DNA from: an uncultured Flavobacteriales bacterium
GTDB lineage: Bacteria; Bacteroidota; Bacteroidia; Flavobacteriales_E; Vicingaceae
Length of the DNA: 38,582 bases
Assembly (NCBI GenBank): GCA_913056345.1
Contig: CAJXMH010000029.1
Coordinates: 1 to 38,582, forward strand
Direction: 5' to 3'
In this document: one piece after another, positions 1 to 38,582 of the stretch
Position numbering within the stretch: the stretch's first letter is position 1
Layout of the letters: every line of letters starts with the position of its first letter
Translations under genes and position numbers: made by a program
The notes under the pieces: generated by a model
Seen by the model: only the letters and a program-made list of their open reading frames with translations
The model's database searches: none
Told to the model about the DNA's origin: nothing

Positions 1-12
1 CTAACAATCAAG

Positions 13-2736
13 ATGAAAACATTCTACAGTCTCTTATTATCAATCATGATCAGCCATCTCACCATGGCACAAACTACATTTTATACCCAATCATTTGAAA
101 CAATGAGTGGTTATTCTTTCCCAAACGGAAATGGCGTTGGTTCTAGCAACCAAGATTTCTTCGATCGCACTGACTCACTAAATGCGCCTCCTCAGGAAGT
201 TTTTAACTACACTGGATTTGATGGCACTTATTTTATAGCTGCAGAAGATATAGATGGAGTATTAAGTAGCTCTAGAGGAGTTGTATATGTCGATAATATT
301 AACATAAATAGTCAGGCAAACCTTCAACTGACCTTGGCGTTAGCCTCTGGAACAGACATAGATATTGATGAAAGTCGTGATTCTATCTCTATTGAGGTGA
401 AAGTAGATAATGGTCCTTGGGTAGTAATTGGAAGGTTTAGAGCAGACCCTAACACTACTACCTCAACGGGAAACAATGGAGTTTTTGCTGAGGATACTGA
501 CAATGACGGTTTTGGAGATGGAACCCAATTAAACGGAACATTTCAAGATTTTTCATGGTCAATTCCAGGAAGTGGAGACTCATTAGATGTGAGAATAACA
601 TGTGACCTAAACTCAGGTGATGAAGAGGCTGCATTTGATAATTTAAGAATTGCAGGTTCTACAGCAGGTTCTATTTTTGCAAATATCAGTTCTACTACCG
701 ATGCAAATTGCTTTGGGAGTTCTGATGGAACAATGACTGTGACGGTATCTAATGGAACTGCTAATTACAGCTACAGTTGGTCAAATGGGGCTTCTACTAA
801 TAGTTCTTCCTTATCAACTAACACTGTTACAGGTCTTTCTGCTGGGTCCTACACTGTTACAGTTACTGATAACAATAATAATACAGCTACTGCTACAGGA
901 GTAATTAATGAACCGAGTAGTGTTGTTGCTATTATTACTGTAGACAACAATGCAAGCTGTAATGGTTCTTCAGATGGATCAATGACAGTAAATGCCGCAG
1001 GAGGAACAGGTCCTTACAATTACGCATGGTCAAATAATACTACCAACCAAACTGCATCTTCTTTAGGGGCAGGAGTTTATACAGTTACCGTTACTGATGC
1101 TAATGGTTGTTCTGCTACGGATGGTGAAAATATTTCAGAACCTACTGCCATTAGCATCACATTAGACTCCTTAGCAGAAGTTTCTTGTGCTGGTGGAGAT
1201 GGTTTAATTAGGGCCCAAGCAAGTGGAGGTACAGGAGAGCTTACGTTTTCATGGTCGAACGGACTAGTTGAAACTGCAACCAACACTGCATTTAGCCAAA
1301 GTTTTGAGGGTGGTGGAAATTGGAGCTATACTAATTCCCCAATGAGCTATAATACTTCCGGAGATGTATGGGATATTGTTAGCTCAATAGGTTCTATTTC
1401 ATCTGCAAGTGATCAGTCGAACTTTTGGGGAATGCAAGATCTAGATAATACGAATGGTGGAGGTTCTTTTTATCATACTTTAGATTTTGATCCTGTGAAT
1501 GTGAGCGGCTTAACTAATGCTGAAGTAAGATTTGATTATTACACCAATGGGTTTGATGGTCCTGATGAAATTGAATACGAAGTGGTATTTGATAACGGAA
1601 CTACCTGGAGTGCGAATGGAACCACGCTTAATAAAAATACTGCAGCTTGGACCACAGTTTCTGTGCCCATTCCTTCTTCTGCTAATTTTGTTCGTCTTCG
1701 GATTCAAGCAAGTCAAAATGGGGGTGGCGACCAAGCCGGAGTAGATAATGTTCAAGTAGTAGAAGTTGTTAGTCCTCCTGCTAGCACTAACTCAAACTTA
1801 TCTGAAGGAAATTATAGCCTCACAGTGACTGATGAGAACGCTTGCACAAGCACGGCTAACTACACCGTAACAAAAGATACCTCTTGTGCAGGACCTCCTG
1901 TAGGACTAGATATAAGAAGCCTTAGAGACACATCTGTAATTTTACTTTGGGATGCAATTGCAGGGGCTGACCTTTATAAAATAACACTTAGACCTTCTAC
2001 CTCTCCAAACTGGACCATTACAGAGTTTAAGAACATTACCGGTTGGACTCGTAGGGATATCGATGGACTTGTTCCGGGTACCAAATACTTTTGGACTGTA
2101 AATGCGAGAGTCAATGGCAATTGGACCGGCCCCGCGACGCTAGAAAACTTTACCACTCCTACTATGGGCTGTTCTAATCCTACTGCTTTAAGCGTTAATT
2201 TCATAAAAAGTGATAGAGCTCAGCTTTCTTGGGCGACAAAGCCAAGTGTTGTAAGATACCGAATTCGCTACAAGGAGGTTGGCACTAACAACTGGATTTT
2301 AAAAGCTGCGCCTCAATCTAGAGGCATCCAGTATCTAAAAGGACTTAACCCTGGAACAACCTATGAGTGGAAAATGAGAAGTGCGTGCAGCAATAAGTTC
2401 AAGAATGCTTGGGTTGATGGTCCCAATTTTACTACAACTGTTCCTATACCGGGAAATGCTAGAATTAAAAGTCAATCAGCTGAAGTATCGGTCGAGAATC
2501 TTACCCTTTACCCCAATCCTAACCAAGGTCAATTTACTATCAACCTAGGTAGTTTTCAAGATGCGGTGGAAGTTGAAATTAAAGACGTCAATGGCAGACA
2601 AGTATTTAATCAGAGAATAGCCAATCCACAACAAAATCTTTTTATCGACACAAAGATTCAAGAAAGCGGAGTTTACTTCATGTTAGTGAAAACCAAAGAC
2701 GAGCAAAAAGTTATGCGTATTGTAATTCAGAAGTAA
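13..2736 (+). CDS. Secreted SprB-repeat / fibronectin type III protein with T9SS type A sorting domain
   Basis: The 907-residue product begins with a signal peptide (residues 1-20, ending TMAQ). Residues about 21-216 form an N-terminal domain that recurs almost unchanged in the protein at 24009-28778. Two SprB-type repeats follow (about 222-300 and 305-376, each with a YSWSNG- or YAWSNN-like core and a YTVTVTD strand). A third SprB repeat starts at about 380 but is interrupted at 425-590 by an inserted domain, resuming at LSEGNYSLTVTD. Two fibronectin type III-like domains lie at about 628-717 and 718-808. The C-terminus (834-907, LTLYPNPNQGQF) is a T9SS type A sorting domain. The protein should therefore pass through Sec and T9SS to the cell surface or medium. 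SprB repeats are known from gliding adhesins, but an adhesin role here is inference. The ATG at 13 is the only start that gives a signal peptide. Confidence 0.9.
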   Translation: MKTFYSLLLSIMISHLTMAQTTFYTQSFETMSGYSFPNGNGVGSSNQDFFDRTDSLNAPPQEVFNYTGFDGTYFIAAEDIDGVLSSSRGVVYVDNININSQANLQLTLALASGTDIDIDESRDSISIEVKVDNGPWVVIGRFRADPNTTTSTGNNGVFAEDTDNDGFGDGTQLNGTFQDFSWSIPGSGDSLDVRITCDLNSGDEEAAFDNLRIAGSTAGSIFANISSTTDANCFGSSDGTMTVTVSNGTANYSYSWSNGASTNSSSLSTNTVTGLSAGSYTVTVTDNNNNTATATGVINEPSSVVAIITVDNNASCNGSSDGSMTVNAAGGTGPYNYAWSNNTTNQTASSLGAGVYTVTVTDANGCSATDGENISEPTAISITLDSLAEVSCAGGDGLIRAQASGGTGELTFSWSNGLVETATNTAFSQSFEGGGNWSYTNSPMSYNTSGDVWDIVSSIGSISSASDQSNFWGMQDLDNTNGGGSFYHTLDFDPVNVSGLTNAEVRFDYYTNGFDGPDEIEYEVVFDNGTTWSANGTTLNKNTAAWTTVSVPIPSSANFVRLRIQASQNGGGDQAGVDNVQVVEVVSPPASTNSNLSEGNYSLTVTDENACTSTANYTVTKDTSCAGPPVGLDIRSLRDTSVILLWDAIAGADLYKITLRPSTSPNWTITEFKNITGWTRRDIDGLVPGTKYFWTVNARVNGNWTGPATLENFTTPTMGCSNPTALSVNFIKSDRAQLSWATKPSVVRYRIRYKEVGTNNWILKAAPQSRGIQYLKGLNPGTTYEWKMRSACSNKFKNAWVDGPNFTTTVPIPGNARIKSQSAEVSVENLTLYPNPNQGQFTINLGSFQDAVEVEIKDVNGRQVFNQRIANPQQNLFIDTKIQESGVYFMLVKTKDEQKVMRIVIQK

Positions 2737-2761
2737 AACGAGACACTCTTTGAGAAATAAG

Positions 2762-2793
2762 AAAAGGGAAGCCGATGGTTTCCCTTTTTTTTT
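2762..2793 (+). terminator. Rho-independent terminator after the SprB-repeat gene
   Basis: A GGGAA/TTCCC stem with an inner CC/GG pair and a GAT loop is followed by nine T residues, starting 25 bases after the stop at 2736. An A-run precedes the stem, so the hairpin could also work for the convergent minus-strand gene ending at 2912, though that is 120 bases away. Confidence 0.8.
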
Positions 2794-2911
2794 ATGTGAG
2801 ATGACTAGATAGTTAGTGGCTTGTTTTGTGGTTGATTGAAGCCATAATGGAACTGTATTTAGGAGTCTTCAAGTTTAATTTAAGCATACTCATTCTGTCA
2901 TTAAAGGGTAT

Positions 2912-5900
2912 TTAATCCAGTCGAGCTGCAAGCACAAAGGTTTCTTTAAACACTTGTTCATCTCCTGATGGGTTGATAGCCTGAAAATGTAAGACATATA
3001 TTCCAACTCTTGCTTTAGTCGCTTCATTGGTTATTCCATCCCAGCTAAAAGTGCCTGAAGAACCAAGTAATTCGTTATTTACAAGATTTTTAACTAGCCT
3101 ACCTCCTCTATCATAGATTTTTACATTAGCAAGATACCCAGGAGCACCAAATTGATAGTTAACGTTCAAAATATCTTGAAAGCCATCATTATCGGGTGAA
3201 AAACTTTCAGGATCCAAGCTCACTTGCCCATCAAAACGGGTATCAGGAAAAAACTGAGAATTTTGATATCCTGGAGTGGCAAAGCCCACTCTTTCCGAAG
3301 CAGAGTGAAAGTTATCCCAATCAGCACTTGGACGGTTGGGGTCTAAACGCTCTAAACTAACCCCATCTTCATCATTTAACAGTTCAAAGTGTTGGTCTTC
3401 ATCATAACGAAAGCCATCAATTAAGTTATTATGAGCATCCAACACGTAAACTCCCCCTTCATCATCATTATAGGACGGCAGGTCGTTAATTTCAATAAAA
3501 ACATCCCGAACTGTTGCCGGATATTCATTGACTATATTGTCAACGTTCTCACTTAAGCCTACATACTCTCCTGGAAATACTAGGTAAGGCTCATTGATGA
3601 TCAACTCTCGGTTAGCAATACTATCATCATCCCAATTCGCCATCATCCAATTTTGTAGACTGACTACTTTATTAGATCGGTTAAACAATTCTACAAAGTC
3701 TGAGCCGCCAGTTCTTGGATTAAATAAAATTTCATTGATTACGAGGTCATTAGCTAGAGCCATTTCAGGCAAGGCTAAACTAAACCTTTCATTTTCATCT
3801 AGTTGATTTCCTGAACAATCTTCGATTCCCTGAATGTTAAGGCTAACCAATACTCCAGAGTCGAGAGGGTTAACTAAAACCACTTTTATCTTGCTTACAT
3901 CCTGCGGCTCGAAGATCAAATCGGCTACTACATTTGGAGGGTTAAAGCTATACGTTGCAGTAATGGTAGAGTTGGTATCAACTCCCTCATTAAATCGAAG
4001 CTCAATGGTATCTGCTGAAAACACTAAAATATCTCCTAATGTAGGAGAATTAAGATCAGGTGATTGGTCTAAAACAGAGTTGGCTCGGCCAGGTGTTCCT
4101 CCTGCTCCAGCATTAGAGGCAATAAAGTTGTAGCTTCCATTACAGGGCAAATTTGGATTGATCTGCTCTAATGTGTAACCCCCATTTTTCTTATCCTCAT
4201 TTTGGTACCATTGGTCGGTATAACTAATATAATCTATCAATTGCCCTTTTTGATCTCTCAGTAAAATCTCATCTCCACTGTTGGTTAAAGCGGGAAAGGA
4301 AGATTGTCCTTGAGTTGGCCCAAAAGCTGAAAAAGCCATTTCACTTCCTTCTGAACAGATGATGATGTAATCACCAGGTCGAAAAATTAAATTTTCCAAA
4401 GTCGAGACGGTGGAACCATCTCCTAAGGTCCAGTTCGAAAGGTCAAATATTTTCTGCGAAGCATTGTACAACTCGATAAACTCAGCATCCGGCAAACCCA
4501 CTTGGGGACTTGGATCACACATAAATTCATTGATCACTACATCACGATAGTTGGGACTAGCAGGTACTACAATTTCAGCTTGGTTTTGACTGCCAATTGA
4601 ATTTCCCGGACAATCTAAAATATTCGTGACAGTTATGGTGTTTACCACTCCTGAATCAAGCGGAGAGTTTAGCAGTAATAAAACTTCGGTATAAGTTGGA
4701 AAACGATTCTGTGCGCTGGCTACACTCGCGGAAGTACTAAAAGTGTAAGTTGCTGAAAGCACTGAAACTGTATCAAGTGGCTCATTAAATCGAAGCAAAA
4801 CACTGTCAGCGGATAGCGCTTGTGCAGAAAGTAGTGCAGGAGAAGTTTGGTCAGCCGTTGTATCGTAGACGGAATTTTGTGTGCCTGGAGTTCCTCCTTG
4901 TATGTTATTGGAAGCAATAAAATTATTCTTGCCGGTACATTCCGTTAATGGATTAATCTGCTCTAAACTCCAACCCCCATCATCTTTAGTAAGATCCTGG
5001 TACCAGTCTTTGGAATAAGAAAGCCGATCAATCATGTTTCCCTGATTATCAAAAAGCTTGATCTGATCTCCAGTATTATTTAAAGAAGGGAAAGACTGCA
5101 CACCCATGGTAAATCCAAAACTTTGGTAAGCTGAAACATCTGCTAAAGGACAAAGAATAATGTAATCTCCAGGTCTAAAAATCTGGCTACTCAAACTTCC
5201 GCCCGAAGAAGCATCTTCGATTTGCCATCCATTCAAATCAAATATCTTGTTGGAGGCATTGTAGAGTTCGATAAAGTCCGCTTGAGGCAAGCCAATAGAG
5301 GGAGTAGGATCCGGGTAAAACTCGTTGATTACCACGTCTCGGTATGCAGGTTCAGCCGGAAGGACTACTTCACTGAGGTTGTTCCCTGAAATTAGGTTTC
5401 CAGAGCAATCGTTTACGTTACTAACTATCAAGGTATCAACCTTTCCTGAATCCAAGGGAGTACTTAAAACCAAAAGCGCTTGATCGTAAGATGGAGGCTG
5501 ATTAAAAACTTGTCCCACTACTGCTGAGGTGGTAAAAGTATAATTCCCATTTACCACAGAAGTAGAATCCATAAATTCATTGAACTGAACCAATACGCTA
5601 TCTTCTGAAAGTGCTGTGACTTGAGTAACCTGAGGAGCCGTTAAATCAGATGTGGTATCGTAAACGCTATTTTGCTGTCCGGGAGTACCCCCAATTGAGG
5701 CATTGGAAGCAGTAAAATTATTGGCTCCAATACAAGGTGTTTTTGGATTGATCTGTTCAATGCTCCATCCTCCACCGTCTCTAGAAGGATCTTGATACCA
5801 ACTCAAATCATAGCTTAATTGGTCGATGGTATTACCGCTATTATCTTCTAATCGAAGATCGTCTCCCCCATTATTTAAGGTAGGCAATGAAGATACAGGA

Positions 5901-7129
5901 ACTACGGTTCCAAAACTTTGATAGGCAGATGCATCGGCACTGTTGCAAATAATCACATAGCCGTTGGGTTGCAAAATGTGAGAAGGTAAGCTACGTGAAG
6001 AGGAACCGTCGGCAATTTCCCAGCCGTTCAGATCAAAAACTTTATTGGAAGCATTGTAAATTTCTACAAACTCACCACTTGGCAAACCATTGGAAGGGCT
6101 TGGATCCGGGTAAAACTCATTAATCACGATATCTCTTTGGTTAGCCGGAACTGGGACAAAATAGAAAAAGCTGACCGTATCAGTTGTCATTACATTTCCA
6201 TTGCGGTCGGCAAGGTTTTTGACTTCCAAATTGTAATTGGTCCCGGAAACAAAATTTGAGGAAAAGTCAAGCACCAAACGACTGCTATCAGAGGCATCAA
6301 TCGCGGCTGCAGTTGGGTTAACGCCTCCATTTAACAAGGTGAAATTAGTCGTAACAGTTGCGGAACTTAGATCCAAAAACTCGCTAAAACGAAGCTCTAA
6401 GCTGTTGCTATCTAATACTAATAAACTATCTGCTTGAGGCTTTATCGTATCTTGAAAAGCCTGACCATTCACCACAAAATCATCAAAGAAGAACTTATCT
6501 GAACGGGTAGAGGTATAGTGGCAAAGCACTCCAAAAAAAGCGCTTTGAGGGTGTGTCAAATCCGTGGCTGTTCCTTGCGAAACATAATTGTTTCCGGCAA
6601 CTGAAGTGTCAGCAAACAATTCCCATTGTCCACTCATATCTTTGGTCACCCTCACTTTTACCTTTACCGGTTGCTGCCCTACGATGCCATCAATCCCATC
6701 AATAATTTCTACTTGGTTACTACCATCTTGACGGTATAAGCTTACATCATCTACCGCTCCGCTAACCCCTCCAATCCTTACGAAATAACCATCTAAATTT
6801 TGAGTGAGATCTTGCTGCGAAGAAACCAAGTAGACCTCTCCATAATTACTTCCTGAAGGTGAAAAATCCATTTCTACGAAGAACTCCCAACTAGCAGAAT
6901 TGATAACAGTTGAATTGGTAACTAAATAAGCAGGATCACTTGCAGTTACATCATTCAATTGCAATTGATTAGCTGCATCAATTTGAAACTTAGCCGTTTC
7001 TCCTATCCAAATGGGATTAGCATTGAAGTTGCCATCAGAAAAATCATCAGAAAATCCTGCTTGACTGTATACTTCAGTGGCAAAGATCAGTAGCAAGAAA
7101 AAAGGTAAAAAGCCGTTTAAGGTTCGCAT
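2912..7129 (-). CDS. Large secreted multi-lamin-tail-domain protein
   Basis: The 1405-residue product has a signal peptide (about 1-22, ending VYSQ). An N-terminal concanavalin-like region (about 25-215) is followed by a SbsA-like Ig domain. Four lamin-tail domains start near residues 330, 595, 857 and 1122, each opening with a VINE motif (three with an FVEIYNAS/FIELYNAS core, the fourth FVELFNRS). Between them are Ig-like linkers containing a FNE core. The repeat period is about 262-265 residues. The C-terminus (from about 1305, FSPDNDGFQD) is a FlgD-like/gliding-motility-type Ig fold ending KETFVLAARLD, probably the export or anchoring signal instead of a YPNP-type domain. Bacterial lamin-tail domains occur in secreted nucleases and surface proteins. 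No catalytic domain is visible, so a structural or binding role is likelier. It is transcribed divergently from asd. Confidence 0.88.
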   Translation of the reverse strand: MRTLNGFLPFFLLLIFATEVYSQAGFSDDFSDGNFNANPIWIGETAKFQIDAANQLQLNDVTASDPAYLVTNSTVINSASWEFFVEMDFSPSGSNYGEVYLVSSQQDLTQNLDGYFVRIGGVSGAVDDVSLYRQDGSNQVEIIDGIDGIVGQQPVKVKVRVTKDMSGQWELFADTSVAGNNYVSQGTATDLTHPQSAFFGVLCHYTSTRSDKFFFDDFVVNGQAFQDTIKPQADSLLVLDSNSLELRFSEFLDLSSATVTTNFTLLNGGVNPTAAAIDASDSSRLVLDFSSNFVSGTNYNLEVKNLADRNGNVMTTDTVSFFYFVPVPANQRDIVINEFYPDPSPSNGLPSGEFVEIYNASNKVFDLNGWEIADGSSSRSLPSHILQPNGYVIICNSADASAYQSFGTVVPVSSLPTLNNGGDDLRLEDNSGNTIDQLSYDLSWYQDPSRDGGGWSIEQINPKTPCIGANNFTASNASIGGTPGQQNSVYDTTSDLTAPQVTQVTALSEDSVLVQFNEFMDSTSVVNGNYTFTTSAVVGQVFNQPPSYDQALLVLSTPLDSGKVDTLIVSNVNDCSGNLISGNNLSEVVLPAEPAYRDVVINEFYPDPTPSIGLPQADFIELYNASNKIFDLNGWQIEDASSGGSLSSQIFRPGDYIILCPLADVSAYQSFGFTMGVQSFPSLNNTGDQIKLFDNQGNMIDRLSYSKDWYQDLTKDDGGWSLEQINPLTECTGKNNFIASNNIQGGTPGTQNSVYDTTADQTSPALLSAQALSADSVLLRFNEPLDTVSVLSATYTFSTSASVASAQNRFPTYTEVLLLLNSPLDSGVVNTITVTNILDCPGNSIGSQNQAEIVVPASPNYRDVVINEFMCDPSPQVGLPDAEFIELYNASQKIFDLSNWTLGDGSTVSTLENLIFRPGDYIIICSEGSEMAFSAFGPTQGQSSFPALTNSGDEILLRDQKGQLIDYISYTDQWYQNEDKKNGGYTLEQINPNLPCNGSYNFIASNAGAGGTPGRANSVLDQSPDLNSPTLGDILVFSADTIELRFNEGVDTNSTITATYSFNPPNVVADLIFEPQDVSKIKVVLVNPLDSGVLVSLNIQGIEDCSGNQLDENERFSLALPEMALANDLVINEILFNPRTGGSDFVELFNRSNKVVSLQNWMMANWDDDSIANRELIINEPYLVFPGEYVGLSENVDNIVNEYPATVRDVFIEINDLPSYNDDEGGVYVLDAHNNLIDGFRYDEDQHFELLNDEDGVSLERLDPNRPSADWDNFHSASERVGFATPGYQNSQFFPDTRFDGQVSLDPESFSPDNDGFQDILNVNYQFGAPGYLANVKIYDRGGRLVKNLVNNELLGSSGTFSWDGITNEATKARVGIYVLHFQAINPSGDEQVFKETFVLAARLD

Positions 7130-7160
7130 ATCTCGGTTAAACTAAGGAGAGTAAAGTTAG

Positions 7161-7168
7161 TACATTTG
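7161..7168 (+). promoter_or_regulatory. Putative -7 promoter box of asd
   Basis: TACATTTG matches the Bacteroidota -7 consensus TAnnTTTG exactly and lies 39 bases upstream of the asd ATG. No convincing TTTG -33 box is seen at the usual distance, only a weak TTA near 7137. Confidence 0.4.
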
Positions 7169-7207
7169 GATTCCTTTTAAGTAAAATCAAGGTTAACAAA
7201 TAGTTGA

Positions 7208-8197
7208 ATGAAAATAGCAGTAGTGGGTGCCACCGGTTTGGTAGGCCAAGTGATGATCCAAGTCCTAGAAGAGAGAAAATTTCCCCTAAGCGAATTAATT
7301 CCGGTAGCTTCTGCCCGTTCAATTGGTAAAGAAGTACATTTTAAGGGTAAACAAGTGAAGGTTGTAGGCATGGAAACTGCCATTGAATCAAAGCCTGACA
7401 TTGCCTTATTTTCTGCAGGGGGAGAAACTTCATTGGCTTTTGCAGAAAAGTTTGCAGCAGTTGGCACAACGGTAATCGACAACTCCTCCGCTTGGCGCAT
7501 GGATCCTTCTAAAAAGCTGATTATTCCCGAAGTGAATGCAAACGCATTGACTAAGGAAGATAAGATCATAGCTAACCCCAACTGTTCAACCATACAAATG
7601 ATTTTAGCGCTTGCGCCCATTCACAAAAAGTATGGCATAGAGCGGATTGTGGTTTCTACTTATCAGTCTATCACTGGAACTGGTGTGAAGGCATTGCAGC
7701 AATTGGAAGACGAACAAAATGGCATCGAAGGCGAAAAGGCTTATCCGCACCAAATTCACCGTAATGCCCTTCCCCATTGTGATGTATTTCAAGAAAATGG
7801 CTACACCAAAGAAGAAATGAAGTTGGTGAAAGAAAGTCAAAAAATAATGGGTGATCCAAACTTAAAAGTTACGGCTACTGCAGTAAGAATTCCAACGGTT
7901 GGCGGTCATTCGGAGTCGGTCAACCTCAGCTTGCAAAAAGAATTTGAGCTTGAAGAAATCAAAAGTCTTCTCAGCCAAAGTCCAGGAATTATAGTGCAAG
8001 ATGATGTAGCCAATAACCTTTATCCCATGCCGCTTAATGTACACGGCAAAGACACTGTTTTTGTGGGCAGAATTCGAAGAGATGAAAGTCAAGATAACGG
8101 ACTTAATCTTTGGATCGTAGCGGATAACTTGAGAAAAGGCGCTGCCACTAATACCATACAAATTGCTGAGTATTTGCTCGCCAACAAGCTTCTGTAA
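7208..8197 (+). CDS. asd: Aspartate-semialdehyde dehydrogenase
   Basis: Asd reduces aspartyl-4-phosphate to aspartate-4-semialdehyde with NADPH, the branch step to lysine/diaminopimelate, threonine and methionine; it acts in the cytoplasm. The 329-residue protein has the usual length. It shows the Rossmann motif GATGLVG (residues 8-13 region), the catalytic cysteine Cys126 in NPNCSTIQ, the STYQSITGTG segment (150-159) and the general-base histidine His234 in GGHSESVN. The ATG at 7208 is immediately followed by the N-terminal beta strand MKIAVVGATG, so the start is secure. The gene appears monocistronic: its upstream neighbour is divergent and the next gene starts 108 bases downstream. Confidence 0.97.
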   Translation: MKIAVVGATGLVGQVMIQVLEERKFPLSELIPVASARSIGKEVHFKGKQVKVVGMETAIESKPDIALFSAGGETSLAFAEKFAAVGTTVIDNSSAWRMDPSKKLIIPEVNANALTKEDKIIANPNCSTIQMILALAPIHKKYGIERIVVSTYQSITGTGVKALQQLEDEQNGIEGEKAYPHQIHRNALPHCDVFQENGYTKEEMKLVKESQKIMGDPNLKVTATAVRIPTVGGHSESVNLSLQKEFELEEIKSLLSQSPGIIVQDDVANNLYPMPLNVHGKDTVFVGRIRRDESQDNGLNLWIVADNLRKGAATNTIQIAEYLLANKLL

Positions 8198-8305
8198 AGG
8201 CTAATACATAATTTTTCTCGATCCGTTTTCGTATTTTTAACTAGCTAGGCAACGGAAAATAGTATCCATGTGTCTTACAAATAAGGACTTTCACTGCGGA
8301 TACCC

Positions 8306-8845
8306 ATGGATGAGAAAAAGTTAATACAAGCTTGTATTGCTGAGGATAAAACTGCTCAGCGATTCTTGTATGAGCAATTCTCACCCAAAATGTATTTTCT
8401 TTGTTTAAGGTACGCTAAAAGCGAAGCCGAAGCGCAAGACATCTTGCAAGATGGATTTATCAAAGTTTTTGATAAGCTGAGCAGCTTTCGATTTAAAGGC
8501 TCCTTTGAAGGATGGATCAGAAGAATTATGGTCAATACCGCCTTAAACTACATTAGAAAGAAAAGCCATCAAGAGGAAGTGATTGGATTAGAAGATTATC
8601 AAGACCAAGTAGTTTCATCTAAAGCAATCAGCAAACTCTCGGAGCAGGAATTATTAAAACTCATACAGCAATTGCCTGATGGGTATAGAATGGTTTTTAA
8701 CCTTTATGTGATCGAAGGTTACAGCCATAAAGAAATTGCGGAAAAATTAGCGATCTCTGCTAATACTTCTAGGTCTCAATTGGCTAAGTCTAGAAAATGG
8801 ATGCAGGCCGAATTATTAAAATTAAAAACAAGCAAACATGTCTGA
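8306..8845 (+). CDS. ECF-type RNA polymerase sigma factor
   Basis: The 179-residue protein has the two-domain plan of sigma-70 ECF factors. Region 2 spans about residues 17-86, with DILQDGFIKVF and WIRRIMVNTALNYIRKK. Region 4 spans about 113-170, with LPDGYRMVFNLYVIEGYSHKEI as helix-turn-helix lead-in and SANTSRSQLAKSRK as recognition helix. It would direct core polymerase to its own set of promoters. The ORF overlaps the next gene by 8 bases (ATG at 8838, TGA ending 8845), so the two are probably translationally coupled and functionally paired. The upstream 108 bases hold no clear -7 box. Confidence 0.93.
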   Translation: MDEKKLIQACIAEDKTAQRFLYEQFSPKMYFLCLRYAKSEAEAQDILQDGFIKVFDKLSSFRFKGSFEGWIRRIMVNTALNYIRKKSHQEEVIGLEDYQDQVVSSKAISKLSEQELLKLIQQLPDGYRMVFNLYVIEGYSHKEIAEKLAISANTSRSQLAKSRKWMQAELLKLKTSKHV

Positions 8846-10205
8846 TCAGATAGAAGATTTCGATCGCGTGTTTCGCGAAAAGCTAGGGGGGCAAACAGCC
8901 ACTCCACCAGAATCTGTTTGGGAAAACATTAAAGAGAAACGCACTTACGGGCATGTAGTGACCAATAGGGTAGTGAACTATTGGAAAACTTTCGGAACCA
9001 TGTTGCTCATCTTATTAGGTGGTGGACTAGGATTTAGTTCAGTCTTTGAACAGAAAATTGAACCAATTTTTGCAGTCTCGACTTTTGAAAAGCCAAATGC
9101 AAAAGATTTCATTCAGCGCAAAGAAAAAGAAAACTCAGCTTTCGAAGCTAGTAAACAAGTAGCAACAAGCTTCCCTCGCCAAGTTTCAAAAAACGCTAAT
9201 CAATCCAATCCTTTTCCGAGTACTGACCTGCTAGCTTCGGTGCACAAGGCAGGGTTTAGTAAACCAAATCAAATCGCAGATGAAAGGCTAAACACCTATA
9301 TCAGTCAGCTAAACGGTTGGGAGAGTGCTGACCCTATTTCTTTTGTGCGTTATGACAAAATGGAATTCGCTAGCAAAATGGCATTCCTACTTGACTCTAG
9401 CAGAGGCAAAGCGATTGCATCAAAAGAAATCAATTATGACTATGCTATAGAACTTTATAAAAGAAGACCTTTTAAAGATCGAGCTTACTGGTATTTTGCC
9501 TTTACACCGCAGAGTATACAAAAGGTAATGACACCCAAGTTTAACCTTTCAACCGATTACTTGGAAGATCGAGCAAGAGCAGAAAACACCAGATTAGCTT
9601 ATACTTTTTCAGCTGGGATACACTATGAGCTTAGAAACCATAAGTTTTTTGAAACGGGAATTAACTTGACTCAAATCTATGAAGAGATGAGTTTTGAAGG
9701 AGAAAAGCAATTCTCTAACCAATATGATTTTATTGAAATTCCCTTCCTTTTGGGGTATAAGGACAGAAATGCGAAATGGGGGTGGCACATAAAGGGTGGT
9801 TTTGGCATTCAAGTTTTTAACAACTATAAGGGCTATATCCTTAAAAAAGTAGCAGACCCTAATGAAGCAGTAAGCACTCCTCAAACTCCTGCGAACCCCC
9901 AATTCAGAAGAAAAAACACCTCTGCTGTAACCACTATCTTAACAAATAACCACAGCTTGTCTGAGAATCAAGATCGAAGAGGAGTTTATGATCTGAGCAA
10001 TGAAGCTGAGAATCCATACAGCACAACTGGCATTGTAAACCTGCACCTTGCCGCAGGTATAACGTATCACCACAGCATAAAAACTAGCTTCTTGCTTACG
10101 CCACACTACAGCCGAAGCATAAATACCATTACAAAAAGTGATGCACTCTTTAATGAGCGGATTAATGCGGTAGGAATAAGTTTAGGGACTTTAATTCGTT
10201 TCTAA
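8838..10205 (+). CDS. Sigma-factor-coupled membrane protein with C-terminal outer-membrane-barrel-like region
   Basis: The 455-residue product starts with a short cytoplasm-like stretch containing FDRVFREKL and PPESVWENI, a pattern I associate with proteins encoded next to ECF sigma factors in Bacteroidota. A single hydrophobic helix follows at about 51-70 (TMLLILLGGGLGF), then a low-complexity linker. From about residue 240 to the end there are alternating beta-strand patterns (AGIHYELRN, FFETGINLTQIYEEMSF, FIEIPFLLGYK, WHIKGGFGIQVF, LHLAAGITYHHS, FLLTPHYSRSI) typical of small outer-membrane barrels. The N-terminal part could hold the sigma factor as an anti-sigma region; this is inference. 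It has no cleavable signal peptide, so how a barrel would reach the outer membrane is unclear. Confidence 0.8.
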   Translation: MSDQIEDFDRVFREKLGGQTATPPESVWENIKEKRTYGHVVTNRVVNYWKTFGTMLLILLGGGLGFSSVFEQKIEPIFAVSTFEKPNAKDFIQRKEKENSAFEASKQVATSFPRQVSKNANQSNPFPSTDLLASVHKAGFSKPNQIADERLNTYISQLNGWESADPISFVRYDKMEFASKMAFLLDSSRGKAIASKEINYDYAIELYKRRPFKDRAYWYFAFTPQSIQKVMTPKFNLSTDYLEDRARAENTRLAYTFSAGIHYELRNHKFFETGINLTQIYEEMSFEGEKQFSNQYDFIEIPFLLGYKDRNAKWGWHIKGGFGIQVFNNYKGYILKKVADPNEAVSTPQTPANPQFRRKNTSAVTTILTNNHSLSENQDRRGVYDLSNEAENPYSTTGIVNLHLAAGITYHHSIKTSFLLTPHYSRSINTITKSDALFNERINAVGISLGTLIRF

Positions 10206-10218
10206 ATTGCTTAGCGCC

Positions 10219-10659
10219 TCACCACAATTCAATAAGATCAATTGTGGTTTCGTTGTCAACTTCGCTCAACCTTAAGCTTGCCTCTTCAAACTTTGGCAAA
10301 CCTCTAAAAATGCTTTTATTCCTTGAGAATCCGAAAGGCTCTTTTGGGATACCAACAAAGTTTTTATCAAAACTACTGTTGGCGTTAACATCATGCACAA
10401 CTGCAATCGCGTAATCACCTACAGGCAAATCATATAGGTCAATAATCATTTGCTTTCCAGTGACTTTGATCTCTTTTTCTAAAAAAGCTTTTGAAGGGTC
10501 ATCAGGAAAGCCATCAGCTTGATTAAAAACTAGCAAACCTATATTGCCTTGAACTTCTTTTATTTCTTTGATTTTTACCTTTAAGCGTGTTTTGTCTGAC
10601 TTAAAAGAATAGGAGCCTAAACATATGGTAATCCAAAATAAAACAAGGAGCCTTTTCAT
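10219..10659 (-). CDS. DUF2141 domain protein, exported
   Basis: The 146-residue protein matches the DUF2141 plan. An N-terminal signal peptide (about 1-19, LLVLFWITICLGSYSF) is followed by beta strands, including GNIGLLVFNQADGFPDD and the family hallmarks YAIAVVHDVNANSSFDKNF and GIPKEPFGFSRN. The repeated Asp/Asn residues in the HDVNANSSFD loop suggest a possible calcium site, which is inference. The function of DUF2141 is not established. The stop lies 14 bases from the convergent gene at 8838-10205. It sits 40 bases downstream of the next minus-strand gene and may be co-transcribed with it. Confidence 0.85.
   Translation of the reverse strand: MKRLLVLFWITICLGSYSFKSDKTRLKVKIKEIKEVQGNIGLLVFNQADGFPDDPSKAFLEKEIKVTGKQMIIDLYDLPVGDYAIAVVHDVNANSSFDKNFVGIPKEPFGFSRNKSIFRGLPKFEEASLRLSEVDNETTIDLIELW
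10221..10248 (+). terminator. Weak hairpin between convergent genes
   Basis: ACCACAATT (10221-10229) pairs perfectly with AATTGTGGT (10240-10248) around a 10-base loop, just past the stop at 10205. Only a short T-run follows, and the hairpin lies inside the 3' end of the opposite gene, so terminator function is uncertain. Confidence 0.35.
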
Positions 10660-10698
10660 TTAGTTGATTTTGCTCCACGAAATTAAGCAGGAAATTTT

Positions 10699-11391
10699 TT
10701 AACTTAAATACTTGCTATTCCATTCCGTTGAGCTAAAGTTTTCTCTAGCCATAAAGACCAACATGCAAGTTATTCCGCAAATCGCAATAAAGCTGTGTAC
10801 GACTAAAAATAGAAAAACATGCCAAGAAGGTGTGGGAACAGCCAATGAGAATAAAATTGAAACCCCGACTAAAAACCAGAACATGCTCATGAAATTTCGC
10901 AATGGAAAAGCTAAAATAGATCGAAAGACGTTTAATTCACCTCCCCATTTATGTATAAGGTAATAGCGCCCGTTTTTTAAGGGTAAGAAAAGTAAAGGAT
11001 CAGAATCTTTGTCTTCTAATTGAAACAACTCTTTTGGTGCAACAATTTTAAATCCACTGAAAGTTTCATTGTGCTCTCTTTCTAGCGCTTTGATTTTAGA
11101 AACCGCTTCATAAGGTATTTCCCCTTTAAAAACTTTAGAATCTAAGAAACGCAACCTGTATTTGATACAAATCTGTTTGATTTGCTCGTAAGAATAGATT
11201 TTAGAATCGTCCAATAATGACTCGTCGATAAAATTTGGACTTTGTTCTCCGCTTAAACTAGCAGTAACCCTTAAATCTTCGCGTTCTGCTTCTTGAAGGA
11301 TATTATCGACTTCGCTAAGAACCGCTTGTTTTTGATTTTTTTCTTTTAGCCTATCAAGTTCCTTTTCTAAATCAACCGTGTTGAAATTCAT
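10699..11391 (-). CDS. Unknown membrane protein with two C-terminal helices
   Basis: I do not recognise a named family. The 230-residue product starts with a charged, probably coiled-coil region (VDLEKELDRLKEKNQKQAV). A soluble middle part includes YSYEQIKQICIKYRLRFLDS and ends with YYLIHKWGGELN. Two hydrophobic segments near the C-terminus (about 167-187 FMSMFWFLVGVSILF and 191-213 HVFLFLVVHSFIAICGITCM) form a hairpin in the inner membrane. There is no signal peptide, so the N-terminal 160 residues should be cytoplasmic. The neighbour downstream is the DUF2141 gene (40-base gap), and the cytochrome gene upstream ends 90 bases away. Confidence 0.7.
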   Translation of the reverse strand: MNFNTVDLEKELDRLKEKNQKQAVLSEVDNILQEAEREDLRVTASLSGEQSPNFIDESLLDDSKIYSYEQIKQICIKYRLRFLDSKVFKGEIPYEAVSKIKALEREHNETFSGFKIVAPKELFQLEDKDSDPLLFLPLKNGRYYLIHKWGGELNVFRSILAFPLRNFMSMFWFLVGVSILFSLAVPTPSWHVFLFLVVHSFIAICGITCMLVFMARENFSSTEWNSKYLS

Positions 11392-11481
11392 GCGATTTTG
11401 TTTTAAATCGAATATTGTGCACTATAGCTTGGTGGAATGGTTGAAACAGAAATTTAAAAATACAAAATATTCTATTTATTT

Positions 11482-12504
11482 TCATTTTTGGGATTTCTGT
11501 TCAATAAAAACACGCAAATCTTCTAATTGTTTGTCAGACAACCTTTCCTTCGGATAAAGTGGCATATAACGTGGTTTCCCTTTGTCTGCATAAGTCCCAT
11601 ACCGACTTATTTTATAAAGGTTGTAAGGATGGTCTTGGTTGAGGTGACGCATAAATTTTTTGAAAGTAAGTATACTGTTATCAAAGGTCGCGGTTGAAAC
11701 TCCATCGGTTTGATGGCAAGACATGCAACTCAATTCCCAAACCTTTTTACCATTTTCAAAATCTCCCTCTATGCCCTCATAGCCGTTCAAAAAGTTTGCA
11801 GGCGTTTGCCCAAATGTAGCGGGAGAGCTTTGAACATATTTTGACTTTAATAAATCTACTGCCAATTTTTTATTTTCAGCTAATCTAAGCTGCTCCCATT
11901 CTTGCTTACTTAATTCAAGGTCTTTGAGCTTAATCTGGTTTTGCCAATAATAAGCTAGAATTGCTTCTAGCTCCCAATCTTCTAATAACCTTCCTGAAGA
12001 GCAAACAGTAGCACAAAGCTGAGTAGCTTCTGCCAAACTGTTGCGTGCCTTTTCTACTAATCTGCCATACTTCTTCTCATAATCCCCATTGTACCATGTT
12101 TCCCTATTGGCTATTCCAAAAAAACCACTCCCGGGCAGAAATTTTTGCCCCTTTTGACTTGCATACTCTAATCTAGCTTGGGGATCAACTTTACTTAGGT
12201 CAGGGTTTTCTTGCTCTAAATTATGGCAGGAAGTGCAGACATAATACTTACTTATATACTTTGATCTTTTCCCATCAGGACCAATTGTTCTTCCGAGGGT
12301 AACCAATTCATAGCCTCTTTTAATAACAGCAGAATCTGCCTCTGGCCTTGCATGATTAGGAAGCTCTTCTCCTAAATGCACTAAGGCATCGGAGATTGTA
12401 CTTTCTTTATTTAAAACACTTAGTTCGCGAGCGCTTTGCCCTTGCATAAAAATTGCTAAAGCAGGTAAGAAAATCAAAAACAACAACTGCTTATTTTTCT
12501 TCAT
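11482..12504 (-). CDS. Diheme c-type cytochrome
   Basis: The 340-residue protein has a signal peptide (about 1-23, ending MQGQS) and two canonical heme c motifs: CTSCH at residues 90-94 and CMSCH at 260-264. Met314 in YMPLYP is a good candidate for the distal ligand of the second heme. A Cys pair, CATVC at 164-168, has no following His and may form a disulfide. It should act in the periplasm as an electron carrier or as the heme part of a larger redox system. It is the last gene of a four-gene minus-strand operon (start 3 bases from the stop of the DUF5777 gene), downstream of a mini-cytochrome lipoprotein. The electron donor and acceptor cannot be read from the sequence. Confidence 0.9.
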   Translation of the reverse strand: MKKNKQLLFLIFLPALAIFMQGQSARELSVLNKESTISDALVHLGEELPNHARPEADSAVIKRGYELVTLGRTIGPDGKRSKYISKYYVCTSCHNLEQENPDLSKVDPQARLEYASQKGQKFLPGSGFFGIANRETWYNGDYEKKYGRLVEKARNSLAEATQLCATVCSSGRLLEDWELEAILAYYWQNQIKLKDLELSKQEWEQLRLAENKKLAVDLLKSKYVQSSPATFGQTPANFLNGYEGIEGDFENGKKVWELSCMSCHQTDGVSTATFDNSILTFKKFMRHLNQDHPYNLYKISRYGTYADKGKPRYMPLYPKERLSDKQLEDLRVFIEQKSQK

Positions 12505-12507
12505 ACG

Positions 12508-13350
12508 TTAGCGGTATTTTCGCCCTCCCAATTGAAAGTTTCTACTGATGTTGAAGCCAAAGAAGATGTCACCGTCTAACCAGTCCCCTCTTGTTTCTCC
12601 AATAAAAAACTTTTCAATCATTCCTTGAGAGTTTGAAACATGCAGCTGAAAAACATGGCTCTTTGTCTCAATGTCGAAACCCAACGAAAGTGAATTTTGG
12701 TAGACTGATAAAAGTTGATCGGGTAGGATATAATAGTACTCAACTTGCCACGAAATCATTTTAGTAAGCTGAAAACGACTAGCTGCGCCAAATGCCAAAA
12801 CATCATTGCTAACCTCTCTGCTTTCTACTAAATTTCGATGAACCAGAGTAGGCATCAATTGTAAACTAAAACGCTCCGAAAACTTCCGAGCCAATAAGAG
12901 CTGGTAAGTATAAAAGAACTTAGAGCTAAAAGGGTACTCTCTTTCTGCCACATCTAAATCTAATGTTCGCATGGCAACTGAACTAAAAAGTGTTACACTC
13001 AAGGGCATGTCTCCCTCTTCAGTTTGTTCAAGCACTTTCCACTTTGCATAGCCGTCAAGGGTCTTTTCGTTTGAGCTTCTGCCGATTCCCACGGTTAATC
13101 TATCCCAAACACCATAGTCTAAGCCTAATCTTATGGTGGCTTGATCTAGACCGTAAAACTCTTCAAGACCTCCTTTAATGCTGCCAAAGCGATGTGAAAT
13201 GACAAACTTTAACTCTCCTTTTGCGCTGGTTTCAACAGAATGTCCATTCACGATTCTAGTATCACGAAAAGCAGGACCTGCCCATTCTTCTTGTGCTTCT
13301 AATATTTGCGTGAAGACCAAAAAGCAGAACATCAAGAGTGTTTTTTTCAT
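12508..13350 (-). CDS. DUF5777 family beta-barrel protein
   Basis: I chose the ATG at 13350, which gives MKKTLLMFCFLVFTQILEAQ, a clean signal peptide. A longer in-frame ORF reaches 13398 but its first 16 residues overlap the upstream gene and hide the signal. The mature 260 residues match the DUF5777 outer-membrane barrel family: GPAFRDTRIVNGHSVE near the N-terminus, then FVISHRFGSI, IRLGLDYGVWDRLTVGIGRS and a series of amphipathic strands to FFGFNISRNFQLGGRKYR. DUF5777 genes commonly occur with c-type cytochrome genes in Bacteroidota, as here. Its stop is 3 bases from the diheme cytochrome start, and its ATG lies 5 bases downstream of the previous stop. A porin or electron-conduit role is inference. 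Confidence 0.87.
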   Translation of the reverse strand: MKKTLLMFCFLVFTQILEAQEEWAGPAFRDTRIVNGHSVETSAKGELKFVISHRFGSIKGGLEEFYGLDQATIRLGLDYGVWDRLTVGIGRSSNEKTLDGYAKWKVLEQTEEGDMPLSVTLFSSVAMRTLDLDVAEREYPFSSKFFYTYQLLLARKFSERFSLQLMPTLVHRNLVESREVSNDVLAFGAASRFQLTKMISWQVEYYYILPDQLLSVYQNSLSLGFDIETKSHVFQLHVSNSQGMIEKFFIGETRGDWLDGDIFFGFNISRNFQLGGRKYR

Positions 13351-13354
13351 TTTT

Positions 13355-13753
13355 TTAGTTGTTTGGTGCTCCTGCATTGATCCACGAGCGGATGTCATTC
13401 AGTTCTGCTTGACTTAAAGGGGCTCGGCTATTGGGTGGCATGTTCTGCTGCACCAGCACACGCCTTTCGAATGAGCCATTATCAACTTTTCGTTTCACTC
13501 CTTGATAGTCAGTGAAGTTTCCTCTTCCTGCGCCTGCGCCTGCTCCGTGGCATCCCGATGAATTACAGTTTTGGCTAAGGATGGGTTTTACTCTTTGACT
13601 AAAAGAAACCACATTGTTGCTATCGGTACTTTCAATATTATTGTTCGAAGATACTTCATTAAGGAAAAGCTCTTCTTCATTTTCGTATGTGCAAGCACTG
13701 AAGGCAACACAAAAGGAAAAAACAATTAAGCAAGAAAAGTTCTGAAAATGCAT
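13355..13753 (-). CDS. Mini-cytochrome lipoprotein with CX4CH heme motif
   Basis: The 132-residue product has a lipoprotein signal with the lipobox ending FSAC, so Cys21 would be lipidated. A short acidic, Asn/Ser-rich linker follows. The C-terminal half reads like a small cytochrome c domain: FSQRVKPILSQNC leads into CNSSGCH (residues 63-69), a CX4CH spacing in place of CX2CH. A possible distal Met105 lies in QQNMPPNSRAPLS, and the domain ends LNDIRSWINAGAPNN. CX4CH is known as a working heme motif in some multiheme cytochromes, and this form recurs in Bacteroidota membrane cytochromes. The start overlaps the stop of the metallophosphoesterase gene by one base, indicating translational coupling. 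Confidence 0.82.
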   Translation of the reverse strand: MHFQNFSCLIVFSFCVAFSACTYENEEELFLNEVSSNNNIESTDSNNVVSFSQRVKPILSQNCNSSGCHGAGAGAGRGNFTDYQGVKRKVDNGSFERRVLVQQNMPPNSRAPLSQAELNDIRSWINAGAPNN

Positions 13754-15000
13754 TATGCTCTATTTAACTCAATGATTGTTATTTCAGGAAGAATTCCTAC
13801 TCTTCCAGGATAACCTATATACCCAAAACCACGGTTGACGTATAGAAATTGTTCATTTGAGCGGTACAAACCTGCCCACTCTTCATACATGTATTGCACG
13901 GGACTCCATTTAAATCCGGGAATATCCACGCCAAATTGCATCCCGTGTGTATGACCTGAAAGTGTAAGGTCAATGTTAGGATGATTGGGTAAAACTTGGG
14001 CCTGCCAGTGACTTGGATCATGCGAAAGCAAAACATTAAAAGCGGTATCATCAATGCCATCGCTTGCTTTTTCTAAATCGCCATATTTGGGAAAACGTCC
14101 TCTTGCGCTCCAATTCTCCACGCCTATAACCCCAAGTCGTTCCCCTTCTATCTCAATAATCTTATTTTCATTTTCAAGCAGTTGCCAACCCATCAGTTCA
14201 TGCACCTTTCTGAGGTCATTAAGGTTATTCTTTTTCGCCTGTTCAGAAGGCCACCTAACGTAGTCACCATAATCATGATTGCCCAATGAAGAGTAGACCC
14301 CCAGCGGGGCCTTGACCTTGTCAAATACGTTGACCCAGTCGCTCATTTCTTCTGCCTTATTATTCACCAGGTCACCAGTAAAGAAGGCTAAATCTGGCTG
14401 TTCTGCCTGTAACATTTCCACTCCACCCTTTACTGCCACTTTATTCCAAAAACTTCCAGAATGAATATCTGAAAGTTGAGCGATCTTCAACCCATGAAGC
14501 TTTTCAGAAAGGCCCTTTACAGGAAGCTTTATTCTACGCACCCGATAATCATGAGCTCCGCTGATGATTCCCCAGCTTAAAGAAACGATAGGAGCTGCGG
14601 CAACGATAATTCCTGTTTTAGCTAAGAAATCTGAGCGACTTATTCCTTCTTTTGCAGCAGCAGATTCAGGATTGGAAAACTTAGCCACCACCCATCGAAT
14701 TCCTCGCTGCAAATCGTCACCAAGCATAAATAAGCTTAAAATAAATTTAGACAAGAAATTGATGAAGATTAGCGAAAGCAGAAAGGTTCTGGCATGTTTT
14801 CCTAAGGCATCTGGATTGCCGAAATTGTAAAACAAAAAAGACAGAATCACTAAAATCGTAAAGATCCAATAGGTTATTCGGAGTACTTTTTGCCAACTTT
14901 CAGTTTGACTTGGAAAAACTGTTTTAAATGCCTGAAAGGCATACCACTCTAACAAAATGATTACTACGAGTGTGACTAGTAAACCGACAGTTCTGTTCAT
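13753..15000 (-). CDS. Membrane-anchored metallophosphoesterase
   Basis: The 415-residue protein has three N-terminal helices (about 5-25, 42-60, 72-92), a fourth hydrophobic stretch (128-147), then a calcineurin-like phosphoesterase domain. Metal-site motifs are complete: LSDIH (Asp178, His180), FTGDLVN (Asp210), GNHD (Asn241, His242), LLSHDP (His327) and SGHTHG (His350, His352). The type resembles YaeI/YkuE phosphodiesterases that act on phospholipid-linked substrates; the substrate is not determined by sequence. The fourth segment contains SRSDFLAKTG and could be mistaken for a Tat signal, but no twin Arg is present. It is the first gene of a four-gene operon, divergent from mscS. Confidence 0.9.
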   Translation of the reverse strand: MNRTVGLLVTLVVIILLEWYAFQAFKTVFPSQTESWQKVLRITYWIFTILVILSFLFYNFGNPDALGKHARTFLLSLIFINFLSKFILSLFMLGDDLQRGIRWVVAKFSNPESAAAKEGISRSDFLAKTGIIVAAAPIVSLSWGIISGAHDYRVRRIKLPVKGLSEKLHGLKIAQLSDIHSGSFWNKVAVKGGVEMLQAEQPDLAFFTGDLVNNKAEEMSDWVNVFDKVKAPLGVYSSLGNHDYGDYVRWPSEQAKKNNLNDLRKVHELMGWQLLENENKIIEIEGERLGVIGVENWSARGRFPKYGDLEKASDGIDDTAFNVLLSHDPSHWQAQVLPNHPNIDLTLSGHTHGMQFGVDIPGFKWSPVQYMYEEWAGLYRSNEQFLYVNRGFGYIGYPGRVGILPEITIIELNRA

Positions 15001-15060
15001 GCTTGAAAGGTAAGAGTTTCAAAATTTTGAGAGCATAACTGTTTAGCTAAATAAAAGTTT

Positions 15061-15068
15061 TACTTTTG
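15061..15068 (+). promoter_or_regulatory. Putative -7 promoter box of the mechanosensitive channel gene
   Basis: TACTTTTG matches TAnnTTTG exactly, 26 bases upstream of the ATG at 15095. A TTTA at 15042-15045 is a possible but short-spaced -33 element. Confidence 0.45.
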
Positions 15069-15094
15069 CCGGCCAAACTAAAAACTAAAGTACT

Positions 15095-15910
15095 ATGGAT
15101 CAGATTAATCACTACAGCGACATGATCGTTGAACTACTCGTAGGCTATGCTCCAAAACTAGCAGGAGCAATCATTACCCTCATCATTGGTTTGTGGGTTG
15201 TAAAAAGAATTACAGCTGGAATCAACAAACTCTTTGAAAAAAGAGACATTGATGCTTCCTTACGTCCTTTCTTATCAGGAATCATCAGCACCTTGCTAAG
15301 GGTATTCCTTATCGTTTCCGTGCTCGGAATGATTGGCATTGAAATGACTTCTTTCATTGCCATACTCGGTGCGGTTGGCTTAGCCATTGGTATGGCGCTT
15401 TCAGGCACGCTTTCAAACTTTGCAGGAGGTGTGATCATCCTTATCTTGAAGCCTTACAAAGTTGGAGACTGGATTGAAGCACAAGGACATAGCGGTACTG
15501 TAAATTCAGTGCAAATTTTCCACACCATCCTTAAAACTCCTGATAATAAAACCGTGATTATTCCTAACGGACCGTTGTCAACTGGTTCTTTGGTCAATTA
15601 TTCTACCGAACCAACTAGAAGAGTTGATTGGAGCTTTGGTATTGGCTATGGAGACAAAGTAGAAGATGCTCGTGCCATTTTACTTGAGATTTTAGCAGCT
15701 GATGAACGTATTTTTAAAGATCCTGCACCTTTTGTTCAGGTAAGTGAGTTAGCTGATAGTTCGGTGAACTTAGCTACCAGAGTATGGGTAAACGGTGGTG
15801 ATTATTGGGCCGTAAAAATGGAAACCATGGAAAAGGTATACAATGCTTTCAATGCAAAAGGAATTAATATCCCATTCCCGCAAATGGACGTTCATGTACA
15901 TAAAAATTAA
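15095..15910 (+). CDS. mscS: Small-conductance mechanosensitive channel, MscS family
   Basis: The 271-residue protein matches the length of E. coli MscS and should gate open under membrane tension to release solutes on osmotic downshock. Three helices are visible: about 17-37, 60-81 and 84-112. The third is the Gly/Ala-rich pore helix (AVGLAIGMALSGTLSNFAGG), followed by LILKPYKVGDWIEA, the entry to the beta domain. The beta domain shows VIIPNGPL and VNYS, a typical MscS segment. The C-terminal alpha/beta domain ends near IPFPQMDVHV, again typical. A second gene starts 26 bases downstream on the same strand, so the two may be co-transcribed. Confidence 0.95.
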   Translation: MDQINHYSDMIVELLVGYAPKLAGAIITLIIGLWVVKRITAGINKLFEKRDIDASLRPFLSGIISTLLRVFLIVSVLGMIGIEMTSFIAILGAVGLAIGMALSGTLSNFAGGVIILILKPYKVGDWIEAQGHSGTVNSVQIFHTILKTPDNKTVIIPNGPLSTGSLVNYSTEPTRRVDWSFGIGYGDKVEDARAILLEILAADERIFKDPAPFVQVSELADSSVNLATRVWVNGGDYWAVKMETMEKVYNAFNAKGINIPFPQMDVHVHKN

Positions 15911-15935
15911 AACCCTAAAAGCAAATAAACATTCC

Positions 15936-16934
15936 ATGAGAAAAGTATTTTTCCTAAGCCTGATTATGAGCATTAACTTTGGTCTTCAGGCGCAAGTTAC
16001 AGAGGCAGAAGATGTCCTGAGAAAGCAAGTAAAAGACACCACTGAAGGGTGGAAAACAGGTGGCGTTTTTGGCGCTAACTTTACTCAAGTATCATTGCAA
16101 AACTGGGCAGCAGGTGGACAAAGCTCTGTTTCGTTAAATGGCTTGTTAGACTTATTTGCCAGCTACCGCAAGGATAAAATGAGTTGGGACAATAATTTGT
16201 CTCTCGCTTACGGTGAGGCTCAGATTGGAGGAGGCAACTGGCTTAAGTCGGATGATCGAATTGAGTTCAACTCGAAGTATGGGCAAAAGGCATCTGAAAA
16301 CTGGTATTATTCAGCGCTTCTAAATTTTAGAACACAATTTGCACCTGGTTTTAGTGACCCGAATGAGCAAGAACGAATTTCAGACTTCATGGCTCCAGGT
16401 TATTTGTTAGGTGCAGCGGGTATGGATTATCAGCCACATGATAATCTGACTATCTTCATCTCTCCGATTACTACAAAATTGACTGTGGTAAACATTCAAA
16501 GCTTGGCTGATGCAGGCGCTTTTGGAGTTGAAGCTGCAGAATATGTTGATAACAACCCTGACAGCACAAAATTGACGGATGGCAAAAATACCAGATTAGA
16601 AGTCGGGGGATATTTCCGCTTGAGTTGGAAGAAAAACATTTGGGAAAATGTAAATTTTCAAACCAATCTCGACCTCTTTTCCAACTATGCTAACAACCCA
16701 CAAAACATTGATGTGAACTGGAACAGTTTGCTTAGCATGAAAATAAATAAATACCTAACGACTACCATTACCACTGCACTGATCTACGATGATGACATTG
16801 ACATTGTGGAGACAGATGCTAATGGAATTGCCAAGCAAGACTCTAATGGAAACCAAATCGTTGGTCCGAGAACTCAGTTCAAGTACGTTTTGGCGGTAGG
16901 TTTTCAATACCAATTTGGGGACAAAAGAAAGTAA
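15936..16934 (+). CDS. DUF3078 family protein, probable outer-membrane barrel
   Basis: I set the start at the ATG at 15936, which gives the signal peptide MRKVFFLSLIMSINFGLQAQ. A longer reading frame opens at 15843 but runs through the end of the MscS gene and hides this signal. The mature protein (332 residues total) begins with GWKTGGVFGANFTQVSLQNW and AAGGQSSVSLNG, the hallmark of DUF3078. It continues with repeated amphipathic strands (DNNLSLAYGEAQIGG, WYYSALLNFRTQFAPG, TRLEVGGYFRLSWKKNIWE) to the C-terminal aromatic FKYVLAVGFQYQFG. Together these indicate a barrel in the outer membrane. The cargo or function of DUF3078 is not established. A terminator follows 20 bases after the stop. Confidence 0.87.
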   Translation: MRKVFFLSLIMSINFGLQAQVTEAEDVLRKQVKDTTEGWKTGGVFGANFTQVSLQNWAAGGQSSVSLNGLLDLFASYRKDKMSWDNNLSLAYGEAQIGGGNWLKSDDRIEFNSKYGQKASENWYYSALLNFRTQFAPGFSDPNEQERISDFMAPGYLLGAAGMDYQPHDNLTIFISPITTKLTVVNIQSLADAGAFGVEAAEYVDNNPDSTKLTDGKNTRLEVGGYFRLSWKKNIWENVNFQTNLDLFSNYANNPQNIDVNWNSLLSMKINKYLTTTITTALIYDDDIDIVETDANGIAKQDSNGNQIVGPRTQFKYVLAVGFQYQFGDKRK

Positions 16935-16953
16935 GCATTAGGGACAATGCATG

Positions 16954-16988
16954 AAAACCCACTCTCTTAATTGTGAGTGGGTTTTTTT
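16954..16988 (+). terminator. Rho-independent terminator after the DUF3078 gene
   Basis: AAAACCCACTC (16954-16964) pairs perfectly with GAGTGGGTTTT (16975-16985) around a 10-base loop, and the T-run continues to 16988. It closes the mscS-DUF3078 unit. Confidence 0.88.
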
Positions 16989-17244
16989 ATTCCACTACTT
17001 CTTGAAAAAAGAACGCACGCCTGCCTGATAAAAACTTGAGCCTAGGCGAGTAGGGATTTCAATGCTGCTAACTAAAATGTCTCTTCTCTTACTCAATCTT
17101 AAATGCCTTACCTTCCATAGAAATTTATTTCAACGGACAGGGGGCAGGGTGATCTCATCCCGAATTAATCGGCTAGGGCTTTTCAATTTTACTAAGAATT
17201 GATTTTGATTATTAATCATTTATTTTAAAGCCAACTTTCAAAGC

Positions 17245-17295
17245 TGCTTGCCCTGAGTGATTCCGATTTATCGGAAGTGTATCGAAGGGCGCTTT
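17245..17295. repeat. Intergenic palindromic repeat with nested hairpin
   Basis: An inner hairpin TTCCGAT-TT-ATCGGAA (17261-17276) sits inside an outer GCCCT...AGGGC pairing (about 17250-17290). The pattern CCCTGAGTGATTCCGA followed by ATCGAAGGG is a type of dispersed intergenic element I recognise from Bacteroidota genomes. Only one copy is in this window, so dispersion cannot be shown here. Confidence 0.6.
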
Positions 17296-17351
17296 AAATT
17301 TTTTTTGCAACGGCAGAAGATTGTCAGATTAAGACATTGGTAATTGGTAAT

Positions 17352-17448
17352 TAAAAGCGCTGTCATTGCGAGGAGGTGCGACGAAGCAATCTAGCGCTTT
17401 TATAATTTAGAGCAATTGCCGAGATTACCACGCTACGCTCGCAATGAC
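17352..17448. repeat. Long imperfect palindrome (GTCATTGCGAG type)
   Basis: GTCATTGCGAG at 17362-17372 pairs perfectly with CTCGCAATGAC at 17438-17448. A second pair, TAAAAGCGCT (17352-17361) and AGCGCTTTTA (17393-17402), crosses the first arm, so alternative foldings exist. The sequence type, with ACGAAGCAATCT next to the arm, is one I recognise as a dispersed intergenic repeat of Bacteroidota. It lies just downstream of the minus-strand gene ending at 17463. Confidence 0.65.
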
Positions 17449-17462
17449 TGGCAATTAACAAC

Positions 17463-18902
17463 TTATTGCTTTACCACTTTCTTATTCACTACTTCTCCGC
17501 TCTGAGTAGTCACCCTAATAAAATACAAACCGCTTTCCTGTGGCAATTCAAATTGGCTTTCTGTTGGATTTACCTCCTTCACTTTTTGGCCTTTTAAATT
17601 ATAAATTTCAATGCGGCTCAAATTTTCTTCACTCTCAATATTCAGCAAACCACTAGTCGGATTCGGGTAAAGCTTTAAGCTCTCAGCTTTTGGCTTTAAG
17701 CTTTCCTCACCTACCAAACAACTACTCAACAAACAACCTAAACTATCTACTCTTATAACCCAGGCATCTTGCTGAAAAGCCCCACCATTGGTCCGACCTC
17801 TAGTTTCTCCACAAGCCACAAAACCGCCATCTGCCATGGGGGCCACGTCCCACAATTCATTAGAACTAGGACGCCAGCTAATGTCGTGTTCATATTCGCC
17901 TACCCATAAGCTATCGCCATGGGCGTTGGTTTTAATCATTAAACCATAGTTAATAGGGCCTACATCTCTGGTGCCTACTGCCAGCAAGCTGCTATCCGCT
18001 AACTCCATTACCCGAACAAGTGCATGGTCTCCTGATTGAGTACCATAAGACTTTTCCCACAATAAATTGCCGTTGGCATCAACTTTTACCAAAGCGGCTT
18101 TCCTTCGATTAATATTAGGATTAGAAATACTGCTTCCGAAAACATAATTATCATCTAAGCTTTGAATTACATAGGCATTGGCATCATCATAAGGGGTGTC
18201 GTGAATATAGGTCCATTGTTTTCTGCCAGCTGAATCAACTTTAATTAGATAAGGATCATAATTGTTTGTATAGGGGTGAGGAACAAGGTGTCTTCTAGCG
18301 CCACCTAAAATAAATCCTCCATCGGTGGTAGGATAAACTGAGGTTAAGGTTTCAACATCTCCGTGACCTGAATAAGTCCTAGACCATTTCTGATTGCCAA
18401 GCGAATCGGTGCGCACCAACCAACCACCGCTGATGTTTTGCCCCACTACAATAAAGTCTCCATTGGCTAACTCTTTGGCTTGGCGAAAAGTATGGAAGTT
18501 TACCGTATCACCAAAGGTCTTGGTCCACAGGGTATCTCCTAGTGAGTTGTATTTCATGAGATAGCCAAAAGTAGCAGTGTCTTGCCACCCACCCCCCATG
18601 ATAAAGTTGCCATCCTTAGTTGGAGCAGTAGAATTGGCCCAACCGGTAGCAACAGATTTATTAACTAGTTCAAGCTTTTTCATATAGGTGGTATCACCCT
18701 GTTGGTTAAGCAATAAGTTTTGTATGAATAATTTATTGGTTACAATGGCAGGGGCAAAAACTAAAATAGAATCGAAACCAATTACCTCTATATTGTAACT
18801 ACCTAAAGTATATCCATTGATATCAAAGCTTTTATTAAACGATTGTGCAGGGGCTGTAAACCCCTGCACAAAAATGATTAAGATTATAAGGAATTTTTTC
18901 AT
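17463..18902 (-). CDS. Secreted propeller-like protein with T9SS type A sorting domain
   Basis: The 479-residue product has a signal peptide (1-19, ending APAQ). The body consists of about seven similar units with the pattern DGGFILGG / VRTDSLGNQKWSRTYSG / VKVDANGNLLWEKSYG, which suggests a beta-propeller; an enzymatic role is not visible. The C-terminal about 75 residues (LKLYPNPTSGLLNIE to VVNKKVVKQ) are a T9SS type A sorting domain. The linker before it, EESLKPKAESLKL, is encoded by a short repetitive DNA stretch (17671-17705). The start codon directly abuts the stop of the upstream 133-codon ORF, so the pair is probably co-transcribed. Confidence 0.88.
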   Translation of the reverse strand: MKKFLIILIIFVQGFTAPAQSFNKSFDINGYTLGSYNIEVIGFDSILVFAPAIVTNKLFIQNLLLNQQGDTTYMKKLELVNKSVATGWANSTAPTKDGNFIMGGGWQDTATFGYLMKYNSLGDTLWTKTFGDTVNFHTFRQAKELANGDFIVVGQNISGGWLVRTDSLGNQKWSRTYSGHGDVETLTSVYPTTDGGFILGGARRHLVPHPYTNNYDPYLIKVDSAGRKQWTYIHDTPYDDANAYVIQSLDDNYVFGSSISNPNINRRKAALVKVDANGNLLWEKSYGTQSGDHALVRVMELADSSLLAVGTRDVGPINYGLMIKTNAHGDSLWVGEYEHDISWRPSSNELWDVAPMADGGFVACGETRGRTNGGAFQQDAWVIRVDSLGCLLSSCLVGEESLKPKAESLKLYPNPTSGLLNIESEENLSRIEIYNLKGQKVKEVNPTESQFELPQESGLYFIRVTTQSGEVVNKKVVKQ

Positions 18903-19304
18903 TTAGTGTTGAATCACAATTTTATGGTTGCTGATTTTACCTTCAATATCTAGCATTTGCAAGAAATAAACTCCGTTGTTTAAACTGTTTAAGTTAAGCT
19001 GATGCTTGTTTTGCTTTACACTTAAATCTTGTTTTAGCATTAGTCTTCCTTGTAAATCTACCACCACTACTTGCTGGTATTGCGTTTCTGACGTTTTAAT
19101 CCATACAAATCCTTCAGAAGGTATGGGGTAGACGTTAATTTCAGCGGCTTTGTTGCTTGTTGTACTGATCGAATGCTGATCACCCGGCAATTGCAAAGGG
19201 TAATTAATTGCTCTGCCAGTTGATTGCTTGGCTTTGGCTTGGGCCCAAATGCAGAGCGGGTGAGTAGGATTTGCTTTTAATGTTGGCAATGGTTTTTTCA
19301 TCAT
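18903..19304 (-). CDS. Orphan T9SS type A sorting domain protein, possibly a gene remnant
   Basis: The 133-residue ORF consists mostly of a T9SS type A sorting domain: INVYPIPSEGFVWIKT (about residues 56-71), VVVDLQGRLMLKQDL, and the C-terminus GVYFLQMLDIEGKISNHKIVIQH. The first 50 residues (MMKKPLPTLKANPTHPL and on) do not look like a signal peptide: there is no hydrophobic core. I checked the other two frames across the 5' end and found no hidden signal peptide. Without Sec export the sorting domain cannot work, so this may be the 3' end of a deleted longer gene, or a leader whose true start is lost. It lies 27 bases downstream of lspA. Confidence 0.5.
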   Translation of the reverse strand: MMKKPLPTLKANPTHPLCIWAQAKAKQSTGRAINYPLQLPGDQHSISTTSNKAAEINVYPIPSEGFVWIKTSETQYQQVVVVDLQGRLMLKQDLSVKQNKHQLNLNSLNNGVYFLQMLDIEGKISNHKIVIQH

Positions 19305-19331
19305 TTTACCGAAAGGCTACTGCTAAAACAG

Positions 19332-19970
19332 CTATTCAGTGGTATCTTCTTCTTTAAAAAAGTCTCGGTGAAAAAGTAGGATCGAAATCACTCCGCAGGT
19401 AATGGCAGAATCGGCGATGTTAAAAACCGGGCGGAAGAAAATAAAAAACTCCCCGCCCCAAATAGGAACCCAATCTGGCAAAAATCCTTCATACAGCGGG
19501 AAATAAAGCATATCTACCACTTTCCCATACAGAAAGGGCGCATAACCACCTTCCTCAGGAAATAAGGTAGCTACTTGGTAATAGCTTTCATTGAAGATTA
19601 CACCATAAAAGGCACTGTCTAGAATGTTGCCAATTGCTCCGGCTAGAATCAGAGCACCGCTAACCATAAGGCCTTTTGAAGCCCCTTTTTTCGGTAAACT
19701 AAAAAGGTACCAACTGATCAAACTTACAGCTACTATCCTAAAAACACTTAGGATTAATTTACCATAGTCACCTGCTAGCTCCATGCCGAAAGCCATGCCA
19801 TTGTTTTCGGTAAAGTGAATGATGAACCAATCGCCTAGAACGGGAATTTCTTCTCCCAATTCCATATTGGTTTTGATCCAAATTTTACTTGCCTGATCAA
19901 TAAACAAAACCGCTAATATGACTATTAGCGGCAAGACGTAAGAAGATTTACTCTTCTCCATATTTTTCAT
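19332..19970 (-). CDS. lspA: Lipoprotein signal peptidase (signal peptidase II)
   Basis: LspA is the inner-membrane aspartyl protease that removes signal peptides from diacylglyceryl-modified prolipoproteins. The 212-residue protein has four predicted helices and both catalytic aspartates: Asp118 in AIGNILDSAFYG and Asp187 in PVFNIADSAI. The family motif FTENNGMAFG is at 53-62. It is longer than the E. coli enzyme because of an insertion at about 125-178 between the catalytic motifs, a feature seen in Bacteroidota LspA. An alternative start at Met4 would shorten it by three residues. It follows the DksA-like gene by 8 bases and ileS upstream of that, a conserved Bacteroidota order. Confidence 0.95.
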   Translation of the reverse strand: MKNMEKSKSSYVLPLIVILAVLFIDQASKIWIKTNMELGEEIPVLGDWFIIHFTENNGMAFGMELAGDYGKLILSVFRIVAVSLISWYLFSLPKKGASKGLMVSGALILAGAIGNILDSAFYGVIFNESYYQVATLFPEEGGYAPFLYGKVVDMLYFPLYEGFLPDWVPIWGGEFFIFFRPVFNIADSAITCGVISILLFHRDFFKEEDTTE

Positions 19971-19978
19971 GGTTCAAA

Positions 19979-20356
19979 TTAGCCTTGAGCTTCTTTAGCC
20001 TCAATAGAAAGGGTAGCATGAGGAACAGCTCTTAAGCGCTCTTTTGGAATTAACTTTCCGGTTACCCTGCAGATTCCATAAGTTTTGTTGCTAATTCGTG
20101 TCAACGCATTTTCTAAATGCGTGATGAATTTTTCTTGACGATTTGCAAGCTGCGAAAGCTCTTCGCGCGAAAGGGTATCAGATCCATCTTCCATCATTTT
20201 AAAGGAAGGTGCAGTATCTTCAGTTCCGTGATCATCTTTATGTGATAAGGAAGAACGTAAGCCCTCTAAATCGTTTCTTGCTTCTTTCAACTTTGCGTTG
20301 ATCAATTCTCTAAATTCTGCTAGCTCTTCGTCGTTGTATCTTTCTTTTTCTGCCAT
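19979..20356 (-). CDS. DksA/TraR-type protein with degenerate zinc finger
   Basis: The 125-residue protein has the DksA/TraR layout. An N-terminal acidic coiled-coil (YNDEELAEFRELINAKLKEA, then SREELSQLANRQEKF) leads to a C-terminal finger region, YGICRVTGKLIPKERLRAVP. The C4 zinc finger is reduced to one cysteine: the other positions are TG and PH instead of Cys. This form is common in Bacteroidota and probably folds without zinc. DksA-type proteins bind the RNA polymerase secondary channel and modulate initiation with ppGpp; whether this one does so is inference. It lies between ileS (10-base gap) and lspA (8-base gap), clearly in the same operon. Confidence 0.9.
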   Translation of the reverse strand: MAEKERYNDEELAEFRELINAKLKEARNDLEGLRSSLSHKDDHGTEDTAPSFKMMEDGSDTLSREELSQLANRQEKFITHLENALTRISNKTYGICRVTGKLIPKERLRAVPHATLSIEAKEAQG

Positions 20357-20366
20357 AATTCTAAAT

Positions 20367-23300
20367 TTAAGCCAAACTTAAAGAAACATAAGTTTCTTTG
20401 TCTTGGTCTAATTCAATTTTGTATTCTTTATTTTCTATTTCCTCAACCACCTCTAGGTTAGTGGCTAAGGTCTCTGAACAAATATAATCTTTATTCTCAG
20501 CTACAGCCTTGGCAACTGCTTCAATGTGCTGAACTTTAAGATTTATTTTATCTGTTACATCAAACCCTTCTTCCTTTCTAAAGTTCTGGATTCGGTTCAC
20601 CATTTCTCGAGCTACCCCTTCATTGATCAATGCTTCACTGAGGGTTACGTCAAGAGCAACGGTATATTTTCCCTCTGTGGCTACTAACCAACCTGGAATG
20701 TCTTCTGAGCTAATTTCTACGTCTGAAAGGTCTAGTGTAATGCTTTCATTTTCTAACGCTAAGGTAATCTCTCCCTCTTGCTCCAAACTAGCAATGGCAG
20801 CTTGATCCATTTGATTCACAGCAGCAGCCACTTGCTTCATTTGCTTGCCAACCTTAGGGCCTAGCTTTTTAAAGTCCGGCTTGATCTTTTTCACCAATAC
20901 TCCGGCAGTTTCTTCTAGGTATTCCAGTTCTTTTACGTTTACTTCCGATAAGATCAGATCTTCCACCTCTTCTAACTGCCGTTTGAATTTGGGATCCAAA
21001 ACGGGCACCATCATTTTCTGCAAAGGTTGCCTCACCTTCATAGACTCTTTTCTGCGTAGGGAAAGTACCATAGAAGAAAGCTTTTGAGCAATCTCCATAC
21101 GCTCTTCCAAGTCGATGTTGATGTGGGCTTCATTTACCTTCCCAAAGTCTGCTAAATGCACTGACTCAGCCCTTTCTTTTCCACTGATTTTGTTTAAGTC
21201 TTGAAAGAGGCGATCAGCATAAAAAGGCGCAATAGGAGCGCTCAATTTAGCAACCGTTGCTAAGCAATGGTAAAGCGTTTGGTAGGCCGAGATCTTGTCT
21301 TCGGTGTAATCCCCCTTCCAAAAACGACGGCGACATAATCTCACATACCAATTACTCAAATGATCTACCGTAAACTCTTGAATTGCTCTTCCGGCTTTAG
21401 TCGGCTCGTAATCGGCAAAAGCCTGATCAGCTGTTTTGATCAAAGAATTAAGTTTGGATAAGATCCAACGGTCAATTTCCGGTCGCTTTTCCAAAGGAAC
21501 ATCAGCTTCTGCATAAGTAAACTGATCGATGTTGGCATACAGCGCAAAGAAGTTATACGTGTTGTAGAGCGTTCCAAAAAACTTACGTTGAATTTCTACG
21601 ATCCCTTCTAAGTCGAATTTTAGGTTATCCCAAGGCTGGGCATTGGTCACCATGTACCAACGAGTAGCATCCGGACCATATTTCTTCAAGGTTTCAAAGG
21701 GGTCAACTGCATTGCCTAAACGTTTCGACATTTTTTGGCCGTTCTTGTCGAGTACCAAACCATTTGAGACTACATTTTTGTAAGCCACCGAATCAAAGCA
21801 CATAGTACCAATCGCATGCAGGGTAAAAAACCAACCTCTAGTTTGGTCAACCCCTTCAGCGATAAAGTCAGCTGGATAAAATTTATTCTCTTCAATTAGC
21901 TCCTTGTTTTCAAAAGGATAATGCCATTGCGCATAAGGCATAGAACCTGAATCAAACCAAACATCGATCAGGTCCGTTTCCCTTTTCATGGGTTTCCCAG
22001 AAGGAGAAACCAAGACGATCTCATCTACAAAAGGACGGTGAAAATCAAAGGTTTCGTAATTCTCTTCGCTCATGTTCTGTGGTTCGAAGTCAGCGAGTGG
22101 GTTTTGATCCATGAAGCCTTTTGCTACTGCTTTTTCGCATTCCGCTTTCAATTGCTCTGCCGAACCGATGCAAAGCTGTTCGGCTCGATCTTCGGTCGTC
22201 CAGATTGGAATGGGGATTCCCCAATAGCGCGAACGCGAAAGATTCCAATCTTGCAGGTTTTCTAACCAATTACCAAAACGCCCTTTCCCGGTGCTTTCTG
22301 GCTTCCAATTAATGGTATTATTCAATTCGATCAGGCGGTCTTTCACCGCAGTTGATTTGATGAACCAAGAGTCTAAGGGGAAGTATAAAACTGGTTTATC
22401 CGTTCGCCAACAATGCGGGTAGCTGTGCTCGTATTTCTGTACATCAAAAGCCCGGTTTTCTTCCTTCAACTTGATGGAAATCTCCACATCAACTGATTTC
22501 TCAGGAGCTTTACCGTCTTCGTAATATTCATTTTTCACATACATGCCTGCGAAGTCGCTTACCTCTTCTGTAAAGCGACCTTGGTTATCCACCAAATGCA
22601 AGGCTCCGATGCCGTTGGCTTTACTAACTCTAAAATCGTCTGCTCCATAGCTAGGCGCCAAGTGTACGATTCCAGTACCGTCTTCCGTAGTTACAAAATC
22701 CCCAAGCAAGACTCTAAAAGCATCTCCTTCATCAGGTTGCTTGTATTGCAGCAGTTGCTCATAGCGTAACCCTTCTAAGGCTGTTCCTTTAAACTCAGCC
22801 ACGATTTCATAAGGAATCTTCTTTCCGTCCTTTTCATAATCGTCAAGCCCTAAATCGGCATGCTTGGGATTAAACCACTTCCCAACAAGATCTTTGGCCA
22901 AAATAACCGTGATGGCTTGGTGGGTGTATTTATTAAAAGTTTTGACTTTTACGTAATCAATTTTTGGCCCTACCCCCAAAGCAGTGTTCGAAGGTAAAGT
23001 CCAAGGTGTAGTAGTCCAAGCGATGAAGAAAAGCTCTCCATGTAAGTCATCAAATAAAAACTTGGATTTTTCATCCTCTACTACTTTAAACATGGCCGTG
23101 GCTGAAGTGTCTTTTACATCGCGGTAACAGCCAGGTTGATTCAATTCATGGCTACTTAAGCCAGTTCCTGCGGCAGGAGAATAAGGCTGAATGGTGTAGC
23201 CTTTGTAGATCATACCCTCATCGTATAACTTTTTCAGCAAATGCCAAACCGTTTCAATGTATTTGTTTTTGTAAGTAACGTAAGGGTCATTCATGTCCAC

Positions 23301-23726
23301 CCAATAGCCCATTTTTCGAGTTAGGTCGTTCCAAACATCGGTATAGCGCATCACCGCTTCTTTACAGCGGGCATTGTATTCTTCTACCGAAATGCTTTTT
23401 CCAATGTCTTCCTTGGTAATACCCAGCTCTTTTTCAACCCCAAGTTCAACTGGCAAACCATGCGTATCCCAGCCGGCCTTCCGTTTTACCTGAAAGCCTT
23501 TTTGAGTTTTATAGCGACAAAAAATGTCTTTGATGGCGCGGGCCATTACGTGGTGAATACCGGGTAATCCATTGGCCGAAGGAGGACCTTCATAAAACAC
23601 AAAAGGTTCTTTCCCTTCTCTGCTCTCAATACTCTTTTGAAAGGTCTCTTCTACTTCCCATTGAGCTAAAACCTCGTCGGCTATTGCTGATAAATCTAAG
23701 TGCTGGTATTCCTTGTATTTACTCAT
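20367..23726 (-). CDS. ileS: Isoleucyl-tRNA synthetase, type 2-like with GXHH motif
   Basis: The 1119-residue enzyme charges tRNA-Ile. It shows the class I signature region PSANGLPGIHH (residues 49-59), the WTTTPWTLPSN editing-domain segment, GWDTHGLPVE, WFDSGSMPYAQW, GVDQTRGWFFTLHAIG and the KMSKR loop at 665-669. The canonical HIGH is replaced by GIHH (residues 56-59), with the first and third positions swapped. The length, the KMSKR form and a C-terminal region without a visible Cys4 zinc motif fit the IleRS2 (eukaryote-like) class. Class IleRS2 enzymes are known for reduced mupirocin sensitivity. It is the first gene of an operon with a DksA-like gene and lspA. Confidence 0.97.
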   Translation of the reverse strand: MSKYKEYQHLDLSAIADEVLAQWEVEETFQKSIESREGKEPFVFYEGPPSANGLPGIHHVMARAIKDIFCRYKTQKGFQVKRKAGWDTHGLPVELGVEKELGITKEDIGKSISVEEYNARCKEAVMRYTDVWNDLTRKMGYWVDMNDPYVTYKNKYIETVWHLLKKLYDEGMIYKGYTIQPYSPAAGTGLSSHELNQPGCYRDVKDTSATAMFKVVEDEKSKFLFDDLHGELFFIAWTTTPWTLPSNTALGVGPKIDYVKVKTFNKYTHQAITVILAKDLVGKWFNPKHADLGLDDYEKDGKKIPYEIVAEFKGTALEGLRYEQLLQYKQPDEGDAFRVLLGDFVTTEDGTGIVHLAPSYGADDFRVSKANGIGALHLVDNQGRFTEEVSDFAGMYVKNEYYEDGKAPEKSVDVEISIKLKEENRAFDVQKYEHSYPHCWRTDKPVLYFPLDSWFIKSTAVKDRLIELNNTINWKPESTGKGRFGNWLENLQDWNLSRSRYWGIPIPIWTTEDRAEQLCIGSAEQLKAECEKAVAKGFMDQNPLADFEPQNMSEENYETFDFHRPFVDEIVLVSPSGKPMKRETDLIDVWFDSGSMPYAQWHYPFENKELIEENKFYPADFIAEGVDQTRGWFFTLHAIGTMCFDSVAYKNVVSNGLVLDKNGQKMSKRLGNAVDPFETLKKYGPDATRWYMVTNAQPWDNLKFDLEGIVEIQRKFFGTLYNTYNFFALYANIDQFTYAEADVPLEKRPEIDRWILSKLNSLIKTADQAFADYEPTKAGRAIQEFTVDHLSNWYVRLCRRRFWKGDYTEDKISAYQTLYHCLATVAKLSAPIAPFYADRLFQDLNKISGKERAESVHLADFGKVNEAHINIDLEERMEIAQKLSSMVLSLRRKESMKVRQPLQKMMVPVLDPKFKRQLEEVEDLILSEVNVKELEYLEETAGVLVKKIKPDFKKLGPKVGKQMKQVAAAVNQMDQAAIASLEQEGEITLALENESITLDLSDVEISSEDIPGWLVATEGKYTVALDVTLSEALINEGVAREMVNRIQNFRKEEGFDVTDKINLKVQHIEAVAKAVAENKDYICSETLATNLEVVEEIENKEYKIELDQDKETYVSLSLA

Positions 23727-24008
23727 GAAACTTGATTCGTTACGCTGTAAAAAATGTGGTGCGCGAATTTACGAAAAGTACTTGAACGGCAGTTACAGCC
23801 CATTACTGCTAGCAGGGTAAAATCAACGCTTTATAAGATCAAATAAGCAACTTAATATGCACATGAGGTAAAGTTAACTTACTTAAGGTTCCGCTAACAC
23901 AAAATGCGCCTACTCTTAAAATATTCATAAGGTACAGCGATGAATTAACTTAACTACTGCCTCCTACTTTAGCCCCCAAATACTTTAATCCAATTAACCC
24001 TAAAAAAC
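23727..24008. promoter_or_regulatory. Divergent intergenic region between ileS and the 1589-residue protein gene
   Basis: This 282-base region must hold promoters for both flanking genes. On the minus strand TACTTTTC (around 23773-23781) is one mismatch from TAnnTTTG and lies about 50 bases upstream of ileS. On the plus strand TACTTTAG near 23975 is a similar one-mismatch candidate. No small ORF or RNA structure is evident. Confidence 0.35.
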
Positions 24009-27000
24009 ATGAAAAAAATTTACTCTCTCATTATGAGTTTCATAGCATTGGGAGCGGTGGCACAGACCACTTTTTACACCCAATCTTTTGAAACTACTTC
24101 GGGCTACTCCTTCCCAAATGGAAACGGAGTAGGAACAAGTTCTCAGGACTTTTTCGACCGAACCGACTCTGCAGGTGCGCCACCTCAAGAAATTTTTACT
24201 TACACAGGCTTTGATGGAACCTTTTTTATTGCCGCAGAAGACATCGATGGTATTTTAAGTTCTTCTCAAGGTGTGGTCTACATCGACAACATTGACATTT
24301 CTAACCAAGCTAACCTACAGCTTACCTTAGCCTTAGCTTCAGGTACTGATATTGACATTGATGAATCATCTGATTCCATTGCCATTGAAGTGAAAGTAGA
24401 TAATGGCCCATGGATGGTAATCGGTCGGTTTAGAGCAGATTCTGCCACCACTTCTTCTACAGGCTTCAACGGTCAGTTTGCTGAAGACACCAACAATGAC
24501 GGTTTTGGAGACGGAAACAGACTCAACGGAACCTTCCAAGATTTCTCTTGGGCAATTATGGGAAGCGGTGATTCACTAGATGTGAGAATTACTTGTGACC
24601 TAGGTGCAGGTGATGAAGAAGCTGCTTTTGATAACCTAAGGGTTGCTGGTACACCTGCTGCTACTTCTGCTTACACCTTGCAAATCTTACACGCCTCTGA
24701 CTTAGAAGGCGGAGTTGAAGCTATTGACAGAGCTAAATTGTTTGCGGCCATTGTAGATACCTTAGAAGATGAATACGCCAACAGCATTACGCTTTCAGCC
24801 GGTGACAACTACATCCCTGGCCCATTCTTTAATGCTGCAGGTGATCGCACTACTTTTAGAGATAACGGCGTTTTCAATAATGTTTACAACCGTCATTTTG
24901 GTATTACTTCTTTTGATGGCTTAAGAGAAACTCCCGGTAGAGCAGACATCACCATTATGAACTTGATTGGCTTTGACGCTTCTGCTATGGGTAACCATGA
25001 GTTTGATGCCGGCCCAGATGCCATTGAGCAAATTATCGAAGAAGACTTCAGAAGTCCTAATGGGCCTGCTGGCGATAGATGGGTAGGTGCTCAATTCCCT
25101 TATCTTTCAGCTAACCTAGACTTTTCGGCTAGCAGCGACCTTGGCAACCTATACAATGGAACGGTAGCTGAAAATACTAGCTTCCAAACAGGACCAACAC
25201 AAAGTAATACAGGTAGCAGCTCTTTTAATAAAATTGCAGCCGCTACTTACATCACAAGAGGCGGCGAAAAAATCGGAGTTGTGGGCGCAACTACACCCCG
25301 ATTAGCAACCATTTCCTCTCCAGGTGATGTTGCAGTAAACGGCCCAACTACCAATGACATGATGGCTTTAGCTGCAGAAATTCAGCCTTGGATCGACTCT
25401 TTAGTGAACAACCATGGCATTAATAAAGTGGTCTTGGTAACACACTTACAGCAATTAGCCCTTGAAGAAATGCTTGCAGGAATGTTGAACCACGTTGACG
25501 TTATAGTTGCCGGTGGTTCTGACGCTATTCTAGCCAATAGTAATGACCGCTTGAATCCAGGTGATGTAGCGGTAAGACCATACCCAGTTTTAACCACCAA
25601 CCAAAATGGCGATCCACTTGCTATTGTAAGTACAGATGGGGAGTACAGTTACGTAGGACGTATAGTAGTAGATTTTGATGCAAATGGAGTTCTACTTCCC
25701 TCTTTGATCGACTCAACTATTAGTGGCCCGTATGTGGCAGACTCTGCAATGGTAACAAGTACTTGGGGTAGCCTTGGCGCTGCTTTTGCTGACCCTAATG
25801 GAAAAGCTGCTTTGGTTGATTCAATCACCTCAGCAGTAACTGGCGTTGTTACCGTAAAAGATGGCAACGTTTTCGGACAAACCGCTGTTTTCTTAAACGG
25901 TGAAAGAACATCCGTAAGAACCGAAGAAACCAACTTTGGAAACTTAAGCGCAGACGCTAACCTATGGCAAGCGCAACAAATTGACCCAACAGTTCAAGTT
26001 TCCTTGAAAAACGGAGGAGGAATTAGAGCTGATATCGGTGAAGTAAGAGAAGTATCTCCAGGAGTTTATGAATTCTTACCTCCTCAAGCTAACGCAATTT
26101 CAGGCAAGCTAACAGGAGAAATCAGTCAGTTGGATATTGAGAATTCGTTGCGATTTAACAACGGCCTTAGTTTACTTGATCTTGACGCCAATGGCTTGAA
26201 GGCAGTGGTAGAACATGCTGTTGCAGCTACTGCTCCGGGTGCTACTCCTGGGCAATTTGGTCAAGTTGGAGGAATCAATTTTGCTTTTGATCCTAGCTTA
26301 GCAGCAGGAAGCCGAGTGAGAAGTATGGTTATTGTGGATGCCTCAGGAAATGCCGTCGACACCATTGTGAGAGAAGGTAATGTGGTTGGAAACCCAAGTA
26401 GAACGATCCGTGTGGTAACCCTTGACTTTATTGCAGGTGGTGGTGACGGATATCCTTACCCAACTTTAGGAACTAACCGCGTAGATTTAGATACACTTTC
26501 AAGCATTCCTGCAGGAGCAGCAACTTTTATTGCAAGCGGAACAGAGCAAGATGCTTTAGCAGAATACATGCTAGCAAACTTTTCAAGCACTGCTTACAAT
26601 GAAGCAGATACCCCTGCTGATGAAGATGAGCGTATCCAAAACCTAAGCATCCGTGCTGATGGAATATTTGGTACAACTGTAGAGTTTGATCAAGATCGCA
26701 TAAGCCTTGATGAAAATGCGGGAAACATTAATCTTCAGGTTAATTACAACAACCCTTCTTCTTCAGATACAGAGATTCGCTTTAGAGTAATGGGCATGAG
26801 CACCGCTGACGGTTCAGACTACAGCATGGCTAGCATGCTTGACACTGCTAGAGCCAATCAAAGTGGAAGCTTTAACCTAAACATTAGCATTGTTGATGAC
26901 AATGTAAATGAAGCAGATGAAATCATCTTCTTGGAAATTGATGCAGACTCTACTGATTATGCTGTAGAAGATGGAGGCAATGCTTATTCTTTGGTATTCA

Positions 27001-28778
27001 TTAAAGACAATGAAAGAGTTGGCCCTGCGGCAACGGAAGCCATCACCATTGAGCCGATCAACAGTTATCAAGGTTTAGTGGGCTCAGGAAGCACCGAAAT
27101 CTTGGATTACGATCCAGTTTCTCAGCGCTTATTCGTTACGAATTCTGATAACGACCGTTTTGAGATTCTTGACTTCAGCGATCCTTTGAACATCACAAAG
27201 GTTGATTCAATCAGCGTAGCTAGCTTTGGTGCAATTAACGGACTTTCTGTTCACGGCAGTGTGGTTGCTTGTGCCATTGAAGGACCAACTACTGCTAGTA
27301 ATGGTGTAGTTGCTTTCTACGATACTAATGGGGTTGCTCTTAGTAACGTTACTGTTGGAGTTTTACCGGACATGGTTACTTTCTCGCCTGACGGAAACAC
27401 CGTAGTGGTAGCTTGCGAAGGTGAGCCTGACGACACCTACACGGTTGACCCTGAAGGTAGCATCGCCATTATTGATGTAAGCGGCGGCATTTCATCTGTA
27501 ACCAATGCTAACGTTACGCTTTTAAACTTTAACGCTTTTGATTCTCAAATCAACAGCTTAAGAGCACAAGGAGTAAGAATCTTTGGTCCAGGGGCAACAG
27601 TTTCACAAGATTTGGAACCAGAGTATGTGGCCATCAGCGACGACAATACCACAGCTTATGTAGCATGTCAAGAAGCCAATGCGGTAGTAATTGTTGATCT
27701 AGGAACCAACAGTATTTCAGCAATTGTACCACTTGGTAGCAAAGACCATTCGCTTGCAAGAAATGCTTTTGATACGGATAGACGTGCAAATAACATTCAC
27801 ATCGCATCGGGTCCATTTAAAGGTTTTTACATGCCAGATGCCATAGCCACTTACAGCGTTTCAGGAACCAATTACATCGTTTCTGCCAACGAAGGTGATT
27901 CTAGAGATTACCCTGGCTACAGCGAAGAAGATCGTTTTGACGATTTAACCTTAAACCCTGATTCTTTCCCGAATGCTGAAGCTTTATTTGATGCATACGG
28001 TGATGTAAAAGTGACGCTTGCAAATGGTGACTTAGACAATGACGGTGTTTATGAAGAAGTGTACACCTATGGTGCGCGTTCATTCTCTATTTGGAATGGA
28101 AGCACAGGAGCACTTGTTTACGACAGTGGTGATGACTTTGAACAAATCATTTCGAATCATCCAGAGTATTTTAGATTATTCAACGTTAACGATGATGGTG
28201 ACGTAATCAAAAACCGCTCAGATGATAAAGGCCCTGAGCCTGAAGCAGTAGTAATCGGGTCTATCGGAACGGCTACTTATGCTTTTGTTGGCTTGGAAAG
28301 AACTGGCGGAGTGATGGTTTACGACATTACTAATCCAACCTCACCAATTTTCACTGATCTGCAGATCCCAAGAGATACTGCTGACGGCAGCGGCGACCAA
28401 GGTCCTGAAGGCTTGATCTTTTTAGATTCGATGAACAGCCCAATAGGAATTCCTTTATTGGTTTCTGCCAATGAAGTAAGCAAAACCCTTACCGTATGGG
28501 AAGTCCGTGACCAATTGGTTTCAGTAGACGAACAGACTTTGAACCAAAGCAGCTTAATGGTTTATCCTAATCCGGCTACAGATCAAGTATTTGTTACTGC
28601 AGAAAATGAGCTAATTGAGCAGGTTCAATTGTTTGACCTAAACGGACGCTTGGTGCGTGAGTTTCTTGCTCCAAAAGCGGTTCAAGTAATTGACGTACAC
28701 GATTTAGATGCTCAGATTTACCTCCTTAGAATTCAAACTGAAAAAGGGGTAGAAACTGTTAAAGTTAGTGTGAAGTAA
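24009..28778 (+). CDS. Secreted 5'-nucleotidase / choice-of-anchor I propeller fusion with T9SS sorting domain
   Basis: The 1589-residue product has a signal peptide (1-19, ending AVAQ). Residues about 20-216 repeat the N-terminal domain of the gene at 13-2736. A metallophosphatase domain follows: LHASD (His228, Asp231), SAGDN (Asp266), GNHEFD (Asn329, His330) and a downstream THLQQ. The usual GHTH metal motif is replaced by AGGSDA (501-506). A 5'-nucleotidase C-terminal domain holds the NGGGIRADIG loop. Next come a Calx-beta-like segment (about 888-1001, VEFDQDRISLDENAGNI), a choice-of-anchor I beta-propeller (about 1008-1507, VTFSPDGNTVVVACEGEPDD) and a T9SS type A domain (1516-1589, LMVYPNPATDQVF). 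It probably hydrolyses nucleotides or phosphoesters outside the cell to scavenge phosphate; the substrate is inferred from the family. Confidence 0.92.
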   Translation: MKKIYSLIMSFIALGAVAQTTFYTQSFETTSGYSFPNGNGVGTSSQDFFDRTDSAGAPPQEIFTYTGFDGTFFIAAEDIDGILSSSQGVVYIDNIDISNQANLQLTLALASGTDIDIDESSDSIAIEVKVDNGPWMVIGRFRADSATTSSTGFNGQFAEDTNNDGFGDGNRLNGTFQDFSWAIMGSGDSLDVRITCDLGAGDEEAAFDNLRVAGTPAATSAYTLQILHASDLEGGVEAIDRAKLFAAIVDTLEDEYANSITLSAGDNYIPGPFFNAAGDRTTFRDNGVFNNVYNRHFGITSFDGLRETPGRADITIMNLIGFDASAMGNHEFDAGPDAIEQIIEEDFRSPNGPAGDRWVGAQFPYLSANLDFSASSDLGNLYNGTVAENTSFQTGPTQSNTGSSSFNKIAAATYITRGGEKIGVVGATTPRLATISSPGDVAVNGPTTNDMMALAAEIQPWIDSLVNNHGINKVVLVTHLQQLALEEMLAGMLNHVDVIVAGGSDAILANSNDRLNPGDVAVRPYPVLTTNQNGDPLAIVSTDGEYSYVGRIVVDFDANGVLLPSLIDSTISGPYVADSAMVTSTWGSLGAAFADPNGKAALVDSITSAVTGVVTVKDGNVFGQTAVFLNGERTSVRTEETNFGNLSADANLWQAQQIDPTVQVSLKNGGGIRADIGEVREVSPGVYEFLPPQANAISGKLTGEISQLDIENSLRFNNGLSLLDLDANGLKAVVEHAVAATAPGATPGQFGQVGGINFAFDPSLAAGSRVRSMVIVDASGNAVDTIVREGNVVGNPSRTIRVVTLDFIAGGGDGYPYPTLGTNRVDLDTLSSIPAGAATFIASGTEQDALAEYMLANFSSTAYNEADTPADEDERIQNLSIRADGIFGTTVEFDQDRISLDENAGNINLQVNYNNPSSSDTEIRFRVMGMSTADGSDYSMASMLDTARANQSGSFNLNISIVDDNVNEADEIIFLEIDADSTDYAVEDGGNAYSLVFIKDNERVGPAATEAITIEPINSYQGLVGSGSTEILDYDPVSQRLFVTNSDNDRFEILDFSDPLNITKVDSISVASFGAINGLSVHGSVVACAIEGPTTASNGVVAFYDTNGVALSNVTVGVLPDMVTFSPDGNTVVVACEGEPDDTYTVDPEGSIAIIDVSGGISSVTNANVTLLNFNAFDSQINSLRAQGVRIFGPGATVSQDLEPEYVAISDDNTTAYVACQEANAVVIVDLGTNSISAIVPLGSKDHSLARNAFDTDRRANNIHIASGPFKGFYMPDAIATYSVSGTNYIVSANEGDSRDYPGYSEEDRFDDLTLNPDSFPNAEALFDAYGDVKVTLANGDLDNDGVYEEVYTYGARSFSIWNGSTGALVYDSGDDFEQIISNHPEYFRLFNVNDDGDVIKNRSDDKGPEPEAVVIGSIGTATYAFVGLERTGGVMVYDITNPTSPIFTDLQIPRDTADGSGDQGPEGLIFLDSMNSPIGIPLLVSANEVSKTLTVWEVRDQLVSVDEQTLNQSSLMVYPNPATDQVFVTAENELIEQVQLFDLNGRLVREFLAPKAVQVIDVHDLDAQIYLLRIQTEKGVETVKVSVK

Positions 28779-28796
28779 GTTCAACCAAGCCCTTTG

Positions 28797-28842
28797 AAAA
28801 CCCCTGTGAGCCAAGCAAAGATGTGGCGAGCAGGGGTTTTTT
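28797..28842 (+). terminator. Rho-independent terminator after the 5'-nucleotidase gene
   Basis: AAAACCCCTG (28797-28806) pairs perfectly with CAGGGGTTTT (28831-28840), followed by more T residues, 18 bases after the stop. Confidence 0.85.
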
Positions 28843-28896
28843 TATGCTTAAACAATACCTCTTCATCAGTTTCGTTTTTATGCCCAAACCAAGAGC

Positions 28897-30411
28897 ATGA
28901 AATCCAAACTATTTAAACTTAGCCTAGTCCTTTTAGGCATTATTCTTTTCGATCTACTTTTTTGGGAACAGCTTTTAGGTTTGAATCTCAGCCTTTTTTG
29001 CTCATTTCTCTGTTTGCTAGGTCTCTTACAAAAGCCAATTTTAAATCATTCAAAAGAAAGCTTACTCGCTTTTACTGCAGTAGCCATTACGGCCTTCACC
29101 TCTGTTTGGCATCATAGTTCTTTAAGCATTTGCATGCTTATTCTCTCGAGCTTGATTTTTATGGGCTTTTTGAAGCAATCAGCCTTAAGGTCTACCTTTT
29201 CTTCACTGCTCGTTGGGGGGATTCACTTTTTGAGCATCCCCTTAAGCGTTTTGCGCAGCTTTAAAAAAGTAGAGCAAATCAACTCCGGCGGAAGAATACT
29301 TGGAAGGGTATTCGGATATGGGTTCATTCCACTCATTATCTTTTTAATATTCTTCTTTATTTACCGTCAAGCCAATCCGAAGTTTGAAGTCCTAACCCAA
29401 AAGTTAGTGGAAGCTATTAGTAGCTTTTTTGCAGGTTTTGAATTAGGCAGGTTCTTTTTTCTGCTTTTTGGCCTCGCACTCATTAGTTGCTCTCTTTTAC
29501 CCTCTTATTTTTCATTTAAATCATGGTTAAAACAAGGAGATGATCTGATTCGTGCGAAGAACCCCAATAGCTCAAAAATAACGAGCAATAGCATGGCTTC
29601 TTTAATCTTTGAGAATCGCACTGCCATGATTGTACTCGCTGCTTTAAACTTGCTTTTATTGGTCATAAACCTGATTGACCTTGATTGGGTGTGGTTTGGT
29701 TTTGAAGTGCCTCGTGACTTTAACTTAAAACAGTTTGTGCATGAAGGAACCTATCTTTTAATCTTGAGCATCTTGCTATCCATAGGCATACTGCTCTATT
29801 TCTTTCGAGGAAGCTTGAACTTTTATCCTAAAAACAAAACACTCTTGCTGCTGGCTAAAGTTTGGATATTGCAAAATGCCCTTTTATGTGCTTCTGTGTT
29901 CATGCGTAATTATCACTATATCGATTATCACGGTTTGGCAAGTAAACGCATTGGTGTGATTGCCTTTTTACTCATGACCATTTTTGGCTTAGCAAGTTTA
30001 TGGATTAAAATCGACCGAAAGAAAAGCTTTTCCTATCTGTTACGCTCAAACTCTTGGTTTGTGTTTTTTACCTTAGTGCTGATGAGTTGTTTGCAGTGGG
30101 ACCGAATTATTGCAGTTTCCAACTTAAATCATCATAATGCGGCTGAGATTGACGTAGATCATTATCTAAACTTAGACCCAGTGGTTGCTCCAATTCTATT
30201 TAAAAACCTAGACCGCATAGAAGATCAAATGCAAGCGCATTTAGATCGAGAAAACAAAACTCCATGGCTAAGCTATACTAACATTGATGATTTTAAGGCA
30301 CAATTAGAATATAGAGTCTCCAACCGATTACGTTACCGTGAGAAAGCCAATTGGCAAGCTTGGAATTATGCCGATTATCGCTTGGAAAAGTCGACTTATT
30401 TAGTGGAGTAA
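28897..30411 (+). CDS. Polytopic membrane protein, DUF4173/DUF4153-like
   Basis: The 504-residue protein has about ten to eleven hydrophobic helices over residues 5-410, and a soluble C-terminal tail (about 415-504) containing NHHNAAEIDVDHYLNLDP. The segment YIDYHGLASKRIGVIAFLLM resembles the conserved YG/LTYKRIGV region that I associate with DUF4173; assignment to this family rather than DUF4153 is from memory of the motif. No catalytic residues or transport signatures are recognised. It stands alone on the plus strand after a terminator. The start ATG at 28897 immediately precedes the first helix. Confidence 0.75.
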   Translation: MKSKLFKLSLVLLGIILFDLLFWEQLLGLNLSLFCSFLCLLGLLQKPILNHSKESLLAFTAVAITAFTSVWHHSSLSICMLILSSLIFMGFLKQSALRSTFSSLLVGGIHFLSIPLSVLRSFKKVEQINSGGRILGRVFGYGFIPLIIFLIFFFIYRQANPKFEVLTQKLVEAISSFFAGFELGRFFFLLFGLALISCSLLPSYFSFKSWLKQGDDLIRAKNPNSSKITSNSMASLIFENRTAMIVLAALNLLLLVINLIDLDWVWFGFEVPRDFNLKQFVHEGTYLLILSILLSIGILLYFFRGSLNFYPKNKTLLLLAKVWILQNALLCASVFMRNYHYIDYHGLASKRIGVIAFLLMTIFGLASLWIKIDRKKSFSYLLRSNSWFVFFTLVLMSCLQWDRIIAVSNLNHHNAAEIDVDHYLNLDPVVAPILFKNLDRIEDQMQAHLDRENKTPWLSYTNIDDFKAQLEYRVSNRLRYREKANWQAWNYADYRLEKSTYLVE

Positions 30412-30416
30412 TCTGA

Positions 30417-30485
30417 CTTCTCGGCTTACTGTCCGAAAAGCAGGCGGGCGCTCGGAGTCCGTTCAAAAATTGATTTGGCTTTCCG
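30417..30485. repeat. Intergenic repeat, copy A (GCAGGCGGGCGCTC family)
   Basis: The core GCAGGCGGGCGCTC (30440-30453) is preceded by GTCCGAAAA and followed by GGAGTCCGTTCAAAA and TTGATTTGGCTTT. The same order recurs at 32182-32257, 33990-34103, 36333-36500 and 36945-37031. It lies in the 3' region of the membrane protein gene, just after its stop. Confidence 0.75.
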
Positions 30486-30542
30486 CTTTTTTAACTTTTC
30501 CTCTCTTCCACTTTTATTCTTTTCGCTTTAGGCTTTTTACTT

Positions 30543-30680
30543 TACCCTTTCCACTCTATATCAAGCATTAAGATTGCACCTTATTCACAAATCCGTTATT
30601 TTTAACATCTCTAACCAACTTTTATCTTGATGAAACCTACTACCACCCAAATCCAATCAGCCAAAAGGAAGAAGAATTTA
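30543..30680 (+). repeat. 138-base direct duplication, copy 1 (promoter and 5' end)
   Basis: This block is identical to 32369-32506 over all 138 bases by my reading. It covers the upstream region, the ATG and the first 17 codons of the first propeller gene. TTG (30574-30576) and TATTTTTA (30597-30604), 20 bases apart, form a possible -33/-7 promoter. Confidence 0.85.
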
Positions 30681-32168
30681 CTTTCCTCTGTACACACCCT
30701 AAACACGCTACTCTTCAGCCTTTGCCTCCTTTTTTCTACCACCGCTGTTAATGCTCAATGGAATCAAATCGGAGGCGATATTGATGGGGAAGCAGCAGAT
30801 GATGGATCAGGCCATTCAGTAAGTATGCCGGATGCTAATACAGTAGCCATTGGCGCTTGGGGAAACGATGACAATGGATCAAATTCCGGTCATGTAAGGA
30901 TTTATCAAAAATCTGGTTCAACTTGGGTTCAAAAGGGTAGCGACATTGATGGAGAGGCAGCTGATGATCAATTCAGTACCTCGGTGAGTATGCCAAATTC
31001 GAATACCGTGGCCATTGGAGCTAGAAGAAATGATGGGAATGGATCAAATTCTGGTCATGTGCGTGTTTTTGAGTGGAATGGTTCTTCTTGGGTTCAAAAA
31101 GGAAATGATATTGATGGGGAGTCAGCCGATGATGGATCAGGATTTTCAGTAAGCATGCCAGATATAAATACTGTGGCTATAGGAGCAAACAATAATGATG
31201 GCAATGGAACAGATGCCGGTCATGTGAGAATTTTCACATGGAATGGAACCAATTGGATTCAAAAAGGAAATGACATTGATGGTGAAGCAGCGTTTGATGG
31301 TTCGGGGTATTCAATAGACATGCCAGATACCAATACAATAGCTATTGGCGCTCCCCTGAATGCTGATAATGGCTCAAGGTCAGGACATGTGCGCATTTAT
31401 GAATGGAGTAACACAGCCTGGGTTCAAAAAGGAATGGACATTGACGGTGAGGCTCCTAATGATGAATCAGGAAGTTCTGTAAACATGCCAGATGCTAATA
31501 CGGTGGCTATTGGGGCAGAAAGGAATAATGGTGCTGCAACAAGAGCCGGACATGTGCGTGTTTATAGATGGTCTGGAACGATATGGATTCAAAAAGGAGT
31601 TGACATCGATGGTGAAGCAGCTGAAGATCGATCAGGAAGTTCTGTAAGCATGCCGGATTCCAATACGGTGGCTATTGGGGCAGATGGGAATGATGGCAAT
31701 GGAAGTTCGTCTGGACACGTGCGTATTTATGAATGGATTAATGGAGGTTGGGTTCAAAAAGGAATGGACATTGACGGAGAGGCCTCTTTCAATTATTCAG
31801 GTGAAGCAGTTTGTATGCCTGATGTGAATACCGTGGCCATCGGGGCCGGAGATAATAGTAACAGCAACGGTTTAGATGCCGGTCATGTGCGCGTTTTCAA
31901 TTATGGCTCCGTTTCTACCGGTCCGCAATTAGAGCGTGCAGCTGAAGGACTTAAGCTATACCCTAACCCTGCTAGAAATAATGTTACTATAGAACTTAGC
32001 CCCAACGGAAATAATCAGCCACTCTTGATCTATGATCTGCAAGGCAAGCTGATTCATAAGCAGAGCCTACTCCAAAAGCAAGAGCAGATCGATACAGAAA
32101 ACTGGAAAGCAGGAATCTATTTTGTGCGCTTCGGGAAAGAGATGCAGAAGTTGGTGATTTTGGAGTAA
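30630..32168 (+). CDS. Seven-repeat propeller-like T9SS protein, copy 1
   Basis: I start at the ATG at 30630; an in-frame TTG lies just before it at 30627. The 512-residue product has a long basic n-region then a hydrophobic core (LLFSLCLLFSTTAVNAQ) as signal peptide. Seven tandem repeats of about 55 residues follow, each with DIDGEAADDGSG, SVSMPDANTVAIGA and GHVRIYEWSG-WVQKG elements. Seven such units suggest a seven-bladed FG-GAP/integrin-alpha-like beta-propeller. The C-terminus (LKLYPNPARNNVTIEL to MQKLVILE) is a T9SS type A sorting domain. The acidic DxDG motifs could bind calcium, an inference. It is followed by a close paralog in tandem. Confidence 0.9.
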   Translation: MKPTTTQIQSAKRKKNLLSSVHTLNTLLFSLCLLFSTTAVNAQWNQIGGDIDGEAADDGSGHSVSMPDANTVAIGAWGNDDNGSNSGHVRIYQKSGSTWVQKGSDIDGEAADDQFSTSVSMPNSNTVAIGARRNDGNGSNSGHVRVFEWNGSSWVQKGNDIDGESADDGSGFSVSMPDINTVAIGANNNDGNGTDAGHVRIFTWNGTNWIQKGNDIDGEAAFDGSGYSIDMPDTNTIAIGAPLNADNGSRSGHVRIYEWSNTAWVQKGMDIDGEAPNDESGSSVNMPDANTVAIGAERNNGAATRAGHVRVYRWSGTIWIQKGVDIDGEAAEDRSGSSVSMPDSNTVAIGADGNDGNGSSSGHVRIYEWINGGWVQKGMDIDGEASFNYSGEAVCMPDVNTVAIGAGDNSNSNGLDAGHVRVFNYGSVSTGPQLERAAEGLKLYPNPARNNVTIELSPNGNNQPLLIYDLQGKLIHKQSLLQKQEQIDTENWKAGIYFVRFGKEMQKLVILE

Positions 32169-32181
32169 ATGGCTTTTTACT

Positions 32182-32257
32182 TCGGCTTCCTGCCCGTCCG
32201 GCAGGCGGGCGCTCAGCATAGGCCGCTCGAAGTCCGTTCAAGAATTGATTCGGCTTT
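32182..32257. repeat. Intergenic repeat, copy B
   Basis: The core TGCCCGTCCGGCAGGCGGGC (32191-32210) is followed by GCTCAGCATAGGCCGCTCG and AGTCCGTTCAAG and ATTGATTCGGCTTT. It holds a perfect CCTGCC-CGTCC-GGCAGG hairpin and lies 14 bases after the stop of the first propeller gene. Confidence 0.75.
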
Positions 32258-32309
32258 GCGCTTTAGACTATTTAACTTTTCCTCTCTTCTATTATTTATT
32301 CGCTTTTAG

Positions 32310-32368
32310 TTTTCTGCTTTCAGCTTTGGGCTTTTCGCTTTAGACTTTAGGCTTTAAGCTCTTTACTA
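32310..32368. repeat. CTTTARG low-complexity tract
   Basis: Short degenerate units such as GCTTTC, GCTTTGG, GCTTTAG, ACTTTAG, GCTTTAAGCTC run in tandem here. Similar tracts occur at 30520-30550 and 34100-34200, always next to the GCAGGCGGGC repeats and before a T9SS gene or its end. Confidence 0.5.
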
Positions 32369-32506
32369 TACCCTTTCCACTCTATATCAAGCATTAAGAT
32401 TGCACCTTATTCACAAATCCGTTATTTTTAACATCTCTAACCAACTTTTATCTTGATGAAACCTACTACCACCCAAATCCAATCAGCCAAAAGGAAGAAG
32501 AATTTA
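32369..32506 (+). repeat. 138-base direct duplication, copy 2
   Basis: This is the second copy of the block at 30543-30680 and carries the ATG and first 17 codons of the second propeller gene. The possible promoter elements are TTG at 32400-32402 and TATTTTTA at 32423-32430. Confidence 0.85.
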
Positions 32507-33967
32507 TTTTCCTCTGTATACATCCTAAACACGCTACTTTTCTGCCTTTGCCTACTTTTTTTTGCAACTGCTTCTAAAGGGCAGTGGAATCAAGTTGGTT
32601 TTGATATAAATGGGCAGGAAAGAGAAGAGTATTCAGGTAGTTCAGTTAGTATGCCGAATGTCAATACAGTAGCGATTGGAGCGCCTTCTAATAATTTAGG
32701 CCCCAGTCGGCCAGGACTTGTGCGCATTTATCAACGAAATGGCTCACAATGGGTTCAAAAAGGAAACGATATAATTGGAGAGACAAATGATGATAGGTCA
32801 GGGGCCACGGTTAGTATGCCAGATGCCAATACCGTAGCTATTGGAGCACCGGAAAACGATGGCAATGGAAATAATTCAGGTCATGTAAGAATTTATCAAT
32901 GGACCGGCACTACTTGGGTTCAAAAAGGAAACGATCTGGATGGAGAAAGCGCATTAGATCTTTCCGGATGGTCAGTAAGTATGCCAGATGCTAATACCGT
33001 GGCCATTGGGGCACCAGACAACGATGGCAATGGTTTAAATTCGGGCGGCCACGTGCGCATTTATCTATGGACCGGCACTACTTGGGTTCAAAAAGGAAGT
33101 GATATAGACGCGAAAACATCTCAAGATAATTTAGGTCAATCTGTTAGCATGCCAGACGCGAACACAGTTGCTATTGGTGCTCCAAGTAGTGGAGGTAATG
33201 CTCGTATTTATCAATGGAGTGGAACTACATGGATTCAAAAAGGGAGTGACATTCGGAGTGTATTGGCATTTAATTTTTTTGGTTCATCTATAAGCATGCC
33301 TGATGCAAATACGGTAGCCGTTGGTGCCCCAAGACATGACAATGATAAAGGGACAGTAAGAATATATGAGTGGTCAGGTTCTGAATGGCAAAAAAGAGGA
33401 AATGACATAGATGGCGAAAACGATGGAGACTTGTCAAGTGTTTCTATTGATATGCCTGATGCAAATACAATAGCAATTGGTTCACAACGATATCGATTTG
33501 ACAACATTGGTCATGTAAGAGTGTTCCAATGGTCAGGCTCTGAATGGAACTCAAAAGGAAGTAGCATAGAAGGTGAGTCACAATATGACCTCTCTGGTAT
33601 TGTTAGTATGCCAGATCCTAATACCGTGGCTATTGGAGCACCTGATAACTCTGGTATTAGCCCTTTTGGTATCGATGTAGGCCACGTACGCATCTTTTCT
33701 TACGATGCAGTTTCTACCGGTCCTGAATTAGAGCGTGCAACAAAACGGCTTAAGCTTTACCCTAACCCAGCTAAAAATAATTTTACTGTGGAACTTAATC
33801 TCAACGAGATTAATCAGCCAATCTTATTTTACGATCTGCAAGGTAAGCTGATTCATGAGCAAAGTCTACTCCAAAAGCAAGAGCAGATCGATACGGAAAA
33901 CTGGAAAGCCGGAGTTTATTTTGTGCGCTACGGGGAAGAGATACAGAAGTTGGTGATTTTGGAGTAA
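32456..33967 (+). CDS. Seven-repeat propeller-like T9SS protein, copy 2
   Basis: The ATG at 32456 is preferred over the in-frame TTG three bases before. The 503-residue product has the same signal peptide and seven repeats as its upstream neighbour, but the repeats vary more in length (about 49-56 residues) and sequence. The SMPDANTVAIGAP core is retained, whereas the DIDGEAADDG part is eroded in several units (DIDAKTSQDN, DIRSVLAFNFF). The T9SS type A domain (LKLYPNPAKNNFTVEL to IQKLVILE) is close to that of copy 1. The pair most likely arose by tandem duplication and then diverged in the repeats. The ligand is unknown. Confidence 0.9.
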   Translation: MKPTTTQIQSAKRKKNLFSSVYILNTLLFCLCLLFFATASKGQWNQVGFDINGQEREEYSGSSVSMPNVNTVAIGAPSNNLGPSRPGLVRIYQRNGSQWVQKGNDIIGETNDDRSGATVSMPDANTVAIGAPENDGNGNNSGHVRIYQWTGTTWVQKGNDLDGESALDLSGWSVSMPDANTVAIGAPDNDGNGLNSGGHVRIYLWTGTTWVQKGSDIDAKTSQDNLGQSVSMPDANTVAIGAPSSGGNARIYQWSGTTWIQKGSDIRSVLAFNFFGSSISMPDANTVAVGAPRHDNDKGTVRIYEWSGSEWQKRGNDIDGENDGDLSSVSIDMPDANTIAIGSQRYRFDNIGHVRVFQWSGSEWNSKGSSIEGESQYDLSGIVSMPDPNTVAIGAPDNSGISPFGIDVGHVRIFSYDAVSTGPELERATKRLKLYPNPAKNNFTVELNLNEINQPILFYDLQGKLIHEQSLLQKQEQIDTENWKAGVYFVRYGEEIQKLVILE

Positions 33968-33989
33968 ACGGCTATTCGATAATTTCGTA

Positions 33990-34103
33990 CGGGCTTCTCG
34001 ACTCCCTGCCCGAAAAGCAGGCGGGCGCTCGAAGTCCGCTCTCTACTTGCTTCGGCTCTGCTCAGTAGAAGCCGCTCGAAGACTGTTCAAAAGTTGATTC
34101 GGC
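33990..34103. repeat. Intergenic repeat, copy C, composite
   Basis: It starts CTTCTCGACTCCCTGCCCG, has the core AAAAGCAGGCGGGCGCTCG (34014-34032), then AGTCCGCTCTC, an inserted CTTCGGCTCTGCTCAGTAG, GCCGCTCGAAGACTG and TTCAAAAGTTGATTCGGCTT. A CTTTARG tract follows to about 34200. It fills the space between the second propeller gene and the convergent Kelch gene. Confidence 0.75.
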
Positions 34104-34207
34104 TTAGGGCTTTTCGCTTTAGGCTTTTTACTCTTTAACTTTCCCCTCTTCTACTTTTCAACCTTAAACTTTAAACTTTAGGCTTTAGACTGTGCGCTTT
34201 TTGTTTG

Positions 34208-35401
34208 CTATTGCTTCACAAGCTTATAAGTTGCCGTGTAATCTATTCCTGAAAGTCGGATCAAATAAAGTCCTTTTGTCCAATCGCTGCAATCGATTTT
34301 AGTTCTCATTCCATTCAGTTCCCGATTGAGCGTCAATCTCCCATCTGAAGAATAAATTCGAAGATTTCCGCTTTGCCTATTGGATGATCTTATTTCTAGG
34401 TTTAAAAAATCCTGTACAGGATTGGGATAAATATTCCACTCAACTTGATGTTCTTTTTCAATTAAATAGGTCGGATCAACCAACTTTACTGTTTCCACTA
34501 ATCTTTCGGAAGAGTCAGCCAATCCCGTCGTATAATAAAGCGCTAAATCACTCTGAAAGCTCATGCCCCCTCTTCTACCCTCACCGGGAATATCTGGCAG
34601 TCTTTCCCATTGATCAGAACCGAGATCATATTCCCAACTTTCATTCAAGTAATTTAAGGCGCTATCGTTACCACCTATTGAGTATAATTTATTGCTCATT
34701 CCGTAAAGCATGGGATAATTTCTTCCCGCTTCAGGGTGAGTAGTTAGTAAAGTCCAATTGTCTGCTAACAGATCGTATTCGTAAACTCCATCGGTATAAA
34801 GCAAGGTATCATCTAATCCAAAAGCCAAATAACCTTTGCCACTTAGCGCACAAGCTCCAGAGCGCCAACGCGGACCAAAAGGCAAATCTTGCTTTTGCTG
34901 CCAACTGTCGTTTTTCATATTGTAAGCCCAAACCTCAGCCAAGGCATCATTATTTTGGTTTTTGCCTCCGATAATGTAGGCTAGGCTATCAATCATAAAG
35001 CAGGCGGCTCCGCTTCTTGGAGCAGCTGGCAAGGCAGTTTTTTCTACCCAATTGTTTGTTTTGGGGTTATACTGCCAAAGATCATTTAAAAATGAGCCGT
35101 CGTAGCCTCCAAAAACATACCCCATGCTATCGGATGCAAAGCCACAAGCGTACTGACGTTTCTCTCCTTGCGGCATAGAAGCAATTTGCGTCCAATTTTC
35201 TGTGCTTAGATCAAAAGCGTAAAAATCACTTAAGGGTATAAAGGGTTTTACACCGCTACCACAGTAAGCTTTTTGACCAATGGTAAAGCAACAACCATCG
35301 TCTCTAGCCTCTGCGGGAAAATCTGCCACTTGAACCCAAGATTGAGCGTATGATAAAGAAACAAGTAAAAATAGAGCAAACGAAACTTTCGTTTTCTTCA
35401 T
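34208..35401 (-). CDS. Secreted Kelch-repeat protein with T9SS type A sorting domain
   Basis: The 397-residue product has a signal peptide (1-19, ending LSYAQ). About six Kelch-type repeats follow, each with paired Gly and spaced Tyr/Trp: GYVFGGYDGSFLNDLWQYN, AYIIGGKNQNNDALAEVW, KLYSIGGNDSALNYLNESW. They should form a beta-propeller. The C-terminus (NIYPNPVQDFLNLEI to TATYKLVKQ) is a T9SS type A sorting domain. It may bind carbohydrate or protein at the surface; galactose-oxidase-type copper residues are not evident. It converges on the propeller pair and diverges from the lipoprotein gene at 35560. Confidence 0.9.
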   Translation of the reverse strand: MKKTKVSFALFLLVSLSYAQSWVQVADFPAEARDDGCCFTIGQKAYCGSGVKPFIPLSDFYAFDLSTENWTQIASMPQGEKRQYACGFASDSMGYVFGGYDGSFLNDLWQYNPKTNNWVEKTALPAAPRSGAACFMIDSLAYIIGGKNQNNDALAEVWAYNMKNDSWQQKQDLPFGPRWRSGACALSGKGYLAFGLDDTLLYTDGVYEYDLLADNWTLLTTHPEAGRNYPMLYGMSNKLYSIGGNDSALNYLNESWEYDLGSDQWERLPDIPGEGRRGGMSFQSDLALYYTTGLADSSERLVETVKLVDPTYLIEKEHQVEWNIYPNPVQDFLNLEIRSSNRQSGNLRIYSSDGRLTLNRELNGMRTKIDCSDWTKGLYLIRLSGIDYTATYKLVKQ

Positions 35402-35559
35402 TGCTCTAAAGTAAGAATGATTTTACTATACCTTAAAAATCATTTGAGCTAACAACTAATGATTTTTTAACCTTTACCTAACTAAAATATAAATACTTAA
35501 GCCTTAAATGTCTACTTTTAATATGCTAATATTACGACTGTGAAAACCACTTTTAAGCC

Positions 35560-36291
35560 ATGAATCCATCCACCATTTTAACTTGTATTCTCTTAGCGGT
35601 TTTAAACATGATCTCTTGTGAGAAAGAAGAAGATGATCCTGAACCAATTGTTGTTCCTACTGCCATTTCGAGACATTTATATCAAAACTGTTCTAAAACA
35701 CCTTATGCTAATTTAGACCTCTTTTTTTATGAAAGGAGATTTCGAGGATTAAATTTCCCGGAAGAGAAATATTTGGGAAATACCACCACTGATGAAAATG
35801 GTTTTTTCTTGTATGATCCGGGTTATTGTACTTCTAGTAAAGATATTTTCGTTCTAGATGCAAATGGGATTGAGGTATTCGGTACGGGCTGCTCAGGTGA
35901 TGCAGGCTATCCAAAAACGGATTTAACTGCCGAGGGCAACACCGAGCATATTATTAAAATATTGACCCATAAACCTTTTACTCCTAATGATACCTTGTAT
36001 CTTGGTATAAGAGGTCGTGGAAGAAATGAAATAGTGAGAGTGGGTCCATTTTCAAATAATGAAACTTTTAAATCTGAACCTGTCGGGCTTATGTTTTCCC
36101 CTAAAGGTTATGCTCTGCTTCCCGTAGGTTACTCTCAGGGTTCTTCTGCCTGGTGGGGCATTGGTAAAGCAGAATTTGATCAAGTAAGTACCAATCCTAC
36201 TTTTCAAAAGCCCCCAAATCTCTTAAATGATATCACTCAAGTAGTATGTGGCATGGGCGATACCATTGTGGTTGATTTGAGGGGGTATTAA
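35560..36291 (+). CDS. Unknown lipoprotein
   Basis: The 243-residue protein has a lipoprotein signal ending NMISC, with Cys20 as the lipidation site, followed by the acidic tether EKEEDDPEP. The mature part begins with a beta-rich domain containing CSKTPYANLDLFFYERRF and TTTDENGFFLYDPGYCT. This resembles transthyretin-like/carboxypeptidase-regulatory folds (TxTDENGxF), but the match is weak. Several cysteines (in NCSKTP, YCTSS, GTGCSG, VVCGMG) could form disulfides. The function is not known. Confidence 0.75.
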   Translation: MNPSTILTCILLAVLNMISCEKEEDDPEPIVVPTAISRHLYQNCSKTPYANLDLFFYERRFRGLNFPEEKYLGNTTTDENGFFLYDPGYCTSSKDIFVLDANGIEVFGTGCSGDAGYPKTDLTAEGNTEHIIKILTHKPFTPNDTLYLGIRGRGRNEIVRVGPFSNNETFKSEPVGLMFSPKGYALLPVGYSQGSSAWWGIGKAEFDQVSTNPTFQKPPNLLNDITQVVCGMGDTIVVDLRGY

Positions 36292-36295
36292 ATAT

Positions 36296-36319
36296 AAATG
36301 ATGAATCTTTTCATCGTTT
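36296..36319 (+). terminator. Hairpin after the lipoprotein gene
   Basis: AAATGATGAA (36296-36305) pairs with TTCATCGTTT (36310-36319) around a TCTT loop, with one G-T wobble, starting 5 bases past the stop. The following T-run is short. Confidence 0.5.
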
Positions 36320-36332
36320 AAAAGTGAAAGTC

Positions 36333-36573
36333 AACGGCTTCTCGACTCCGCTCGAAGACCGTTCTCGACTTACTGCCCGAAAAGCAGGCGGGCGCTCGAA
36401 GACCGTTCTCGACTCACTGCCCGAAAGAAGGCGGGCACTCGAAGACCGTTCTCGACTCACTTCGACGGGGCTCAGTACAGGCCGCTCGAAATCACGTCCG
36501 TACTCCTCGACTCCGTACTCCTCGACTCCGCTCGGAGTGCGGAGATGTAAAAAGGTCCTCGAGCGGAGCCGAA
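36333..36573. repeat. Intergenic repeat block D, several tandem units
   Basis: At least three units of about 45 bases carry CTCGACTYACTGCCCG, AAAGCAGGCGGGCGCTCG or a variant, and AAGACCGTTCTCGACT. They are followed by a GCTCAGTACAGGCCGCTCG unit, a doubled ACTCCTCGACTCC and a partial copy (36549-36572) of the hairpin that begins at 36574. An apparent ORF at 36324-36632 is only the repeat read in one frame. This is the most repeat-dense part of the window. Confidence 0.8.
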
Positions 36574-36607
36574 AAAAGGACCTCGAGCGGAGTCGAGAGG
36601 CCCTTTT
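36574..36607 (-). terminator. Repeat-derived terminator hairpin after the GIY-YIG gene
   Basis: A 34-base imperfect palindrome with A-run and T-run ends and the core CCTCGAGCGGAGTCGAG. It starts 6 bases past the minus-strand stop of the GIY-YIG gene. A near-identical copy (one mismatch) lies at 37033-37066 after ridA. Confidence 0.75.
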
Positions 36608-36613
36608 TAATAG

Positions 36614-36916
36614 TTATTCTTTCGCTTTATAATGACTTTTATTCATGCATTCTGCCAAAGGGTGCAGCAAATCAATCCGTCCACTCATTAAAGCAAGCTT
36701 CTTTTTTCTACTCCACTTTTGAACTTGCTTTTCTCGCTCAAATGCAAAATCAATTCGTTGGAACTTTTCGTAATAAACCAATTTAACAGGAAGATGCTTC
36801 TTAGTGTAGTTTGCTCCCTCACCTGCTTGGTGCTGAGCAATTCTTCGGTCTAAATCTTTGGTACTTCCAGTGTAAAAAGTGCCGTTGGAACACTCTAAAA
36901 TGTACATGTATCCCAT
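36614..36916 (-). CDS. Small GIY-YIG family nuclease-like protein
   Basis: The protein is about 100 residues, a single GIY-YIG domain. The GIY-YIG signature appears as MYILEC...FYTGST. The conserved Arg is in DLDRRIAQHQ, followed by GEGANYTKKHLPVKLVYYEKF and the metal-binding Glu in FEREKQVQKWSRKKK. The ORF can open at GTG 36919, ATG 36916 or ATG 36907; I use 36916. Small single-domain GIY-YIG proteins are common in Bacteroidota and usually uncharacterised; some relatives cut single-stranded DNA. It is bracketed by palindromic repeat blocks on both sides and shares no operon with other genes. Confidence 0.88.
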   Translation of the reverse strand: MGYMYILECSNGTFYTGSTKDLDRRIAQHQAGEGANYTKKHLPVKLVYYEKFQRIDFAFEREKQVQKWSRKKKLALMSGRIDLLHPLAECMNKSHYKAKE

Positions 36917-36944
36917 CACCGTATAAAAATAGTGAATTAGAATG

Positions 36945-37031
36945 AACGGGCTTCTCGACTTCGCTCGAAGACCGTTCTCGACTCCCTGCCCGAAAAGCAG
37001 GCGGGCGCTCAGAGTCCGTTTTAAGACCGTT
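36945..37031. repeat. Intergenic repeat block E
   Basis: GGGCTTCTCGACTTCGCTCG, AAGACCGTTCTCGACTCC, CTGCCCGAAAAGCAGGCG, GGCGCTCAGAGTCCGTTTT and AAGACCGTTC run in series. The unit order matches copies A-D. It lies between the GIY-YIG start and the ridA terminator. Confidence 0.78.
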
Positions 37032-37032
37032 C

Positions 37033-37066
37033 AAAAGGACCTCGAGCGAAGTCGAGAGGCCCTTTT
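37033..37066 (-). terminator. Repeat-derived terminator hairpin after the RidA-family gene
   Basis: A 34-base copy of the hairpin at 36574-36607 with one mismatch (GCGAAG instead of GCGGAG in the loop), 15 bases past the minus-strand stop of the RidA gene, ending in a T-run on that strand. Confidence 0.78.
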
Positions 37067-37081
37067 GCAGAGGAGCTCTTT

Positions 37082-37498
37082 TTAAAACGTCGCAATCACC
37101 TTTAACTCAATGGCAATTGGTGTGGGTAAGCTTTTAATTTCAAGGGTGGTTCGGCAAGGCTGATTGTCTTTGAAAAACTCAGCATACAAACGATTGTAAG
37201 TTTTAAAATCGTCTTTCATATTGGTGAGAAATACCGTTACGTCAACTACATTCTCCCATTTGGCTCCAGCCTCTTCCACAATGGTTTTTACATTGTTAAA
37301 AACAGAGATACACTGCTTTTCAATGTCGTAAGAAAGAATGTTGCCGTCATCATCTAGCTCCACTCCGGGAATTTTCTTGGTGCCTCTTTCTCTTGGTCCT
37401 ACCCCAGATAAAAAGAGCAGATTTCCTACTTTTCGTGCATGAGGATATGCCCCAACTGGTTCCGGTGCTTTCTGTGAATCAAATTTATCGCTCGCCAT
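37082..37498 (-). CDS. RidA/YjgF family protein, 2-aminomuconate-deaminase-like
   Basis: The 138-residue protein has the RidA fold: VGAYPHARKVGNLLFLSG at the N-terminus, then SVFNNVKTIVEEAGA, the VDVTVFLTNMKDDF core, and the substrate-binding arginine Arg116 in CRTTLEIKSLP. Family members deaminate reactive enamines or 2-aminomuconate. The C-terminal IELKVIATF carries Lys133 where enteric RidA has a Glu (IEIEAIA), so the canonical imine-hydrolysis chemistry is uncertain and an AmnD-like activity is possible. No kynurenine-pathway gene lies nearby to support that. The gene is divergent from the DUF4197 lipoprotein gene. Confidence 0.87.
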   Translation of the reverse strand: MASDKFDSQKAPEPVGAYPHARKVGNLLFLSGVGPRERGTKKIPGVELDDDGNILSYDIEKQCISVFNNVKTIVEEAGAKWENVVDVTVFLTNMKDDFKTYNRLYAEFFKDNQPCRTTLEIKSLPTPIAIELKVIATF

Positions 37499-37513
37499 AG
37501 TTTGCTTTTTTTA

Positions 37514-37546
37514 CAAAGGTAAAAAAGAAGAAAGATAAAGGACAAA
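37514..37546 (-). promoter_or_regulatory. Putative promoter of the RidA-family gene
   Basis: Read on the minus strand, TACCTTTG (37521 down to 37514) matches TAnnTTTG exactly, 15 bases before the ATG. TTTG (37546 down to 37543) lies 21 bases upstream as a -33 candidate. The spacing is at the long end of what is expected. Confidence 0.5.
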
Positions 37547-37616
37547 GGCTAAAAGCAGCTTTTCCTTTATTATTCATGCTAGGAAAATAGAAGTCTAAAA
37601 AGTGCTCTGACCTAAT

Positions 37617-37624
37617 TAAATTTG
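37617..37624 (+). promoter_or_regulatory. Putative -7 promoter box of the DUF4197 gene
   Basis: TAAATTTG matches TAnnTTTG exactly, 23 bases upstream of the ATG at 37648. No -33 TTTG is seen at the usual spacing. Confidence 0.4.
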
Positions 37625-37647
37625 CATGACTGCTTAAATTTAAACCT

Positions 37648-38379
37648 ATGAACCTCGGAACTATCCTAACCACTACTCTTTTAAGCTTAATGCTTGCTTG
37701 TGGAAACTTAAACGAAGTGCTAACTGATCTTGATACCTTAGGTGCTCCTAATCCTGTTCCTAGCCAAATGGAAATGGCCAACGGTCTAAAAGCCGCTTTG
37801 GTAAAAGGCACAGAAATGGGCGTTACGCAACTGCATCAAGAAGGAGGCTTTTTAAACGACGCCCAAGTCAAAATTCCCTTTCCTGAAGATGTAGTGAAAG
37901 TCAAAAACACCCTGATCAAGCTTGGTTTAGAATCAAAAGTAGAGCAGGTGGTCACCTCTTTAAACACAGCTGCTGAAGATGCCGTAATCGAAGCAAAACC
38001 CCTTTTTGTCAATGCCATTAAAGAAATGACCATAATGGATGCCAAAGAAATACTGTTTGGAGCTGATACCGCCGCTACTTTTTACCTGAAAAGTAAAATG
38101 AGATCAGAACTTGAAGCGGCTTTTAAACCCAAGATCTCGGCTTCGCTTGACAAAGTAAATGCCACCAGATATTGGGGAGATATAATTGGCACCTACAACA
38201 AAATCCCCTTGGTGAATCAAGTGAACGAGGACTTACCAGCTTATGTAACCGATCAAGCTATTGAGGGATTGTTTTTGCAAATTGCCAAAGAGGAAGCAGC
38301 TATCCGAGAAAATCCTTTAGAAAGAACTTCTGACATTTTGAAGAAGGTTTTTGGTTATGCAGATGCAAACAATGAGTAA
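37648..38379 (+). CDS. DUF4197 lipoprotein
   Basis: The 243-residue protein has a lipoprotein signal with the lipobox ending LMLAC (Cys18). The mature part is helical and matches DUF4197: GLKAALVKGTEMGVTQL near the start, the FPEDVVKVKNTLIKLGL segment, AAEDAVIEAKPLFVNAIKEM, ILFGADTAATFYLKSK and the C-terminal LFLQIAKEEAAIRENP and RTSDILKKVFG. The biochemical function is unknown. The next gene starts 30 bases downstream on the same strand, so they may be co-transcribed. Confidence 0.92.
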   Translation: MNLGTILTTTLLSLMLACGNLNEVLTDLDTLGAPNPVPSQMEMANGLKAALVKGTEMGVTQLHQEGGFLNDAQVKIPFPEDVVKVKNTLIKLGLESKVEQVVTSLNTAAEDAVIEAKPLFVNAIKEMTIMDAKEILFGADTAATFYLKSKMRSELEAAFKPKISASLDKVNATRYWGDIIGTYNKIPLVNQVNEDLPAYVTDQAIEGLFLQIAKEEAAIRENPLERTSDILKKVFGYADANNE

Positions 38380-38409
38380 ACTAAGCCAAATGTTGCTTGT
38401 TTCTGTAAT

Positions 38410-38582
38410 ATGCCCCTGCTAAGCTTCACCGATAAAGGAATTTACTGCGAAAAAGCGGATGTTTATATTGACCCTTGGAAGCCAGTTGACTATGCCTTGA
38501 TCACGCATGCGCATGCCGATCATTCGCGATGGGGAAATAAACATTACCTCTGCACTAACCTATCTAAACCGATTATTCAACA
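38410..38582 (+). CDS. Ligase-associated DNA exonuclease, partial at window end
   Basis: The ORF opens at ATG 38410 and continues past the window. The visible 57 residues match the metallo-beta-lactamase-fold exonuclease family encoded beside ATP-dependent DNA ligases: FTDKGIYCEKADVYIDPW, then the metal motif HAHADH in ALITHAHADHSRWG, then NKHYLC. An ATP-dependent ligase gene and a helicase gene would be expected just downstream; that cannot be checked here. The open frame is too short for a usual ORF cut-off, but the HxHxDH motif and IDPWKPV make the family call firm. Confidence 0.82.
   Translation, partial: MPLLSFTDKGIYCEKADVYIDPWKPVDYALITHAHADHSRWGNKHYLCTNLSKPIIQ

Follow-up and report, generated by a model that had tools for sequence, protein, structure and literature searches.

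Small stand-alone GIY-YIG enzymes paired with a repeated target have a precedent in Neisseria meningitidis, in which Ssn is reportedly a GIY-YIG, site-specific, single-stranded nuclease that goes with the NTS repeats. Its homologs are said to be numerous and to differ in specificity. If this description of Ssn holds, the locus described here, which lies in a stretch of 38,582 nucleotides analysed as a whole (the window), is presumably a new member of the Ssn family. Both systems have a small GIY-YIG enzyme that stands alone and goes with a repeated sequence of its own; in the present gene family the repeat is found next to the gene and also scattered through the genome, as expected of an Ssn-like system. 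Unlike Ssn, the gene sits here inside an inverted bracket of hairpins with the core GAG/TCGA.

The second comparison is with REP and BIME elements and their RAYT (TnpA-REP) enzymes. These have in common with the present locus small scattered palindromes, inverted pairs and an enzyme gene bracketed by its own repeats. The enzyme here, however, is a GIY-YIG protein; the HUH/Y1 domain is absent, and PF01541 is the sole Pfam match. The nearest solved structures by sequence are UPF0213/Slx1-like GIY-YIG proteins, BH0048 (PDB 1zg2, E 2e-15) and EF2693 (1ywl, 5e-12), and we know of no repeat association for either. GIY-YIG homing endonucleases, free-standing or intron-encoded, share the catalytic domain, and a similarly selfish behaviour is conceivable. 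In contrast to them, the present gene is not associated with an intron, is too short to encode a DNA-binding tail, and lies beside its presumed target; the NCBIfam intron model scores 19.5 on the protein against a cut-off of 56. A nuclease with its repeat is a known type of locus; the enzyme may in addition have a repeat-spreading role like that of REP/RAYT systems.

The GIY-YIG gene and its hairpins

The gene starts with GTG, followed by ATG, and its product of 101 residues matches PF01541 far above the Pfam cut-off of 22.6 bits, with little besides the GIY-YIG domain. The initial annotation had placed this gene between two near-identical palindromes of 34 nucleotides. The two copies (B1 and B2 in Table 1) are real: they differ at one position and reach a direct-repeat score of 31, and the best of 100 dinucleotide-shuffled 3-kb regions reached 16. 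The palindrome itself is imperfect, with an outer stem AAAAGG/CCTTTT, an A/C mismatch, an inner stem CCTC/GAGG and the core GAGCGRAGTCGA, and as DNA it folds only slightly better than shuffled sequence (z −1.4 and −1.9). Three further hairpins, A1, C1 and A2, carry this core on the other strand and had been missed.

Read 5' to 3', B1 is AAAAGG-a-CCTC-GAGCGGAGTCGA-GAGG-c-CCTTTT, and A2 on the minus strand is AACGG-t-CTTC-GAGCGAAGTCGA-GAAG-c-CCGTT. From these two layouts, the element consists of an outer stem, a mismatch, an inner stem of 4 bp and a core of 12 nt. A2 and B1 are the hairpins nearest to the gene; they are inverted and face each other, with A2 38 nt before the aligned start of the gene and B1 20 nt after its aligned end. 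Because this closest pair is inverted, the direct 34-mers B1 and B2 are not the ends of the unit. Our hairpin detector, which looks for GAG...TCGA enclosed by at least four perfect pairs, gave six hits in this 0.7 kb, corresponding to five separate hairpins. Shuffled whole 38.6-kb windows gave a mean of 0.32 hits.

Table 1. Features of the GIY-YIG locus (positions are those of the window)
Feature	Position	Strand	Remark
GIY-YIG endonuclease gene, 101 aa	36614..36919	-	Pfam PF01541, 71 bits
Hairpin B1 (first 34-mer), downstream half of the inverted bracket	36574..36607	+	terminator-like for the GIY-YIG gene
Hairpin A2, upstream half of the inverted bracket	36945..36976	-	
Hairpin B2 (second 34-mer)	37033..37066	+	15 nt past the RidA stop codon; terminator-like for RidA
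Hairpin A1, second copy of A2	36333..36363	-	far side of the gene
Hairpin C1	36517..36538	-	common core, different stem ACTCC/GGAGT
Truncated hairpin copy	36551-36575		next after C1
72-nt block, first copy	36336..36407	+	92% identity to 36949-37020, across the gene
72-nt block, second copy	36949..37020	+	
Three tandem units of about 44 nt	36349..36469	+	starts at 36349, 36393 and 36436
Decayed dispersed block of the locus's repeats	34000..34106	+	between two other genes
RidA-family gene, neighbour (context)	37082..37498	-	Pfam PF01042

The hairpins could simply be transcription terminators, or mRNA-stabilising hairpins of compact genes, and the GIY-YIG gene would then be incidental. Two minus-strand stretches, 36581-36598 and 37040-37057, fit the terminator pattern and lie directly behind the stop codons of the GIY-YIG and RidA genes. 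However, this variant of the hairpin has only seven near-matches in the 2.9 Mb of the window's own genome, four of them at this gene, and it is thus no general terminator. Hairpins also precede the gene, their orientations are fixed and opposite, and their inner pair tracks the nuclease, as described below. We regard the terminator explanation as improbable; use of the hairpins as terminators may be secondary. With the variant so rare, nothing points to its having spread recently in this strain.

Association, target shape and match to the enzyme

The initial annotation expected genes of this type to lie beside the same repeats in other genomes more often than by chance, and this expectation was borne out. 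We fetched 70 homologous loci with their flanks from other genomes and derived the generalised core by gapped-dyad enrichment. The exact palindrome of the window is present in few of these loci, nearly always near the gene. A detector hairpin lies within 400 bp of the gene at 58 of the 70 loci and was not found within that distance at the other 12. The density of hairpins is 3.05 per kb near the gene, 0.066 per kb far from it and 0.011 per kb in shuffled sequence. A motif-free search placed repeat pairs on both sides of the gene at 33 of the 57 loci with sufficient flank, compared with 1.2% of sliding control positions, and gapped-word enrichment recovered TGAG-N5-CGAA in 37 of the 70 near regions against 2.0 expected. 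Orientation is strongly biased: within 80 nt, the nearest upstream hairpin is on the strand of the gene in 26 cases and on the other strand in one, and the nearest downstream hairpin is on the opposite strand in 30 cases and on the same strand in eight. The layout in the window is this layout of facing hairpins.

For the spread across phyla we rely on named isolates (Brasilonema, sphingomonads, Emticicia, Psychroflexus and Thermoflavifilum) and treat other assignments with reserve. Binning errors may lie behind two close pairs from distant taxa (L057/L058). Titles of sequence records proved a poor guide to taxonomy: one locus labelled 'Verrucomicrobia' (L025) shares its contig with G036:C37, which belongs to the family of the window.

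In instances chosen by the core alone, with no stem required, the bases at outer-stem positions 1 to 6 pair in 93, 91, 85, 83, 54 and 55% of cases, compared with 74, 59, 29, 39, 32 and 33% when the partners are redealt, and each position is occupied by two to four kinds of Watson-Crick pair. As judged from these pairings, the stems are maintained through compensatory changes. Within the core, the base that follows GAG is able to pair with the one that precedes TCGA, as in GAGC..GTCGA, GAGG..CTCGA and GAGT..ATCGA; in the last type the inner stem is often long. With a paired outer stem and a varying inner pair, the conserved feature is a GAG/TCGA internal loop with a helix on either side.

On the 67-row protein tree, the class of the inner pair (C, G or T) requires seven changes, compared with 27.4 on average and 22 at the least after shuffling. 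Once near relatives are thinned out to leave 24 rows, the signal is weaker, with six changes against 8.9 after shuffling (minimum 6). We counted the cores in 49 whole genomes, each assigned to the class of its own gene. C-type cores numbered 1414 in C-class genomes (90 with a reversed-pattern control), 101 (32) in T-class and 225 (15) in G-class genomes. G-type cores numbered 101 (8) in G-class, 53 (39) in C-class and 30 (23) in T-class genomes, and T-type cores 218 (112) in T-class, 259 (230) in C-class and 103 (75) in G-class genomes. The excess of own-class cores is significant in all three classes (p 0.0002, 0.00009 and 0.004), with the provisos that the counts include gene-adjacent copies, which weigh on the small G- and T-class numbers, and that related genomes are not independent. 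In these sequences, the inner-pair class follows the protein tree and predicts the class of hairpin that is scattered through the genome.

One C-class genome (G053) has 161 copies, and 20 of the 23 listed close neighbours are inverted, as in BIMEs. Within the window's family, the median number of C-type copies per Mb is 2.8 in genomes with a homolog at E ≤1e-17 and 0.32 in those without (p 0.0025). There are exceptions, among them G016, with many copies and no close homolog of the window gene. Two further observations concern individual hairpins. A lone T-class hairpin, GCCCTGAGTGATTCCGATTTATCGGAAGTGTATCGAAGGGC, is intergenic at positions 17250-17290 of the window. At L011 (G000:C3, locus positions 980-1175), in the window's own genome, two hairpin cores, TGAGCGGAGTCGAAG, lie in frame inside the open reading frame and encode RLSGVE; the stretch is coiled-coil-like in appearance, and a tandem array of variants is found behind the gene.

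These data bear on two alternatives. Another enzyme, such as a RAYT/Y1 transposase or a recombinase, might spread the repeats, with the GIY-YIG gene as a passenger or late guest. The layout and the inverted pairs do resemble REP/BIME elements, but the tight link, the orientation and the co-variation of the inner pair all involve the GIY-YIG gene, in many genomes, and we find a foreign enzyme distinctly improbable. Alternatively, the gene and the repeats might occur together simply because certain intergenic regions tolerate both small genes and repeats, as the gene-free repeat block in the window could be taken to indicate. Tolerance would not lead one to expect the orientation bias, the short spacing, the inner-pair co-variation or the genome-wide match of class, and we give this explanation hardly any credence.

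Selection, presence and absence of the unit

At least 97% of the hairpin-associated relatives keep the catalytic residues Y5, Y15, R25, H29 and E62. Of nine close pairs, eight have a dN/dS between 0.03 and 0.24; the value of 0.70 for the ninth (L056/L059) rests on four differences. The sequence comparison thus shows purifying selection on the nuclease gene.

Many pairs of loci align over the unit alone and have unrelated flanks, for example L034 and L037 (90% over about 496 bp) and L057 and L058 (91% over 359 bp). In a related genus (g8), one site between VF530 and SDR genes was found in several states. In G024 the site is empty of gene and hairpins alike; in G016 it carries two decayed hairpins but lacks the gene; and in G025 the full unit is present, in the order hairpins, gene, hairpin. 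In G021 the unit adjoins the same SDR gene with a different gene on its far side, and G026 has hairpins upstream of SDR and no GIY-YIG gene. The flanks of this site are strongly diverged between the genomes. Judged by this alignment, a site other than that of the window exists with and without the unit in relatives, which is compatible with gain or with loss. An empty site of the kind sought by the initial annotation occurs in a related genus; at the window's own site (RidA, DUF4197), a synteny search of 46 family genomes yielded no empty version. Two near-identical Chlorobiaceae loci (L056/L059) differ beside the gene by a 360-bp hairpin indel, the ends of which are inside hairpin copies.

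It could be that the nuclease uses its dispersed targets to control DNA uptake or recombination, with no spreading of repeats, and that the copies arise by ordinary recombination. This would accord with the role reported for Neisseria Ssn and with the low copy number in the window's own genome. Against it, most genomes have the gene itself between repeats, and one and the same site occurs with and without the unit, a combination that fits a self-serving element. We consider uptake or recombination control without spreading rather unlikely, although such control and repeat spreading could both be true together.

Related GIY-YIG groups and the proposed role

The window's own genome (G000, a 2.9-Mb draft) has eight GIY-YIG matches, six of which are small stand-alone genes, and these adjoin differing repeats. 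L001 has direct repeats of 80 nt (90%), L003 has inverted repeats of 34 nt, TTGTCATGCTGAGCGATAGTCGAAGCATAAACAA (88%), and L004 has direct repeats of 47 nt that take in the end of a tRNA-Met gene. L005 is near tmRNA, and L007 is near tRNA-Pro. In the window's family of genomes, 11 GIY-YIG proteins (L104-L114) form a well-supported clade, at whose loci we found no GAG/TCGA hairpin. Around several of these genes there are brackets of other repeats, such as CGTCATTGCGAGGGAGGCACGACCGAAGCAATCTG and CGTCATTGCGAGG..CGAAGCAATCTG at L113 and a repeat of the TTCCTGCGCAGGCAGGAATC type at L107. This suggests further enzyme-repeat pairs, so that the pairing seems to exceed one motif.

A second group, of an 82-residue type, was observed at tRNA genes of the same family outside the window (L199, at G000:C6:93987-94232, and L200-L220). 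A tRNA gene is within 300 bp at 10 of its 14 distinct sites, compared with 2 of 100 main-set loci, and part of the tRNA is often duplicated across the gene. The duplicated part is the tRNA 3' part plus terminator (44-70 nt) at L199, L200, L201 and L216, and the 5' part at L202, L207 and L208, where the copy at L208 reaches the anticodon. Such a gene may form a tiny mobile unit, one that targets tRNA genes for insertion and brings half of a tRNA with it. In G007 (C2:183595-186086; L206, L212, L215 and L217-L220), an intact tRNA-Met gene is followed immediately by a tandem array of about 7.8 copies with a period of 379 bp and a 96% match. Every repeat unit combines a GIY-YIG gene with an anticodon-loop-like CGGCTCATATCCG, the 3' part of tRNA-Met and a terminator. 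An outlying GIY-YIG gene, L085 (462-710), lies between two tRNA-Ser genes, which have 31 nt at the 3' end and 28 nt at the 5' end in common.

Returning to the window, the locus is probably a minimal nuclease-plus-target unit, a GIY-YIG gene between inverted hairpins that are its presumed recognition elements. The sequence data that support this comprise the association, the inverted bracket, the stem covariation, the inner-pair co-variation, the dispersed copies, the selection on the gene, and the presence and absence of the unit at one site. Very probably the enzyme recognises the hairpin repeats; it may also spread them, which is the least certain step. We envisage that a repeat strand which becomes single during replication, repair or DNA uptake would fold into the hairpin, exposing the internal loop GAG/TCGA between the variable outer stem and the inner closing pair. 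The nuclease would read the shape of the loop and the inner pair, bind, and nick the single strand of the hairpin. Repair, recombination or template switching at such nicks could then copy, move, expand or lose hairpins, and the gene-carrying unit would be copied or moved more rarely than the hairpins. The initial annotation had likened the locus to a REP/RAYT system with a GIY-YIG nuclease as its enzyme. The tie to the nuclease holds in the association, the co-varying inner pair, the dispersed copies and the occupied and empty site; the spreading of repeats is kept here as a conjecture.

More broadly, and tentatively, at a little short of an even chance, GIY-YIG nucleases of this kind would be the mobilising enzymes of a large class of GAG/TCGA palindromes (for example CCCTGAGCTTGTCGAAGGG). 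They would form a GIY-YIG counterpart of REP/RAYT, with co-evolving enzyme and hairpin, in Bacteroidota, the Chlorobi group, cyanobacteria and sphingomonads, and a related group would exploit tRNA genes similarly. Repeats of the TGAGC..GTCGAA type reach tens to more than 100 copies in many genomes. In our literature search we found no account that names or explains them, and searches on GIY-YIG with REP and on the repeat sequences returned nothing relevant. Each of these repeats now has a candidate enzyme, a well-defined target shape and an inner pair open to exchange in vitro, so that direct tests can address what reads and spreads them, and such nucleases are a possible source of sequence-specific single-strand cutters.
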